DNA of 64,000 bases from Sporolactobacillus sp. THM19-2 (GTDB lineage Bacteria > Bacillota > Bacilli > Bacillales > Sporolactobacillaceae): contig NZ_SEMC01000001.1 in assembly GCF_004153195.1 (NCBI RefSeq), positions 186,001 to 250,000 on the forward strand, read 5' to 3'. Both the position numbers and the translations under genes were made by a program. This document shows, piece after piece, positions 1 to 64,000 of the stretch (position 1 is the stretch's first letter; each line of letters starts with the position of its first letter). The notes below the pieces were generated by a model. That model had not been told where the DNA came from. It saw nothing but the letters and a program-made list of their open reading frames with translations, and made no database searches.

Positions 1-19
1 CTGGCATGTGAGACATAAA

Positions 20-58
20 CCCCCTGAGGTTGTATTTCTGTTGCCTTACTTCAGGGGG
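20..58. terminator. Possible transcription terminator hairpin
   Basis: An 11-bp inverted repeat (arms 20-30 and 48-58, one G-T pair) with a 17-base loop lies just beyond the 3' end of the oxidoreductase gene on the minus strand. There is no strong T-run on either side, so it may serve the gene on the minus strand, a gene to the left of the window, or both. Confidence 0.5.
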
Positions 59-98
59 TCTGTTCATTTCGTGGGGGGTATCATCCATCATTTAATGA

Positions 99-1181
99 TT
101 ACAGTGCTTCCGGCACAGTGACATTCAATTCCTGACCAATGCGTTCCAGGTCACCGGCCGTTTTGTCGTCCACGGCAACTCCGTTCTTGCTGTTGTCGGC
201 GTATCGTCTGTATTCCCGGTCACCCGGAATCTTAATCTCAGTATTTGGCAGGTGCTCCAGGTTCCTGATCCGATTAAACATACTGGTGGCATGATCTTTC
301 AATGTATCCAAATCGCCAAAGAACGACGGATTAATGGTCATCAGAAACTGACTAAAGTCATGTTTACCGACACTTGTATCGGCAGAGATAGACCCTTGCG
401 CCAGGATACCGGTCAGTAATTCGACAACCAGCGAATTTCCTAATCCTTTGTAATTTGAATTATTTTCTTCAACGCCGCCAAGCGTCAGGACGCCGCCCCC
501 TTTTTGATGTGGTGTAAAGGCTGCCGTCGAAAGAATATCTTCAGCTTTTCGGGCGTTCTTCACAATTTTACGGTCCTTATCAACGGCCCATTCACCCGGA
601 ATATCCTGATTGTTTTTGTCCAAAACCTGAATTTTACCACTGGATACGACGGACGTTGCTCCGTCAAACACGAACGGATGCGGTTCTGCCGGGAAGGTGA
701 AGGCAAACGCGTTTGATCCCAAAAAGGCTTGCGTTGCATTGGTTGGTACAACCAGCGGTCGCGTATTCGTATTGGCAATGCCGATCAGCCCTTCTTTAAC
801 AGCCATGCGCGCCCAGTATCCGGCGGTACCGAAGTGGTTGGAATTTCGAATGACGGCGATTGAAACAACTGACTCTTTTGTTTTTTCAATCAATTTATGC
901 ATGGCAAGTGCACAGGCGACCTGGCCCATATTTTTATTGGCATCGATCAGTAAACTTGTTGGCGTTTCTTTCAAAACTTTGACTTCATTTTTCGGCTCAA
1001 TGGTGTGTTCTTTGACCATATTCAGATACCACGCCAATCGCTGAATCCCGTGAGATGAAATGCCACGTAAATCAGCATCCACCAGTGTATCAGCTAGCAG
1101 GTTACTGTTTTCTTTTGAAAAGCCGGTTGCAGCAAATACCCTTTGCAAATACGTTCGTTCAGATTCTGCACTAATTCTCAT
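99..1181 (-). CDS. Ldh/Mdh-type NAD(P)-dependent oxidoreductase (Ldh_2 family)
   Basis: A 360-residue soluble enzyme of the malate/L-lactate/ureidoglycolate/sulfolactate dehydrogenase family, which is unrelated to the classical Rossmann LDH/MDH. The family signature RGISSHG lies near residues 39-45, RNSNHFGTAGYW near 112-123 (nicotinamide/substrate region), and NYKGLGNSLVVELL near 245-258. Length is normal for the family (about 330-360). The ATG start is preceded by an AAAGGGG ribosome site. It is divergent from the MDR gene at 1775 and appears to be transcribed alone. The substrate cannot be read from sequence; members reduce 2-oxoacids such as oxaloacetate, pyruvate or 2,3-diketogulonate. 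Confidence 0.85.
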   Translation of the reverse strand: MRISAESERTYLQRVFAATGFSKENSNLLADTLVDADLRGISSHGIQRLAWYLNMVKEHTIEPKNEVKVLKETPTSLLIDANKNMGQVACALAMHKLIEKTKESVVSIAVIRNSNHFGTAGYWARMAVKEGLIGIANTNTRPLVVPTNATQAFLGSNAFAFTFPAEPHPFVFDGATSVVSSGKIQVLDKNNQDIPGEWAVDKDRKIVKNARKAEDILSTAAFTPHQKGGGVLTLGGVEENNSNYKGLGNSLVVELLTGILAQGSISADTSVGKHDFSQFLMTINPSFFGDLDTLKDHATSMFNRIRNLEHLPNTEIKIPGDREYRRYADNSKNGVAVDDKTAGDLERIGQELNVTVPEAL

Positions 1182-1774
1182 GATGATGCCCCTTTTCTAA
1201 TTCTGTAATTGATTTCCCGCGTCGCATTTTGCTTGCTAAAAAACGTCCTTGTTCAGTACCTGTATTCAATATCAAACAAGGAAGATTTTAACCGCAGTGC
1301 CCCCTGTTTCGCACGTTTATGTAAGCCGGCGAGGTATCGATTAACGATCGTGGATGTAACCTCGACCCATCCAGAAACTTCGATTCAGCTTCACCAATCT
1401 ATGTCGCGCGCCATCCCAATCAGACACTTTCTGAAAATGGTCACATTGGCTATTCCAACCATTAACATAAACTTAAGGTCAAATAACGCGTTTGTCAAAT
1501 AGATTTATTGACTTATTCCTTGCAGTTGATAGGCAAAAATTTTACCGAATCGCCTCCAATTTAATACCAGCTGTTTGCTTTACCCTCCCTGTCCGGCCAC
1601 TTTAAACTGATCCATCCGCTAAATGGCTTCCCAAAGCAAATTACTTTGCAGGGTAATGATGTTCAACTATGATAATTATGTCACATGAAATGTACCGGTC
1701 ACGCTTAAACTAAAAAACAGCACCAAAACGGGTGGTTAAGGATCATCATTCATTAATCAGAGGAGGAGAGAATC
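1182..1774. other. Intergenic region between divergent genes, no gene seen
   Basis: A 593-base AT-rich gap between two divergent oxidoreductase genes. It must hold both promoters, but I see no convincing -35/-10 pair, structured leader or cre site. The one open frame here (1209-1502, +) lacks a ribosome site and has no recognisable protein character. Confidence 0.6.
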
Positions 1775-2710
1775 ATGAGAGCAGTTGTTATCAATGAATA
1801 TGGACCTGCAGAAAATTTACATGTTGAAGAACGGCCGGTACCTGAGATCACAGATGATGAGGTATTAATCGAAAACTATGCAACAAGTATCAATCCCATC
1901 GACTGGAAGGCACGTCTGGGCCTGCTTAAACCGATGTTTGACTGGAATTTTCCGGTGGTATTAGGATGGGATGCTGCAGGCGTGGTGACTAAGGCAGGTG
2001 CCAGGGTAACCAAATTTAAAGCGGGCGATAAGGTCTTTGCGCGTCCTGATATTGATAAAGACGGCAAGCGAGGGACCTACGCCGAATATGTTGCAGCTAA
2101 AGAAGATAAGGTAGCCTTAAAGCCTGAGGAACTTTCATTTGAAACCGCGGCAGCCATTCCGCTCGCGGGTCTGACAGCATGGCAAGTCGTTCAGGATCGT
2201 CTGCACGTGAAGTCCGGTGAAAAAGTTCTGGTGCAGGCAGGTGCCGGTGGCGTCGGCCTGTTTGCGATCCAGATCGCTAAATATCTCGGGGCGTATGTCG
2301 CTACAACCGCCAGTGCAGACAGCAGGGATCTGCTGCTTCACCTCGGTGCCGATGAGGTCATTGATTACCACACCACAAAAATTGAAGACGTTCTTCATGA
2401 TTATGATGCGGTATTTGATACAGTTGACGCGATAGATGCGGGCTTAAAAGTTCTCAAGCCTTCCGGACGTCTGGTCACGATCGCCGGGCATCCGACCGCT
2501 GAACAAAAAAAGGCACCACAGGACGTTTCTGACTGGTGGTTACAGCCCAATGGTAAGCAGCTGAGTGAACTGGGTACTTTGGTTGCACAGGAGAAAATCA
2601 AAGTGATCATTGACAGTACATTTGATTTAACTACATCGGGTTTACAGTCAGCGCATAAACGCAGTGAAAGCCGTCATGCACATGGGAAAATAGTGATCAA
2701 AATTAAATGA
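1775..2710 (+). CDS. NADP-dependent oxidoreductase, zinc-free MDR / quinone oxidoreductase type
   Basis: A 311-residue protein of the medium-chain dehydrogenase/reductase superfamily. The N-terminal GroES-like domain (about 1-120) has the SINPIDWKAR motif typical of quinone oxidoreductase-like members. The Rossmann domain carries AGAGGVGLFAIQIAK at about 153-167, the NADPH pyrophosphate-binding loop. The structural and catalytic zinc cysteines of alcohol dehydrogenases are absent, so it is a zinc-independent reductase that probably acts on quinones or alpha,beta-unsaturated carbonyls. The ATG start follows AGAGGAGGAGA at good spacing. A strong terminator follows directly, so it is a single-gene unit. 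The physiological substrate is unknown. Confidence 0.88.
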   Translation: MRAVVINEYGPAENLHVEERPVPEITDDEVLIENYATSINPIDWKARLGLLKPMFDWNFPVVLGWDAAGVVTKAGARVTKFKAGDKVFARPDIDKDGKRGTYAEYVAAKEDKVALKPEELSFETAAAIPLAGLTAWQVVQDRLHVKSGEKVLVQAGAGGVGLFAIQIAKYLGAYVATTASADSRDLLLHLGADEVIDYHTTKIEDVLHDYDAVFDTVDAIDAGLKVLKPSGRLVTIAGHPTAEQKKAPQDVSDWWLQPNGKQLSELGTLVAQEKIKVIIDSTFDLTTSGLQSAHKRSESRHAHGKIVIKIK

Positions 2711-2734
2711 AACCGGAACTGATCCGGTAGCAGA

Positions 2735-2769
2735 AAGCCGCCCTCCCTTGTCGGAGGGCGGCTTTTTTG
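2735..2769 (+). terminator. Rho-independent terminator after the MDR gene
   Basis: A perfect 12-bp stem (2735-2746 with 2753-2764, six-base loop) closes into a run of T. It is one of the strongest terminators in the window. Confidence 0.93.
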
Positions 2770-2823
2770 TTGCGCCCGACATGGGCGGCAGCCGGGCGGC
2801 GTGCGTTTTTGCCGGTCTCCGGC

Positions 2824-3681
2824 TCAGTCAAAGTAATACAGGTACAGATCTTCGAGATTCGGGGCTGCCACGATGGCGGCTCGTTGCGGCTTTTCATCGG
2901 AAATGACCCGAATTTCTATGCCGTTTTCTCTCCGAATGATGTTGCCCACCTTATATTGTTCCTGGTAAAAAGCCAATTGCGCGTCAGAGATCGTTACGAG
3001 CCAGACTTTCCCATCCAGCCGGGCGAGCAGTTTTTGAGGGTTGTCTTTTTTAATCAACCGGCCGTCTTTCATGATCACGATTTCTCTGGCGATGTATTCA
3101 AGGTCGGAGACGATGTGCGTGGACAGCACGACAATTCGATTGGCGGCAATCGATGACATGAGATTACGGAAACGGATTCGTTCTTTTGGATCCAGCCCGG
3201 CGGTTGGCTCATCCACAATCAGGATCTTCGGGTCGTTTAACAGGGCCTGGGCGATCCCGACGCGCTGTTTCATGCCTCCGGAGAATTTGCCGACTTTTTC
3301 CCTGCGATGCGCCTCCAGGCCAACCCACCGGAGCATCTGGTCAACTTTCTGCTTCGCCTGCTCCTTCCCAAGTCCTTTCAATGCTGCAATATAGAGCAGA
3401 AATTTTTCGGCGGTAAAATTTTTATAGAGCCCGACCTGCTGCGGAAGGTAACCGACGAGATCCCGATAGGCATCATCAAGCTGGAAAATATCTTTGCCGT
3501 CCAGCAGCAGTTGGCCGGACGTCGGGTGCATCACGGTGGCCAGCATCCGCATCAGGGTGGTTTTCCCCGAGCCGTTGGCGCCGAGAATGCCATACACGCC
3601 TTCGTTCAGTTCCAGATTCATGTCGTTCACGGCGACTTTATCACCGAATTTTTTCGTAACCTGATTAAGGGTTAAAATCAA
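2824..3681 (-). CDS. ABC transporter ATP-binding protein (orphaned)
   Basis: An ATPase subunit of an ABC-2-type exporter, of the kind found with bacitracin/antibiotic and membrane-protein exporters. Walker A GANGSGKT (about residues 34-41), the SGGMKQ signature (about 134-139), Walker B ILIVDE (about 153-158) and the switch histidine in LSTHIVSDLE are all intact, followed by a C-terminal extension of about 70 residues. A GTG at 3690 keeps the frame open, but the AAAGAGG ribosome site abuts and overlaps that GTG. The TTG at 3681 is correctly spaced and is the likelier start (285 residues). The only membrane partner nearby, directly upstream on the same strand, is a truncated permease relic, so the ATPase is probably non-functional or serves a permease encoded elsewhere. 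Confidence 0.85.
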   Translation of the reverse strand: MILTLNQVTKKFGDKVAVNDMNLELNEGVYGILGANGSGKTTLMRMLATVMHPTSGQLLLDGKDIFQLDDAYRDLVGYLPQQVGLYKNFTAEKFLLYIAALKGLGKEQAKQKVDQMLRWVGLEAHRREKVGKFSGGMKQRVGIAQALLNDPKILIVDEPTAGLDPKERIRFRNLMSSIAANRIVVLSTHIVSDLEYIAREIVIMKDGRLIKKDNPQKLLARLDGKVWLVTISDAQLAFYQEQYKVGNIIRRENGIEIRVISDEKPQRAAIVAAPNLEDLYLYYFD

Positions 3682-3720
3682 TGCAGACACCTCTTTAAAT
3701 AAATGATTGTTGAATCGCCT

Positions 3721-4010
3721 TTAGCTGATCTGTTTTCTTGCCATGAACCGGTAGAGTAAAGTCAGGACCAGTACGGAAGCGATCACCAGGATGAACAGGG
3801 AAAAAACAGGATACAGAACCGGCCAGCCAAATACGTTGACCGTCTGGAATTCAGCGATCAGGGGATCGACCATCATCCCGTTCGACCAGGTGAACCGGAA
3901 GAGCCGCAGCAGCCAGTCCGGGACGGTGACGAATAATTCGGCGGCCACCGGAAAACCGAACGCAAAGCCACTCATCAGAAAGGAAATCAGCGGATTCTTG
4001 TTCCATGCAG
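3721..4010 (-). pseudogene. C-terminal relic of an ABC-2-type permease
   Basis: About 96 codons encode two hydrophobic segments (roughly NPLISFLMSGFAFGF and WPVLYPVFSLFILVIASV) ending in the basic tail MARKQIS, as expected for the last part of an exporter permease. The frame stays open to 4146, but its first ~45 codons run antisense across the group II intron end (4018-4090) and are not permease sequence. The relic lies 30 bases upstream of the ATPase gene in the same direction, so it probably was that ATPase's partner. The N-terminal part and promoter have been lost. Confidence 0.65.
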
Positions 4011-4017
4011 AGACTAT

Positions 4018-4090
4018 TGAACCGCCGGTTACGGAACCGTACGTACGGTGGTGTAAGACAACGGAAGCAGAAGTTTTCTTCTTACTCGAT
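4018..4090 (+). mobile_element. 3' end of a group II intron (domains V and VI), truncated
   Basis: The stretch contains ACCGCCG paired with CGGTGGT around an inner ACGG/CCGT stem and the highly conserved ACCGTACGTACGGTGG core of bacterial group II intron domain V. It is followed by a short hairpin (GGAAGCAGAAG/TTTTCTTC) and TACTCGAT, which matches domain VI and the AY 3' splice end. No intron-encoded protein or domains I-IV precede it; permease sequence begins immediately to the left. It is therefore a dead relic with its 5' part deleted. The identification rests on recognition of the conserved core, not on a database search. Confidence 0.75.
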
Positions 4091-4139
4091 TTTGACAACG
4101 GATAGATTGGTGCACCCATCACCTGTCTTGTCACGTGTA

Positions 4140-4167
4140 TTGACAATAGGTGCTTTTCATTTATACT
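4140..4167 (+). promoter_or_regulatory. Sigma-A promoter of the ADP-ribosylglycohydrolase operon
   Basis: TTGACA (4140-4145), 16-base spacer, TATACT (4162-4167). The predicted start of transcription is near 4174, giving a leader of about 160 bases that contains the perfect inverted repeat at 4219-4252. Confidence 0.7.
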
Positions 4168-4218
4168 GGAATAGTAAAATTGATAGGAACGAAGAATGAG
4201 GGATCAGTCAGAGGCAGC

Positions 4219-4252
4219 GTTCAACCTGATTGAAAATTCTATCAGGTTGAAC
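4219..4252 (+). promoter_or_regulatory. Perfect 12-bp inverted repeat in the operon leader
   Basis: GTTCAACCTGAT (4219-4230) and its exact complement (4241-4252) flank a 10-base AT-rich loop. There is no T-run after it, so it is a poor intrinsic terminator. Its place about 45-80 bases into the predicted transcript suits a repressor operator or an RNA structure acting on the operon. No regulator gene is adjacent. Confidence 0.55.
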
Positions 4253-4336
4253 AAATAACGAATCCGGACGGGTCGGTCTGGTTGAAAAATACCAGACAGT
4301 GGCGGCATCTATACACAGACGAGGAAGCGTAACTCT

Positions 4337-5347
4337 ATGATAAAAGATCGAGTACTCGGCGCTTTATATGGACAGGCCATCGGGGACGCCATGGGTATGC
4401 CGTCAGAACTTTGGCCGGTACAAAAGATCCGGGCATGTTTTGCAGGCAGAATGACAACATTTCAGGATGGCCCGAAGTCGAATCCTGTCGCCAGAAATTA
4501 TACGAAAGGCCAATATACTGATGATACGAACCAGGCCTTTGCGATACTGGATGCACTGATTGAGAACCACTGGATACCGGACCGGCAAATAATCGTGAAG
4601 CATTTGATGAAATGGGCATACGCTGCCGACGCGTTTAACAGAAACATTCTGGGACCGAGTTCCAAAGCGGCGCTTCTGGCCATTCAAGACGGAAGGGATC
4701 CGAAATCGGTGACCGATCAGGCATTAACCAACGGCTCTGGCATGCGGATTGCACCCATCGGAACCTTATTTGATCCAGGGCACACGGATGAATTGATCGC
4801 AATGGTAGACAGCGTCACTCGGGTGACCCATTCGTCGGACGTTGCGATTTCAGGGGCGGCGCTCATTGCCGGAGCGGTGTGTGCCGCTCTGGCATTTGAG
4901 CATTGGGACGATGTTATTGATTACGCGATTGATGTTCAGAACAGAGCGTTCAAACTGGGGTCACCGACATGGGCGGCATCCGTCCGCGAACGCCTGTTCA
5001 TTGGTCTTGACCTGGCGCATAAATACGTAGATGATCAGTCAGCGTTCGAGAAAGCTATTTATGAAACAGTCGGGACCGGAACACTGGCCAGTGAATCCAT
5101 CCCGGCTGCAGTGGCCATTGCTTATTACGCACGGGACGTCAGGAGGTGTGCGCTGCTCGCGGCCAATCTCGGCGGCGACACGGATACGATCGGTGCGATG
5201 GCGACAGCGATATGCGGCGCTAAAGCAGGGTTCGGCAGCATCGATCCTGACTGGACAGGTTTAATTGATTCAGAAAACAGACAACATTGTATTCCAAATT
5301 ACGCGGAAGCCATTATGAAATTCAGAGAAGGAAACAACGAATCATAA
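4337..5347 (+). CDS. ADP-ribosylglycohydrolase family protein (DraG/YegU-like)
   Basis: A 336-residue hydrolase of the ADP-ribosylglycohydrolase fold, which cleaves N- or O-glycosidic bonds of ADP-ribose or related ribosides with two magnesium ions. Both metal-binding motifs are intact: TDDT at 61-64 and GGDTDT at 279-284, near the usual start GALYGQAIGDAMG (8-20). It is the first gene of an operon with an NCS1 permease and a PfkB sugar kinase. That combination resembles E. coli yegT-yegU-yegV, where a transporter, a DraG-like hydrolase and a PfkB kinase are grouped. I infer uptake of a ribosylated base or modified nucleoside, cleavage, then phosphorylation of a product. A role in removing ADP-ribose from proteins is less likely here because no ADP-ribosyltransferase is nearby. 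Confidence 0.85.
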   Translation: MIKDRVLGALYGQAIGDAMGMPSELWPVQKIRACFAGRMTTFQDGPKSNPVARNYTKGQYTDDTNQAFAILDALIENHWIPDRQIIVKHLMKWAYAADAFNRNILGPSSKAALLAIQDGRDPKSVTDQALTNGSGMRIAPIGTLFDPGHTDELIAMVDSVTRVTHSSDVAISGAALIAGAVCAALAFEHWDDVIDYAIDVQNRAFKLGSPTWAASVRERLFIGLDLAHKYVDDQSAFEKAIYETVGTGTLASESIPAAVAIAYYARDVRRCALLAANLGGDTDTIGAMATAICGAKAGFGSIDPDWTGLIDSENRQHCIPNYAEAIMKFREGNNES

Positions 5348-5398
5348 AAAAGTTGGGTTTTGTTCGCGCGTGGTAAAAAAGAAGGGGGAAAGTGGGCA

Positions 5399-6784
5399 AT
5401 GAACAACGATGAAGAAATTTTAGTTCCTGAAAAGGACAGGACGATCAGCGGGCGTGATTTATTTTTCAACTGGTTCGCTGCAAATATCGGCATTATGGGC
5501 ATTGTTTTCGGTGCGATGGTCGTCAGCTATCGCCTGAGTTTCTTACAGGCTGTGCTTGCATCACTTGTCGGCGCGCTGTCTTTTCTCATCGTTGGCTGGG
5601 TCGCTGTGATTGGTGATAAGGCGGGAATTACGACGTTCAAAATGTCCCGTGCCGCTTTCGGTTTGGAGGGAAACAAAATTCCCAATGGTGTCGCGTGGAT
5701 CAACATGGTCGGCTGGCTCGCCATTAATATCGTCACCGGGACGCTGCTGCTTGTCGCCTTGTTTGACGTGCTGCATATACCCCGGGCCCCGTTTTCTACA
5801 GCGGTCGCACTGGCTGTGTTTTCAGCCTGTGTTCTTCTGTCCGGACTGGTAAAAGAACGTGTCATCGCAACGATCCAGACCTTTCTTTCTTATCTTTTCG
5901 GCATACTGACTTTGTTTATCCTCATCTTACTTGTTATGAAGACACAATGGAACGAAGTATGGACGATGGAATCAGGCAGCTGGATGGGTGGATTTTTACC
6001 CGCTGTTTCGATTGTCGCCGCCGGTTCGGGCATCAGCTGGTCGATGAACGCCGCCGACTGGGGAGCTTATGTTAAACCGGAGACTTCGCCGCACAGTACG
6101 TTCTGGAACACGACACTGGGCGGCGCGGTTCCACTGTTTCTCCTGATGGTTGCCGGTGTACTGCTCAGCACAGCAGAACCAGGACTTGCCTCAGCGGATA
6201 ATCCATTTGAAGTCATGTACCGGATGCTCCCGTCCTGGATCGCTGTGATTTATTTTCTCGTGGCGGCAGGCGGTCTGATTCCTCAGTGCATCATCAGTCT
6301 TCGATCGGCGCGGATCAATTTATTGACATTAGGAATCCATGTCTCGCAAAGGACTTCACTCGTCGTTCATGGCCTGATCGTCGTCCTGATTCCGGTGTTT
6401 GTGTTATTTATCAGCGGACGTTTCTTAGCTAATTTTCAATTGTTTCTCGGTTTGCTTGGGATCTGTTTAGTGGCCTGGGTGGCTGTGTTTCTGACGGACA
6501 GCGTGCTTAACCGTCAAAACGGGAAAGGATATCGTGTGTCTCTGCTCGTTCCAGAGACCGGTCGTCGGGTCAATTGGCGTGCAATCGTTTCCTGGCTGGT
6601 CGCCGTTATCGTCGGTTTCCTGTTTACGAACAACGCGCTGTTTACCGGTCCCTTTGCCCGTGGGATATTCAGAGATAACAGCCTTGGTGTTCTGCTCAGC
6701 GGCGTCGTTGCTGCAGTCTGCCTTTGGCTCATAAACGGCAAAGGAGAAAAAGATTTTGATCATGGAAAAAATGAAAGCCAATAA
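5399..6784 (+). CDS. NCS1-family nucleobase/nucleoside permease
   Basis: A 461-residue membrane protein with about 12 hydrophobic segments, resembling cytosine permease/allantoin-type NCS1 cation symporters. The N-terminal cytoplasmic stretch PEKDRTISGRDLFFNWFAANIG leads into TM1. A run of PSWIAVIYFLVAAGGLIPQ and IVSWLVAVIVGFLFTNNALF marks later helices. The frame is open from 5360, but the ATG at 5399 has an AAGGGGG site and is the probable start. It lies 51 bases after the hydrolase gene and overlaps the kinase gene by 29 bases, so the three are surely co-transcribed. It probably imports the substrate of the neighbouring hydrolase. The exact ligand is unknown. Confidence 0.85.
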   Translation: MNNDEEILVPEKDRTISGRDLFFNWFAANIGIMGIVFGAMVVSYRLSFLQAVLASLVGALSFLIVGWVAVIGDKAGITTFKMSRAAFGLEGNKIPNGVAWINMVGWLAINIVTGTLLLVALFDVLHIPRAPFSTAVALAVFSACVLLSGLVKERVIATIQTFLSYLFGILTLFILILLVMKTQWNEVWTMESGSWMGGFLPAVSIVAAGSGISWSMNAADWGAYVKPETSPHSTFWNTTLGGAVPLFLLMVAGVLLSTAEPGLASADNPFEVMYRMLPSWIAVIYFLVAAGGLIPQCIISLRSARINLLTLGIHVSQRTSLVVHGLIVVLIPVFVLFISGRFLANFQLFLGLLGICLVAWVAVFLTDSVLNRQNGKGYRVSLLVPETGRRVNWRAIVSWLVAVIVGFLFTNNALFTGPFARGIFRDNSLGVLLSGVVAAVCLWLINGKGEKDFDHGKNESQ

Positions 6785-7649
6785 ACAGACGTTAATCATC
6801 GGAGCCGCTGTCCTCGATATTCTTGTCAAAGTGGACAACTTGCCGAGAACGGGCGAGGATGCAACAGGCGATCTGCAGAAAATCGCTGTCGGTGGGTGTG
6901 CCTATAACGTCAGTCGGGTGATGAGTGCCCTTGGCGGCGGCCATGTGCTACTTGCCCCGATCGGGAAGGGCCTGTACGCGGATATCATTAAAGCCGACTT
7001 TGCAAAGCATGGCATTGAGAAAACGATTGAAGAGGATTCCGGAGACAATGGGTGGGATGTATCATTTATCGAGAAATCGGGTGAACGGACCTTCCTGACG
7101 ATTCCGGGGATTGAAAAGCAATGGAAGGCTTCATGGTTCGATCAGATTGATGTTGAAATTTATGATTACATCTATGTGTCGGGCTACGAGTTGGAAGGGG
7201 ATTCCGGCCCGGTGATTCTGGAAGCATTAAAGAAAAGGAAACCCGACAGCAGGTTGCTTTTTGATGCAAGTCCGAGAGTTTCGTACATTGACCGCGAGCT
7301 CCTGGATGAGATAATGGCTCCCGGAACGTTGATCCACTGCAATCGGGATGAAATGAATGCATTGGCACCGTCGGCAGATTCCGTCGAAAATGCCGCAGAA
7401 ACCCTGTATGCCCGGACACACAATCCGGTAGTGATTACACTTGGCGATAAGGGCTGCTATTTTCGGGACAGTAAGGATAAAGGGTTTGTTCCCGGCAATA
7501 AGGTTAACGTCGCAGATACGATCGGAGCCGGAGACGCCCATTGCGCCGGATTGATCTGTGCATTGTCAGCAGGCAGCGGTACTCGCGAAGCGGCACGGTT
7601 TGCCAATGGGGTTGCCGCGAAAGTCGCAGGAAAGCATGGTGGCGCGTGA
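6756..7649 (+). CDS. PfkB-family carbohydrate/nucleoside kinase
   Basis: A 297-residue ribokinase-fold kinase. VGGCAYNVSRVMSALGG (about 45-61) is the N-terminal PfkB signature. DTIGAGDAHCAGLI (about 253-266) carries the anion-hole GAGD with the catalytic aspartate near 260. AAGGAG at 6741-6746 fits the TTG at 6756 (9-base spacing) better than the ATG at 6762, so either could be the start. The gene overlaps the permease gene by 29 bases. As third gene of the operon it most likely phosphorylates the ribose or the nucleoside imported and cleaved by the first two products. E. coli YegV and pseudouridine or inosine kinases are the nearest analogues by context. Confidence 0.85.
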   Translation: MIMEKMKANKQTLIIGAAVLDILVKVDNLPRTGEDATGDLQKIAVGGCAYNVSRVMSALGGGHVLLAPIGKGLYADIIKADFAKHGIEKTIEEDSGDNGWDVSFIEKSGERTFLTIPGIEKQWKASWFDQIDVEIYDYIYVSGYELEGDSGPVILEALKKRKPDSRLLFDASPRVSYIDRELLDEIMAPGTLIHCNRDEMNALAPSADSVENAAETLYARTHNPVVITLGDKGCYFRDSKDKGFVPGNKVNVADTIGAGDAHCAGLICALSAGSGTREAARFANGVAAKVAGKHGGA

Positions 7650-7675
7650 TGATGTAGGTTCTGAAATTATTTTAT

Positions 7676-8097
7676 GGCAAATCTGAAGTCGTATGGTCAA
7701 AAATCAGGGACAATTTTCCCCAGTATGAAAAATAAGGGTGGATTAAAAAAATGACAAAAGTAAACCAGGGAGGTGACCTGGGATCCGCTCTTATCGGGGG
7801 GGATCCGGCTAAGCACAGCATCAGATGAATAGACGGAAAAATTCCGCTTACTTAGTAAAATGAAATGAAAAACAATTAAAATAGACGGAGAGATCCCGTC
7901 TATTGAATCAAAAAAAGGGAAAATGGAGCTTTTCCCCTGGCATAATCGGAAAATCTCCGCTTACTTCTCCTCTGAAAAGTGTGCCGCTCTGCTTCTAACC
8001 GAAAAATCTCCGCTTATTTTACTTTATGCTCGTGACTCCATTAAGGACAAAACACCTTATTTACAAGTAAATGGGGTGAAAGCCCTTGCAAGGTGGG
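7676..8097 (+). repeat. Dispersed ~400-bp hairpin-rich repeat, copy 1
   Basis: It aligns along its whole length with 19081-19455 (same orientation), beginning GGCAAATCTGAAGTCG and ending near GAAAGCCCT. Inside it a short palindromic motif of the form CGGAAAAATTCCGCTTA recurs four times (near 7834, 7886, 7947 and 8000), plus perfect stems at 7881-7888/7896-7903 and 7917-7923/7930-7936. No open frame is shared by the two copies, so it is non-coding. Its nature (MITE-like relic, processing signal, other) is unknown. Confidence 0.85.
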
Positions 8098-8273
8098 TTA
8101 ATTGTTGAAAAAATACAGGAGAACCTCATTTTGCTGCGTTACGGTGAACCGTATCGTAAGTGATTGAGGATGTTTCCCGGGTAAAAATTCCAATGGTATC
8201 ATACACCGGGCAAACGGTTGTCAAATCAAAGGTAGCAGCCGCGGGACAGGTGACCTGACCCTTGATTGACACG

Positions 8274-8463
8274 GTTTCGGGCCTGCTACGGGCCCGAAAC
8301 AGCCGGTGCGCAGCACCGTGCTACCGTGCTTGCCTCACTCGAGCTGCTGGTAGATAAACGCTCATCCTGCCGGAACCTTGAAAAACAGGATCTGGCAGGA
8401 TGAGCGTCTGTAAGTATATAAATGAAAGGAATTACCGTATACGGAAACCGTAAGCACGGTAAT
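8274..8463. other. Cluster of strong inverted repeats downstream of the PBP gene
   Basis: Three stems stand out: GTTTCGGGCC (8274-8283) with 8291-8300, perfect 10 bp; a perfect 14-bp stem 8358-8371 with 8394-8407; and ATTACCGT (8431-8438) with 8456-8463, enclosing a second small stem. On the minus strand the last is followed by a pyrimidine-rich tail and probably terminates the PBP transcript. The others may be back-up terminators or parts of a small RNA. Confidence 0.55.
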
Positions 8464-8516
8464 ATGAGAGAAAGAAAATCAAAGATTTTTTCCAGTTCGA
8501 TGGGTCGGTGCCTGAT

Positions 8517-11162
8517 CTATGGCCGAATTTTCCCCAGCAATTTCGGATTGGCTGATTTCAAATCAGTGTAAGGGAACCGGTCACTCATGATTTCCGGTTT
8601 GATTCTGAATACATTCCCTTTTTCCGGATTTGTTTCTTTCTGATCCTTCTCCTCCTGTTTTTGCCCTTCCTCCTTGCCTTCCTGTTGCTCGTCTGGTTTT
8701 GGCTGAGGAGCATTTGCCGGTATCAGTGGTTCAACATCTTCTGCAGGCAGGTATTTTTTATTCATAAGATCAGTCGTGACAAAGCCCGCAGCCTGGCACA
8801 GGCCCGTTGGTTTCTGACCGGTCAGGCCACATGCTGTCGCCCGGACGACTCCTCCGGGCTGACTGAATTTTTCTTTCGGTGCCATGAGATCCGGATCCAC
8901 ATGGTAAGCGCTGTTGGCAAATCCGGTAAACAGGGACCGGGTCTGATCGGAATAGGTGTAGCGGTTTAATTGCTGATTATGTGCATAACCGTTCCATACT
9001 CCCAATGTAATATTCGGGTTAGAGGCAACCAGCCAGGAGTCACGCCAGTTCTGCGATGTTCCTGTTTTCCCGGCCCAGTCCGCTGTAAATTCCAGTCCAC
9101 CCGGCATTCGGGCACCGGTTCCGTATTTAAAGACATCGCGCATCATATCAAGCATGAGGTAATTGGTCTGTTCAGAGAAAACCCGGACCGGCTTTGACTC
9201 GTGTTGATAGATGACTTTCCCCGACGCGTCTGTGATTTTGTCAATCATATAGGCATCGATGAACTGTCCGTTATTGGCAAAGGTTGTATAGGCATTCGTG
9301 TTTTCTTCAACAGTCAGCCCCCGTGTGATCCCGCCCAGAGCTGCAGAAACATTGTGCCCGTCTGTACCGACCAGTGATGTCACGCCCATTTTTTTCAGAA
9401 AATCAGGGGCCTTGTCCGTAGCCTTGCTGAGGCGGGTGAATACACTTACGGCTGGTACGTTGTGAGAAGCTGCCAGAGCCTTTCTGGCCGTTTCGAACCC
9501 GTGAAAAACGCTGCTTGTTGACGTCGAGCCATAATCTGTCGGTGCGTAAATCTTTCCATTAATGGTCCTTCTATAGGGAAGATCGGCAACCACAGACCCG
9601 GGCTGGATCAGTCCCATTTCCATGGCCGGCGCGTAGACCAGCAGGGGCTTCATTGTTGAGCCGTTCTGACGGGTAACGCTCGTTGCAAAGTTATACTGGG
9701 ATGTGCCAAAATCACGTCCTCCGACGAAACTGATGATCTTACCGGTTTTATTATCAATCATGATGGATCCGACCTGCATGGGATCCGTGACCTTTTCATC
9801 CTTACCTGTTTTAGCGTTCCTGACGGTGATGATTTCTCCATTGGGTTTGCGGGCATACTTTTCAGGACCGTAACGAGAATAACCGCGGGCTATAGCCTGC
9901 ATGCCGTCATAGATTGGTTTATTGATGGTGGTGGATATTCTGAATCCGCCGTTTCCAAGCTGTTTTCCGGCATTATCCAGCATTTCAGTGAACAGCTTAT
10001 AGTGGTTTTCAACGGTTTCGTAATCCAGCCCGTCTTTCTTTGCGATCTCCTGCAGTGAAAGGCGAGTGTAGCCTGTCACGTGGTTTTTTTCATATGTGAT
10101 CCTTTCATAGTTTAAATAGTCCTGATAGAGCGTGCTGCCACTGTAACCCTGTTGTTGTGCAGACTTTTTGGCAAGGATCACTGCGGCCCGATGCTCAACT
10201 TCTTTGGAGAGATAAGGGTAATCGGTATAAACAGATTTAGCCGGTTGTGCAAAGTGCTTCCTGTAGTCATAAGCCAGTGCTGATTTCAGCTGTTTACTGT
10301 CAATATAACCTTCTGAATGCATCCGCCTCAGAACGGTGTGCGCCCGGTTGATCCCGGCAGAAAGATCTTTTTTTAATCCGCCCTGATTCAGAAACGGCGA
10401 ATAAGTAAACGGGTTCTTCGGCAGACCGGCAACAAATGCAGCCTGAGGGATGTTCAGTCTGTCGGCTTTAACATTGAAGATTCCTTCAGATGCTGCCGCC
10501 ACGCCTGCGATATTTTTTCCGGAAGCGTCCCGTCCGAAAGGGGCCATATTCAGGTAAGCATTCAGAATTTCGTCCTTGGAAAAGAACTTTTCCAGACGCA
10601 GGGCTAATAATATTTCTTTGAATTTTCTGTCAATAGAAACTTCATTGGTGAGCATTTGATTTTTTACAAGCTGCTGTGTAATGGAACTGCCGCCGGTCAC
10701 CTGAGGCTGATTCAGCAGTTCCTCGGTGCTTGCCCGTATCACAGCCCGCGGGACCACGCCATGATGCTGATAAAACAGTTCATCTTCAGTTGCAATGACA
10801 GCGTGAATCAGATTTGGGGAAATGTCCTGGAGATCCGTTTTCGTTCGTACCAGATCACTGTTCAGTTTTCCGATTGGAATATTTCCCGCGAAATAAGCGA
10901 TGCTGCTTTCACTGTAATTACTGATTTTCTGCTGCATCGTATCATAGCTGGGTAACGCCTGGTTATGGACAACTTTTGCAAAATAACCGGAAACCGTACC
11001 GGCAGCAAAGAAACAGCCAATAATGGCCAGACTTAATGTCATGAGAAAGGAGTGCCAAATGACGCTCCTGATCGATTCCAGCGTTTGTATGACGCGGTTT
11101 GTTGACCATATTTCTGCGAGCCGGTCAAAGTAGCGGGAAAATCTTTTGAGTTTGAAGCGCAT
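8517..11162 (-). CDS. Class A penicillin-binding protein (bifunctional transglycosylase/transpeptidase)
   Basis: An 881-residue membrane-anchored peptidoglycan synthase. A short cytoplasmic N-terminus is followed by one transmembrane helix (about 38-62). The GT51 glycosyltransferase domain carries the catalytic glutamate in EDELFYQHHG (about 126-135), GGSSITQQLVKN (about 157-168) and RKFKEILLALRLE. The penicillin-binding domain carries STMK (about 500-503), SHN (about 561-563) and KTGTSQ (about 697-702). The C-terminus is a charged, low-complexity tail rich in K, E and Q. The frame opens at 11189, but AAGGAG seven bases before the ATG at 11162 fixes the start. Transcribed alone; PBP1A/PBP2c-like membership is inferred. 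Confidence 0.92.
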   Translation of the reverse strand: MRFKLKRFSRYFDRLAEIWSTNRVIQTLESIRSVIWHSFLMTLSLAIIGCFFAAGTVSGYFAKVVHNQALPSYDTMQQKISNYSESSIAYFAGNIPIGKLNSDLVRTKTDLQDISPNLIHAVIATEDELFYQHHGVVPRAVIRASTEELLNQPQVTGGSSITQQLVKNQMLTNEVSIDRKFKEILLALRLEKFFSKDEILNAYLNMAPFGRDASGKNIAGVAAASEGIFNVKADRLNIPQAAFVAGLPKNPFTYSPFLNQGGLKKDLSAGINRAHTVLRRMHSEGYIDSKQLKSALAYDYRKHFAQPAKSVYTDYPYLSKEVEHRAAVILAKKSAQQQGYSGSTLYQDYLNYERITYEKNHVTGYTRLSLQEIAKKDGLDYETVENHYKLFTEMLDNAGKQLGNGGFRISTTINKPIYDGMQAIARGYSRYGPEKYARKPNGEIITVRNAKTGKDEKVTDPMQVGSIMIDNKTGKIISFVGGRDFGTSQYNFATSVTRQNGSTMKPLLVYAPAMEMGLIQPGSVVADLPYRRTINGKIYAPTDYGSTSTSSVFHGFETARKALAASHNVPAVSVFTRLSKATDKAPDFLKKMGVTSLVGTDGHNVSAALGGITRGLTVEENTNAYTTFANNGQFIDAYMIDKITDASGKVIYQHESKPVRVFSEQTNYLMLDMMRDVFKYGTGARMPGGLEFTADWAGKTGTSQNWRDSWLVASNPNITLGVWNGYAHNQQLNRYTYSDQTRSLFTGFANSAYHVDPDLMAPKEKFSQPGGVVRATACGLTGQKPTGLCQAAGFVTTDLMNKKYLPAEDVEPLIPANAPQPKPDEQQEGKEEGQKQEEKDQKETNPEKGNVFRIKPEIMSDRFPYTDLKSANPKLLGKIRP

Positions 11163-11276
11163 ACTGTCTCTCCTTCTGGAATGATTCATAAATATGATGA
11201 AAGCTTCTTATATATTAGCCTAAAACAGGGGAGTTGAAAAGGAAAATCAAGGAAACAGGAAAACAGGCGAAATTCA

Positions 11277-11427
11277 GATAAAGTGAAACGTTAATCAGTG
11301 GGGGGTTTCTTCATCCTCTACTGATTGTGAGTGGAATCCATTGGGTGCTGCGGGCAGTTATTCCCCGGATGGTCCTGTTCGTTACCCTCCCCTGAAGGGA
11401 GGCTGTCCGTTCATGCGAGATAAAAAA
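11277..11427 (+). repeat. Dispersed ~150-bp structured repeat, copy A
   Basis: It matches 29064-29222 and the reverse complement of 42831-42983. The order is GATAAAGTGAAAC, a hairpin AATCAGTG...ACTGATT, a conserved block CATTGGGTGCTGCGGGCAGTTA, a variable pyrimidine/GGG region, and an end at GTTCATGCGAGATAA. The hairpin arms are kept while the loops vary. It is non-coding and lies between the PBP and rpsD genes, abutting the rpsD terminator. Confidence 0.85.
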
Positions 11428-11462
11428 ATAAAGCTCCCGACCGGAGTGATCCGGACGGAAGC
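11421..11462 (-). terminator. rpsD terminator
   Basis: Read on the minus strand, a 13-bp stem with two mismatches and a four-base loop (11433-11462) runs into a T-rich tract (complement of 11421-11432), 12 bases after the rpsD stop codon. Confidence 0.8.
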
Positions 11463-11474
11463 AGGACAGACACA

Positions 11475-12077
11475 TTATCTGGAATAGAATTCGACGATCA
11501 TGGCTTCAGTAATTTCAGCCGGGAGTTCTGAGCGCTCCGGAAGACGGGTATAGGTGCCTTCCAGATTCTTTTCGCCAAAGGACAGATATTCAGGAACAAA
11601 GTTATTCGTTTCCAGAGCATCCTTGATGACAGTAAGATTACGGGATTTTTCCCGGACGCCGATCGTATCACCGGGCTTTACACGATAGGAAGGGATATCG
11701 ACGCGATGTCCATTTACTGTGATGTGCCCGTGATTGACAAGCTGACGTGACTGTCTGCGCGTACGCGCGAGTCCCAGGCGATAAACCAGATTGTCCAGCC
11801 GGGATTCAAGCAGAATCATGAAGTTTTCGCCATGAACACCCTTCATCTTTGCTGCGTCGTTGAATACACGATGGAACTGCCGTTCATTGAGACCGTACAT
11901 AAAACGCAGTTTCTGCTTTTCCTTCTGCTGAAGTCCGTATTCTGAAAGTTTCACGCGCTGAGAAGGACCGTGTTCCCCGGGTGCATACGGACGCCTTTCG
12001 AGTTCTTTGCCTGTACCGCTGAGTGAAATGCCCAGTCGGCGTGACTTTTTCCAGACCGGACCAGTATATCGAGCCAT
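11475..12077 (-). CDS. rpsD: 30S ribosomal protein S4
   Basis: A 200-residue primary 16S rRNA-binding protein. The N-terminal domain [16 protein letters not shown] lacks the zinc cysteines (C-minus form). The S4 RNA-binding domain begins near [20 protein letters not shown] (about 92-111) and continues through [19 protein letters not shown]. Length and sequence match Bacillus S4. The gene stands alone, as in Bacillus, with an AAAGGAGGAG ribosome site at 12086-12095 and a long structured leader. In B. subtilis S4 represses its own translation through such a leader, and the layout here fits that. Confidence 0.97.
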
Positions 12078-12095
12078 TGAATTGACTCCTCCTTT

Positions 12096-12153
12096 GTCAT
12101 TTTATTGGGTTCCGGATCGTGACGGTCACCGGATCCCGACGGTATAAAATGAC
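12096..12153 (-). promoter_or_regulatory. rpsD leader hairpin, probable S4 autoregulatory element
   Basis: GTCATTTTAT (minus-strand 5' arm, 12144-12153) pairs perfectly with 12096-12105, enclosing GC-rich inner stems built on GGATC/GATCC-like and GACGGTCACC segments. The 3' arm ends directly against the AAAGGAGGAG ribosome site. That position suits translational repression by S4 as known for B. subtilis rpsD. A further hairpin (GGAGGTGCAC with GTGCAC) lies upstream in the same leader. Confidence 0.65.
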
Positions 12154-12302
12154 ACCTCCGGAAGCACTGACAGAGCTATTTTGCCATCTTGCACATTCGC
12201 CCAGGCAGCCTAGGTTACACAGTGCACCTCCGCTATATGGGAGGAACAAAATAAAAAGAACTCTGACCGCTTTCCGTAACTGCCTCATTTTACACGAGAG
12301 GT

Positions 12303-12332
12303 ATTATAACTCAATTGTATTCCGAAAGTCAA
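12303..12332 (-). promoter_or_regulatory. rpsD sigma-A promoter
   Basis: On the minus strand, TTGACT (complement of 12327-12332), 18-base spacer, TATAAT (complement of 12303-12308). The transcript would start near 12296 and carry about 220 bases of leader before rpsD. Confidence 0.85.
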
Positions 12333-12356
12333 GAAATGATGGCGGATACCTGTGAA

Positions 12357-12806
12357 TCAGATGTAGCGGACGAGCGTTTCGGCCACCGCTTCAAGAAATT
12401 GCTGATCTTCATCAGAGAACCGGTTAAGATTCGGGCTGTCAATATCGATAACGCCGATTAGTTCGTCTTCTTTAATCAGTGGTACTACAATTTCTGAGCG
12501 GGATACGGCATCGCAGGCAATATGTCCGGGAAATTTATGGACATCGGCGACACGTATGATTTCCCGCTTTGCTGCAGCTGTACCGCAAACGCCTTTACCT
12601 GGCTGGATTCGTATACAGGCCGGTTTTCCCTGAAAAGGACCAAGGACCAGCTCTCCATCTTTAAACAGATAGAAGCCTGCCCAGTTGATCTGCTCAAAAC
12701 TCTCGTTTAGCCAGGCAGAGCAGTTGGCAAGATTTGCCGTTTGATCCGTTTCATTTTTTATCAGGGACTCGAGCACCTGAATTCTATTGTTACTGACAGA
12801 ATTCAT
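12357..12806 (-). CDS. ytsP: GAF-domain free methionine-R-sulfoxide reductase
   Basis: A 149-residue single GAF domain protein. Three cysteines (PACIRI, GVCGTA and HIACDA) have the 10- and 24-residue spacings known for the catalytic Cys84-Cys94-Cys118 set of E. coli fRMsr (MsrC), so reduction of free Met-R-sulfoxide is strongly indicated. SPNLNRFSDEDQQFLE near the C-terminus is typical. The frame opens at 12839, but AGGGGA six bases before the ATG at 12806 marks the start. It keeps the B. subtilis ytsP position next to rpsD and refZ. Confidence 0.9.
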   Translation of the reverse strand: MNSVSNNRIQVLESLIKNETDQTANLANCSAWLNESFEQINWAGFYLFKDGELVLGPFQGKPACIRIQPGKGVCGTAAAKREIIRVADVHKFPGHIACDAVSRSEIVVPLIKEDELIGVIDIDSPNLNRFSDEDQQFLEAVAETLVRYI

Positions 12807-12967
12807 TATATTTCCCCTCAGCTTTCTGCTATAGTACACCCATTTTATCAGATCATGGCGAAAGTTTCAGCCGGATTGTCGAACAGTATGAGCAGGATAG
12901 ACGTGGTGAATGGAGAAAGTTTATTATTAAGGGAGTAACATTTCTCAGGCGGGAAGGGACGATGCAC

Positions 12968-13648
12968 ATGCCGGGAAAAAGTATTTTACCTGAAGGCGGC
13001 CGGACATCAAAAGAGGCAGTCATTCATTCTGCATTAAAATTATTTAATATGAGCGGATACGACGGGACATCTGTGCGGGCTATAGCCGCAGATGCACGTG
13101 TAAATATTGCTCTGGTCTCCTATTATTTCGGAGGTAAGCAGGGCCTTCTGGAACATCTTATGTCCTCTTTTTTTGAAGGATATCTCGACTGTCTGGAGAA
13201 CGCCGCAAAACAGGATAACATTCAGCCGAATGGGCAGGCTGAGGACCTGATCGTCACGGTTGCCGATGCGCTGATCACCTATCAGCAAAAATATTTTTAT
13301 CTGTCCCGCTTTGTTCACCGGGAGATGACCCTTGATAATCAGCTGGTCAGAGAACTTATGGCCAGCTATCTGATGAAGGAAAAGTTTCTGCTTACTCAAT
13401 TATTAGAAAAGGCAGTGCCCGGATTTGGTAAAGATCCGCTTCAGGCGGATTTTACCCTTCTGCAGTTCCGTGACCTGATTATTATGCCGTTTCTGCAGCC
13501 GCAGTTGCTCAGAAAAGTGTATTACATGAAACCGAGCGAGTCTTCATTTCGACCCGGTTATTTACGCTATATTGCCGGATGGGCAGACCGGTTGCTGGAG
13601 GAAAACCGCCGTTTTAAGCGACGTCAGCGGGTGAGCCAGGTGAGATAA
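12968..13648 (+). CDS. refZ: TetR-family regulator, RefZ-like division regulator
   Basis: A 226-residue protein with an N-terminal TetR helix-turn-helix (about 12-60: GGRTSKEAVIHSALKLFN then GTSVRAIAADARVNIALVSYYFGGK) and a helical ligand/dimer domain. In B. subtilis RefZ binds origin-proximal motifs and inhibits FtsZ assembly during sporulation. The gene's place between ytsP and ezrA is the same as refZ (yttP). The AAGGGA site lies too close to the ATG at 12962 but eight bases before the ATG at 12968, which I take as the start. The 3' end overlaps the convergent exporter gene by 25 bases. The functional call relies on synteny plus general similarity. Confidence 0.75.
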   Translation: MPGKSILPEGGRTSKEAVIHSALKLFNMSGYDGTSVRAIAADARVNIALVSYYFGGKQGLLEHLMSSFFEGYLDCLENAAKQDNIQPNGQAEDLIVTVADALITYQQKYFYLSRFVHREMTLDNQLVRELMASYLMKEKFLLTQLLEKAVPGFGKDPLQADFTLLQFRDLIIMPFLQPQLLRKVYYMKPSESSFRPGYLRYIAGWADRLLEENRRFKRRQRVSQVR

Positions 13649-14394
13649 TCCACGATATTTTTCCCGATAAGTAATGTCGTAACCGCAAGAAACAGGATCC
13701 TTACATAGGATGATCCGCTTTTTATGGCAACTTTTGCTCCGCACCAGGAACCTGCGATCAGGGCTGCGGCCATAATGGCCCCCATGCGATAATTGACATA
13801 GCCGAGAGCAGCAAAGGTGATCAGAGCTGCAATGTTGCTGCCGAAGTTCAGTACTTTGGCATTTCCTGCAGAATGGATGAAATCGAAACCAAGCATGAGA
13901 AATGAAAAAATCAGAAAGGATCCGGTACCGGCACCGAGGAAACCGTCATAAAATCCAATGGCGAGTACCAGCGGGAGAAACCACATGCACGTCTTGCCTG
14001 TCAGTCCCCGGAAATGGCTGGCTGCCCCCCATTTTTTCCGTAACAGGGTATATATCGTGACAGCGACCAGCAGAATTAGAATCAAAGGGCGCAGAAGCTG
14101 CGAAGGGAGAAAATGAACGAGAAACACGCCGAAGGCTGATCCTGTAAAAGACAGGGGAAATAATTTTGCCGTCAGACGAAGATTCACTTTTCCCGATCGG
14201 AGAAAGGTCAGCGTACTGGTCAGAGATCCCATGGAACTGGCGAGTTTATTTGTCCCCAGCGCTATTTGAGGGGGCAGACCGATTGACAGCAATGCCGGCG
14301 TTGAAATCACGCCGCCCCCGCCAACTACCGAGTCGATAAACCCCGATCCAAATCCTGCAACGATCAGAAAGATGTATATCCAGATTTCATCCAC
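13624..14394 (-). CDS. TauE/SafE (TSUP) family membrane transporter
   Basis: A 256-residue protein with about eight hydrophobic helices. The hallmark GFGSGFIDSVVGGGGVISTPALL (family repeat, first copy about 14-36) has its partner GFYDGFLGAGTGSFLIFSFL (about 147-166), the two half-repeats of TSUP transporters. Members export sulfite, sulfoacetate or other organic anions, and the substrate here is unknown. It is convergent with refZ and divergent from ezrA. This gene is not part of the B. subtilis order in this region. Confidence 0.85.
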   Translation of the reverse strand: MDEIWIYIFLIVAGFGSGFIDSVVGGGGVISTPALLSIGLPPQIALGTNKLASSMGSLTSTLTFLRSGKVNLRLTAKLFPLSFTGSAFGVFLVHFLPSQLLRPLILILLVAVTIYTLLRKKWGAASHFRGLTGKTCMWFLPLVLAIGFYDGFLGAGTGSFLIFSFLMLGFDFIHSAGNAKVLNFGSNIAALITFAALGYVNYRMGAIMAAALIAGSWCGAKVAIKSGSSYVRILFLAVTTLLIGKNIVDYLTWLTR

Positions 14395-14497
14395 AGTGTA
14401 TCATCCCACTCGTTTGATGTCATTTCGTTTCTGTGAATATAAGTATAAAATAAAATTGATCGTATTGTCGCTTTTTTTATCTTTATGTGTCTTTTTT

Positions 14498-14506
14498 TGA
14501 TACAAT
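14498..14506 (+). promoter_or_regulatory. Possible extended -10 promoter for ezrA
   Basis: TGATACAAT (14498-14506) is a TGn-type extended -10, about 50 bases before the ezrA start. No good -35 accompanies it. Confidence 0.45.
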
Positions 14507-14556
14507 AGAGAATAATTGAAAGTACGTGTTACATGCGAGAATGGGGGAAATTCCGT

Positions 14557-16251
14557 ATGCTCTATGTGGTGATCGGCCTGATCCTGATCATTGTTTTTGT
14601 CATCTCATACGGCGCGTGGATGAGAAAAAAAACGTATGGCCGGATTGATCAGGCGGAGACGCGTCGTGTGGATATGATGAACCGGCCGGTGGCAAAGGAA
14701 CTGGCTAAAGTCAAACAACTCAGGATGGTCGGAGATACAGAAAAAAAATTTGAAAAATGGCGCTCCGGATGGGATGATATTGTAACACGAGAACTTCCAG
14801 CTGTCGGAGAGTCTCTTTTTAAGGCTGAAGGGCTTACAGATAAATATCGCTTTAAAGCAGCACAGGCTCTTGTCGGTCAGCTTCAGAAACAAATGGATAC
14901 CATTGAAGCTGAGATTGACGGAATCCTGAAGGAATTGAATGCTGTTGTCGACAGCGAGAGCAAGAACAGGAAGGACGTTACACCTGTTAAAGAGTCATAT
15001 CACCAGATCAAAAAGCTGATGATCACAAGGCGAAGCCAGTTTCGAAAAGCGCTGCCGCTGCTGGAGAAGTCGGTAAAAGCCATCGATGAACAATACAGCA
15101 AGTATGGTGAGCAAACCGCATCGGGTAATTATATAGAAGCACGAAGGATCCTGCTTGGCGTAAAAACGGGCATTGATGACGTGCAGGAAAAAATAGATCA
15201 GGTTCCGGCTTTATATGAAGATATCGGTCATTCCATACCTGACCAGATCCGCGAACTGCGGCAGGGAAGCGAGGAAATGGTGGAGGAAGGCTATGCCTTG
15301 CAGCACCTGCAGATCGGTACGCAGCTTGAAGAAGCGGAGCGCCAGCTTCATGTCGTTGAGGCCTCTGTCGGCCGTCTGGAGCTGACTGAAGCTTCAGAGG
15401 GTCTGCAGGGAATACACGATCAGCTTGACTGGCTTTATAATCAGCTGGAAAAAGAAGCCCTGAGCAGACAGGAAATCAGGGAAGTGGCACCGAAGATCGA
15501 GGCAAGACTGGATTCAGCCGGCCGGAAAATTAATGAACTGAATGAAGAAACTGAGATGGTCCGGGACAGTTACCATATTGATACGGACGATATCAAAGTT
15601 CAGCGGGAAATCAGCAAGAGTTATTATAAACTGGAAAAAACCTATGCTGAAACGGGCGAAATGATTAAAAATCATTCGGAAGCTTTCAGTACGGTGCTGG
15701 AAAAACTGAAAAAAATCGGTGCCGATATCGGTGAGATCGATTCACTGGCTGACAGCTACAGCAAGAAGATTAAAGCGCTCAGGAAAGATGAACTCGCGGC
15801 AAGACAATCCATTCATGAACTCAGGCACATCCTTTTTGAAGCCAGACAAATGCTGTTAAAAAGCAATATCCCCGGAGTCCCGGAGTCCTTTAGTCATGTG
15901 CTGAGCGAGGCAGAGCAGCAGCTCAAGTCGGCGGGCGGCCATCTTGATGATAAACCGCTTAATATGACTGAGGTACAAGAGGCACTTGACGCCGCAAAGG
16001 CAAAAGCGGATGACGTTCACAGTCAGGCAAAGACCATTGTTGAAACAGCGGCATTTGCTGAAGAGATGATTCGCTACGGGAACAGATACCGCACGGATGA
16101 TCCGGAAATCGACGGGAAGCTTCAGACAGCTGAACAGCTGTTCAGAAACTATGACTATCAGGCTTCGGCAGAGACAGCCGTTCGAGCCATTGAGAAAAAG
16201 GAACCGAAGATCCTGAAAAGAGTTAACCTGTACCAGCAGCATCAGGCATGA
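14557..16251 (+). CDS. ezrA: Septation ring formation regulator EzrA
   Basis: A 564-residue protein with one N-terminal transmembrane helix (about 2-20) followed by a cytoplasmic rod of long coiled coils rich in E, K, Q and L, the spectrin-like architecture of EzrA. EzrA binds FtsZ, prevents extra polar Z-rings and links division with cell-wall synthesis. The GGGGGA site (14543-14548) favours the ATG at 14557 over the one at 14533, which gives a length almost equal to B. subtilis EzrA (562). Synteny with refZ, nifZ and thiI supports the name. Confidence 0.93.
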   Translation: MLYVVIGLILIIVFVISYGAWMRKKTYGRIDQAETRRVDMMNRPVAKELAKVKQLRMVGDTEKKFEKWRSGWDDIVTRELPAVGESLFKAEGLTDKYRFKAAQALVGQLQKQMDTIEAEIDGILKELNAVVDSESKNRKDVTPVKESYHQIKKLMITRRSQFRKALPLLEKSVKAIDEQYSKYGEQTASGNYIEARRILLGVKTGIDDVQEKIDQVPALYEDIGHSIPDQIRELRQGSEEMVEEGYALQHLQIGTQLEEAERQLHVVEASVGRLELTEASEGLQGIHDQLDWLYNQLEKEALSRQEIREVAPKIEARLDSAGRKINELNEETEMVRDSYHIDTDDIKVQREISKSYYKLEKTYAETGEMIKNHSEAFSTVLEKLKKIGADIGEIDSLADSYSKKIKALRKDELAARQSIHELRHILFEARQMLLKSNIPGVPESFSHVLSEAEQQLKSAGGHLDDKPLNMTEVQEALDAAKAKADDVHSQAKTIVETAAFAEEMIRYGNRYRTDDPEIDGKLQTAEQLFRNYDYQASAETAVRAIEKKEPKILKRVNLYQQHQA

Positions 16252-16327
16252 TCCCCGATGTTCATGTGAACGTTGGATCCTGCCCGGTCTATCTTCACAT
16301 TTTCTGAAAGGAGTTATACGTTAATCC

Positions 16328-17470
16328 ATGATTTATCTTGATAATAGTGCAACAACAAAGCCTTATACTGAAGCAATGAAAACGTATCTGACCGTCTCTG
16401 AACAATTTTTTGCCAACCCTTCTTCCATCCATTCGCTTGGAGGAAAAAGCGAAGCGCTGCTTACCCGGTCACGTGACCAGGCGGCATCGCTTCTCGGCGT
16501 TTCTCCGGATGAGATTGTTTTTACGTCGGGAGGAACGGAAGGAAATAATCTGGCGATAAAAGGTGCAGCGTTTGCCTATCGATCCCGCGGAAAACACCTG
16601 ATCACAACGGCTGTCGAACATGCATCATCGCTTAATGCATTCAGACAACTTGAAAAACTTGGTTTTGACGTGACTTATCTGCCGGTAGACCGTAACTGCC
16701 GGGTGTCCGTTGATGACTTTAAAAAGGCATACCGGAAAGATACCATTCTTGTTTCGATCATGCATGTGAATAACGAAGTGGGTACCATACAGCCGGTCAG
16801 GGAGATCGCTGAGATCCTCAAAAACAAACCGACAACGCTCTTTCATGTAGATCATGTACAGGGCTTTTCCAAGGTTCCGCTGCAGTTAAAAAACAGCGGG
16901 ATTGACTTGTGCACGATATCCGGCCATAAATTTCATGGTCCTGAAGGGACCGGTATCCTTTTTGTCAGGAAGGGCACCTTACTGTCTCCACTGCTCTCCG
17001 GAGGGGGTCAGGAAGGCGAACGCCGGTCCGGTACCGAGAATCTCCCGGGGATATGTGGTATGGTTCGTGCACTGCGCATGACCATTGAAAAAGAACCGGA
17101 AGGAATCCGTCATCTTCAGGCGCTGCAAAAGCAGCTTCGCAAGGGACTTTCTCAGATTCCGGATGCTGTGATCCACACGCCTGTGTCAGGAGCAGCCCCG
17201 AGCATCATAAATGTGTCATTGAAGGGAATCAAGTCCGAAGTCCTGGTCCATGCGCTTGAGGAAAAAGGAATCTATGTCTCCACGAAATCTGCATGCTCTT
17301 CAAAGGACAGCGGAGCAAGCGGTATTCTTCTTGCCATGGGTGTTCCTGAAACGGAAGCCGGGCAGGCCATCCGGATCAGTACAGCATTTGAAAATACCGC
17401 TGAGCAGATCAGTACTTTTTTAAATGTACTGTCTGATGCGGCAGACAGATTGAAAATGGTAATGAGGTGA
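16328..17470 (+). CDS. nifZ: Cysteine desulfurase
   Basis: A 380-residue PLP-dependent class V aminotransferase-fold enzyme that removes sulfur from cysteine. The PLP lysine is K201 in SGHKFHG. The catalytic persulfide cysteine is C323 in the loop SACSSKDSGAS. SGGTEGNN (about 69-76) binds PLP phosphate. It overlaps thiI by the ribosome site of that gene. In B. subtilis the equivalent NifZ-ThiI pair makes 4-thiouridine in tRNA, so the same dedicated role is inferred here instead of general iron-sulfur cluster assembly. AAGGAG lies 14 bases before the ATG, rather far. Confidence 0.92.
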   Translation: MIYLDNSATTKPYTEAMKTYLTVSEQFFANPSSIHSLGGKSEALLTRSRDQAASLLGVSPDEIVFTSGGTEGNNLAIKGAAFAYRSRGKHLITTAVEHASSLNAFRQLEKLGFDVTYLPVDRNCRVSVDDFKKAYRKDTILVSIMHVNNEVGTIQPVREIAEILKNKPTTLFHVDHVQGFSKVPLQLKNSGIDLCTISGHKFHGPEGTGILFVRKGTLLSPLLSGGGQEGERRSGTENLPGICGMVRALRMTIEKEPEGIRHLQALQKQLRKGLSQIPDAVIHTPVSGAAPSIINVSLKGIKSEVLVHALEEKGIYVSTKSACSSKDSGASGILLAMGVPETEAGQAIRISTAFENTAEQISTFLNVLSDAADRLKMVMR

Positions 17471-17475
17471 AAGAC

Positions 17476-18675
17476 GTGATTTACGATTTTTTAATTATCC
17501 GATTTGGGGAGATTGCTTTAAAAGGGAAAAATAAGAAAAGATTTGTTCTCAGGCTTGAAGATGATGTACGGGATAAATTGAGCCGTTTCCCGAAAGCGGA
17601 TATTAAAAGGCATTTTGATGATATAGAAATACAATTGAATGGTGAGGATGCCGGACGGATCCTGCCGATCCTTCAGAAAATTTTCGGAATCCAGAACATA
17701 TCTTCAGCTATTAAAGTAGATAATAATCTGGAAGCAATGAAAAAGGGTGTACTTCGGATAGCAAATGAGGAGACATCAGCGCGTACATTTAAGATTGCTG
17801 CACGGAGAAAGGATAAAAGATTTCCAATTCATGGCAGTGAGCTGAACCAGGAGCTTGGCTCTTTCGTATTAAAAAATTGCGACAGGATGACCGTTGATGT
17901 ACATCATCCGGATCTGACACTGAGAGTTGAAGTCGGGTATCATGAAACACGGATTTACGGACATGAGTATGAAGGTGCCGGCGGTCTGCCGGTCGGCACC
18001 AGCGGGAAAGTGCTGCTGCTGCTCTCAGGAGGTATTGACAGTCCTGTTGCCGGATATCTGCTTGCCAGACGCGGTGCATCCATTGAAGCCATCTATTTTC
18101 AGAGCCCGCCTTACACAAGCGACCGTGCGAAACAGAAGGTTATCGATCTGTCGAAGAAAATCCAGTCTTTTGGAGGCACATTCAGACTGCATCTTGTGCC
18201 TTTTACTCATGCCCAGATCGCAATCCGGGACACGGTTCCCGAGGATTACCGGATTACCATTATGCGCCGGATGATGTTCCGTATTGCTGAAAAGGCAGCA
18301 GACCGCTTCGGCTGTCTGGCTCTTTCGACAGGGGAAAGCCTGGGTCAGGTGGCAAGTCAGACACTGGAGAGTATGAACACCATTAATCAGGTGACTGCAT
18401 TGCCTGTCCTCAGGCCGCTCATAGCGATGGATAAGATTGATATTGCCCGGATCGCGAAACAAATTGATACTTATGACATATCGATCCGTCCCTATGAAGA
18501 CTGCTGTACCCTTTTTCTTCCGAAAGCACCAAAAACACGTCCGGACCGGATCCATGCGGCCCGTTTTGAAAAATACCTTGGAGTGGATCAGCTGGTACAG
18601 GAAGCAGTCGGCGGAATCGAAACACTGACGATCACTCAGGATGAAACAGAGGATGCGTTCAGCGGCTTACTCTGA
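17476..18675 (+). CDS. thiI: tRNA 4-thiouridine synthetase / thiamine thiazole sulfurtransferase ThiI
   Basis: A 399-residue protein with a ferredoxin-like N-terminal domain, THUMP RNA-binding domain (about 60-165) and PP-loop ATPase domain with LLLLSGGIDSPVAGYLL (about 178-194), which adenylates U8 of tRNA. The C-terminal rhodanese domain of E. coli ThiI is absent, as in Bacillus. The frame is open from a GTG at 17467, but that codon lies within the GAGGTGA ribosome site; the GTG at 17476 (MIYDFLIIRFGE) is the likely start. It is translationally coupled to nifZ. Confidence 0.95.
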   Translation: MIYDFLIIRFGEIALKGKNKKRFVLRLEDDVRDKLSRFPKADIKRHFDDIEIQLNGEDAGRILPILQKIFGIQNISSAIKVDNNLEAMKKGVLRIANEETSARTFKIAARRKDKRFPIHGSELNQELGSFVLKNCDRMTVDVHHPDLTLRVEVGYHETRIYGHEYEGAGGLPVGTSGKVLLLLSGGIDSPVAGYLLARRGASIEAIYFQSPPYTSDRAKQKVIDLSKKIQSFGGTFRLHLVPFTHAQIAIRDTVPEDYRITIMRRMMFRIAEKAADRFGCLALSTGESLGQVASQTLESMNTINQVTALPVLRPLIAMDKIDIARIAKQIDTYDISIRPYEDCCTLFLPKAPKTRPDRIHAARFEKYLGVDQLVQEAVGGIETLTITQDETEDAFSGLL

Positions 18676-18697
18676 TCTATAGACGAACGATACAAAT

Positions 18698-18721
18698 GCA
18701 GAAATTACCAGATGTTTCTGC
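18698..18721 (+). terminator. Weak hairpin after thiI
   Basis: GCAGAAA (18698-18704) pairs with TTTCTGC (18715-18721) around a 10-base loop, 23 bases after the thiI stop. There is no T-run, so it is at best a partial terminator. Confidence 0.35.
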
Positions 18722-18751
18722 GCATCAGGTTATCACCTCCCGCTCATAATA
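18722..18751 (+). promoter_or_regulatory. Candidate sigma-G promoter of sspA
   Basis: GCATC (18722-18726), 18 bases, CATAATA (18745-18751) resembles the forespore sigma-G consensus (GYATR and CATNNTA). The start of transcription would fall close to the ribosome site, which is unusually short, so another start upstream remains possible. SspA genes are sigma-G targets in Bacillus. Confidence 0.4.
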
Positions 18752-18772
18752 AGGGCTAAGGAGGTGAGAAAC

Positions 18773-18955
18773 ATGGCTGAAAACAATCAACTTCTCGTTC
18801 CGGGTGCTGAACAGGCGCTCGAACAGATGAAAACTGAAATTGCTTCGGAGTTTGGTGTCCACCTTGGACCGGATACGACTTCACGTGCCAATGGTTCTGT
18901 TGGTGGTGAAATTACGAAGCGCCTGGTTGCCACTGCACTGGGGAGTAAGTTTTAA
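18773..18955 (+). CDS. sspA: Alpha/beta-type small acid-soluble spore protein
   Basis: A 60-residue DNA-binding protein that coats and protects spore DNA. The germination-protease cleavage site is seen in TEIASEFGV (about 19-27). The conserved second half reads [19 protein letters not shown] (about 34-52). It matches SspA/SspB of Bacillus and lies directly after thiI as in B. subtilis. AAGGAGGTGA precedes the ATG. This is the clearest sign that the organism forms endospores. Confidence 0.97.
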
Positions 18956-18971
18956 TGACGGATTATTTTAG

Positions 18972-18996
18972 AAGGGCGGCATAGCCGCCCTTTTTG
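18972..18996 (+). terminator. sspA terminator
   Basis: A perfect 9-bp stem AAGGGCGGC/GCCGCCCTT (18972-18980 with 18984-18992) runs into TTTTT, 16 bases after the stop codon. Confidence 0.92.
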
Positions 18997-19080
18997 TCGT
19001 ATCAGGACAGTGACGAGCTCATTGCGATGTGGGGAACCCCTTGTGTAAGAAGGGATGATAAGGAATTCCCCCAAAACTGG

Positions 19081-19455
19081 GGCAAATCTGAAGTCGCAGG
19101 GTCAAAAATTTACCCCCATATGAAAAATACGAAAGGGAGGAGAGTACCTGGTGTCCACTCTTGTCGGTTGGGGGATCAGGTTTGCGCATGATCAGATGAA
19201 TAGGCGGAAAAATTTCGCTTACTTAAGTCATTCAATTTAGAAATAACTAAAATAGACGGAGAGATTCCGCCTATTAACTCAGAAAACGGGAAATGGAGCT
19301 TTTTGCCTGGCATAATCGGAAAAATTTCGCTTATATACCCCCCGAAAAGATTTCCGTTCTGCCCCTAACCGGAAAATATCCGCTTATTTTACTTTTTGCT
19401 CTCAGGACAAAACATCTTATGACAAGTAAGTGAGATGAAAGCCCTGCCAGATGGG
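19081..19455 (+). repeat. Dispersed ~400-bp hairpin-rich repeat, copy 2
   Basis: The second copy of the element at 7676-8097, same orientation, sharing among others GGCAAATCTGAAGTCG, GGCATAATCGGAAAA and the four CGGAAAAAT-TTCCGCTTA-type palindromes, with scattered substitutions and small deletions. It fills most of the gap between sspA and the histidine operon. The rest of that gap (18997-19080 and 19456-19510) shows nothing recognisable. Confidence 0.85.
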
Positions 19456-19510
19456 AGATGGCCTGTGGCGACTTTGAAAAGGATCATAAACCGCTGGTGA
19501 CGGATTCCCC

Positions 19511-19539
19511 TTGACGGATGAGGGTTAATCCTTTAAAAT
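19511..19539 (+). promoter_or_regulatory. his operon sigma-A promoter
   Basis: TTGACG (19511-19516), 17-base spacer, TAAAAT (19534-19539). The transcript would start near 19546. A 7-bp inverted repeat TACTTTA/TAAAGTA (19550-19556 with 19571-19577) lies over the start region and may be an operator. The leader of about 75 bases is too short for a T-box. Confidence 0.75.
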
Positions 19540-19623
19540 ACAGTTTACATACTTTATCGTACTAGTGAATTAAAGTAATGAGAAAATCACAGAAAAAGAT
19601 GGCTGCCATGAAGGAGAAACCCA

Positions 19624-20826
19624 ATGACACAACCTTATATGTTTGAAAAACCGTTAGGATTGAGAGATATATTGCCGTCTGCCGAGCGGGCTATTGCCAG
19701 ACTGGAGAAAGTCTTCAGAGAGGAACTGACCAGATGGGGATACGACTTTATTCAGACGCCGGCACTCGAGTATGCAGAAACGATTGGAAGAGCATCTGCC
19801 ATCGCCGACAGCAGATTATTTAAATTTTTGGACGCAGAAGGGCATCCTGTCGTTCTGCGTCCGGATATGACCACACCTATAGCGAGAATCGCTGCGTCAA
19901 GTCTAAGTCACGAACCGCTGCCGCTGAGGCTCGCTTATACGGCCGCTCTGTACCGCAGTCAGAGGCGGGAAGGGGGCCATCCAAGCGAATTTGAGCAGGC
20001 CGGTGCCGAACTGATCGGTGACGCCACACCTTATGCCGATGTTGAAATGATCTCGCTGATGCTCGCCTTGCTTCAGAAGACAGGCTTGAAATCGATTCGG
20101 CTGGTCATTGGACATGTCGGGTTTGTTAATGCTTTTTTCTACGATATGGTAAAGGATAAGGAAATTGCCGGTCATCTGAGAAATCTGCTTTATAATAAGA
20201 ACGATGTGGGCTTCCATAAATTGATTCATACCCTTGACCTGAACCAGTCAGATGCCGGCAAGCTGCACACGTTTATCGATTCAAGACGAATGAATAACAG
20301 CGAGACACTGGAATTCCTGAAAACACTCGCAGACAGTTCTTCAAGCCCCGTTCATTCATACTACCGGAATATCGTTGAATTGATCGAATTGCTCAAAATT
20401 GATCAGCTTGAAGACGTCATAGACCTGGATATTACCCTTGTCCCTCATCTGAATTACTATACGGGATTCGTCTTTCAGGGATTCGGCGGAGGTCTTGGAT
20501 TTCCGGTCGCAAGCGGCGGACGCTACGATGGATTACTTGCCCAGTTCAGGCGCCCCGCCCCTGCGACGGGATTCGGCATTCGCATGGACCGGCTGATGAG
20601 TGCTGTCGGATCAGGAAAACTGCATGTTGAAAGCCGGAAGGAAGCCGTGATTTATGACCGTGAACATGCAAAAGAAGCCCTGCGCTATGCCGCAAAGGAA
20701 CGGGAAAAGGGACGTGCCGTTGTTTTGCAGTATAGGGACGGGATCGGCAGCCTTGAAGCTTATTCAAAACAATTTGTGACAATCAGACGATTTTTATCAA
20801 CAGAAGGAACGGAGACGGGACGATGA
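19624..20826 (+). CDS. hisZ: ATP phosphoribosyltransferase regulatory subunit
   Basis: A 400-residue paralogue of histidyl-tRNA synthetase that lacks aminoacylation and forms an octamer with short HisG, giving histidine feedback control of the first pathway step. The class II synthetase fold shows in [17 protein letters not shown], in motif 2 ([18 protein letters not shown], about 100-117) and in [11 protein letters not shown] (about 299-309). AAGGAG precedes the ATG. It is first in the operon and overlaps hisG by four bases. Confidence 0.95.
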
Positions 20827-21473
20827 ATGATTCACTGATTACAGTAGCCATGCCGAAAGGCCGGATATTCGGGGATGCGTGCCGGCTTTTGACCAGGGCC
20901 GGATTTGATCTTCCTGAAAGTTTTGAACTGGAGCGTAAATTAATCATTGATCTTAAGTCTGAGCCATTCCGGTTTATTCTGGCTAAACCGGTCGATGTAC
21001 CGACTTATGTTGAATACGGAGCTGCGGATATCGGTATTGCGGGAAAAGACGTCCTGCTTGAAAGCGGGCGTGATGTGTACGAGATGGTAGATCTCGGCAT
21101 CAGTAAATGTCACATGGCCGTAGCCGGATTGCCGGGTCACCGGACTAGTCAGCCCTATCTCAAAATTGCGACTAAATATCCGAATATTGCTTCGGATTAT
21201 TATCGAAGAAGAGGGGAACAGATTGATCTGATCGCTCTGAATGGATCGATCGAACTCGCCCCGATTGTCGGTCTGGCAGATGCTATTGTAGATATTGTAT
21301 CAACCGGGAAAACGCTCAGAGATAATGGTCTGGTGGAATTTGACAGACTGATAGAGATCAGTTCAAGACTGATCGTGAATCCGGTCAGCTATCGACTGAA
21401 GAAAGCAACAATAGACAGGATTATTGAGAAAATGATTCAGGCTACGGAGGCGACTGAAGTTGGAATGGATTAA
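20823..21473 (+). CDS. hisG: ATP phosphoribosyltransferase, short catalytic form
   Basis: A 216-residue enzyme joining ATP and PRPP, the committed step of histidine synthesis. [11 protein letters not shown] opens the protein, and [13 protein letters not shown] (about 64-76) and [14 protein letters not shown] (about 157-170, PRPP-binding) are typical. The C-terminal regulatory domain of the long form is absent, in accord with hisZ being present. It overlaps hisD by 14 bases. Confidence 0.96.
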
Positions 21474-22743
21474 AAACGGTCATCTTGATTTTCTGAAAAA
21501 AAGGAAAGTCGAAGCAAAAGAAGAAGCACGGAAGTCTGTCCAGGCCATCATCGAAGAAGTCAGGGAAAACGGCGATGAAGCGCTCCGTTCACTGACCAGA
21601 AAATTTGATGGAGTAGACAGAAAAGATCTGCAGGTTCATATTGATGAAGCGGATGAGGCGGCATCACGAGTTTCTGAAAAGGTACGTCAGGCCATCCGTG
21701 AGGCGGCGGGGAATATCCGTGCGTTCCATGAAAAGCATAAACCGGAATCATGGACTGAGACCGTTTCTGACCAGGTCAGACTGGGCCAGAAAGTCACGCC
21801 GCTCGATTCTGTCGGTGTTTATGTACCGGGAGGAACCGCCTGCTACCCTTCATCTGTTCTGATGGGGGCGATTCCCGCACTGGTCGCCGGCGTTCCGCGT
21901 GTGGTTCTGATGTCACCTCCTCAGAAGAATGGGCTGATTGCCGATGGTGTCCTTGCTGCTGCACGCGAAATTGGTATAACGGAGATTTACCAGGCAGGCG
22001 GGGCGCAGGCTATTGCAGCACTGGCTTACGGAACGGAAACCATCCGACCTGTGGATAAAATTGTCGGTCCGGGAAACCTTTACGTCATGCTGGCCAAGAA
22101 AGAGGTTTTTGGTGATGTTGCCATTGACAGTCTGGCTGGACCCAGTGAAATCGCCGTTATCGCCGATCAGACAGCGCATCCCGAGTGGGTGGCAGCTGAT
22201 CTGCTCTCCCAGGCGGAACATGATAAAATGTCCATGCCCGTCCTTGTGACGACCTCTCAGGAATTTGGTGAAAAGGTGGACAGGGAAGTTGAACGGCAGC
22301 TTGCGGAATTGCCACGGAAAGAAATAGCGGAACCGGCTGTTGAATCTGTGGGTAAAATCATTCTAGTAAATGATCTGAAGAAAGCTGCCGAAGCTGTGAA
22401 TCAGATCGCTCCTGAGCATTTGGAGCTTGCCGTAGCAGATCCTGATGCCCTGCTTCCCCGGATTCGCCATGCGGGTGCGATCTTTCTTGGTCACTACAGT
22501 TCCGAACCGGTCGGTGACTATTTCGCCGGGCCCAACCATATCATTCCGACAAATGGCGCTGCCCGCTACGCTTCTCCCCTGAGTGTTGAGAGCTTTGTAA
22601 AAAGGTCAAGCCTGATCCGCTATACGGAAGAAGCGCTCCGCAGGAATGGGGCTGCTATTGCCGTTCTGGCGCGGTATGAAGGTCTTGAAGGACACGCCCG
22701 GGCGGTGGAAAAACGGTTGAAAGGAGCAACAGTTCATGACTGA
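21460..22743 (+). CDS. hisD: Histidinol dehydrogenase
   Basis: A 427-residue zinc enzyme that oxidises histidinol to histidine in two NAD-dependent steps. [16 protein letters not shown] (about 122-137), [23 protein letters not shown] and the signature ending in the zinc/catalytic region (LLSQAEHDK, about 247-255; APEHLEL, about 321-327) are intact. The start is TTG with a GGAGGCGA site and lies inside the end of hisG. It overlaps hisB by eight bases. Confidence 0.96.
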
Positions 22744-23329
22744 ACGAACCGGTTTCATTGAAAGAAATACATTTGAAACGCAGATCAAACTTCGCTTTTC
22801 CCTTGATGGAGATGGCGCCTCGCAGCTGGTGACCGGTGTGCCGTTTCTGACACATATGCTCACACTTTTTACAAAACATGGACTTTTTAACCTGAAGATA
22901 GATGCCACTGGCGACACGGATGTCGACGATCATCATACAACCGAGGATATAGCCATCTGCCTTGGGAGAGCGATTCATCAGGCTGCCGGTGACAAAAAAG
23001 GGATAAATCGTTACGGGTATGCAATTGTACCGATGGATGAGTCACTCTCTGAAGTGGTCATTGATCTGAGTGACCGGCCTTATTTTGTCTTTCACGGGTC
23101 CATTCCTGCTCAGAAGGTCGGTACTTTTGATACAGAACTGGTGACTGAATTTCTGGATAAGCTTGCCACCGAAGCGCGGATGAACCTTCACGTCACCGTT
23201 CGATATGGCGAAAATTCTCATCATATTATTGAATCTGTTTTCAAGGCACTGGGACGCGCCCTTGACGCGGCTACCCGACAAAATCCGAGGATTCAAGGGG
23301 TCCTGTCAACGAAAGGAACGTTGGGATGA
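22736..23329 (+). CDS. hisB: Imidazoleglycerol-phosphate dehydratase
   Basis: A 197-residue manganese-dependent dehydratase (monofunctional, without the phosphatase domain of E. coli HisB). The duplicated metal-binding motifs are present as DVDDHHTTEDIAICLG (about 61-76) and ENSHHIIESVFKALGRAL (about 161-178). The gene overlaps its neighbours on both sides, indicating tight coupling. Confidence 0.96.
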   Translation: MTERTGFIERNTFETQIKLRFSLDGDGASQLVTGVPFLTHMLTLFTKHGLFNLKIDATGDTDVDDHHTTEDIAICLGRAIHQAAGDKKGINRYGYAIVPMDESLSEVVIDLSDRPYFVFHGSIPAQKVGTFDTELVTEFLDKLATEARMNLHVTVRYGENSHHIIESVFKALGRALDAATRQNPRIQGVLSTKGTLG

Positions 23330-23982
23330 TCGGAATAGTTGATTATGGAATGGGTAATTTGTACAGTCTCGGCCAGGCACTGAAACGGATTGGCACACCA
23401 TTTTTCATCAGTGACAATGAGCAAAAGCTGGAAGAAGCAGACGGCCTGATCCTGCCGGGCGTCGGTGCATTCAAAGATGCCATGGCGCTGCTGAATCGAA
23501 AGAGGCTGACGCCTTTCTTACAGGATGTGGCACAGAGGAAACCGCTTCTTGGCATCTGTCTCGGCATGCAGCTTCTCTTCGAAGAGAGCGAAGAAGGCGG
23601 AACCCACAAAGGACTCGGACTGCTCCCGGGACGAGTGGTGCGCTTCAGCGGAATGGACGAGGGTCTCCGTTATAAAGTGCCGCATATGGGGTGGAACACA
23701 CTCAGCTTTAAGCAGCCGGAATCGCCGCTTCTTCACGGTCTGAGTGAGGATTACGCCTATTTTGTACACTCGTATTATGCGGTGACTGATGCGCCCGTCC
23801 TGATTGCCGTAACGTCCTATCATGTGGATGTTCCTGCCATCGTTGGACACGGATTCGTTTCCGGCACCCAGTTCCATCCGGAAAAAAGCGGGGCATTCGG
23901 TCAGACTTTGTTGAAAAATTATCTTCAGTTTGTTCAGCATTCAGTCTCTGCTCAGAAACGTCTCAGCCGGGAGGGAATCTGA
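23326..23982 (+). CDS. hisH: Imidazole glycerol phosphate synthase, glutaminase subunit
   Basis: A 218-residue class I glutamine amidotransferase that supplies ammonia to HisF. The nucleophile cysteine sits in GICLGMQLLFE (about 81-91). The histidine and glutamate of the triad are in GTQFHPEKSG (about 184-193). Stop and hisA start share one base. Confidence 0.96.
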   Translation: MIGIVDYGMGNLYSLGQALKRIGTPFFISDNEQKLEEADGLILPGVGAFKDAMALLNRKRLTPFLQDVAQRKPLLGICLGMQLLFEESEEGGTHKGLGLLPGRVVRFSGMDEGLRYKVPHMGWNTLSFKQPESPLLHGLSEDYAYFVHSYYAVTDAPVLIAVTSYHVDVPAIVGHGFVSGTQFHPEKSGAFGQTLLKNYLQFVQHSVSAQKRLSREGI

Positions 23983-24740
23983 TGTTTACGGTTTATCCTG
24001 CTATTGACCTGCTGGGCGGGAAATGTGTCCGTCTCTTTCAGGGGGATTATAAGCAGTCTACTGTTTTTGATGATTCACCTGTATCCGTTGCGCGTTCCTT
24101 TTATAACCAGGGGGCGAAGTGGCTGCATGTTGTGGACCTGGACGGTGCCAAAGCGGGTCATCCGGTCAATCGGGAAGTGATCGCTCAGATTGCAGCACAG
24201 GTACCGGTTCATATTGAGACAGGCGGCGGGATCCGTTCTATGGCGTGTGTTTCCTGGTACCTGGAACATGGAATCCGCCGTGTGATTCTTGGCAGCTCCG
24301 CGATTTCAGATCCTGCTTTCACCAGACAGGCATTAAAACAGTACCCCGGAAAGGTGGCTGTCGGACTCGATGTCAGACAGGGGAAAATAGCGGTTAACGG
24401 GTGGCTCCAGGTTTCCGATATACGTGCGGCGGACCTGGCAAAAAAGCTGATCGAATACGGGGCCACTCATTTCATTTATACCGATATTTCCCGGGACGGT
24501 GCGATGCAGGGCGCAAACATAGAAGGGGCTGCACGGCTGGCAGAAGAAATCGGGCGTCCGGTTGTTCTGTCCGGAGGGGTGTCATCTCTTGATGAAATCA
24601 AAGAAATTCTGAAAAAACGGAACGGAGAAATCAGCGGAGCAATCATCGGCAAAGCGCTTTATACGAAACAGATTTCTATTCCGGACGTGGTAAGGTTGGT
24701 GACAGCAGATGCTGGCAAAACGGATTATCCCCTGTCTTGA
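23982..24740 (+). CDS. hisA: Phosphoribosylformimino-5-aminoimidazole carboxamide ribotide isomerase
   Basis: A 252-residue TIM barrel performing the Amadori rearrangement of ProFAR. The first catalytic aspartate is in [18 protein letters not shown] (D8) and the second in the half-barrel repeat IYTDISRDG (about 165-173). GGGIRS (about 82-87) and SGGVSS (about 202-207) bind phosphate. Its 3' end overlaps hisF by 32 bases. Confidence 0.95.
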
Positions 24741-25467
24741 TGTCAAGGACGGGCGCGTTGTCAAAGGGACACAGTTTATTCACCTCCGTGACGCAGGTGA
24801 TCCCGTTGAACTGGCGATGTATTACAACCGCGAAGGAGCAGATGAACTGGTTTTCCTGGACATAACGGCATCGAATGAAAAGCGCCACACGATGATTGAT
24901 GTAGTCAAAGCTGTTGCAGCCCGGCTCGCCATTCCGTTTACTGTTGGCGGCGGGATCCATTCACTGGAAAATATAAAGGAACTGCTGCGGGCCGGGGCGG
25001 ATAAAGTGTCGCTGAACAGTGCGGCGGTGGCACGCCCTGAACTGATTACAGCAGGTGCTGATTTTTTCGGGTGCCAATGCATTGTCTGTGCGATTGATGC
25101 CAGATGGGATCCTGAATTAGACATGTATCGGGTCTATACACATGGCGGAACACGAAAGACAGATCTTGATGCCATCGAATGGGCAAAAACGGCTGTTTCG
25201 CTTGGAGCAGGTGAGATCCTGTTGACCAGTATGGACTGTGACGGCAGAAAAAACGGCTTTGAACTGAACCTGACTCGTAATATCAGCGATGCGGTGGATG
25301 TACCGGTTATTGCTTCAGGAGGAGCAGGGAAAACGGCTGACTTTTATGATGTTTTTGCGAAGGGCAGGGCGGATGCAGCACTGGCCGCTTCCATTTTTCA
25401 CTATAAAGAAACGTCAATTAACAAGGTAAAGACGTTTTTAAAAGATAAAGGGGTTGTCATACGATGA
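24709..25467 (+). CDS. hisF: Imidazole glycerol phosphate synthase, cyclase subunit
   Basis: A 252-residue TIM barrel that joins PRFAR with ammonia from HisH to yield IGP and [18 protein letters not shown] (catalytic D near 11), [14 protein letters not shown] (catalytic D near 130-ish of the second half) and SGGAGK are conserved. The start lies 32 bases inside hisA, and the stop overlaps hisI by four bases. Confidence 0.96.
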
Positions 25468-26135
25468 AAGCAGAAGATGTGACATTTAATGAAAATGGCC
25501 TGATACCGGCTATTGTGCAGGATGCCCAGAGTAAAGAGATTCTGATGCTTGCTTATATGAATAAAGAATCACTGGAAAAATCGTTGGAAACAGGAGAAAC
25601 CTGGTTCTTCAGCCGGTCAAGACAGAAACTTTGGCACAAAGGGGAGACCTCGGGAAATACACAGAAAATCATCGACTGGGGACGCGACTGTGACTCGGAT
25701 ACACTGCTTGTCAAGGTCATTCCGTCGGGTCCTGCCTGTCATACTGGCAGTTACAGCTGCTTCAAAATGGAAGAAAGCGACAAAAAAGAGGCGACAGAGA
25801 GTGGAAATGATCGCTATGGCATACTCGCGGAACTGGAACATGTCATCGCCGAACGAGAAGCGGAACGGCCGGAAGGTACATATACAACCTATTTGTTTCA
25901 TGAAGGCATTGATAAAATACTGAAAAAAATCGGAGAAGAAACGTCTGAAGTCATCATTGCGGCAAAAAATCGCTCGGCTGCTGAACTGGAATGGGAAGTT
26001 TCAGATGTGATCTATCACACACTGGTGATGCTTCGTGAACAAGGTGTCGGTTTTGACCGTGTCCTCCACGTATTAGAGAAGCGTCACCGCGAAAAAAGTG
26101 AATTTCAGCGTGAAAAAGCAAAAAAACTCGATTGA
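25464..26135 (+). CDS. hisI: Bifunctional phosphoribosyl-AMP cyclohydrolase / phosphoribosyl-ATP pyrophosphatase
   Basis: A 223-residue fusion (HisIE). The cyclohydrolase domain (about 1-115) has [19 protein letters not shown] and the zinc/magnesium region [11 protein letters not shown] with the later CHTGSYSC. The pyrophosphatase domain (about 120-223, MazG-like helices) has [16 protein letters not shown] and the [15 protein letters not shown] stretch. It is the last gene of the operon. Histidinol-phosphate aminotransferase and phosphatase genes are not in this cluster. Confidence 0.95.
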
Positions 26136-26153
26136 AATAAGGATAAATAAGGC

Positions 26154-26194
26154 AAACCGGAATCCCGCCATCTGACAGGTTTCCGGTTTTTTGT
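26154..26194 (+). terminator. his operon terminator
   Basis: AAACCGGAA (26154-26162) pairs with TTCCGGTTT (26181-26189) and is followed by T residues, 18 bases after the hisI stop. Confidence 0.85.
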
Positions 26195-26216
26195 ACACTA
26201 TTCATGCCTGTAAACA

Positions 26217-26978
26217 TTAAGCTGTTTTATGTTTATAGGCGAGCATTGCGAAAAGATAGGCAACGATAAGGATTCCAAGACACCATGCGAGCGCAATCCA
26301 GATATCGTTACCAACAGGCTGCCGCGCGAGCAGAGAACGTATCGCATCGACGATGGAGGTCACCGGCTGGTGTTCGGCGAAGGCGCGGACCGGTCCGGGC
26401 ATGGATGAAGTAGGAACAAAGGCTGAACTGATAAACGGCAAAAAAATAAGCGGATAGGCGAAAGCACTTGCGCCGTCTGCCGATTTTGCCGTCAATCCGG
26501 GAATCACCGCGATCCAGGTCAGAGCCAGTGTCACCAGCGCGAGGATACCGGCCACGGCAAGCCATGAAGCTATCCCTGCTGATGAACGAAAGCCCATAAT
26601 CAGCGCTACAAGAATGATGATGACGACCGAAATCGCGTTGGAAACCATTGAGGTCAGCACATGCCCCCACAGCACGGAGGAACGCGCAATCGGCATCGAG
26701 TGGAACCGTTCAAAGATACCGCTCTGCATATCCATGAACAGGCGGAAAGCGGTATAGGCGATGCCGCTCGCAATCGCCATCAGCAGGACGCCGGGCAGCA
26801 GATAATTGACATAATTGTCCGTACTGACTTGAATCGCGCCGCCCAATACGTAGACGAACAGCAGCATCATCGCAATCGGAGTGATGCAGACCGTCATGAT
26901 CGTGTCCATGCTGCGGGTAATATGGCGCATTGAGCGCCCAAACATCACGATCAGGTCGCTGAAAAAGTATCTCTTCAT
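26217..26978 (-). CDS. ABC-2-type transporter permease (DrrB-like)
   Basis: A 253-residue membrane protein with six hydrophobic segments, of the daunorubicin-resistance permease type. LLPGVLLMAIASGIAYTAF and ERFHSMPIARSSVLWGH are characteristic, the second being the coupling region, and SSAFVPTSSMPGPVRAFAEHQPVT precedes the last helices. The frame opens at 27101, but AAAGGAGG just before the ATG at 26978 marks the start, which overlaps the stop of the ATPase gene by one base. It works with that ATPase to export a drug, lipid or peptide; the substrate is unknown. Confidence 0.9.
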   Translation of the reverse strand: MKRYFFSDLIVMFGRSMRHITRSMDTIMTVCITPIAMMLLFVYVLGGAIQVSTDNYVNYLLPGVLLMAIASGIAYTAFRLFMDMQSGIFERFHSMPIARSSVLWGHVLTSMVSNAISVVIIILVALIMGFRSSAGIASWLAVAGILALVTLALTWIAVIPGLTAKSADGASAFAYPLIFLPFISSAFVPTSSMPGPVRAFAEHQPVTSIVDAIRSLLARQPVGNDIWIALAWCLGILIVAYLFAMLAYKHKTA

Positions 26979-27739
26979 TATCGTTTTTCCTCCTTTCTCG
27001 CGACGAGCGCGAGAAAAATTTCTTCCAGTGTCGGCTGTTTTTCTACATACTCTTTCTTTGCAGGCGGGAACAGGTTTTTCAGTTCCGCGAGTGTACCGCA
27101 TACGATGATCTTTCCTTCATGGAGAATGGCGATTCGGTCGGCAAGTTTCTCGGCTTCCTCCAGATACTGCGTGGTCAGGAACACTGTCGTACCGCTCCCG
27201 GAAAGTGCTTTGACCGCCTTCCAGACCCCGAGGCGCGCCTCGGGATCAAGCCCGGTGGTTGGCTCGTCCAGAAAAATAAGCGGCGGTTTTCCAATCAGAC
27301 TCATGGCGATGTCCAGTTTGCGGCGCATACCGCCCGAATAGGTTGCAACCCTGCGGTCGGCGGCGTCGGCCAGACCGAAATGGTTCAGAGAATCGTCCGC
27401 TAATTGACGCGGATTTTTAAGGTGTCGCAGTCTGGCAATCATGATGAGGTTTTCCCGCCCGGTCAAAATCTCATCTACGGCAGCAAACTGCCCGGTCAGA
27501 CTGATCGACTGCCGTACAGGGTCAGGCTTTGCTGTCACATCGTAGCCGTTGACGCTCACAGTCCCGCCGTCTGGCTTCAGCAGCGTGGTGAGGATTCTGA
27601 CGACCGTTGTCTTGCCCGCGCCATTAGAACCGAGCAGGGCGAAAATCTCACCTCGCTTCACTTCAAAATTGATGCCTTTCAGGACTGCCGCGCTCTTGAA
27701 AGACTTTTGCAGATCTTTTACTTCAATTGCTTTTTCCAT
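26978..27739 (-). CDS. ABC transporter ATP-binding protein (DrrA-like)
   Basis: A 253-residue ATPase. Walker A GSNGAGKTT (about 38-46), Q-loop in SLTGQFAAVDE (about 80-90), signature YSGGMRRKLD (about 133-142), Walker B LIFLDEPTTGLDP (about 153-165) and the CTD-type end are intact. The YLEEAEKLADRIAILHEGKI segment typifies DrrA/NodI exporters. It overlaps the preceding DUF1048 gene by 17 bases and the permease gene by one. Confidence 0.93.
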   Translation of the reverse strand: MEKAIEVKDLQKSFKSAAVLKGINFEVKRGEIFALLGSNGAGKTTVVRILTTLLKPDGGTVSVNGYDVTAKPDPVRQSISLTGQFAAVDEILTGRENLIMIARLRHLKNPRQLADDSLNHFGLADAADRRVATYSGGMRRKLDIAMSLIGKPPLIFLDEPTTGLDPEARLGVWKAVKALSGSGTTVFLTTQYLEEAEKLADRIAILHEGKIIVCGTLAELKNLFPPAKKEYVEKQPTLEEIFLALVARKEEKR

Positions 27740-28097
27740 CTTGATCGCCTCTTTTTTTATCCGAAACCTTTTTCATGGCCTTGTTCACTTTCCGGTTAAC
27801 AGCTTCTTGATAGACGTCGGCGTAAGTTTTTGAATCTTTGATGAGATCGTCGCAGAAAGCCGCTACATCACTGCCCGTCACTTCGAGCACTCCTTTTCCC
27901 GAGGCCGCGCCCTCTTCAAAAAGGTCGACAATACCTGAGAGTAAACCGATCCCGCTTGTTAGCTCAACTGGGCCGACTTTAAAGAAGTATTTTTGAATCT
28001 CTTTATAAACAATCTGATAATCTTGCGGGAGGGCTTTGACACGAGCCATGTGCGCCCGCCACTCTTTTTTGCTCTTGATGATATCTCGTAAGCTCAT
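27723..28097 (-). CDS. DUF1048 family protein, second copy
   Basis: A 124-residue helical, probably cytoplasmic protein similar to its upstream neighbour (shared pattern ALPQDYQIVYKEIQKYFF and AFCDDLIKDSKTYADVYQEAVNRKVNKAM). DUF1048 proteins have no established function but are regularly encoded between a PadR regulator and an ABC exporter. AGGAGGATAAA precedes the ATG. The basic C-terminal tail KKVSDKKRGDQDGKSN overlaps the ATPase start. Confidence 0.85.
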   Translation of the reverse strand: MSLRDIIKSKKEWRAHMARVKALPQDYQIVYKEIQKYFFKVGPVELTSGIGLLSGIVDLFEEGAASGKGVLEVTGSDVAAFCDDLIKDSKTYADVYQEAVNRKVNKAMKKVSDKKRGDQDGKSN

Positions 28098-28106
28098 TTT
28101 ATCCTC

Positions 28107-28463
28107 CTATTTACCTGATTTGCCTAATTTTTTTGCAATATTATTATTGAGTTGCCTGCGCCACTTGTCGCGAAAAGACTTTGCCCCTTCTTCGCCGGCA
28201 AGTGCTGAACAGAAGCCCTTGATATCGTCACCTAAAACGTCCTGGACACGCTGACCGTCCGCTGCTGTTTCTTCGAGCAGGCCAAGTACATCGTCAAGAA
28301 TGGGCATGAGGTTGCGTCCGGTAAAATCTGAGTGCGGCCAAAGATTGAATTTGATTTTTTCCCATGCCACCTGATAATCGGCCGGCAGCTTTTTAGCTCG
28401 TGATTCAAAAGTTTTCAATTCTTTAGTCATGTCACTGCCCGTGATTTTTTCCCAGAAATTCAT
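28107..28463 (-). CDS. DUF1048 family protein, first copy
   Basis: A 118-residue helical protein starting MNFWEKITGSDMTKEL, with LPADYQVAWEKIKFNLW and GFCSALAGEEGAKSFRDKWRRQLNNNIAKK matching the second copy in outline. AAAGGAGAG lies before the ATG at 28463, and the open frame upstream to 28511 is not likely translated. The start overlaps the stop of padR (ATGA). Two tandem but diverged DUF1048 genes suggest an old duplication, perhaps forming a heteromer. Confidence 0.87.
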   Translation of the reverse strand: MNFWEKITGSDMTKELKTFESRAKKLPADYQVAWEKIKFNLWPHSDFTGRNLMPILDDVLGLLEETAADGQRVQDVLGDDIKGFCSALAGEEGAKSFRDKWRRQLNNNIAKKLGKSGK

Positions 28464-28789
28464 TCTTTTCTCTCCTTTAACTCGTTCATTTTTGATGACA
28501 GGAAAGCCCATCTTTCCCAGAACTTTCGCAGTTCCTCGCGTCCCGCGTCGTTGAGAGCAAAAAACTTTCGCGGCGGCCCCATGCTGGAGGGCTTTTTGGC
28601 GACTTTTACCAGTTTGTTTCTTTCAAGCCGGACCAGGATGGTATACACTGTTCCCTCCACAACATCTGTAAATCCGAGGGCGTTCAGACGCCGCGTGATT
28701 TCGTAGCCGTAGGTTTCTTTGCGGCTTATCAATTCAAGGACACAGCCCTCAAGTACGCCCTTGAGCATTTCTGTCAGGTTTTTCAGCAT
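28460..28789 (-). CDS. PadR-family transcriptional regulator
   Basis: A 109-residue winged-helix protein. LEGCVLELISRKETYGYEI (about 14-32) and VEGTVYTILVRLERNKLV (about 43-60) are the typical PadR DNA-binding core; SSMGPPRKFFALNDAGREEL (wing) and a short C-terminal dimer helix follow. GAGGAGGG precedes the ATG. It heads a five-gene operon (padR, two DUF1048, ATPase, permease) and most likely represses it until an exported compound binds. A near-perfect inverted repeat sits over the predicted promoter. Confidence 0.93.
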   Translation of the reverse strand: MLKNLTEMLKGVLEGCVLELISRKETYGYEITRRLNALGFTDVVEGTVYTILVRLERNKLVKVAKKPSSMGPPRKFFALNDAGREELRKFWERWAFLSSKMNELKERKE

Positions 28790-28821
28790 AATCCCTCCTC
28801 ACTACTTTGTATGACCGGTAT

Positions 28822-28873
28822 GCTGTATCACTTATTACAGCTATATAGTAACACGCAATAGATGGTTTGTTAA
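28822..28873 (-). promoter_or_regulatory. Promoter and candidate PadR operator
   Basis: On the minus strand, TTAACA (complement of 28868-28873), 17 bases, TACTAT (complement of 28845-28850). Directly after the -10, GCTGTA-N8-TACAGC (28822-28841) forms a perfect 6-bp dyad with an AT-rich centre over the likely transcription start, a fitting place for autorepression by the PadR protein. Confidence 0.55.
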
Positions 28874-29063
28874 TAGTCGGAAATTCTGCCTGATGCAAAG
28901 CATAATACAGCATTTATCAGCATCGGGCAAACCTGCCCGATGCCGGAATACCTGAGTTGAGCATCACCTGTTTAATATGTCACCTTAAAAAGGTGAGTTT
29001 GATTCAAACCGGCAGATATTTGCTCTCCGTCATGAAGGATAAGAAGAAAGAAAGCAGCACATA

Positions 29064-29222
29064 ATAAAGCGAAACTTCAATCAGTGGGGGGTCCTTACCC
29101 ACCGCTGATTGTTAGTTGAACCCATCGGGCTGCTGCGGGCAGTTACCCCCACCCGGGTCTGTTCATTTCCCCTCATAATTTTGAGGTGGGGGTCTTACTG
29201 CCCGTTAATGCGGGATAAAAAA
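29064..29222 (+). repeat. Dispersed ~150-bp structured repeat, copy B
   Basis: The best-formed copy of the family also seen at 11277-11427 and 42831-42983. The first hairpin is AATCAGTG/CGCTGATT. The second arm CGGGCAGTTACCCCCACC (29136-29153) pairs with 29185-29204 (GGTGGGGG...TTACTGCCCG), giving a long stem with a small bulge, and GCGGGATAAAAAA closes the element. It lies 40 bases before ytfI. The remaining gap between padR and this element (28874-29063) shows nothing recognisable. Confidence 0.87.
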
Positions 29223-29262
29223 CGACTTTCCAAGCGGTCATCCTGGTCTGGAGGATGGGCTT

Positions 29263-29922
29263 ATGTTACTCCTTTTTTTACTGACAGGCCTTCTTTTATT
29301 TTTCGTCCTTGCACTTATTCTCATTTTAGGAAGCACCCTCTCTGTTCTCCTTAATGCTGAATTCAGCAATGGCAGGCTTGATGCTTCGGCGCAGCTCATG
29401 TTATGGAAGAAAACAATCTGGCAGGGCCGGATCAGCGAAACGAATCTGGAAGAGATGCTGCTGCACGCTCTTGCAGAATCAGATGAGTGGAAGGAGAGCG
29501 CCCGGGGCAGGCGATCCGCACAAGACGTGTTCAGCCGCAGGAAGAGCTGGATGCGCGTTTTCCGTTCGATTCATTGGTCTGATCAAATGCATGTCAGGCA
29601 TTTTCAATGGCAGACGGTCTGTGGTACGGGTGATGCCCCTCTGACCGCTTTGTGCTGCGGTTTTATCTGGGCAATGAAGTCAGCTGTTCTGCCACTGATC
29701 GGCCAGATGACGAATCAGAATCTGCATGTCACCGTTCATCCGTTATTCCGGCAAATGACATTCCGTTCCCGCCTGTCATGCATGGTAACAATCAAAACAG
29801 GAAAAGCTATCGGTATAGTCAGGCAGATAGTAAAGCAAATGAAAGGGGGAGAAAAGCGTGGCAGATCATCCAATTCAGGGGCTAATGAAAACAGCGCTGG
29901 AAAGTATCCAGTCAATGATTGA
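29263..29922 (+). CDS. ytfI: DUF2953 protein, YtfI-like
   Basis: A 219-residue protein with an N-terminal transmembrane helix (about 2-24) followed by a soluble domain; WQTVCGTGDAPLTALCCGFIWAMKSAV (about 115-141) is the DUF2953-like core. The C-terminus is basic. It precedes and overlaps ytfJ, as in B. subtilis, where the pair belongs to the sporulation regulon. Function unknown; a membrane-bound partner of YtfJ is plausible. GGAGGATGG precedes the ATG. Confidence 0.8.
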   Translation: MLLLFLLTGLLLFFVLALILILGSTLSVLLNAEFSNGRLDASAQLMLWKKTIWQGRISETNLEEMLLHALAESDEWKESARGRRSAQDVFSRRKSWMRVFRSIHWSDQMHVRHFQWQTVCGTGDAPLTALCCGFIWAMKSAVLPLIGQMTNQNLHVTVHPLFRQMTFRSRLSCMVTIKTGKAIGIVRQIVKQMKGGEKRGRSSNSGANENSAGKYPVND

Positions 29923-30331
29923 TGTCCGCACGATTATCGGGGATCCGATCGAGACAGAAGACGGCCATTTGATCATTACGATTTCAAAAGTGGGGTTCGG
30001 TTTTGTTGCCGGCGGCAGTGAATTTAGTACAAAAAACGAAAATCCTGATGAACAGCAGGGTGAGGAAGAGGAAGCCTATCTGCCGTTCGGAGGCGGAACG
30101 GGCGGGGGTGTGTCCATCACTCCGATTGCTTTTCTTATTATCGGACCTCATGGTGTGAAAACCATCCATCTGGATCATCAGACACACCTCTATGAAAGGT
30201 TGATCGATTTAGCTCCGAGAACGGTAGAAAAAATCAAGGAAATCATGGATGAAACCGCAGTGGGGCAGGGTGTCCGCCCGAAAAAGAAAAAAAAGCCGGA
30301 CGAATGGTCGAAGGATACGGAATGGGAATAA
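29858..30331 (+). CDS. ytfJ: GerW-family sporulation protein YtfJ
   Basis: A 157-residue protein. HPIQGLMKTALESIQSMIDVRTIIGDPI (about 4-31) and the glycine-rich GGGTGGGVSITPIAFLII (about 77-94) are the signatures of the GerW/YtfJ family, which is needed in the spore for proper germinant response. The start is GTG with an AAAGGGGGAG site. The gene overlaps ytfI by 65 bases, unusually long for this window. Confidence 0.92.
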   Translation: MADHPIQGLMKTALESIQSMIDVRTIIGDPIETEDGHLIITISKVGFGFVAGGSEFSTKNENPDEQQGEEEEAYLPFGGGTGGGVSITPIAFLIIGPHGVKTIHLDHQTHLYERLIDLAPRTVEKIKEIMDETAVGQGVRPKKKKKPDEWSKDTEWE

Positions 30332-30420
30332 GACGGGCAGATCAGGCGCCGTCTTCTGTTCTTTTGAAACAGGACCGGTTTATTCGACGTACATGGATAC
30401 GGTAATTATTTTTGATTTTT

Positions 30421-30452
30421 AAGTGGATAGATGGCAATCCACTTGTTTTCTA
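30421..30452 (+). terminator. Probable terminator of ytfIJ
   Basis: AAGTGGAT (30421-30428) pairs perfectly with ATCCACTT (30437-30444) around an eight-base loop and is followed by a T-rich stretch, about 90 bases after ytfJ. Confidence 0.65.
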
Positions 30453-30502
30453 TTGCCCTGCCACTAAAATTAATTTATAGTGTACATAGGAGCGTTGCAG
30501 AT

Positions 30503-30673
30503 ATGAACCATGGAACATCTAACGGAACTTACCAGGTGAAGCATGCGCTGCGCCCGGATTCAGGTAAACGGGAGACCGAACTGTTTTCCGGTGGCGGGTT
30601 CAGCAGCAGGACTGCGTCCACGGCGGCTCATTCTGATGGAGAATCAGACACACTTCGGGATGCAGAAAAATAA
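30503..30673 (+). CDS. Hypothetical 56-residue protein
   Basis: A short open frame (MNHGTSNGTYQVKHALRPD... to ...TLRDAEK) with AGGAG ten bases before its ATG and a hydrophilic, G/S/T-rich composition reminiscent of small spore proteins, though no family is recognised. It occupies the place where B. subtilis has tpx and shows no thiol-peroxidase sequence. It could be spurious. Confidence 0.4.
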   Translation: MNHGTSNGTYQVKHALRPDSGKRETELFSGGGFSSRTASTAAHSDGESDTLRDAEK

Positions 30674-30702
30674 TGTCAAATTTTTTGCTGTGTGTTTTGT
30701 GT

Positions 30703-30716
30703 TGAAAGCGCTTTAT
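30703..30716 (+). promoter_or_regulatory. Candidate cre (CcpA) site before ytxK-ackA
   Basis: TGAAAGCGCTTTAT matches the catabolite response element consensus (TGWAANCGNTNWCA) at nearly all positions. It lies 32 bases before the ytxK start. In B. subtilis CcpA activates ackA from a cre, but the location here so close to the gene fits repression or a promoter that I cannot identify. Confidence 0.6.
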
Positions 30717-30747
30717 GGATGGTTTATGGATTATGGGGGAAGACATC

Positions 30748-31725
30748 TTGGAAACGACAATAGTGACCGATTTATTTTCGGTACTTGATCAGGCTGCACT
30801 TATAATTATGAAAAAGCACAAAATATCCTATTTAGAGGGCCTGTGTGCCGCAGGTGAGGATATTTTCAAAGACAGGGTGACCGACCATGACCTTAAAGAG
30901 AAGCTGGAACCGCTGTATGCGGCCTTTTTTCATAAGGGAATGACAGCTGAAGATGTACGGCGTGCGTTCCAGCTTGCTGTACTTAAGGGTATGAAAAAGG
31001 ACTCGGCGGCCGGTGATGACATGACACCTGATGCGCTGGTTATCTTAATGGGGCATATTGCCAGTCAGCTGATGGGAAAGTATTCGTCATTTTCAGTTCT
31101 TGATCCTGCTACAGGAACAGCCAATCTCCTTACAGGCATCATGAATCAGTCCAGTCAGGGTCATATCCTTGCCTGTGGAGCAGACACGAACGATCTGATG
31201 ATCCGGCTTGCCTGGACGAATGCCAATTTGCAGCAGAATGAGATTCATCTCTTACATCAGGATGGTCTCAAACCGATCCTGACTGAACCGGCAGACCTTG
31301 TCGTATGTGATGTTCCGGTGGGTTTCTATCCAGATCAGGAAAACGCCAAACAATTCGAGTTAAACGGAACGGATGGAAAAGCGTATACCCATTTTCTTTT
31401 CATTGAACAGGGGTTAAAACAGCTGAAGGCAGGCGGATATCTGCTCTATCTGATTCCTAATCGACTCTTTTCAGATGACCATGACCATCATTTTCACCGT
31501 TTTATGCAGAAGCATGCCATCGTGCTGGCTCTGCTTCAGCTGCCTCTGACCCTTTTCAGGAAACCGGAGGCCGCAAAGAGTATCATGCTTCTGCGAAAAA
31601 AGGGTGGAAGTGCGGCAGTGCCCGGGGAAACGCTTCTGGCAGAACTGCCTGATTTTCTTAATGAAAACGCCATGCGAAAAGTTTTGCAGCGGATTGATCA
31701 ATGGTTTACCGATCAGTCTGTTTAG
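30748..31725 (+). CDS. ytxK: YtxK-like class I SAM-dependent methyltransferase
   Basis: A 325-residue protein with a helical N-terminal domain and an N6-adenine-methylase-like Rossmann domain: motif [15 protein letters not shown] (about 118-131) and, at the catalytic NPPY position, DVPVGFYP (about 193-200). The NPPY motif is not intact, so DNA methylation is doubtful. The frame opens at 30715, but GGGGGA (30735-30740) is seven bases before the TTG at 30748, which I take as the start. It sits directly before ackA as in B. subtilis. The substrate is unknown. Confidence 0.85.
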
Positions 31726-31745
31726 TAGATTTGGGGGTGAAGGAT

Positions 31746-32948
31746 ATGGCATTAATACTTGCTATTAATGCAGGCAGTTCATCACTGAAATTCCAGCTTC
31801 TCGATATGCCTGCTGAAAAACTGGTGACCAAAGGCGCGGTAGAACGTATTGGACTTTCTGATTCTATTTTCACCATCAGTGTAAAAGGAGAGAAAAAGAA
31901 GGAAGTCACATCAATACCCGATCATGAAGAGGCGGTAAGGAAACTCCTGGAAAAGCTGACATCCCTTCATATTATTCAGTCACTGAAGGAGATTGAAGGG
32001 GTCGGTCATCGTGTTGTTCATGGTGGTGAAGACTTTGACGATTCCGCTCTGGTAACTGACGAAGTGATTAAAAAAATTGAGAATCTTTCAGATCTTGCTC
32101 CGTTACATAACCCCGCGAACCTTGTCGGCATCCGGGCATTCCGTGAAGTGCTGCCTGATGTTCCGGAGGTTGTTGTATTCGATACCGCTTTTCATCAGAG
32201 TATGGGAAGTGAAGCGTTTCTTTATAGTGTGCCTTATCAATACTACACGGATTACGGTGTCCGGAAATATGGTTTTCATGGAACAAGTCATAAATATGTC
32301 ACCATGAGGGCTGCAGATATACTGAATCGGCCGCTGAAGGATTTGCGCATGATCTCATGCCATTTAGGAAACGGTGCCAGTATTACAGCAGTCAGAGATG
32401 GAAAATCTATTGATACGTCCATGGGTTTTACTCCTCTTGCCGGGGTGACGATGGGAACACGTTCCGGAGATCTTGATCCGGCACTCATTCCCTACATTAT
32501 GGACAAAACCGGGATGAATGCGACTGAAGTAATCAATGTACTGAATAAAAAAAGCGGGTTACTGGGTATTTCCGGCTTCTCAAATGATTTGCGGGACCTT
32601 GAAAAGGAAGCCAGAAGAGGGAATAAGAGAGCGAAGCTGGCTATTGATGTGTTTGTTGAGCGGATTCAGAAATATATCGGGTCGTATGCTGCGAAGATGG
32701 CTGGTGTTGATGCCATTATCTTTACCGCAGGGATTGGTGAGCACAGTTCGCTGGTCCGGGAACGTGTTCTTGATGGACTGCAGTTTATGGGCGTGTTTGT
32801 GGATCCTGAAAGAAATAAGATCAACGGTAAGGAGACTTTTATCAGTGCAGAGCATTCGCCTGTAAAAGTACTGGTTATTCCAACGAATGAAGAGGTCATG
32901 ATTGCCAGGGATACGGTTCGGCTCTCAAAACTGTGGCAGAAGATCTGA
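31746..32948 (+). CDS. ackA: Acetate kinase
   Basis: A 400-residue ASKHA-fold kinase converting acetyl phosphate and ADP into acetate and [17 protein letters not shown] (about 4-17) is the first signature; [10 protein letters not shown] (about 145-154) holds the catalytic aspartate; [38 protein letters not shown] and GIGEHSS are all intact. The ATG at 31746 with a GGGGGTGA site is the start, not the earlier frame opening at 31701. Co-transcribed with ytxK, 20 bases apart. Confidence 0.97.
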
Positions 32949-33024
32949 TCTGTCACATACATTCCTCTGCCCTCCATTTAATCCGGTCAGCTCTATTATT
33001 TGTGGAAAGCAGAGGTGTTGCTGA

Positions 33025-33894
33025 TTGAATATACTTGTCGCACTAAACGCGAATTATCTGTATCCGTTGAAGGTGATGCTGAAGTCACTGTTTATGAATA
33101 ATCGCGGCTGTACCATCACGGTATACATGATGTATTCCAAATTGAATGAAAATGAAATTAAAGATATACAAGAATTTGTATCCGGTGAAGGCCACCGGCT
33201 GGTGCCCGTTTTTATTCATCCCGGACTATTTGATGATGCGTTGGTTTACAGGCACTTTTCATCAGAAATGTATTACAGGCTGATTGCTTTTCGTTATCTT
33301 CCCGAATCAGTGGATCGAATTCTTTATCTGGATCCGGATATCATTAACCTGAATCCTGTATTTGATCTGTACAGGAAACCTTTCGGGAACGCATTTTTTA
33401 TGGCCTGTGAACATGCCTATTCTGCCAGAATGGCCGGTCCGTTCAATAAAATGCGCCTGAAAACACCAAAGGCAAAAGGGTATTTTAACACCGGTGTACT
33501 GATGATGAATATCAAAGCACTGAGAAAAAGCAATTCATTAAAGAAAATTATGCAGTTTACGGAGAAACACAAGCATCTGCTTCTGCCGGATCAGGATATT
33601 TTCAATGCCCTTTACTGGGACAAAATCATTTCGATTCCCGGTATGTACTATAATTACGATGCCCGCTATTATAATCTGACTCGAATTTTTCCGACGAACA
33701 AAGATCAGGCTAATCCCAAATGGATTAAAGCACATACTGTTTTTATCCATTATTGTGGCGGGCAGAAGCCCTGGCGGCCCGGGTATAAAGGGAACCTCGG
33801 TTTCTTTTTCAACTTTTATGCACGAAGATATGCTGAAGATGAAGCGGAACGCAGGGAAAGACGGACACCTGTGCATGAAACTGAGGGTCATTGA
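33025..33894 (+). CDS. Family 8 glycosyltransferase (GspA-like)
   Basis: A 289-residue GT8-fold transferase. The metal-binding DXD is DPD (103-105) in LYLDPDIINLNP. GYFNTGVLMMNI (about 152-163), LLPDQDIFNALYW (about 190-202) and HYCGGQKPW (about 245-253) complete the family pattern. It resembles the general stress protein GspA of Bacillus and LPS-type alpha-glucosyl/galactosyltransferases. The acceptor is unknown. The start is TTG with an AGAGGTG site. It stands alone between ackA and a bidirectional terminator, and I would not assign a symbol. Confidence 0.85.
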   Translation: MNILVALNANYLYPLKVMLKSLFMNNRGCTITVYMMYSKLNENEIKDIQEFVSGEGHRLVPVFIHPGLFDDALVYRHFSSEMYYRLIAFRYLPESVDRILYLDPDIINLNPVFDLYRKPFGNAFFMACEHAYSARMAGPFNKMRLKTPKAKGYFNTGVLMMNIKALRKSNSLKKIMQFTEKHKHLLLPDQDIFNALYWDKIISIPGMYYNYDARYYNLTRIFPTNKDQANPKWIKAHTVFIHYCGGQKPWRPGYKGNLGFFFNFYARRYAEDEAERRERRTPVHETEGH

Positions 33895-34031
33895 GGAGAA
33901 TCCGGATCACGGCCGGGTCGCAGCAGCACCAAAGGCTTCGTTTTTCTGCCGTTTTTTCCGTAAGGGTTCTGTACTTTCTTTGAAATATAGGAAAACCTGG
34001 CACAGACAGATTCTTTTAAAATACATAGAAA

Positions 34032-34076
34032 ACCCCGTATGACAGCGACTAGGGTCGAATCATACGGGGTATTTAT
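34032..34076. terminator. Bidirectional terminator
   Basis: A perfect 11-bp stem ACCCCGTATGA (34032-34042) with 34060-34070 between the convergent glycosyltransferase and peptidase genes, with A/T-rich flanks on both sides. Confidence 0.8.
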
Positions 34077-34091
34077 GCTTTTCACAGGGGA

Positions 34092-35186
34092 TTATTCGAT
34101 AATCTGCAGCTCTTTTGGATAGTGGGTCAGGGTCTCCGGACCGTTTTCACTCATGTACACATCATCTTCAATGCGCACGCCGGCCACACCGGGGACATAA
34201 ATTCCCGGCTCGACGGTGAATACCATGCCTGTTTCCAGAAGATTGTCATTATCTGCGCTCATCGAAGGTTCTTCATGCTCGCCAAGGCCAAGTCCGTGAC
34301 CGATGCGGTGTGTGAAATAGGCACCATAACCTGCATCAGAGATCACCTTCCGGGCTACTCCGTCGAGGTCGCCGATTCTCATTCCGGCATGAGCCGCCTG
34401 GATCGCGGCAAGGTTTGCCTGCAGGGTGGTATTGTAAATTTTACGCTGCTCATCAGATACATACTTATATCCGACCGTTCGGGTTATATCCGAGCAGTAT
34501 CCATCTATCACTACGCCCAGATCGAACAGGACCATATCGCCTTCTTTGATTTGCCGGTTTCCGGGATAGCCGTGGGGCTTTGCAGTGTTTTCACCGGTGA
34601 GAACCATGGTATCAAATGCCATTTCTGAATAGCCCTGTTTTGCCAGTTCGTATTCGATGTCAGAAATAATGGCTGTTTCGGTCCGTCCTTTTTTAATTGC
34701 GTTAACGCCGAGTTTAACGGCATAATCGGCAATCTCACCGGCTTTCTTCATTGCCGCAAGTTCCGCCGGGGATTTTATCCTGCGCATCGAAGCCAGAAAG
34801 CCCTCAATAGATCCAAAGGATGCATCAAAAAGGGACTGGACCGCTTCGGCTTTTTTATAAGGAAGGGTTCTCGGCTCGATATAGACCTTGCCGGATCCGG
34901 CTTTTCGGGAATGAATCGCTTTGGAGACGAATGTCCAGGGATCCTGATCATCCCGGTAACCGATCACTTCATGGCCGAAAGCGGACGATTTAGCCTGCCC
35001 TTCTTCCAGTGCCGGGCAGATCAGAAAGGGTTCCGCGTCGGGGAAGACAAAAAGGCCAAGAAAACGTTCATGCGGATCACACTTAAAATGTGTGAGATAA
35101 TAAACATTGGATGGTTCAGCGATATAAGCGAATCGTCCGTTATGGCTTTTCAGCCAGTCTTCAATCTTTCTGATTTTGTTTGTCAC
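34092..35186 (-). CDS. pepQ: M24B family Xaa-Pro dipeptidase
   Basis: A 364-residue metallopeptidase that cleaves X-Pro dipeptides. It has a creatinase-like N-terminal domain (about 1-125) and a pita-bread catalytic domain with all five metal ligands: D in VLFDLGVV and D in YCSDITRTVG, H in RIGHGLGLGEHEEP, E in FTVEPGIY and E in VRIEDDV. The ribosome site GGAGTGA overlaps the GTG at 35195; the GTG at 35186 is correctly spaced and is the likely start. Single gene, convergent with the glycosyltransferase and divergent from ytkL. Confidence 0.92.
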   Translation of the reverse strand: MTNKIRKIEDWLKSHNGRFAYIAEPSNVYYLTHFKCDPHERFLGLFVFPDAEPFLICPALEEGQAKSSAFGHEVIGYRDDQDPWTFVSKAIHSRKAGSGKVYIEPRTLPYKKAEAVQSLFDASFGSIEGFLASMRRIKSPAELAAMKKAGEIADYAVKLGVNAIKKGRTETAIISDIEYELAKQGYSEMAFDTMVLTGENTAKPHGYPGNRQIKEGDMVLFDLGVVIDGYCSDITRTVGYKYVSDEQRKIYNTTLQANLAAIQAAHAGMRIGDLDGVARKVISDAGYGAYFTHRIGHGLGLGEHEEPSMSADNDNLLETGMVFTVEPGIYVPGVAGVRIEDDVYMSENGPETLTHYPKELQIIE

Positions 35187-35381
35187 ATGAGTCACTCCAG
35201 TATCATCTTGTTACCCTTTAATTTATCACAATCAGTTTGAGATAACAGGGAGAACATCCGTTTTTCTGCAAAAAACATGAAAACAGCAGCTTTCCTCTGA
35301 TTTTAAGAATAGGTAGTGTATAATAAATAACAGGTATATATGAGATGATCAAATTGTTTCAACAGATGAGGGGGTACTCGG

Positions 35382-36062
35382 ATGCAACTCACATTTATCG
35401 GCCATTCGACCGTACTTATTGAAACGTCGAACGGTAATCTCGTGATCGATCCTTTTATCACTGGAAACAGCCTGGCCTCTGTGACACTGGACGATTTGCC
35501 TGAAATTGATTACATTCTGCTGACCCACGGACATGGGGATCATACGGCTGATACACTGCCTATTGCTGAAAGGGATGGATCCCTTATCATCGGCATAGCG
35601 GAACTTGCAACTTATTATGGCTGGAAAGGTTTGAAAACACATGGCATGTCGATTGGCGGAAGCTATACGTTCCCCTTTGGACGTGTCAAGCTGACCCAGG
35701 CTTTTCACGGATCCAGCATAACAGAGCCTGGCAACCGTATCGTCTATACGGGCATGCCGGCCGGACTGCTTCTTTATATTGATGGAAAAACCATTTATCA
35801 TGCGGGAGACACGGGACTTTTTACGGATATGAAACTGATCGGCGAACAAAATAATATCGACCTGGCCTTTCTGCCGATTGGAGACAATTTCACAATGGGT
35901 CCTGATGATGCACTGATCGCCGCAGACTGGCTGAAGGCGAAGACCGTCATTCCTATTCATTATGATACCTTCCCTGTAATCCGGCAGGACGCCGGGCGCT
36001 TTGTGGATCGACTGGGGACGCGCGGACGCCTTCTCAGACCGGGAGATTCCATAACACTTTAA
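35382..36062 (+). CDS. ytkL: UPF0173 metallo-beta-lactamase-fold hydrolase
   Basis: A 226-residue protein with the metal-binding motif [12 protein letters not shown] (about 47-58), a histidine at TQAFHGSS (about 106-113), [10 protein letters not shown] (about 141-150) and IPIHYDTFP near 190. Family UPF0173 is widespread; the natural substrate is unknown. It is first of a ytkL-ytoI-nrnA cluster that has the same order in B. subtilis, 28 bases before ytoI. TATAAT at 35319-35324 may be its -10, without a clear -35. Confidence 0.9.
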
Positions 36063-36090
36063 TGCATGAACGGGCTTCCGGGAAAGACGG

Positions 36091-37413
36091 GTGAGGACAA
36101 TCGAAACCAAACATGAACTGATTATGAAATATATTGAGAAACTTGAAATCGGCAGTAAAATATCTGTCAGACAGACGGCCCGCGATCTGGGCGTCAGTGA
36201 GGGAACCGCATACCGTGCGATCAAAGATGCTGAAAATCAGGGCTTTGTCTCTACTGTAGAACGTGTCGGTACGATCCGTATTGAGAAAAAAAGTAAACAG
36301 AGCATTGAGAAACTGACATTCGATTCCATTGTTAAAATTGTTGATGGTGTGGTTCTTGGCGGACGGGAAGGCCTGTCAAAGACACTGCACCACTTCGTTA
36401 TCGGTGCGATGGAACTGGATGCGATCAAGCGCTACATTGGTGCGAACGATCTGATGATTGTCGGCAACCGGGAATCTGTTCACCGCTACGCTCTTCGGGA
36501 AGGTGCAGCCGTGATGGTGACCGGGGGCTTCGGTACAAGTGACGAGGTCAGGCGACTGGCAGATCAAACCGGTATGCCGGTAATTTCAACTTCCTATGAT
36601 ACCTTTACGGTTGCAGCAAAAATCAACCGGGCAATATATGATCAGTTGATAAAGAAAGAAATTGCCCACGTTTCTGATATTTTGATTCCTCTGTCGGATA
36701 CACAGTTTCTTCTCGAAAGCGACCGGCCCGAAAAATGGACGGAGCTGAACAGCATGACTTCTCACAGCCGATTTCCGGTTGTTGATGAAAAGATGCAGGT
36801 TACAGGAATTGTCACCATGAAGGATGTGATGGGGCACCCGGAAGCGCATGTTATCAGTGATCTGATGACTGCTCATCCGCATACCGTCAATCCGTCAACA
36901 TCTGTTGCAGCAGCAGCACACCGCATGATCTGGGAAGGAATTGAATGTCTTCCGGTTACTGACAGGACGCAGCATCTTTTGGGCATCATTACCCGGCGCG
37001 ACGTCCTTAAAGCCTTACAGATGGTTCAGCAGCAGCCGCAGATGGGAGAGACAATTGAAGATCTGATCTCTGCCAGTCTGTCAGATCAGTCTGATGACAG
37101 ACATTATGCCTTTCAGTTCGATGTCACACCGCAGATGACCGACTATCTCGGGTTCCTGTCTTACGGGATTATGACCTCCATGGTCGCTACCGCCGGCAGA
37201 CGGGTTCTCAATCATTTGAAAAAAGGTGATCTGGTCATTGACAATTTTTCATTTTACTTCTTTAAACCGGTGCAGATTGATCAGACAGTCAGCGTTTTCC
37301 CGAAAATTCTTGAGATGACACGAAGAAACGGTAAACTGGATGTTGAATTGTTTGTCGAAGGGCAGATTTGCGGTAAAGCTCTGATCACGGCTCAGTTCAT
37401 TGATCGTTTCTGA
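36091..37413 (+). CDS. ytoI: CBS/DRTGG/hotdog-domain regulator YtoI
   Basis: A 440-residue multidomain protein: N-terminal winged helix-turn-helix (about 1-65, ARDLGVSEGTAYRAIKDAE), DRTGG domain (about 75-185), a pair of CBS domains (about 195-315, VVDEKMQVTGIVTMKDVM and LPVTDRTQHLLGIITRRDV) and a C-terminal thioesterase-like hotdog domain (about 325-440). CBS pairs usually bind adenine nucleotides, so it probably senses nucleotide state. Function unproven. The start is GTG with a weak ribosome site. Confidence 0.88.
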   Translation: MRTIETKHELIMKYIEKLEIGSKISVRQTARDLGVSEGTAYRAIKDAENQGFVSTVERVGTIRIEKKSKQSIEKLTFDSIVKIVDGVVLGGREGLSKTLHHFVIGAMELDAIKRYIGANDLMIVGNRESVHRYALREGAAVMVTGGFGTSDEVRRLADQTGMPVISTSYDTFTVAAKINRAIYDQLIKKEIAHVSDILIPLSDTQFLLESDRPEKWTELNSMTSHSRFPVVDEKMQVTGIVTMKDVMGHPEAHVISDLMTAHPHTVNPSTSVAAAAHRMIWEGIECLPVTDRTQHLLGIITRRDVLKALQMVQQQPQMGETIEDLISASLSDQSDDRHYAFQFDVTPQMTDYLGFLSYGIMTSMVATAGRRVLNHLKKGDLVIDNFSFYFFKPVQIDQTVSVFPKILEMTRRNGKLDVELFVEGQICGKALITAQFIDRF

Positions 37414-37446
37414 CCGGCACAACGAATATCAGCTGGAGGACTTCAT

Positions 37447-38382
37447 GTGATAGAGAAAATATTGGAGTACATTAGAAAGTATGAGACCATTATTATTCAC
37501 CGCCACGTCCGACCGGATCCGGACGCCATGGGTTCCCAGGGTGGACTTGCCTGCCTGATCCGGGATAATTTTCCGGATAAGAAGGTTTATACGGTCGGTG
37601 AGGAAGTGGATTCTCTTCGTTTTCTGCGCTCGATGGATCAAATTGCAGATGACGTTTATGATGGAGCACTGGTAATTGTCTGTGATACAGCCAACCGTGA
37701 ACGGGTTTCAGATCAACGGTTTGACAGGGGCGCACACCTGATAAAGATTGATCATCATCCCATTGTGGATTCTTACGGGGACCCCGAATGGGTGGATCCG
37801 TCCGCCAGTTCAACAAGTGAGATGATCACCTCTATAGTAAGGAAGCACAGAGAACTGGTATTGACTGACGAAGCGGCACGGCTGCTGTTCGCCGGTATCG
37901 TCGGCGATACAGGCAGGTTTCAGTTCAGCAATGTGACAGAGCAGACGTTTCTTGCAGCAGCCGAACTGGTCCGGCATCCTTTTGACCGACAGGCCTTTTT
38001 TGATCAGCTCTATATAAGAAAGCTGGATGTGGTCCGCTTAAACGGTTATGTTCTGCAGCACTTCACACTGACAGACGAGGGAGTCGGTTTCATCAAGCTG
38101 CCGCTGGAACTGGTTCATTCCTACCATCTTGAATCTTCTGATGCCTCATCGCTTGTCAACAGTTTTGCAAATGTGGAAGGCATCAAGGCATGGGTGCTGT
38201 TTTCGGAAGAAGACGGACAGATCCGGGCCCGGATCCGTTCCAAAGGACCAGTGATTAACGAACTGGCGGCAAATTTTAATGGCGGGGGTCACCCGCTGGC
38301 CTCTGGAGCGACTGTTTACAGCTGGGGAGAAGCCGATCAGCTGATAGAGGGACTTAAAGAGCTGTGCCGATCCTGGAAATGA
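37447..38382 (+). CDS. nrnA: Bifunctional oligoribonuclease / PAP phosphatase
   Basis: A 311-residue DHH-DHHA1 phosphoesterase that degrades nanoRNA (and pGpG/pApA) and dephosphorylates 3'-phosphoadenosine 5'-phosphate. Motif I HRHVRPDPDAMGS (about 18-30), aspartate in VIVCDTANRERV (about 77-88), IDHHPIVDSYGD (about 99-110) and the DHHA1 motif NGGGHPLASGA (about 278-288) are intact. The start is GTG with GGAGGAC. It is last of the ytkL-ytoI-nrnA run. Confidence 0.95.
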   Translation: MIEKILEYIRKYETIIIHRHVRPDPDAMGSQGGLACLIRDNFPDKKVYTVGEEVDSLRFLRSMDQIADDVYDGALVIVCDTANRERVSDQRFDRGAHLIKIDHHPIVDSYGDPEWVDPSASSTSEMITSIVRKHRELVLTDEAARLLFAGIVGDTGRFQFSNVTEQTFLAAAELVRHPFDRQAFFDQLYIRKLDVVRLNGYVLQHFTLTDEGVGFIKLPLELVHSYHLESSDASSLVNSFANVEGIKAWVLFSEEDGQIRARIRSKGPVINELAANFNGGGHPLASGATVYSWGEADQLIEGLKELCRSWK

Positions 38383-38385
38383 TTG

Positions 38386-38430
38386 TAAAAACGCCGTGAG
38401 ACGCAAGGGAAAATGCGTTTCGCGGCGCTT
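38386..38430. terminator. Terminator between convergent nrnA and ytrI
   Basis: CGCCG...GACGCA (38392-38405) pairs imperfectly with TGCGTT...CGGCG (38414-38427). On the minus strand the stem runs into TTTTTA, so it best serves ytrHI, and it may block nrnA read-through as well. Confidence 0.65.
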
Positions 38431-38446
38431 ATGGTTATGGCAGAAT

Positions 38447-38947
38447 TCACCGGCTTTTATCCTCACTGCCTGAGATGTCAATCTCTATCGACAGGGAAGA
38501 GTAGATCACGATGTGCCGGACATGAAAATGATAGACAATATCGGCAAAGGTAAACGGCTTTTTTTCGATTGCTTTAACGATCAGTTCTCTGTTGTCTGCA
38601 ACAGAAGCAATACTTTGATTAATCAGCGAATGCAGTTCCTCAGCGACCTGGTGTTCCAGTTCCGTTCGTGTCGCCTTGTCAGGTTTCCGGCCCGAAATCG
38701 AAATGCGAATTTCCTGAACGGTCAGTTTCTTTTCCAGTTCCGTATTTTTTCGCTCTTCAGCGTCGATCAGCGCTTTCTTTTGCTCTTCCAGCAGATGGAT
38801 CCCGGCCTGAAGTTCGCGGATTTTGTTGATTTGTTTTTCCTGCGTCTCTCCGTAAAAAAACAGAAAAGCGGCAAAACCGGCCAGCATACCAATGATACAG
38901 CCGGCGATAAATTTCCGCTGTCCCTCTTTTATAGGTGTACGGCTCAT
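38447..38947 (-). CDS. ytrI: Sporulation membrane protein YtrI
   Basis: A 166-residue protein with a transmembrane helix near residues 12-33, a coiled-coil (about 36-80, ELQAGIHLLEEQKKALIDAEERK) and a C-terminal soluble domain. In B. subtilis the ytrHI operon is sigma-E controlled and the proteins locate to the forespore-surrounding mother-cell membrane. Here the start ATG shares one base with the ytrH stop, so translation is coupled. Confidence 0.85.
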   Translation of the reverse strand: MSRTPIKEGQRKFIAGCIIGMLAGFAAFLFFYGETQEKQINKIRELQAGIHLLEEQKKALIDAEERKNTELEKKLTVQEIRISISGRKPDKATRTELEHQVAEELHSLINQSIASVADNRELIVKAIEKKPFTFADIVYHFHVRHIVIYSSLSIEIDISGSEDKSR

Positions 38948-39270
38948 TAGTCGACCCTTGTCAGCAGGTGTACCGTCATTCCCGCCATATGCGCACCGGC
39001 CATGGCGGCGCCAATCAGAAGAATCTGTTTCAGCACTTCCACCAGACTGCCGCTCAGAAAACCGCGTTCCAGATTTTCGATGGTGTCAAAGGTCCCTCCG
39101 ATGGCTGTAACAACGGCCCATATCTTCATTGTTGAGGCCAGCCGTTCCATTTCTGAAAATGGCGGGCGGCCAATGATACTGGCACTGATCCCGCCGACAA
39201 TACATCCGCCGATGATCACGCCGAATGCGATACTGTAATTCATGATTGCATTTGAAAAAAAGGTCTGCAT
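38947..39270 (-). CDS. ytrH: Sporulation membrane protein YtrH
   Basis: A 107-residue protein with three hydrophobic segments (about 9-30, 47-62 and 76-98). NYSIAFGVIIGGCIVGGISASIIGRPPFSEMERLA is the YtrH pattern. The frame opens at 39300, but the ATG at 39270 fits the family start. First gene of ytrHI, divergent from dnaE, with a sigma-E-like promoter upstream. Confidence 0.87.
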   Translation of the reverse strand: MQTFFSNAIMNYSIAFGVIIGGCIVGGISASIIGRPPFSEMERLASTMKIWAVVTAIGGTFDTIENLERGFLSGSLVEVLKQILLIGAAMAGAHMAGMTVHLLTRVD

Positions 39271-39303
39271 TGACAGGTGCCCCCCCGAGTAACCGTCCAA
39301 TAC

Positions 39304-39332
39304 AATCTATGGGACTTGCCTGCACGTTATAC
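39304..39332 (-). promoter_or_regulatory. Candidate sigma-E promoter of ytrHI
   Basis: On the minus strand, GTATAAC (complement of 39326-39332), 14 bases, CATAGATT (complement of 39304-39311), close to the mother-cell sigma-E consensus (KMATATT and CATACANT). It lies 34 bases before the ytrH start. Confidence 0.55.
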
Positions 39333-39335
39333 CAT

Positions 39336-39364
39336 TTTTCAATCGATACAGCTTATATTATAAT
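39336..39364 (+). promoter_or_regulatory. Candidate sigma-A promoter of dnaE
   Basis: TTTTCA (39336-39341), 17-base spacer, TATAAT (39359-39364), 39 bases before the dnaE start. Confidence 0.55.
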
Positions 39365-39402
39365 TATTTGAAGAGATTAACCAGTAAAGGAGCAGCGGTC
39401 AT

Positions 39403-42400
39403 ATGACATTTGTACATCTTCATGTTCACAGTGCGTACAGCCTGCTCGCCGGCACATGTACAGTGACTCAACTTGCTGAACGTGCAAAATCAGAAGGTCA
39501 GACTGCACTTGCACTGACGGACAGAAATGTTCTGTACGGAGCCGTTCCTTTTTATCATGCCTGTAAAGATGCGGGCATCCATCCCGTTATCGGTATGGAG
39601 TTAAGCATCCGTACTGATGATCGGGATAGGCCGCATCCTGACCGGGACAGTAATCCGGGAATTCTGGTCCTTCTTGCAAAAAATCATGCGGGCTATGTGC
39701 ATCTTGTTAAGCTGTCCACGCTGGTTCAGTTCAATAAAGAGGGCCGGCTTGACTTAAGAACAGTAGCGAAGTATGCGGAAGGGCTTATCGCTCTGTCAGG
39801 GGGGCCGGATGGTGACATCGACCGACTGCTTGCCGCAGGAAATGTGCCCGCAGCTGAAAAATTATCACGAGAACTTAAGCAAATATTCAACGGGCGGTTT
39901 TATCTTGAGTGCTGCAGAGCGTATCCATATGAAGGCACGCTGACTGATCTGGGCCGTTCACTTCATATTCCATTAGTAGCCGCAAGTGATATTCGCTATC
40001 TTGATCCGAAAGATGAACGGGCTTATGCCTGTCTGAGGTGTATCGATAAAGGGACTGTTCTGACGGAATATGCGCCCGAAAGCGGTCCTGGGAAAAGTTA
40101 CCTGTCTGCAGAAGAAATGGAACACCGTTTTTCTGATTTACCTGAAGCGCTTAAAAACAGCGGTTTGATTGCAGCAGCATGCCAGGTGGATTTTTCGTTT
40201 GGACAGGTTCGGGTTCCAAGGTTCCCCGTACCAGGAGGTCTCAGTTCAGATGAATATCTCCGCAGTTTGTGCGAACAGGCGCTGAATAAATACAGCGCAC
40301 CGGTTACCCTGGAAATCAGGAAGCGACTGGACAAAGAACTGAGCGTAATCGTTCGAATGGGGTTCAGTGATTATTTTCTGATTGTTGCCGACCTGGTGAA
40401 TCATGCAAGGGTGTCCGGATTTATGCCGGGTCCGGGTCGTGGCTCCGCAGCCGGATCACTGGTTGCGTTTCTGCTGAAAATAACGGAAGTCGATCCAATC
40501 AAATATCACCTGCTTTTTGAGCGTTTCTTGAATCCTGAACGGATCAACATGCCGGATATCGATATGGATTTCCCCGATGTGGACAGGGATAAGATGATTG
40601 ACTATGCCTATGAAAAATATGGAAAAGAGCACGTGGCGCAGATTATTACCTTTGGGACCCTGGCTGCCAAAGCAGCGATTCGCGACACCGGAAGAGTGAT
40701 GGGAGGGGATCAGTGGATCGCCGATCGTCTGGCGCGTCTGATTCCTTCGGCGCCGAAAATGACTCTTGAGAAAGCATTTAATGAGTCGGCAAAACTGCGA
40801 CGCCTGCTCAGGGAATCTCCGCAAGCTTCTTCTATTTTTACCCTGGCGAGACAGATAGAAGGTCTGCCACGCCATTCCTCGATTCATGCGGCCGGCGTTG
40901 TCCTCAGCGACCGGCCTCTGACAGAGCTGGTTCCACTCCAGAGGGGGCACGGAGGGATCCCGGTAACGCAATATCCTATGGAGGTTCTTGAGCCGCTGGG
41001 GCTGCTGAAAATGGATTTCCTCGGATTGCGCAATCTGACTTTTATGCGGGAAGTGATCCGGCGGGTCTCAAAGAAAAGAGGCACTCAGCTGACACCTGAG
41101 GATATCCCTGCAAATGATACAGAAACCTTCAGGATGCTCGGACGCGGGGATACCACCGGCGTGTTCCAGCTGGAATCAGACGGGATGCGTCAGGTCCTGA
41201 GAAAGCTCAGACCCACTGAATTTGAGGACATTGTGGCTGTTATTGCTCTGTATCGCCCCGGTCCTGTGCAGTTTATAGATCGCTATGTCAGAAGAAAGCA
41301 TGGCGAGGAAGAGATCCGTTATCCGCATCCTGATCTGGCTCCAATTCTTCGCCCGACCTGGGGCGTGCTGGTTTATCAGGAACAAATCATGCAGATTGCC
41401 GTACAGATGGCCGGGTATTCCCTTGGACAGGCGGATATTCTGCGTCGGGCGGTAGGGAAAAAGAAACGTGATTTGCTTGAGAATCAGAAAAACGACTTTA
41501 TATCCGGATGCCTGAAGAAGGGCTATGAAAGAGCAACAGCTGAGCAGGTGTTTGATCTGATCGTCCGTTTTGCCGATTACGGTTTCAATCGCGCGCACGC
41601 GGTTGCCTATGGAATGATTTCTTATCGTCTGGCCTATCTTAAGGCGCATGATCCGGAAGTGTTTATGGCCGCGCATTTGACCAGTGTTGCCGGTAATGCA
41701 GAAAAGCTGACAACAGCAGTGAATGAAATGAGAAAAGCAGGCCTCCCTTTATTTCCGCCATCTGTTAATAAGAGCCTGATGAGTTTTGAACCATCAGGTC
41801 AGGGCATCCGTTTTGGTCTCTCATCTATAAAAAACCTCGGTGTCGGGGCAATCAGGGAAATCGTCGGGGAACGCGAAGCATCTGGTCCCTACAGGAACCT
41901 GTTCGATCTTTGCCGCCGCATTTCACTGCGGAAAGTCAATAGAAAAAGTCTGGAATACCTGATCTTCTCCGGGGCACTGGATGAATTTGGTACGGACCGT
42001 GCTGTTCTGCTGGCAACGCTTGACCGTGCCATACAGGCAGGTGAAGATGAACAGAAAAGTGCAACGGGTCAGACCGCACTTGAATTTTCGGATTCTTCAG
42101 GTGAAGACTATACGGAGGTACCCCCTCTGACCGGACAGGAAAAGCTCCATTATGAAAAGGAAGCGCTTGGCTTTTATTTGTCCGGGCATCCTCTGGAGCG
42201 GTTCCGCGATCGACTGTACGGATTGACAACAATCGGACAGGCGGCGGATGAACCCACCGGCACACGCTGCGTACTGGCTGCTCTGATTCAGGATATGAAG
42301 ATCATCCGAACCCGAACCGGTCGGCCCATGGCCTTTTTAACCCTTAGTGACGAAACCCGGCGAATGGATGCTGTCTGCTTTTCATCGTATTATGAAAAGC

Positions 42401-42780
42401 TGCGACCAATCCTGCAAAGCGACCGGTTAGTGATCGTTGAAGCAAAATGCTCTGAAGGAAGAGGAGGAGCCGGTCAGCTGAACATTACCCGTGCTGTAGC
42501 GTTGAAAGACTATCTTTCCCGGTATCAGAAGATCTTATTGCTGAACATTGATCAGGCACATTATCGGCCGGATATACTCAGGGGCCTTAAAGAGATTATC
42601 CGGAAGAACAGAGGATCCCACAGAATCATCCTTCATTATGAAAACAAAGGAAAAACGCTGGCGCTTGCACCCGAATATGCGGTTTCCCTTGAACAGGCGG
42701 GATTAGAAACAATCCGAAAGCTAATCGGACCGAAAAATGTTATGATTAAATCCAGCAGAATTTTTTCCCGGGCAAAATGA
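39403..42780 (+). CDS. dnaE: DNA polymerase III alpha subunit DnaE
   Basis: A 1125-residue C-family replicative polymerase (DnaE type, not PolC). The PHP domain starts at FVHLHVHSAYSLLAG. The catalytic palm has PGRGSAAGSLVAF (about 345-357) and the carboxylates in PDIDMDFPD (384-392). KMDFLGLRNL, RPGPVQFIDRY and FNRAHAVAYG follow, then the helix-hairpin-helix and a C-terminal OB domain. In Bacillus DnaE extends RNA primers before PolC takes over, and the same role is inferred. GGAG precedes the ATG. It is monocistronic, followed by a dispersed repeat. Confidence 0.96.
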   Translation: MTFVHLHVHSAYSLLAGTCTVTQLAERAKSEGQTALALTDRNVLYGAVPFYHACKDAGIHPVIGMELSIRTDDRDRPHPDRDSNPGILVLLAKNHAGYVHLVKLSTLVQFNKEGRLDLRTVAKYAEGLIALSGGPDGDIDRLLAAGNVPAAEKLSRELKQIFNGRFYLECCRAYPYEGTLTDLGRSLHIPLVAASDIRYLDPKDERAYACLRCIDKGTVLTEYAPESGPGKSYLSAEEMEHRFSDLPEALKNSGLIAAACQVDFSFGQVRVPRFPVPGGLSSDEYLRSLCEQALNKYSAPVTLEIRKRLDKELSVIVRMGFSDYFLIVADLVNHARVSGFMPGPGRGSAAGSLVAFLLKITEVDPIKYHLLFERFLNPERINMPDIDMDFPDVDRDKMIDYAYEKYGKEHVAQIITFGTLAAKAAIRDTGRVMGGDQWIADRLARLIPSAPKMTLEKAFNESAKLRRLLRESPQASSIFTLARQIEGLPRHSSIHAAGVVLSDRPLTELVPLQRGHGGIPVTQYPMEVLEPLGLLKMDFLGLRNLTFMREVIRRVSKKRGTQLTPEDIPANDTETFRMLGRGDTTGVFQLESDGMRQVLRKLRPTEFEDIVAVIALYRPGPVQFIDRYVRRKHGEEEIRYPHPDLAPILRPTWGVLVYQEQIMQIAVQMAGYSLGQADILRRAVGKKKRDLLENQKNDFISGCLKKGYERATAEQVFDLIVRFADYGFNRAHAVAYGMISYRLAYLKAHDPEVFMAAHLTSVAGNAEKLTTAVNEMRKAGLPLFPPSVNKSLMSFEPSGQGIRFGLSSIKNLGVGAIREIVGEREASGPYRNLFDLCRRISLRKVNRKSLEYLIFSGALDEFGTDRAVLLATLDRAIQAGEDEQKSATGQTALEFSDSSGEDYTEVPPLTGQEKLHYEKEALGFYLSGHPLERFRDRLYGLTTIGQAADEPTGTRCVLAALIQDMKIIRTRTGRPMAFLTLSDETRRMDAVCFSSYYEKLRPILQSDRLVIVEAKCSEGRGGAGQLNITRAVALKDYLSRYQKILLLNIDQAHYRPDILRGLKEIIRKNRGSHRIILHYENKGKTLALAPEYAVSLEQAGLETIRKLIGPKNVMIKSSRIFSRAK

Positions 42781-42830
42781 AATATGCCATATCTCAAGGT
42801 AAAGTTGGAAATCTTCTGCTTCACTTCACC

Positions 42831-42983
42831 CGTTATTTATCCTGCATGAACGGGCCGGCCTGCCTCAGGGTAATGGGGGAAACGAACGTGCCCGAATGAA
42901 GAATAACTGCCCGCTGCAGCCCGATGGATTTAACGAACAATCAGCGAAGATGAAGCACCCACTGATTGACATCTTACTTTATC
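42831..42983 (-). repeat. Dispersed ~150-bp structured repeat, copy C (inverted)
   Basis: Its reverse complement matches copies A (11277-11427) and B (29064-29222): GATAAAGT start, AATCAGTG...CGCTGATT hairpin, CATCGGGCTGCAGCGGGCAGTTA block and GTTCATGCAGGATAA end. It is the only copy on the minus strand, so it points toward the dnaE 3' end. Confidence 0.83.
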
Positions 42984-43007
42984 ATCTGTGCGCCGCTCTG
43001 TTATAAT
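42979..43007 (+). promoter_or_regulatory. Candidate promoter of accDA-pfkA-pyk
   Basis: TTATCA (42979-42984), 17-base spacer, perfect TATAAT (43002-43007), about 140 bases before accD. The -35 box sits on the edge of repeat copy C. No FapR-type operator is visible. Confidence 0.5.
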
Positions 43008-43148
43008 GGTAAGGTTTGAGCTGAACCTGATCAGATTTGAAAAAAGTTTCATATAATCAACGATTCAATGAAAAATAAGTGAATAAATATTGAATTGTTC
43101 GCCTTTATATTTGAATATAGGCTTTGATAAAGAGTGAGGGTGATATAC

Positions 43149-44010
43149 TTGATAAAGGATTTTTTTGTTAAAAAGAAAAAGTATGCAACGGTTCCTTCTT
43201 CACGAGTCAGGCAGGAAGTGCAGGTTCCCGAAGGCATTGTGATGAAATGCCCGAAATGCAGGAAAATTATGTATGTCAAGGAACTGAAGAAGCATCTGTT
43301 CGTCTGCCAGTCATGCGGATATCATTATCCAATTGGTGCCCGTGAACGCTCCGAGATGCTTTTTGACGAAGGATCCTTTACAGAGTTTGATCAGGAGATG
43401 ATTTCAAAAAATCCGCTTCAATTTCCTGACTACATGAACAAGCTGGAAAAAGACAGGCAAAAAACCAGACTGAATGAAGCTGTCCTGACAGGTAAAGGAA
43501 AGATAGATGGCCTGGATGCGGCTGTTGCCATAATGGACAAGGGCTTCCGTATGGGGAGTATGGGTTCGGTTGTCGGCGAAAAAATTACGAGGGTGATTGA
43601 ATATGCCGACAGAGAGCATCTGCCGTTGATCATTTTCTCTGCGTCAGGCGGCGCACGAATGCAGGAAGGCATGCTAAGCCTGATGCAAATGGCCAAAACA
43701 AGCGCTGCATTGAAGCAGTTCAGTCAAAATGGAGGCCTGTATATCTCCGTCATGACGCACCCGACAACAGGTGGTGTTTCAGCAAGCTTTGCTTCCCTGG
43801 GGGATTACAATTTCGCTGAGCCCGGAGCACTGATCGGCTTTGCCGGACGACGAATTATTGAGCAGACGATAGGTGAAAAGCTTCCGGATGATTTTCAGAC
43901 TGCCGAATTTTTACTGAAACACGGGCAGCTGGATCAGGTCATTCCTCGTGCTAAGCTGAAAAAAACGCTGTTTACGGTACTCTCGATTCATGCGGAAGGA
44001 GGGCGGCCAG

Positions 44011-44033
<23 letters not shown>
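43149..44033 (+). CDS. accD: Acetyl-CoA carboxylase carboxyltransferase subunit beta
   Basis: A 294-residue subunit that with AccA transfers carboxylate from carboxybiotin to acetyl-CoA, the first step of fatty acid synthesis. The N-terminal zinc ribbon is CPKC...CQSC (about 32-54). The crotonase-fold core has [18 protein letters not shown] and [19 protein letters not shown] (about 176-194), the oxyanion region. The frame opens at 43134, but the AGGGTGAT site favours the TTG at 43149. It overlaps accA by 23 bases. Confidence 0.95.
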
Positions 44034-46010
<1,977 letters not shown>

Positions 46011-46099
46011 AACAGAGGAATGTTCAAGATAAGAGTATAGGCTGTATCGCCTTGTGACTATTTGAACAAACTCTGTAATTTAAGCTGGGGGTATAATTG

Positions 46100-47542
46100 A
46101 TGAGAAAAACCAAAATTGTCTGCACACTGGGACCGGCAAGTGATTCAGTCGACCGCATGGTTGAACTGATTAACGCCGGGATGAATGTGGCACGTTTCAA
46201 CTTCTCTCACGGAGATCATGCAGAACATCATCAGAAAGTGGTCAATTTGAGAAAGGCAATGCAGATCACCGGAAAAACCGTTGGTATTCTGCTGGACACA
46301 AAGGGGCCGGAAATCCGCACGCATGATATGGCAACACCTGAAGTTCTTCTTGAAGAAGGCAAGTCAGTTGATATTTCAACAACCGAGGTTGCCGGAACAG
46401 CTGAGAAATTTTCAATCACTTATGCTGATCTGATCAATGATGTGAAAGTGGGTTCACGTATCCTGATTGATGACGGACTGGTTGAACTGGTTGTTACAGG
46501 TATTGATAAGGAGCATGGCCTGATTCATAACAAAATTATGAATACCGGTGTGCTCAAAAGCAAAAAGGGCATTATTGTGCCTAACGTAAGCATTAACCTG
46601 CCAGGTATGACCGATAAAGATGCAGATGACATTGTTTTCGGCATCGGCGAAGGCATTGACTACATCGCTGCATCCTTTGTCCGTCACGCTTCTGACGTTC
46701 ATGCCATCCGTAAACTGTGCAAGGAACACGGAGCCGATGATGTTTTCATTTTCCCGAAAATCGAAAGTCAGGAAGCTGTCGATAACATTGATGAAATCCT
46801 TGAAGCATCAGACGGCATCATGGTTGCCCGTGGTGACCTTGGCGTTGAAATTCCGCCGGAAGATGTACCACTGGTTCAGAAACGGCTCATTAAAATGTGC
46901 AATAAGGCAGGCAAGACGGTCATTACAGCCACTCAGATGCTCGACTCCATGATCAGGAATCCTCGCTGTACACGTGCTGAAGCAAGTGACGTGGCTAACG
47001 CGATTTTTGATGGGACGGATGCGATCATGCTGTCCGGTGAAACAGCTTCCGGTAAATGGCCAATTGAAGCTGTTAAAACGATGAACAACATTGCTACCAA
47101 GACAGAAACAGGACTGGATTATCATGCGATCCTGAACAGGGTAAGCGAATCCGGTGACAAAACGGTGACCGCTGCTATCGGAGAATCTGTGGCACATACG
47201 GCACTGACCCTCGACGTCGGCGCTATTATTACATCGACCGTCAGCGGCTATACTGCACGCGTCGTTGCACATTATCGTCCGAAAGCACCAATCATTGCCG
47301 TAACCAATTCAGAACGTGTGGCACACAAGATGTGTCTGACATGGGGTGTGACACCGATTCTGAGCAAAATGGCAAAATCAACAGATGAAATGTTTGAAAT
47401 TGCTGCGGACAGCGGTGTGAAGACCGGACTGGTTAAAAAGGGTGATCTGGTTGTCATTACTGCGGGTCTTCCGATTGCTGCAAAAGGCAAAACAAATGTA
47501 CTCAGAGTTCATCAGATTGGCGAAAGCCTGACTGAGGCATAA
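46100..47542 (+). CDS. pyk: Pyruvate kinase, without the Bacillus C-terminal extra domain
   Basis: A 480-residue enzyme making pyruvate and ATP from PEP. RKTKIVCTLGPAS opens the protein; NVARFNFSHG, DTKGPEIRT and IFPKIESQEAVDNIDEIL (about 215-232, catalytic lysine) and MVARGDLGVEIP follow; GDLVVITAGLPIAAKGKTN closes the C domain. Pyruvate kinases of B. subtilis and Geobacillus carry about 105 further residues (a PEP-utiliser-like domain), and these are absent here, with a terminator soon after the stop. The ATG at 46100 has a GGGGGT site. Confidence 0.95.
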   Translation: MRKTKIVCTLGPASDSVDRMVELINAGMNVARFNFSHGDHAEHHQKVVNLRKAMQITGKTVGILLDTKGPEIRTHDMATPEVLLEEGKSVDISTTEVAGTAEKFSITYADLINDVKVGSRILIDDGLVELVVTGIDKEHGLIHNKIMNTGVLKSKKGIIVPNVSINLPGMTDKDADDIVFGIGEGIDYIAASFVRHASDVHAIRKLCKEHGADDVFIFPKIESQEAVDNIDEILEASDGIMVARGDLGVEIPPEDVPLVQKRLIKMCNKAGKTVITATQMLDSMIRNPRCTRAEASDVANAIFDGTDAIMLSGETASGKWPIEAVKTMNNIATKTETGLDYHAILNRVSESGDKTVTAAIGESVAHTALTLDVGAIITSTVSGYTARVVAHYRPKAPIIAVTNSERVAHKMCLTWGVTPILSKMAKSTDEMFEIAADSGVKTGLVKKGDLVVITAGLPIAAKGKTNVLRVHQIGESLTEA

Positions 47543-47612
47543 GGAAAAATTCAGTCTGACGGTATCAAAGATGAATGATTTGTTTGATTCAGTCAGGTGC
47601 TGGTTTTATGAT

Positions 47613-47648
47613 AAGAGAAGGTACAAGATACCTTCTCTTTATTTTTTT
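47613..47648 (+). terminator. Terminator of the acc-pfkA-pyk operon
   Basis: A perfect 11-bp stem AAGAGAAGGTA (47613-47623) with 47629-47639, five-base loop, followed by a long T-rich run. Confidence 0.93.
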
Positions 47649-47678
47649 AAAGACATGAAAGTGACAGGAGTGTGACGA

Positions 47679-48101
47679 ATGAAAGTTTCCAGGACAAAAA
47701 TTGTTGTTCGTTATAATGAAACTGATAAAATGGGTATCGTACATCATAGCCAGTATGTAAACTGGTTTGAAGTCGGCCGGACAGACTGGATAAGAAAAGC
47801 CGGCATCCCATATAAGCAGATCGAAGAAAACGGGCTGATGATCCCGGTTATTGGTATCGAATTACACTATCACTCTCCTGCGACATTTGACGATGCGGTT
47901 ATTGTGGAAACTTCACTGAAAGCATATGACAGTATCAAGCTATCTTACCAGTACCGGATATTAAGAGAAGACAATGGCAAACTGCTGGCAGATGGGACAA
48001 GCAGCCACTGCTGGACAGACTCCAGAATGCATCCGGTATCACTGCGAAAGAAAAACCCTGAACTGGATCAGTTTATCAGGAAAGCGTCCGGATTAAACTA
48101 A
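47679..48101 (+). CDS. YbgC/FadM-type acyl-CoA thioesterase
   Basis: A 140-residue single hotdog-domain protein. RYNETDKMGIVHHSQYVNWFEVGR (about 10-33) is the 4-hydroxybenzoyl-CoA thioesterase-class signature with the catalytic aspartate in ETDKMG and the HH pair near the active site. It probably hydrolyses short or medium acyl-CoA esters. It sits between the pyk terminator and fxsA, where B. subtilis has no such gene. GGAG ribosome site before the ATG. Confidence 0.88.
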   Translation: MKVSRTKIVVRYNETDKMGIVHHSQYVNWFEVGRTDWIRKAGIPYKQIEENGLMIPVIGIELHYHSPATFDDAVIVETSLKAYDSIKLSYQYRILREDNGKLLADGTSSHCWTDSRMHPVSLRKKNPELDQFIRKASGLN

Positions 48102-48125
48102 TCCTGCGAGAGAGGACGTGTCCAC

Positions 48126-48533
48126 GTGTTAAGAAAGGGATTGATCATACTCTTACTTCTGGTTCTTGCTGAAGTCAGCCTGCTGATTTACATAGGACGG
48201 CTGATCGGTCCGCTGAGCACATTCCTGCTGCTTATCATCAGTGCCCTGTTCGGCCTCTGGACAGTGAAAAGGCAGGGGCTGTCGATTCTTCAGGAAATCA
48301 GATTTGATCTGAATAACCGAGTGATGCCGGGTGCGGCTCTGCTTGACGGGCTTTGTCTGGTTTTTGGCGGCTTTTTACTGGTTGTTCCCGGGTTTCTGAC
48401 GGATATAGCAGGCCTCCTGATCTTGATTCCCCGCGTTCGCAGCAGGGCGGTGGGATGGATCAGTGCCTGGATAAAGGACAGGATCAGCCGCGGCAGTCTG
48501 ACATTTTTTACGTCTTACAGAAGGAAGAGATAG
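48126..48533 (+). CDS. fxsA: Membrane protein FxsA
   Basis: A 135-residue protein with three hydrophobic segments (about 4-22, 26-46 and 72-98) and a basic C-terminal tail ending SYRRKR. The pattern EVSLLIYIGRLIGPLSTFLLLIISALFGLWTVKRQGLSIL is typical of FxsA, which in E. coli relieves phage T7 exclusion by F plasmid when overproduced; its normal role is unknown. Start GTG with an AGAGGACG site. Its position between pyk and ytvI matches B. subtilis ytzA/fxsA. Confidence 0.9.
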   Translation: MLRKGLIILLLLVLAEVSLLIYIGRLIGPLSTFLLLIISALFGLWTVKRQGLSILQEIRFDLNNRVMPGAALLDGLCLVFGGFLLVVPGFLTDIAGLLILIPRVRSRAVGWISAWIKDRISRGSLTFFTSYRRKR

Positions 48534-48546
48534 GGCCTGCTTTTTT

Positions 48547-49680
48547 TCAGGTTTTCCGGCCGATGATAAAGGCCCAGGTGTCTTTCAGAACTCCGGAGTG
48601 ATAAAGAGATCTGACCACAATAAGCAGCACAGGTCCAATAACAAGTCCTGAGAAACCCAGCCATCTGAATCCGAAATAAAGGGCCACAAGAGAAGCCAGG
48701 GGGTCAATCCCAATGGTGGCGGACAGGATCTTCGGTTCAAGAAGCTGCCGTTGGATGACAACAGTCAGATAAAGTGCTGAGAGGGTAAGTGCAAGGGGAT
48801 AGTTCTGTATGATCATATGGTACAGGATCCACGGAATAAAGATCACTCCGGTACCAAGATAAGGGATCAGGTCAACTGAACCGGCGATAACGGCAATGGT
48901 AAATGGATGACTGACCCCAATACATAACAGACCGAAATAAATCAGAAGAAAAGTTATGGTGACAAGGATAAACTGGGCACGAATAAATCCCGCACAGGTT
49001 TGTTTCAGATCCTTCCAGACTTGCAGGGCGGGTGTCTGTATCGCAGTCAGAGAAATCAGAGACAGACGCTGCCTGATTTTATCCGTATCTTTTGATATGA
49101 AAAAAGCGGCAAGAAAAACAAACAGCGCGGACAGCAGCGTATCAGGTAAAGATGAGATAAAATGGGTCAGACTGATGACAAGTCGTCCAGCGCTGTCGTT
49201 CAGAAAGTCAACCAATGTACCGGTCATACTCTCGATATTCAGACGCAGAGCCTGCTGCTGACCGGGACTGAGACCGGAAAACAGATGAACGGCCCGTTCC
49301 CATGCTGGAACGAGTCGGGAAAAAAAGAGATTCTGCAGATCACCAATCAAAGCGTCAAGGTGGCCGGGCACTGTTTTTGACAGAACTGTAATGCCTTTGA
49401 TAAGCGATACAGCAGCAAAGAGCATCAATCCGATAACTGCCGAAAATAACAGAAATAACACAACAAAAGCAGACAGCCCCCTCGGGATGCCTGTTTTTTT
49501 TTCCAGTAATGAGACCAGTGGATTAAGGAGCAGCGAAAGCAGGCAGGCAATCAGAAATGGGAAGGCAAACCGAACGGTAAGGTACGTAAAGAACAGAATA
49601 AGCACAACCAGTGCAAGAACGAACAAAGCACGGAGAGCTATTGAGAGATATATTTTTATAGACTTTTCACCAGCCTTCAT
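48547..49680 (-). CDS. ytvI: AI-2E family (PerM) membrane transporter YtvI
   Basis: A 377-residue membrane protein with about eight helices arranged as in the UPF0118/AI-2E transporter family: RFAFPFLIACLLSLLLNPLVSLLEKKTGIPRGLSAF near the start and GVSHPFTIAVIAGSVDLIPYLGTGVIFIPWILY in the later half (the conserved PxGp/DLIPYLG region). Substrate unknown. An AAGGTGGGG site before the ATG at 49680 sets the start. It converges on fxsA with a 13-base gap. Confidence 0.88.
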   Translation of the reverse strand: MKAGEKSIKIYLSIALRALFVLALVVLILFFTYLTVRFAFPFLIACLLSLLLNPLVSLLEKKTGIPRGLSAFVVLFLLFSAVIGLMLFAAVSLIKGITVLSKTVPGHLDALIGDLQNLFFSRLVPAWERAVHLFSGLSPGQQQALRLNIESMTGTLVDFLNDSAGRLVISLTHFISSLPDTLLSALFVFLAAFFISKDTDKIRQRLSLISLTAIQTPALQVWKDLKQTCAGFIRAQFILVTITFLLIYFGLLCIGVSHPFTIAVIAGSVDLIPYLGTGVIFIPWILYHMIIQNYPLALTLSALYLTVVIQRQLLEPKILSATIGIDPLASLVALYFGFRWLGFSGLVIGPVLLIVVRSLYHSGVLKDTWAFIIGRKT

Positions 49681-49790
49681 GGTGCACCCCACCTTGTCCA
49701 TACATGGTATGTCGCTTGTTAAACAGTTATAACAGGAACATGACCTGATGTGTCAGAGTTGTGAAATTTATTTTCGCCTGGCCTTTTTTG

Positions 49791-49819
49791 TTCACAAAAT
49801 CGACGCAAACAGATATAAT
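49791..49819 (+). promoter_or_regulatory. citZ sigma-A promoter
   Basis: TTCACA (49791-49796), 17-base spacer, TATAAT (49814-49819), giving a start near 49826 and a leader of about 88 bases containing the cre site. Confidence 0.8.
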
Positions 49820-49856
49820 CAAATTGAACGATCGTGATCTTTTGGGTCCCAATTTA

Positions 49857-49870
49857 TTAAGCGCTTACAA
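49857..49870 (-). promoter_or_regulatory. cre (CcpA) site in the citZ leader
   Basis: On the minus strand TTGTAAGCGCTTAA, matching the TGTAANCGNTTNCA-type catabolite response element around the central GCGC. About 30-45 bases downstream of the predicted start, where CcpA would act as a roadblock. CcpA control of citZ is established in B. subtilis. Confidence 0.75.
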
Positions 49871-49913
49871 ATTGCTCCCGGAAACTGAATTATTTTAAGG
49901 AGGGGTTCTTGCA

Positions 49914-51029
49914 ATGACAGCAACAAAAGGACTGGAAGGGGTTGTCGCAACGACTTCCGCAATTAGTTCTATTAACCATGACGTACTGACATATCGTGGC
50001 TACAGTATTCAGGATCTCGCGAAGTATTCGTCCTTTGAAGAAGTGGTTTATTTACTCTGGAAAGGTGAGTTACCTGACCTCGATCAACTGAAATCATTTA
50101 AAAAGAAAATCGCTGAAAATGCGCAGGTCCCTGATGAAATTTTTGAGCAGATCAAAACCTGGCCCATCCATAATGTGCATCCGATGGCGGTGCTCAGAAC
50201 AGCAGTTTCTGCTCTTGGTTTATTTGATCCGGATGCTGACAAAAGGGATTTGAAGGCGAATACCGAAAAAGCGATCCGCCTTCAGGCAAAGATTGGAACG
50301 ATTGTTGCTGGCTTCGCAAGGATACGGGAGGGAAAAGAACCGGTTGCTCCGCGCTCGGACCTCAATTTAGCAGCGAATTTTCTGTATATGCTGAAAAACA
50401 AAGTGCCTACAGAAACGGAAGCCAGAGTATTTGATACGGCCATGATTCTCCATGCTGATCACGAACTGAATGCGTCGACCTTTACAGCACGCGTCTGTGT
50501 GGCTACTCTTTCCGATATTTATTCGGGCGTCACGGCAGCGATCGGCGCCCTGAAAGGACCACTGCACGGCGGGGCCAATGAACAGGTCATGAACACACTG
50601 GAGAAAATCGGTTCTCCGGAAAAAGCTGAAGATTTCATTGAAAATGCTCTGGCTAAAAAACAAAAGATCATGGGATTCGGCCACAGAGTCTACAAGAACG
50701 GTGATCCAAGAGCGCGTATCATTAAAAAAATGGCAGAAGAGCTGACTCAAAACACCGATAACGAAAAATGGTTCGATATGTCGCTGCATATTGAAGAAAT
50801 CATGAAGGAAAAGAAGGGACTCCTTCCGAATACGGATTTCTACTCTGCAACGTTTTATCACTCACTTGGTATAGAAAACGATCTGTTCACACCGATCTTT
50901 GCGGTCAGCAGGACGTCAGGATGGGTGGCTCATATCCTTGAACAATATAATGATAACCGGCTGATTCGTCCAAGAGCGGAATATAATGGACCTGCACAGC
51001 GTTCTTATGTTCCTATGTCTGAAAGATGA
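49914..51029 (+). CDS. citZ: Citrate synthase II
   Basis: A 371-residue enzyme condensing oxaloacetate and acetyl-CoA. The catalytic histidines are in LKGPLHGGANEQV (about 217-229) and GFGHRVYKNGDPRA (about 255-268), and the aspartate in LPNTDFYSA (about 304-312). RSYVPMSER is the usual Bacillus C-terminus. AAGGAGGGG precedes the ATG. First of the citZ-icd-mdh block. Confidence 0.96.
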   Translation: MTATKGLEGVVATTSAISSINHDVLTYRGYSIQDLAKYSSFEEVVYLLWKGELPDLDQLKSFKKKIAENAQVPDEIFEQIKTWPIHNVHPMAVLRTAVSALGLFDPDADKRDLKANTEKAIRLQAKIGTIVAGFARIREGKEPVAPRSDLNLAANFLYMLKNKVPTETEARVFDTAMILHADHELNASTFTARVCVATLSDIYSGVTAAIGALKGPLHGGANEQVMNTLEKIGSPEKAEDFIENALAKKQKIMGFGHRVYKNGDPRARIIKKMAEELTQNTDNEKWFDMSLHIEEIMKEKKGLLPNTDFYSATFYHSLGIENDLFTPIFAVSRTSGWVAHILEQYNDNRLIRPRAEYNGPAQRSYVPMSER

Positions 51030-51129
51030 CGGAAAGAGAGGAAGAATACAGGGTCCCGAACGTTCGAAAAACTGTTATAATAGAACTGGAAAATGAAAAG
51101 CGACTTAATAGTCTGGAGGTTGGTATGAC

Positions 51130-52398
51130 TTGACACAGGGCGCGAAGATAACTGTAGAAAACGGAGTACTCCACGTACCGGACCAGCCTGTAATCCCTTT
51201 TATTGAAGGGGACGGCATCGGTCCGGACATCTGGAAGGCAGCTTCAAGGGTTTTTGATGCTGCCGTCGAGAAAGCTTACGATGGTAATAAGAAAATTGTC
51301 TGGAAGGAAGTTCTTGCTGGTCAGAAAGCCTTTGACCATACTGGTAACTGGTTACCGGAAGCGACCCTCGATGCGATCAAAAAATATATTATCGCCATTA
51401 AAGGCCCACTTACGACACCTGTAGGTGGTGGGATCCGCTCATTGAATGTTGCCCTGCGTCAGCAGCTGGATCTCTTTACCTGTCTGCGACCCGTTCGTTA
51501 TTTTCAGGGCGTTCCTTCCCCGGTCAGACACCCTGAACAGGTGGACATGGTTATTTTCCGTGAAAATACGGAAGACATTTATGCGGGCATTGAATTTGAG
51601 TCTGGTACTCCGGAAGTACAGAAGTTGATTCATTTTCTGCAAAATGAAATGAATGTACGCAAAATCCGTTTTCCTGAATCATCGGGGATAGGTGTCAAGC
51701 CGGTTTCTAAGGAAGGCACCGAACGTCTGGTTCGCGCGGCAATCCGTTATGCCATTCAGGAGGGGCGAAAGAGTGTAACGCTCGTCCACAAGGGAAATAT
51801 CATGAAGTTTACAGAGGGTGCCTTCAAAAACTGGGGCTACAGTCTGGCAGAAAAGGAGTTTCCCGATCAGACCTTTACCTGGCGTCAGTTTGATACGATC
51901 GCTGCTGAAAAGGGAAAGGATGCAGCAAACGAGGCGCAAAAGCAGGCTGAGGATGCCGGGCGCATCATTATAAAAGATGCCATTGCGGATAATTTTCTGC
52001 AGCAGATTCTCACACGACCTGCTGAATATGATGTTGTCGCAACGATGAATCTCGACGGAGATTACATCTCTGATGCACTCGCAGCCCAGGTCGGCGGGAT
52101 CGGCATCGCTCCCGGTGCCAATATTAACTATGAAACAGGCGTCGCTATTTTTGAGGCGACACATGGTACGGCACCGAAATATGCCGGAATGGACAAAGTG
52201 AATCCATCCTCTATCATTCTGTCCGGCGTCCTGATGTTTGAACACCTGAAATGGTATGAAGCGGCAAATCTAATTACGAACGCCATTGAAAAAACGATTT
52301 CGGCGAAAATCGTAACTTATGATTTTGCACGTCTGATGAGTGATGCTAAAGAAGTAAAGTGTTCGGAATTTGCCGATGCAGTTATTGCGAACATGTGA
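51130..52398 (+). CDS. icd: Isocitrate dehydrogenase (NADP-dependent)
   Basis: A 422-residue enzyme. The substrate loop [20 protein letters not shown] contains the serine that E. coli AceK phosphorylates. [13 protein letters not shown] and the NADP-selecting [17 protein letters not shown] (K and Y in APKYAG as in NADP enzymes) are present. Start TTG with GGAGGTTGG; an upstream ATG at 51124 reads into a stop. TATAAT at 51076-51081 may mark an internal promoter, without a clear -35. Confidence 0.95.
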
Positions 52399-52544
52399 AC
52401 CCTGGATCTGTGCTCTGAATCCAGACAATAGGCCTGCAGACTGAACTGACTTATGCCGGTTAGCCTGATTTCGGCTTATTCTAAAATGACAGCGCATACA
52501 TCATGACCGGGCTGGTTTCGATTTTATGATGAGGAGGAATCGTT

Positions 52545-53480
52545 ATGTCTGCTAATCGCAAAAAAGTCACAGTCGTTGGAGCGGGTTTTACAGGATCAAC
52601 AACCGCCTTTTTACTTGCCCAGAAGGAACTTGCAAATGTCGTTCTTGTTGATCTTCCCAAACTGGAGAAACCGGTAAGGGGCAAGGCTCTGGATATGCTT
52701 GAATCTTCACCGGTTCAGGGATTCGATACGAAAATCACGGGTACATCGGATTACGCCAGAACAGCGGATTCGGATCTTGTCATCATTACGGCGGGCATTG
52801 CCCGAAAACCGGGAATGAGCCGCGAAGATCTTGTTTCGGTTAATGCGGGGATTATGAAAGAAGTCACCCGACAAATCGTTCATTACTCTCCGGACTGCAT
52901 CATTATCGTACTGAGTAATCCAGTGGATGCTATGACCTTCACTGTGTTCAGGGAATCCGGTTTACCCAGGAGTCGTGTGATCGGTCAGTCCGGGGTGCTG
53001 GATACAGCCCGGTTCAGAACATTTATCGCTCAGGAATTGAATGTCTCAGTAAAAGATATCACCGGTTTTGTTCTGGGCGGGCATGGTGACTCTATGGTGC
53101 CGCTGATCCGCTATTCTCATGCCGGGGGTGTACCGGTCAGCACGTTAATTTCTGAAGAGAAATTAAAGCAGATTATTGAGCGGACACGGAAAGGCGGCGG
53201 TGAAATTGTGTCACTCCTGGGAAATGGCAGTGCATACTATGCACCGGCCGCCGCCCTTTGTCAGATGGCTGAAGCCGTACTGAAAGATCAGCGAAGAATT
53301 CTTCCGGCTATTGCCCTTCTTGATGGCGAATACGGCTACAGCGGACTATATCTGGGTGTTCCGGTTATTCTCGGTAAAAACGGGATAGAAAAGGTTATTG
53401 AACTGGATCTGACAAGCGATGAGAAATCAGCCCTTGACCGTTCCGCGGATTCAGTAAGAAACGTTCTTCAAATCATGTAA
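52545..53480 (+). CDS. mdh: Malate dehydrogenase
   Basis: A 311-residue LDH-like malate dehydrogenase. NAD-binding GAGFTGST (about 11-18) is followed by the NAD-selecting aspartate in [23 protein letters not shown] has the malate-selective arginines (about 80-92), and [10 protein letters not shown] (about 177-186) the catalytic histidine. GAGGAGG precedes the ATG. A strong terminator follows, so it ends the citZ-icd-mdh block. Confidence 0.96.
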
Positions 53481-53602
53481 ACAGCACATGCAGAAAAACT
53501 TGCCGACGGGCATGTCACAGGCGCCATCAGAGACCTGACTTTCTGATCCCTGTTCCTGCAAAAATTTTAACAAATAAAAAAATCAGCTTTGAATGCTTTC
53601 AG

Positions 53603-53639
53603 CCGGTAATCCAGTAAGACACGGATCACCGGTTTTTTT
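53603..53639 (+). terminator. Terminator of citZ-icd-mdh
   Basis: CCGGTAATCC (53603-53612) pairs with GGATCACCGG (53623-53632) with one mismatch, followed by seven T residues. The stretch 53481-53602 before it shows nothing else. Confidence 0.9.
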
Positions 53640-53708
53640 GTTTACATCCTGGAAATGATGGCATAGTAATACCGATGATTCATTCCAAAAATAGCGACAA
53701 AATCCGTC

Positions 53709-53758
53709 TTTACAATAAATTTACATGACGTTTATACGTCATTAAAACAATCTCTTTA
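53709..53758 (+). promoter_or_regulatory. PHO box (PhoP binding site) of the pst operon
   Basis: Five hexamers at exact 11-bp spacing: TTTACA (53709), TTTACA (53720), TTTATA (53731), TTAAAA (53742) and TCTTTA (53753). This matches the TT(A/T/C)ACA direct-repeat code of B. subtilis PhoP. A TATAAG-like -10 follows at about 53761. It predicts induction of pst by phosphate starvation through the neighbouring PhoPR. Confidence 0.85.
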
Positions 53759-53807
53759 TTATAAGAAGTGTTCTAAGGTACGTACATTTGAGGGGGAAAA
53801 AAGTCTG

Positions 53808-54707
53808 ATGAAAAAGAAAAGTTTGCTCAGTATGGGCATGATGCTTGCTCTGTCGCTTATTCTTGTTCTCGGAGCCTGCGGGAATGGCAGCAGTTCAGCC
53901 GACAGCAGCTCAGAATCCCTGTCAGGGAAAATTACGGTTGGTGGTTCAACTGCTCTTCAGCCTCTTGCCGCACAGGCAGCAAAAGATTTTATGGAGAAAA
54001 ATCCCGGGGTACAGATTGATGTGCAGGGCGGCGGCAGCGGTGCCGGACTGACTGAAGTATCTTCTGGGAATTTTGATATCGGCATGTCAGACCTTTTTGC
54101 GGAAGAAAAGGGCGTTGATGCATCCGCACTGAAGGATTACAAAGTAGGCGTTGTCGGTATGACAGCTGCCGTCAACCCGAAAGCCGGCGTAAAGAATCTG
54201 TCCAGGGAAGATCTGAAGAAGGTATTTACGGGCAAAGTGAAGAACTGGAAAGAAGTTGGCGGTAAAAATGTTAAGATCACATTAGTTAACCGTCCCGATG
54301 GTTCAGGTACACGCGCAACCTTCGATAAGTTCGCACTTGACGGCGAAACACCTGCGGAAGGTATTACTCAGGATTCAACAAACACAGTGAAGAAAATCGT
54401 AGCTGAAACCCCCGGGGCTATCGGTTATATGGCTCTGTCGTACTTCACAGAAGGCGATGACTCAGTTGTTAAACTGTCCATTGACGGTGTCGAAGCGAAT
54501 GAAGAGAATATCACTGCCGGTAAATTTCCAGTCTGGGCTTATGAACATATGTATACAAAAGGCGAACCCAAGCCGCTTGTAAAAGCGTTCCTTGACTACA
54601 TGCTGAGCGATGAAGTTCAGTCGAAAGCAGTTCCGGCACAGGGATATATTTCCGAAGCCAAGATGGCTGTTCAGCGTGATGCAAAGGGTGAACAATCTAA
54701 TAAATAA
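53808..54707 (+). CDS. pstS: Phosphate-binding lipoprotein of the Pst transporter
   Basis: A 299-residue secreted lipoprotein. The signal peptide with lipobox LGAC (about 21-24) gives a lipidated cysteine, followed by a serine-rich linker. The binding-protein domain has GGSTALQPLAAQAAKDF (phosphate loop, about 45-61) and NRPDGSGTRATFDKF (about 163-177). It captures phosphate outside the membrane for PstCAB. AGGGGG lies before the ATG. First gene of pstSCAB, directly below the PHO box. Confidence 0.95.
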   Translation: MKKKSLLSMGMMLALSLILVLGACGNGSSSADSSSESLSGKITVGGSTALQPLAAQAAKDFMEKNPGVQIDVQGGGSGAGLTEVSSGNFDIGMSDLFAEEKGVDASALKDYKVGVVGMTAAVNPKAGVKNLSREDLKKVFTGKVKNWKEVGGKNVKITLVNRPDGSGTRATFDKFALDGETPAEGITQDSTNTVKKIVAETPGAIGYMALSYFTEGDDSVVKLSIDGVEANEENITAGKFPVWAYEHMYTKGEPKPLVKAFLDYMLSDEVQSKAVPAQGYISEAKMAVQRDAKGEQSNK

Positions 54708-54764
54708 TGTCGAAAGACAATGAATGATACGTTATAATGTAATTGAAGAAAAAACTACTGGATT

Positions 54765-54803
54765 GGCTGAGCGGGATAACTTTGTTATGTCCCGCTCTAA
54801 GCC
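54765..54803 (+). other. Strong hairpin between pstS and pstC
   Basis: GGCT-GAGCGGGATAAC pairs with GTTA-TG-TCCCGCTC-TA-AGCC with short bulges and a three-base loop. No T-run follows, so full termination is unlikely. It most likely protects the pstS message or attenuates transcription, giving more PstS than membrane subunits. Confidence 0.7.
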
Positions 54804-54849
54804 ATATCCTGTACACTTATTATTTGCCATAGAAAAATGAGGTGCAATT

Positions 54850-55806
54850 ATGAGAGCGGACAGTGAGAAGCTGAATCCTTCTCTGGACACCCGGTCCAAT
54901 TTGCTGAAACAAAAGGGTATCTTGAAAAGATTTACCGACCGCAACAGTGAAGACAGAGGAAAGTTGTTTATTTACAGCAGTGCTTTTCTGGTTATCATTG
55001 CAGTGCTTGCTATTACTCTGTTTTTAACAATTCAGGGTTTGCGGTCCTTTGTTGTGGACCATTTAAATCCATGGTCATTTCTGACGGGGACGGAGTGGTA
55101 TCCGGATCGCGCCGGTAACCCCTCATTCGGTGCATTTCCGTTTATTTATGGATCCGTCGTCGTCACGCTGCTTGCTGCTTTAATCGCAACACCTATAGCC
55201 GTAGGAACAGCGATATTTATGGCGGAGCTGTCAAAAAAATGGGGCCAGAAAATCATGCAGCCGATTATTGAAATACTTGTCGGTATTCCTTCGGTTGTCT
55301 ATGGCTTAATCGGCCTTTCTATTGTTGTCCCGTTTATGCGGGAACATTTTGGTGGTTCAGGATTTAATATGCTTGCCGGTGCAATCGTCGTCGGAATAAT
55401 GATTCTGCCGACAGTAGCCAGTATCTCGGCAGACAGCATTCGCGCTGTACCGGACTCCCTTCGTGAAGCTTCTTACGCCATCGGCGGGACAAAGTGGCAG
55501 ACGATCTGGCGTGTTGTCATCCCAGCCGCCGGATCTAGCCTGATCACTGCGATTGTTCTGGGGATGTCACGGGCGTTCGGAGAGGCCCTTGCTGTTCAAA
55601 TGGTCATCGGGAACACACGGGTGATCCCGCATTCACTGCTGGATCCGGGTGCAACACTGACCACAGTCATTACATCAAGTATGGGTGAAACGACAGCCGG
55701 GAGTGTTACGAACGACGCACTTTGGTCACTCGGCCTTATTCTCCTGATCATTTCTTACATTTTCATTATTATTCTTCGCTTCCTGTCTAAAAGGAGGGCT
55801 TACTGA
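54850..55806 (+). CDS. pstC: Phosphate ABC transporter permease PstC
   Basis: A 318-residue membrane protein with a hydrophilic N-terminus (about 1-38), an anchoring helix and five or six further helices. The binding-protein-dependent permease motif is seen in REASYAIGGTKWQTIWRVVIPAAG (EAA loop, about 206-229) and MSRAFGEALAVQMVIG. It pairs with PstA to form the channel. It overlaps pstA by one base. Confidence 0.94.
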   Translation: MRADSEKLNPSLDTRSNLLKQKGILKRFTDRNSEDRGKLFIYSSAFLVIIAVLAITLFLTIQGLRSFVVDHLNPWSFLTGTEWYPDRAGNPSFGAFPFIYGSVVVTLLAALIATPIAVGTAIFMAELSKKWGQKIMQPIIEILVGIPSVVYGLIGLSIVVPFMREHFGGSGFNMLAGAIVVGIMILPTVASISADSIRAVPDSLREASYAIGGTKWQTIWRVVIPAAGSSLITAIVLGMSRAFGEALAVQMVIGNTRVIPHSLLDPGATLTTVITSSMGETTAGSVTNDALWSLGLILLIISYIFIIILRFLSKRRAY

Positions 55807-56690
55807 TGCACAGTAAAGTCACGAATCGGATTGCTCTCTCTCTTATTATTTTATGTGCCCTGACAATGGCCGGTATTCTTGCCGCATTGCTTGGTTACAT
55901 CCTTTTCCGTGGACTGACAAGTATTTCCTGGGATTTTCTTACCAGCGAATCAAGCCCGTTTCTTGCCGGAGGGGGCATTAAAGACCAGCTGTGGAATTCT
56001 TTTTATGTCCTGATCATCACAATGATCCTGACTGTCCCTATCGGGATAGCGGGGGGCATTTACCTTGCCGAGTACGCCAGACCGGGTAAACTGACCTCAT
56101 TTATCAGATCCTGTGTTGAAGTGCTTGCTTCGCTGCCTTCTATTGTTGTCGGCATGTTCGGCATGCTGCTCTTTGTGAATTATTTCGGATTCAGATACTC
56201 GGTGCTTTCCGGGGCTCTGGCTTTAACTGTATTTAACCTCCCGGTCATTGTTCGTGTAACCGAAGACGGATTTAATTCTATTTCCAGGCATCAGAAAGAA
56301 GGCGGTCTCGCGCTTGGTTTGACCCACTGGCACACAATCAAGACCATCCTTCTTCCCGCAGCTTTCCCCAGCATTCTGACAGGAATTATCCTTTCTGCGG
56401 GCAGGGTATTCGGAGAGTCTGCTGCACTGCTGTTTACAGCGGGACTCTCCACACCGGATCTTGATTTTACAAACTGGAATCCGGCAGCTCCGAATTCACC
56501 CCTGAATATTTTCCGCTCGGCTGAAACTCTGTCGGTGCATATCTGGGCAGTGAATACTTCGGGAATTATTCCTGACATTGCAAAAGTAGCAAATGGTTCG
56601 GCAGCCGTACTTGTGATCTGCGTTCTGTTATTTAACCTGCTTGCACGCGGACTGGGAAAAGTTATCAATACAAAACTATCCGGGAAATAA
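55806..56690 (+). CDS. pstA: Phosphate ABC transporter permease PstA
   Basis: A 294-residue permease with six helices. GIAGGIYLAEYARPGKLTSFIR (about 80-101), the EAA-type loop KEGGLALGLTHWHTIKTILLPAAF (about 164-187) and GRVFGESAALLFTAGL are conserved. The start codon overlaps the pstC stop. It provides the second half of the phosphate channel. Confidence 0.94.
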   Translation: MHSKVTNRIALSLIILCALTMAGILAALLGYILFRGLTSISWDFLTSESSPFLAGGGIKDQLWNSFYVLIITMILTVPIGIAGGIYLAEYARPGKLTSFIRSCVEVLASLPSIVVGMFGMLLFVNYFGFRYSVLSGALALTVFNLPVIVRVTEDGFNSISRHQKEGGLALGLTHWHTIKTILLPAAFPSILTGIILSAGRVFGESAALLFTAGLSTPDLDFTNWNPAAPNSPLNIFRSAETLSVHIWAVNTSGIIPDIAKVANGSAAVLVICVLLFNLLARGLGKVINTKLSGK

Positions 56691-56702
56691 AAGGAGGAGC
56701 GG

Positions 56703-57518
56703 ATGATGATGATTCAACTGGACAATAAAATTGCTAATTTTACTAATAATGATATTGTGAAAACACCCGTTCAGATTAATTGTGAAAACGTGAATATATA
56801 TTATGGAGACAATCATGCAGTGAAAGATGTGAATATGCCGATTCATGAAAAAGCCATTACAGCATTAATCGGTCCGTCCGGCTGTGGGAAATCGACATTT
56901 ATCCGTACCATTAACCGAATGAACGACCTGATTCCGATTGCCAGGTGTGAAGGCGATATCACGTATCGGGACATCAACATACTAAGTAAAAAAGTTGATG
57001 TGGTGCAGCTTCGCAAGGAAATCGGTATGGTGTTCCAGCAGCCGAACCCTTTCCAGAAATCAATCAATGAAAATATCCAGCTGCCATTAAAATTTGCAGG
57101 GGTTCGCAACAGAAAAAAGCTTAAAGAAATAACTGAACAGTGCCTGAAGGAAGTCGGCCTCTGGGAAGAAGTAAAGGACCGTCTGGATAGATCGGCAACC
57201 GGACTTTCCGGCGGACAGCAGCAGCGGCTGTGCATCGCGCGCGCACTGGCGCTAAGGCCGAAGGTACTGCTTCTTGATGAGCCTACTTCAGCACTGGACC
57301 CGGTATCAACGTCGAAAATTGAAGAATTACTGAGTCAGTTGAAAAAAGATTATACCATTGTTATTGTGACACATAATATGCAGCAGGCAGCAAGAATTGC
57401 TGATTACACCTCCTTCTTCTACCAGGGTGAACTTGTGGAATTTGGATTGACGAAGGACCTGTTTACTCATCCGGAGAAAAAGAGTACGGCTGATTACATT
57501 TCGGGACGTTTTGGCTGA
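56703..57518 (+). CDS. pstB: Phosphate ABC transporter ATP-binding protein PstB
   Basis: A 271-residue ATPase that drives phosphate import. It has Walker A GPSGCGKST (about 58-66), the phosphate-type QQPNPF Q-loop (about 116-121), signature LSGGQQQRLCIARAL and Walker B VLLLDEPTSALDP. GGAGGAG precedes the ATG. Last gene of the operon. No phoU follows, which is unlike many pst operons. Confidence 0.95.
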   Translation: MMMIQLDNKIANFTNNDIVKTPVQINCENVNIYYGDNHAVKDVNMPIHEKAITALIGPSGCGKSTFIRTINRMNDLIPIARCEGDITYRDINILSKKVDVVQLRKEIGMVFQQPNPFQKSINENIQLPLKFAGVRNRKKLKEITEQCLKEVGLWEEVKDRLDRSATGLSGGQQQRLCIARALALRPKVLLLDEPTSALDPVSTSKIEELLSQLKKDYTIVIVTHNMQQAARIADYTSFFYQGELVEFGLTKDLFTHPEKKSTADYISGRFG

Positions 57519-57622
57519 TACGGAACGCCTCCCTTCTAATTTCATTACATGCGAAAGGCTTCATTTTTAAGCTGGAAAATGTAAGAATGGAAAGAGAGAA
57601 TCAACGCTGGAGGTGGTCCGAC

Positions 57623-58318
57623 ATGGCTAAAAAAATTCTTGTAGTGGATGATGAACCTTCAATCGTTACTTTACTTTCGTTCAATTTGAAAAAAGCCGGA
57701 TATGAAGTCATTCCAGCTTATAAGGGATCTGAAGTCCTGCCTGTCGTTAAAGAACGGCATCCGGATCTAATCATACTGGATCTGATGCTCCCGGAGATGG
57801 ACGGGATGGACATCTGCAAGAAGCTTCGTCAGGAGTTTATCATGATCCCTATTATTATGCTGACGGCACGTGATGATGAACTGGATAAAATACTGGGGCT
57901 TGAACTGGGAGCGGATGATTATATGACCAAACCATTCAGCCCAAGAGAAGTTATTGCCCGCGTAAAAGCCATTTTTCGACGGACAGAATTAGGCAGCCCG
58001 GAACAAAGCGAAGTGCTTGTGGCCGGTGAACTGAAAGTTTATCCAAATAAATTTGAAGCCACATTTAAAGAAAAAGAAATGATGCTGACACCGAAAGAGT
58101 TTGAGTTGCTTGTCTATATGATGAAGCACAAAGGTCGGGTCCTGACGCGTGAGCAGCTGTTAAACGCTGTATGGAATTATGATTTTGCGGGCGACACGCG
58201 TATTGTTGACGTTCACGTCAGCCATCTCAGAGACAAAATTGAAGATGTCACGCGCAAGCCGCTTTATATTAAGACGGTTCGGGGGTTAGGTTATAAACTT
58301 GAGGAGCCAAAGGGTTGA
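57623..58318 (+). CDS. phoP: Phosphate response regulator PhoP
   Basis: A 231-residue OmpR-class regulator. The receiver domain (about 1-120) has acidic pocket DDE, phospho-acceptor aspartate in LIILDLMLPEMDG (about 48-60) and the switch lysine in MTKPFSP. The C-terminal winged helix (about 130-231) has LTPKEFELLVYMMKHKGRVLTREQLL. GGAGGTGG before the ATG at 57623 sets the start. It binds PHO boxes such as the one upstream of pstS. In B. subtilis phoP follows mdh directly, but here pst lies between. Confidence 0.95.
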   Translation: MAKKILVVDDEPSIVTLLSFNLKKAGYEVIPAYKGSEVLPVVKERHPDLIILDLMLPEMDGMDICKKLRQEFIMIPIIMLTARDDELDKILGLELGADDYMTKPFSPREVIARVKAIFRRTELGSPEQSEVLVAGELKVYPNKFEATFKEKEMMLTPKEFELLVYMMKHKGRVLTREQLLNAVWNYDFAGDTRIVDVHVSHLRDKIEDVTRKPLYIKTVRGLGYKLEEPKG

Positions 58319-60023
58319 TGTCAGACTGTGGATTCGCTGGGGATATGTCCTTTTCAGCCTCCTTTTTATTATCTACGTTTCAGATCAGGTCATTAAGGTG
58401 GCCTGCGCACAGCAGGATCGAACCATCATGCTGGACCGTGCGACCTGGATTGAGTCCGTTCTGGTACGGGGAAATCAGCTTGATCTGTCGCCGGTTCAAG
58501 AGGGACTGAAGGATTACGCGCAGAAAGAGAATGTACAGATTACTTTATATAACCCCAGAGGTGAGCAGCTTTTCGCAACCAGCCAGAATGCTTCGCGCCC
58601 CATCCATATTTCTCAGGTTAAGAAGCCCTCGTTTCATGTGAAAAATGAACATGCTCATTACATAACACCAGTCAGAGCAGATCAGAGGGTGGTCGGTTAT
58701 CTGTGGATGCAAGCTCCAAAAACAGAAATCCTCGGCCTCGGTCTGCTCTATTTGTCGTTCTTTTTATTAGGTACGGGACTGCTGGTTTATCGCGATTATC
58801 TCGTTCGATCATATAAAGTTCCTGTCCGGTTCGCTTCGCGTATGGCGGAAAACATTCTGAACGGCCATTACAACATGATTGCCTCCAACAGTGAAAAGCA
58901 TGACAGTGTGCTTCGACTTAATCTTGCTCTGAACAAATTGTCGGATGCCCTGCACGAGATGAGTCGCACCTATAGAAGTCAGCGGGACAGTATGGAGACG
59001 CTCGTTGAAAATATTGGTAATGGCCTGATCTTTATTGATGGCAACGGCAGAATCGAATATATCAATCGGACGTTTAAGGAAGACTTCAGGACCAGTGCCG
59101 GTCACTGGGAGCTCGCTGATTATCAGGAAGTCATTCCATATCCGGAAGTGAACGCCTTAATTCAGCAGGTGTTTAAGAGAAAAAAACGGTTAACGAAGCA
59201 ACTGCAGTTCGCCATACATATCGAGCGGAAACATTTTGATGTGTCCTGTGCGCCCATTCTGGATAAACATCATCATGTTCGCGGGATTGTTGTGGTATTC
59301 CATGATATCACCGGGATTAAAAAACTGGAAAATATGCGTCGTGACTTTGTGGCCAATGTCTCCCACGAACTGAAAACGCCGATCACGTCTTTAATTGGTT
59401 TCGCTGAAACGCTGCTTGACGGGGCAAAAGATGATAAACAGATGGAAGAGCAATTCCTTAATATCATTTTGCAGGAGGGGCACCGGCTGCAGAGTCTGGT
59501 CAATGATCTTCTGGAACTGTCAAAAATAGAACGTGCACATTTTGTTATTGACTGGCAGACGGTCTCTCTTTCACAGGTGATGGATGCCGTTCTTCTGATG
59601 TTCCATGAAAAGGCTGAAAAGAAGCAATTGAAACTGATCCGTAAAGCGGGGCCGGAAGGATGGTCACTGGGAGATCCTTACCGCATCCGTCAGATTATGA
59701 TCAATCTGATTAATAACGCCATTGCTTATACCCCGGAGAACGGCAGTATTACCCTTTCGATTACTGAGTCGTCTCATTATGCAAAGTTTATGATCGCGGA
59801 TACCGGAATGGGAATGACTAAGGATCAGATTCCGCGAATTTTCGAAAGGTTTTACCGCATTGATAAAGCGAGAAGCCGTGACTCCGGTGGCACAGGACTT
59901 GGACTCGCTATTGTCAAGCATCTGGTCGAAGCCCACGAAGGTCGCATCGATGTCGAAAGTGAACCGGGTAAGGGAACGACATTTACCATATCTTTCAAAA
60001 AGGCTCCCGCTCCGATTGGATAA
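58299..60023 (+). CDS. phoR: Phosphate sensor histidine kinase PhoR
   Basis: A 574-residue membrane kinase. It has two transmembrane helices (about 13-30 and 147-166) around an extracytoplasmic domain, then a HAMP-like linker, a PAS domain (about 225-335), the histidine box [15 protein letters not shown] (phospho-accepting H, about 354) and an ATPase domain with N-box [15 protein letters not shown]1 ADTGMGM, F-box ERFYRID and G2 [12 protein letters not shown]. The frame begins with TTG at 58299 inside the phoP gene (20-base overlap); the ribosome site is weak and the start somewhat uncertain. Confidence 0.94.
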
Positions 60024-60105
60024 AAAACGAATGTTGCTTTAAAATGATTAGAGAATATCCGATAAAGACAGGCCATTCGTTTTTCTAATGATCAGGAGGC
60101 GGGCT

Positions 60106-62736
60106 ATGAAAAAACTTGTATTAATTGACGGCAACAATGTGGTTTACCGGGCTTTCTTCGCGCTTCCCCTGCTCAGTAATACCCAGGGGATGTATACGAA
60201 TGCGATATATGGATTCACGATGATGCTTCTGAAGGTCATTGACGAGGAGAAGCCGACACATCTCCTCGTCGCGTTCGATGCCGGGAAAACGACGTTCAGG
60301 CATCAGACGTATGCGTCATATAAGGGCGGCCGGCAAAAAACACCTCCCGAGCTTTCTCAGCAGTTCCCTTTTGTCTATGATCTTCTGGACAAGATGGGGA
60401 TCAAACGCTACGAACTGGATAATTATGAGGCGGATGATATTGTCGGCACCCTGTCAAAGCAGGCGGCCGGACAGGGTTATGAGGTCCGGATTGTCACCGG
60501 GGATAAGGATTATCTGCAGCTTGTCGGCAATCATATCCATGTCTCGCTGATCAAAAAGGGCATTACCGATACGGTCGATTACGATCATGCAGGGGTGATG
60601 AAACGGTATGGTATTGGGCCGGAAGCCGTCATTGATCTCAAAGGTCTCATGGGAGATGCTTCCGACAATATCCCGGGCGTGCCCGGAGTCGGTGAAAAAA
60701 CAGCAATAAAGCTTCTGAGTCAGTTTGGTTCGGTGGAAGGAGTTTATAAACGGATTGATGAAGTGTCCGGGAAGAAACTCAAAGAAAATCTGATCAATAA
60801 TCAGGAACAGGCGAAGATGAGTAAGAGCATTGCTACGATCGATCGGGAAGCGCCGGTTACGGTGACGCCGGATGCCTGTACCTATGCGCATAAAGTGACG
60901 CCGGAAATGATTGACCTGTTTAAGGAATTTGGTTTCCAGTCACTTATTGAGCGATTGGCCCCCGATGAAGCACAGTCTTCTTTTGATTTCTCTGAAGCCA
61001 TTCAGGTGGAGCCAATCGACCGGTTTACGCGTGATCAGCTTGGCTCACCGAGTGCCCTTATCGTTGAAATGCTTGAGGAAAACTACCACTATGGGACGAT
61101 TATCGGTTTTGCTGTTTCTAATACTCAGGGGACCTGGTTCATTAAAACAGACCAGGCGCTTAAAGACGATACGTTCAGGGCCTGGCTCTCTGATGACAGC
61201 AGAAAGAAAGTGCTTTTAGACAGTAAGCAGGCTGAGGTGGCTCTGAAATGGCGGAATATAGATCTGCGCGGTATCGATTTTGATGTCAGTCTGGCCGCTT
61301 ATCTGATTGATCCCGCTGAAGCCGGGCAGGGATTTACAAGACTTGCCCGGAAGCATGGTATGAACTATATTGAACCAGACGATTTAGTTTATGGAAAAGG
61401 AGCGAAACAAAAGATTCCTGAGGATGATCGGCTTGCACGTCATCTCGGGAATAAAGCTGCTGCTCTTCTGAAATTGAAACCCCTGTTAATTGAGGAACTG
61501 AAAAAGAATAAACAGGATAAACTGCTTTTTGATCTCGAAATGCCTCTTGCGCGTGTGCTGGCAAAAATGGAATTTACCGGTGTCAGAACGAGTGCACAGA
61601 CGCTTGAAGATATGGGGAAGGAACTCGATCAGACACTGGCGGTTATCGAAAAGGACATCTATCAGATGGCCGGATTGAAGTTTAATATCAATTCTCCAAA
61701 ACAGCTGGGAGAGATCCTTTTTGAAAAGCTTGGTTTGCCGGCCATTAAGAAAACAAAAACAGGCTATTCAACAGCCGCTGATGTTCTGGAAAAACTGCGC
61801 GGACGGCATGAAATTATTGACAGGATTCTTGATTTCCGCCAGCTTGTCAAATTAAAATCCACTTATGTCGAGGGCTTGCTCAAAGTGATTAACCCGGATA
61901 CGGGAAAGATTCATACCCGTTACAATCAGGCCCTGACACAGACCGGCAGACTCAGCTCCACTGATCCGAATCTGCAGAACATTCCGATCCGGCTGGAAGA
62001 GGGACGGAAGATCCGTAAAGCTTTTTTACCGGCTGAGAAGGGCTGGCAGATGTTCTCGGCGGATTATTCTCAAATAGAACTGCGTGTTCTCGCACATATT
62101 GCTGATGATGATCATTTGAAACAGGCCTTTATCGATGGACTGGATATCCATACCAAAACCGCGATGGACGTTTTCGGCGTGGATCGTGAGAGCGTCACAC
62201 CGCTGATGCGGCGGCATGCCAAGGCTGTAAATTTCGGTATTATTTACGGGATCAGTGATTATGGACTCTCGCAGAACATCGGCATTACACGGAAACAGGC
62301 AGGAAAGTTTATTGAAAAATATCTCGAAAGTTATCCCGGAGTTCAGCGTTATATGAAAGAAATTGTCGAAAGCGCAAGAAGAAATGGTTATGTGACGACA
62401 TTACTCAATCGGAGACGCTATCTTCCTGATATCCGAAGCAGAAATTTTAACAGGCGCAGTTTTGCAGAAAGAACCGCAATGAATACACCGATTCAGGGCA
62501 GTGCGGCCGACATCATCAAGCAGGCGATGATCAATATGGACCAGCGTCTTGAAGCATTGCATCTTCAATCGCGTATGCTTCTCCAGGTGCACGACGAACT
62601 TATTTTCGAAGTTCCTGAGGAGGAGCTTGAAACTATGAAACAGGTTGTTCCTGAGATTATGGAGCATGCCATTGAACTGACTGTACCCCTGAAAGTAGAA
62701 TGCGCCTGCGGTCCGACATGGTATGATGCCAAATAA
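60106..62736 (+). CDS. polA: DNA polymerase I
   Basis: An 876-residue repair and Okazaki-fragment polymerase. The 5' nuclease domain (about 1-290) has LIDGNNVVYRAFFALP and YEADDIVGTL. The middle domain has lost the 3'-5' exonuclease carboxylates (VEMLEENYHYG in place of DTE), as in Bacillus and Geobacillus Pol I. The polymerase has motif A FSADYSQIELRVLA, motif B RRHAKAVNFGIIYG and motif C QVHDELIFE. AGGAGGCGGG before the ATG at 60106 sets the start. Confidence 0.96.
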   Translation: MKKLVLIDGNNVVYRAFFALPLLSNTQGMYTNAIYGFTMMLLKVIDEEKPTHLLVAFDAGKTTFRHQTYASYKGGRQKTPPELSQQFPFVYDLLDKMGIKRYELDNYEADDIVGTLSKQAAGQGYEVRIVTGDKDYLQLVGNHIHVSLIKKGITDTVDYDHAGVMKRYGIGPEAVIDLKGLMGDASDNIPGVPGVGEKTAIKLLSQFGSVEGVYKRIDEVSGKKLKENLINNQEQAKMSKSIATIDREAPVTVTPDACTYAHKVTPEMIDLFKEFGFQSLIERLAPDEAQSSFDFSEAIQVEPIDRFTRDQLGSPSALIVEMLEENYHYGTIIGFAVSNTQGTWFIKTDQALKDDTFRAWLSDDSRKKVLLDSKQAEVALKWRNIDLRGIDFDVSLAAYLIDPAEAGQGFTRLARKHGMNYIEPDDLVYGKGAKQKIPEDDRLARHLGNKAAALLKLKPLLIEELKKNKQDKLLFDLEMPLARVLAKMEFTGVRTSAQTLEDMGKELDQTLAVIEKDIYQMAGLKFNINSPKQLGEILFEKLGLPAIKKTKTGYSTAADVLEKLRGRHEIIDRILDFRQLVKLKSTYVEGLLKVINPDTGKIHTRYNQALTQTGRLSSTDPNLQNIPIRLEEGRKIRKAFLPAEKGWQMFSADYSQIELRVLAHIADDDHLKQAFIDGLDIHTKTAMDVFGVDRESVTPLMRRHAKAVNFGIIYGISDYGLSQNIGITRKQAGKFIEKYLESYPGVQRYMKEIVESARRNGYVTTLLNRRRYLPDIRSRNFNRRSFAERTAMNTPIQGSAADIIKQAMINMDQRLEALHLQSRMLLQVHDELIFEVPEEELETMKQVVPEIMEHAIELTVPLKVECACGPTWYDAK

Positions 62737-62776
62737 CGGGTACAGGTCATTCTTTGCGGGAAAAAGATAAGAAAAA

Positions 62777-62814
62777 CGAAGCTGGCCATTCTGCAACCGG
62801 CCAGCCGTTTTTTA
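62777..62814 (+). terminator. polA terminator
   Basis: AACGAAGCTGGCC (from 62775) pairs with GGCCAGCCGTT (62799-62809) with a small bulge, then TTTT. It lies between polA and mutM, so mutM may have its own or read-through transcription. Confidence 0.75.
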
Positions 62815-62834
62815 ACATACAGAGGGGAAATATT

Positions 62835-63674
62835 ATGCCTGAGTTACCTGAGGTAGAGACGGTGAAAAGGACATTAAATCAGCTTGTCATCGGGAAGACG
62901 GTGAAAAGTGTCGAAGTACGCTGGAAGAAAATCATTCGCAGACCGGAAGATACGGACGCATTTTGCCGTTTGTTGCGCGGACAGACTATTCATCATGTTG
63001 GTCGAAGAGGAAAATTTCTGCTGATCTATTTTGACCGGTATGTACTGATTTCTCATCTGCGCATGGAAGGAAGATACAGGCTGGATCCGGAATCTGAACC
63101 GGTTGATCAATATACGCATGTCATCTTCCACTTTACCGATCGGACGGCACTCCGTTACCGGGATGTCCGTAAATTTGGGACGATGCACTTATTTAAAAAA
63201 GGAGAGGAGTGGAATCAGCTTCCACTGAATAAGCTCGGCCCGGAACCCTTCTCCCCGTCGTTTACAGCCGATACTCTGGCTGCGGCCTGTCGAAAAACAT
63301 CAAGACCGGTTAAACCTTTTCTTCTTGATCAGTCAATCGTCGTCGGACTGGGGAATATTTACGTAGATGAGGCCCTGTTCCGGGCAGGAATTCATCCTCT
63401 GAGTCCGGCATCTTTCCTGACGAAGCGTGATATTTCCAGACTCTTCAGGGCTATCGTTGGTACTTTGAAAGCAGCGATAAAAATGGGTGGAACCAGTATC
63501 CGGACATTTGTAAACAGCCGGGGAGAAATGGGCTTTTTCCAGCAGAAACTGCAGGTTTACGGACGCGCCGGAGAGCCTTGTCTAAACTGCGGAACTCTGA
63601 TTGAAAAAATAAAAGTTGACGGGCGGGGTACACACTTCTGTCCATCCTGCCAGAGAAGAAGGCGCGCCAGATGA
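62835..63674 (+). CDS. mutM: Formamidopyrimidine-DNA glycosylase
   Basis: A 279-residue base-excision enzyme removing 8-oxoguanine. The catalytic N-terminus MPELPEVETVKR (P1 after Met removal, E2) is intact, with the beta-lyase lysine in RRGKFLL (about 57), the H2TH region with GNIYVDEALF, and the C-terminal zinc finger CLNC...CPSC (about 250-273). AGGGGAAA precedes the ATG at 62835; the longer frame from 62754 would run through the polA terminator and is not real. Its stop overlaps coaE by four bases. Confidence 0.95.
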   Translation: MPELPEVETVKRTLNQLVIGKTVKSVEVRWKKIIRRPEDTDAFCRLLRGQTIHHVGRRGKFLLIYFDRYVLISHLRMEGRYRLDPESEPVDQYTHVIFHFTDRTALRYRDVRKFGTMHLFKKGEEWNQLPLNKLGPEPFSPSFTADTLAAACRKTSRPVKPFLLDQSIVVGLGNIYVDEALFRAGIHPLSPASFLTKRDISRLFRAIVGTLKAAIKMGGTSIRTFVNSRGEMGFFQQKLQVYGRAGEPCLNCGTLIEKIKVDGRGTHFCPSCQRRRRAR

Positions 63675-64000
63675 TCATCATTGGGCTCACAGGAGGAATC
63701 GCCAGCGGGAAAAGCACCCTGTCCGCCTGGCTGAATCGGCATCATTATCCGCTGATCGATGCGGACCGGATTTCCCGTGAGGTTGTCGAGCCGGGGAGTG
63801 GTGCACTGAAGCAAATTGCGGATGCTTTCGGCCCGCATATCCTGCACAAGGATGGTTCTCTTGACCGGCAGGCGCTTGGCAGGATTATTTTTACAGATAA
63901 GGAGAAACGGCGAAGGCTGAATGAAATGCTGCATCCCCTGATTCGTGCGCGTATGAGGAAAGAAATTTCCACCTTCAGGAAGCTCGGCGCACCGGTCGTT
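63671..64000 (+). CDS. coaE: Dephospho-CoA kinase, 5' part (runs off the window)
   Basis: The first 110 codons are present. The P-loop GLTGGIASGKST (about 5-16) and the IDADRISREVVEPG segment (about 31-44) identify CoaE, which phosphorylates dephospho-CoA in the last step of CoA synthesis. The ATG overlaps the mutM stop (ATGA), the same mutM-coaE arrangement as in B. subtilis. The 3' end lies beyond position 64000. Confidence 0.95.
   Translation, partial: MIIIGLTGGIASGKSTLSAWLNRHHYPLIDADRISREVVEPGSGALKQIADAFGPHILHKDGSLDRQALGRIIFTDKEKRRRLNEMLHPLIRARMRKEISTFRKLGAPVV

Follow-up and report, generated by a model that had tools for sequence, protein, structure and literature searches.

A three-gene operon of Sporolactobacillus with a DraG-fold hydrolase, predicted to salvage a pyridine riboside

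A compact operon encoding a DraG-fold hydrolase, an NCS1 permease and a PfkB kinase was analysed in a 64,000-nucleotide stretch of the Sporolactobacillus sp. THM19-2 genome (hereafter, the window). Judged from its sequences and gene context, the operon probably serves uptake, N-glycoside cleavage and ribose phosphorylation of nicotinamide riboside (NR) or nicotinate riboside (probability about 0.6), NR being the most likely substrate and nicotinate riboside a less likely one. An earlier note had proposed an uptake-cleave-phosphorylate module for some riboside, with a pyridine nucleoside among the candidates; the sequences are in keeping with such a module, and gene context favours that candidate class. 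NAD genes adjoining the module in relatives, together with PnuC, indicate a pyridine nucleoside.

The operon and its products

The three genes are contiguous on one strand (4337-7649; Table 1). Their reality and tight coupling, as first described, are upheld by Pfam scores above cut-off, the common strand and a kinase start inside the 3' end of the permease gene. The hydrolase starts at ATG 4337, with GAGGAAG upstream. The first start of the permease frame is TTG 5360; ATG 5399 has GGGGGA at a better distance and is probably the translation start. The kinase starts at TTG 6756 or ATG 6762, both within the NCS1 gene.

Table 1. Features of the operon and its upstream region (window coordinates)
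Feature	Position	Strand	Basis	Predicted role
Promoter-like site, TTGACA-16-TATACT	4140-4167	+	11/12 consensus positions; consensus match only	
Inverted repeat	4219-4252		perfect 12-bp arms, 10-bp spacer	possible operator
DraG/ARH-fold hydrolase, YegU homologue	4337-5347	+	PF03747 (ADP_ribosyl_GH) 199.7 bits, cut-off 26.2	nicotinamide (or nicotinate) riboside N-glycohydrolase
NCS1-family permease	5399-6784	+	PF02133 123 bits, cut-off 23.5; open frame from 5360	riboside importer
PfkB-family kinase, YegV homologue	6762-7649	+	PF00294 (PfkB) 143.5 bits, cut-off 25.8; open frame from 6756	ribose or riboside 5-kinase

The scan gave 6 promoter-like sites where shuffled sequence gave 4.3 (sd 2.3). The case for the site at 4140-4167 therefore lies only in its own score and position. 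A single promoter for the three genes, as previously suggested, is plausible from this consensus match and from gene contiguity. The 26-bp core of the inverted repeat had no second match in the genome at 0 or 1 mismatch; at up to 3 mismatches the pattern occurred at 51 places. Reversing the pattern, a control of little value, gave 2. The same layout, AACTTGTA-N10-TACAAGTT, was found upstream of DraG in L005 and L155, two stretches of one genome, with a GntR gene alongside. A NiaR-like site upstream of DraG was perfect in L141 only (ACCTGTCTTGACAGGT, fitting the TGT-N4-ACA pattern in the available text of PMC7713382); its search arms were derived from that site itself, and it was set aside as weak. 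An Rfam scan of the whole window at gathering threshold returned no match, and no NAD genes were found among the scanned neighbours of the operon.

The hydrolase carries the two-metal motifs E24, T61-D62-D63-T64, H165, D281, D283 and T284, which we take to be metal ligands; they align with ARH3 and are invariant in 26 of 26 aligned rows, in agreement with the full set of metal motifs noted before. Its AlphaFold model (pLDDT 96.7) best matched MJ1187 and ARH3 in the PDB, followed by DraG. Against the DraG equivalog model TIGR02662 it scored 60.5 of 337. By sequence alignment only, a shorter, different segment stands in the window protein in place of the ARH3 adenine/diphosphate loop (F143, G147-S148-Y149), which is not kept across the 26 rows either. 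PDB entry 7arw is, by its title, ARH3 with alpha-NAD+, from which the DraG/ARH fold can accommodate a nicotinamide riboside unit. Preference for the alpha anomer is a trait of this fold, and the ribose bound by known DraG/ARH enzymes bears a phosphate on O5.

The permease scored 77.9 of 309.85 against the CytX model TIGR02358 and 72.6 of 353.1 against the NCBIfam NCS1 model TIGR00800. According to the available text of PMC6837554, Nrt1, an NR transporter of yeast, is homologous to the NCS1 protein Thi7. The kinase fell under the ribokinase equivalog TIGR02152 (104.9 of 299.65) and the pseudouridine kinase model PRK09850 (40.5 of 540). Ribokinase and ketohexokinase are nevertheless its first neighbours by sequence and fold (AlphaFold pLDDT 93.1; nearest PDB entries ketohexokinase and ribokinase), with pseudouridine and adenosine kinases lower. 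Though not filed as a ribokinase, it may still act like one. Residues D97-N98-G99, followed by W or Y, are invariant in its family and differ in ribokinase.

Conservation and linkage to NAD genes

PfkB adjoins DraG in 77 of the 80 best relatives (in L068 both were detected by tblastn), so the association of the genes, on which the earlier note had let its reading depend, is conserved. The nearby transporter was NCS1 in 34, a YegT-type MFS protein in 37, PnuC in 4 and none of these in 5. The pair or the full triplet recurs in many genera, more than by chance. Eighteen matches came from phage records, and the one examined, a 9.9-kb faecal record, has DraG-PfkB-NCS1; viral contigs held 2 distant DraG loci. 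Five distant relatives (L089-L092 and L096; 31-37% identity), with ABC, PTS or NCS1 transporters as neighbours, were left out of the argument; the DraG tree, which did not include L089, places the other four outside the clade.

E. coli YegU is 42-44% identical to the hydrolase, and YegV 32-33% to the kinase. In the DraG tree, YegT-bearing rows share a starred clade with NCS1-bearing Morganella and Photobacterium rows, which suggests that one DraG-PfkB pair swapped its transporter. On this tree and the homology of both enzymes, the window operon and yegTUV are homologous; the convergent assembly put forward in the earlier note is not supported.

NAD genes adjoin the module in several lactic acid bacterial and other loci. 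The order NrtR-PncB-PncA-DraG-NCS1-PfkB was found in two near-identical Lactiplantibacillus plasmid stretches, NrtR-PncB-DraG-NCS1-PfkB in L019, and NrtR-MFS-NadC-DraG-NCS1-PfkB with gaps of at most 70 bp in L024. PncB precedes DraG by 19 bp in L022 and is divergent in L142; NrtR precedes it in L023 and L148. NCBIfam equivalog cut-offs were passed by PncB of L095, L022 and L142 and by NadC of L024. The L095 PncA was under its cut-off (51.3 of 174), and the NrtR-like proteins were far under theirs (49, 48.5 and 44.6 against 400).

DraG was detected at E<=1e-60 in 35 of 350 sampled Lactobacillaceae genomes. It lay within 3 kb of an NrtR-like or PncB gene in 5 of these (G333, G337, G338, G514 and G634; 0.14 expected), three of which were already known before sampling. 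Among the genomes new in the sample, 2 of 18 were linked in this way (0.05 expected, P 0.0014). PncB of this type (E<=1e-150) occurred in 23 of the 35 DraG genomes and 75 of the 315 others, counts that are uncorrected for kinship and that treat G339, with only a broken PncB, as lacking it. Four of six lactic acid bacterial plasmid stretches have the triplet without NrtR or PncB; two of these four end about 1.1 kb upstream at the record start. L173 and L176 are versions of one strain.

PnuC, of the family of nicotinamide-riboside transporters, directly follows PfkB in the 4 loci that bear it (L040, L042, L043 and L044: two Clostridium genomes, Epulopiscium and Lonepinella). In the DraG tree these loci fall into a single clade comprising few lineages. 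It exceeded the TIGR01528 cut-off in both loci tested (n = 2) and matched the solved NR transporter 4QTN at E 1.3e-37 (n = 1 tested). Members of the PnuC family may transport other cargo.

In the genome of the window itself, NadA was not found by a search that was positive in 12 of 14 control genomes, and NadR was likewise not found; the sole NadR candidate was ClpX and was rejected. The host appears unable to make vitamin B3 de novo. Its PncB scored over cut-off. Its PncA-like protein is 44% identical to PncA of the Lactiplantibacillus plasmid operon and scored 45.3 of 174 against the NCBIfam model, which leaves the nicotinamidase step unsure. With neither NadA nor NadR found and with PncB and a PncA-like protein, NR would be usable only after cleavage by the routes tested. 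E. coli possesses NadR, so NR cleavage is not forced there.

Predicted pathway and alternatives

We infer each substrate and reaction of the following route. The NCS1 permease would import NR, and the hydrolase would cleave its N-glycosidic bond at the two-metal site, giving nicotinamide and ribose. The PfkB kinase would convert ribose to ribose-5-phosphate for the pentose-phosphate pathway, and nicotinamide would pass through the PncA-like nicotinamidase and the nicotinate phosphoribosyltransferase PncB, both encoded elsewhere in the genome, to NAD.

The two steps could be reversed, the kinase phosphorylating O5 of the riboside and the hydrolase splitting the mononucleotide into base and ribose-5-phosphate. 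This variant, whose odds overlap those of the preferred reading, deserves serious thought, at somewhat less than even odds. The O5 phosphate of DraG/ARH ligands, the invariant D97-N98-G99 with W/Y, which could touch the base, and pseudouridine breakdown, where PsuK acts before PsuG, all speak for it; the nearest kinases are, however, ribokinase and ketohexokinase, and with NR as substrate NMN would be made and then destroyed. A different nucleoside, purine or modified, with NAD linkage as a local add-on in some lactic acid bacteria, is unlikely. It would fit the DeoD nucleoside phosphorylase gene downstream in L026, beside NCS1, the nucleoside permease label of YegT in E. coli and Salmonella plasmid records, and the 30 of 35 sampled loci in which neither NrtR nor PncB was found within 3 kb. 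Yet NrtR-like, PncB, PncA-like, NadC and PnuC genes recur next to the module in separate lineages, and DeoD-type enzymes can also cleave NR.

Salvage of a pyrimidine or thiazole riboside related to thiamine is very improbable. A thiM-thiD-thiE run lies upstream of the module in L016 (NCBIfam naming) and, in the same layout, L017, the permease is weakly similar to CytX, and Nrt1 is counted among thiamine transporters in the available text of PMC6837554; but the runs concern two loci of one genus at gaps of 155-245 bp, and no TPP riboswitch was found in the window by Rfam at gathering threshold. We give as little credence to a role in ADP-glucose or glycogen metabolism, as put forward for yegTUV. 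In the portion of PMC10819704 available, ADP-glucose releases the regulator YegW, reported as an ADP-glucose sensor, from DNA and yegV deletion is listed as lowering glycogen, but that portion assigns no reaction to YegT, YegU or YegV. Glycogen genes are not named in a set of annotated stretches around relatives, and the GSY diphosphate loop is not kept. The least probable role is the classical one, removal of ADP-ribose from proteins: fold and metal site are the same, but a permease accompanies the hydrolase in 75 of 80 relatives and a PfkB kinase in 77, the DraG equivalog score is low (60.5 of 337), and none of the three operon genes encodes an ADP-ribosyltransferase.

If NR salvage is the function, a widespread module of unassigned function, E. 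coli yegTUV included, gains a concrete, testable substrate. Lactic acid bacteria, in which the module is also plasmid-borne, would then count among the users of a vitamin-B3 riboside, and part of the DraG/ARH fold would shift from protein de-ADP-ribosylation to nucleoside catabolism, a warning that 'ADP-ribosylglycohydrolase' annotations can mislead. A bolder proposal, which we consider a long shot, is that a large DraG/ARH branch (YegU and relatives) acts on free NR and not on ADP-ribosylated protein, a further NR route of import, cleavage and recycling of both halves; in its boldest form the alpha-anomer preference is kept, and the enzymes would clear or recycle alpha-NR, a damage form that NR kinases may not use. 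No literature linking a DraG-fold hydrolase of this type with NR was found among the matches listed, subscription papers being outside their scope; one of the matches, PMC4067076 (Chlamydomonas), contains both 'ADP-ribosylglycohydrolase' and 'PfkB'.

Comparison with known systems

The closest likeness is to E. coli yegTUV (YegT, YegU and YegV, with the regulator YegW/GgaR), in which a homologous hydrolase and kinase stand next to an importer; this is the MFS nucleoside importer YegT, whereas the window has an NCS1 protein. Pseudouridine catabolism by PsuT-PsuK-PsuG follows the same logic of importer, PfkB kinase and glycosidase, but its glycosidase is of an unrelated family, the substrate is a C-glycoside and the kinase step comes first. 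NR salvage by PnuC-NadR has the same presumed substrate, and NadR phosphorylates NR intact. ARH3 and the DraG ADP-ribosyl hydrolases share fold and two-metal site with the window hydrolase, which does not keep the GSY diphosphate loop of ARH3 or the F143 loop before it. Yeast Urh1 cleaves NR, the same presumed substrate, as a nucleoside hydrolase (PMC8910321, in the text available); it belongs to the nucleoside hydrolase family and not to the DraG fold.

Operon layout and distribution

Positions and family assignments of the three frames given in the earlier note were confirmed.

Features of the operon and its upstream region
Feature	Position	Remark
Promoter-like site	4140-4167	
Perfect inverted repeat, 34 bp	4219-4252	downstream of promoter-like site
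DraG-fold hydrolase	4337-5347	
NCS1 permease	open frame from 5360, to 6784	most likely start ATG 5399
PfkB kinase	start 6756 or 6762, end 7649	overlaps NCS1 3' end

Both in the window and in L005/L155 (two stretches of one genome), DraG is preceded by a perfect inverted repeat with 8-bp core arms and a 10-bp spacer; the two repeats, AACCTGAT and AACTTGTA, share this layout. A GntR gene adjoins the locus in L005/L155, and the window operon has none beside it. The 26-bp core of the window repeat had no second match at 0 or 1 mismatch within its own genome. At another locus (L141), ACCTGTCTTGACAGGT lies 5' of DraG and matches the NiaR type I consensus TGT-N4-ACA.

Relatives were the best 80 of 238 from a protein scan of GTDB genomes, with neighbours located by tblastn within 3.5 kb. 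The conserved association of the genes held: among these best 80, PfkB was near DraG in 77 (exceptions L010, L083 and L088), NCS1 in 34, a YegT-type MFS carrier in 37 and PnuC in 4. All three transporters were absent from five (L010, L068, L081, L083, L088); the L081 contig stops just upstream of DraG. The window's own family had any match in 5 of 26 genomes and a close one in 4, two of these being one species. The triplet is also present on plasmids of lactic acid bacteria (LAB), and we infer that the module was likely spread by transfer.

The NCS1 gene of Bacillus mediterraneensis (L029, 9011-10402) is broken into two frames, and host contig 29 (9638-9754) holds a possible DraG remnant, a 66-aa frame similar to the C-terminal portion of this family. 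Less closely related pairs of DraG and PfkB, from plasmids of alphaproteobacteria (L089, L090), accompany the genes of an ABC importer (ATPase, binding protein and two permeases), with a GntR gene adjoining the L089 pair. On an Enterococcus raffinosus plasmid (L091), a DraG homologue adjoins a beta-glucoside-type PTS transporter, and PfkB is absent from the stretch shown. A gene annotated nucleoside hydrolase (L171, 1-341, opposite strand) ends ~4.6 kb upstream of a plasmid DraG. Two Secundilactobacillus genomes carry thiM-thiD-thiE directly 5' of DraG-NCS1-PfkB (L016, 5533-7836, NCBIfam names; L017, same layout).

NAD-salvage genes beside the module

The first lead to NAD was a Lactiplantibacillus plantarum plasmid (L095) with the order NUDIX-nicotinate phosphoribosyltransferase-isochorismatase-DraG-NCS1-PfkB; a second plasmid stretch of the same order carries identical NAD proteins. 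Four further LAB plasmid stretches carry the triplet without those genes, two being cut by the record start ~1.1 kb upstream. Loci were searched with the plasmid NAD proteins, yielding NrtR-like and PncB genes at L019, PncB at L022 and NrtR-like genes at L023 and L024; L142 and L148 were added by a later genome sample. The L024 run (NrtR-like, MFS carrier, NadC, DraG, NCS1, PfkB) has gaps of <=70 bp. Equivalog cut-offs were passed by PncB of L095, L022 and L142 and by NadC of L024; the NrtR-like (L095, L024, L023) and PncA-like (L095) proteins had those families as top match, with scores far below cut-off. The name NrtR-type is supported because the first seven NrtR-like places among the matches listed in a wider sample each lay <=150 bp from a PncB place.

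PnuC was the next gene after PfkB in L040, L042, L043 and L044. The L043 and L044 proteins exceeded the TIGR01528 cut-off, and that of L042 matched the solved nicotinamide riboside (NR) transporter 4QTN (1.3e-37, residues 6-226 of 237). Since L040 and L042 are closely related, this linkage represents three lineages at most, in one DraG clade.

For the proximity count, 350 genomes of Lactobacillaceae were searched; DraG was present in 35 (E<=1e-60), this type of PncB in 98 (E<=1e-150) and NrtR-like genes in 109 (E<=1e-40). NrtR-like or PncB genes lay <=3 kb from DraG in 5/35 (G333, G337, G338, G514, G634; 38-2104 bp) vs 0.14 expected (Poisson 3.5e-7), and both were absent within that distance in 30/35; G335, with NrtR-like 8.9 kb off, was left out of the count. 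Loci L019, L023 and L024, known before sampling, belong to G333, G337 and G338, so the fair figure is that for the 18 of 35 genomes that were new: 2 positive vs 0.05 expected (P 0.0014). With kinship ignored, PncB occurred in 23/35 DraG genomes vs 75/315 others (Fisher 1e-6) and NrtR-like in 21/35 vs 88/315 (2e-4).

Predicted function

NadA was not found in the window's genome by a search positive in 12/14 control genomes, and the sole match to the NadR model was ClpX. PncB (contig 43, 50% to plasmid PncB) exceeded its equivalog cut-off; a PncA-like protein (contig 58, 44% identical to its plasmid counterpart) had the nicotinamidase model as best match but scored 45.3 against a cut-off of 174. 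Such a host apparently has to import B3, and on the evidence of these four genes (NadA, NadR, PncB, PncA) NR would be usable solely after cleavage.

The hydrolase model (pLDDT 96.7) was nearest to MJ1187 and ARH3, with DraG lower down, and its metal ligands were invariant in the alignment. The ARH3 loop round F143 and G147-S148-Y149 is different and shorter here, which fits a smaller substrate. ARH3 with alpha-NAD+ (7arw) was among the PDB matches, so the fold can hold an NR unit. The kinase model (pLDDT 93.1) was nearest to ketohexokinase and ribokinase; the protein fell below cut-off in all 25 NCBIfam models matched, and its family has a peculiar, invariant DNG motif. NCS1 carriers for NR exist: yeast Nrt1 is described as a homologue of Thi7, an NCS1 protein, in PMC6837554, which also classes Nrt1 among thiamine transporters. 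Yeast Urh1, a nucleoside hydrolase, splits NR (PMC8910321).

Pyridine-nucleoside salvage, among the candidates named earlier, is favoured by the NAD-gene linkage and is the best-supported function, at a probability of roughly 0.6. Against it stand the thiamine run at L016 and L017, DeoD at L026, the reported sensing of ADP-glucose by YegW (PMC10819704) and the 30/35 sampled loci with neither NrtR-like nor PncB close by; likewise, no NAD gene turned up among the scanned neighbours of the window operon.

Relation to yegTUV

A DraG tree of 36 rows was rooted at the midpoint. The window DraG fell in a starred ten-row set in which every named row belongs to Lactobacillaceae; L136, also in the set, came from the genome sample of that family. 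PnuC loci formed a single clade amid NCS1 loci, and YegT loci shared a starred clade with loci of Morganella and Photobacterium that carry NCS1. Convergence with yegTUV, as the earlier note proposed, was therefore rejected; judged by the DraG tree, the E. coli set and the window operon appear to share a single gene pair whose transporter has changed.
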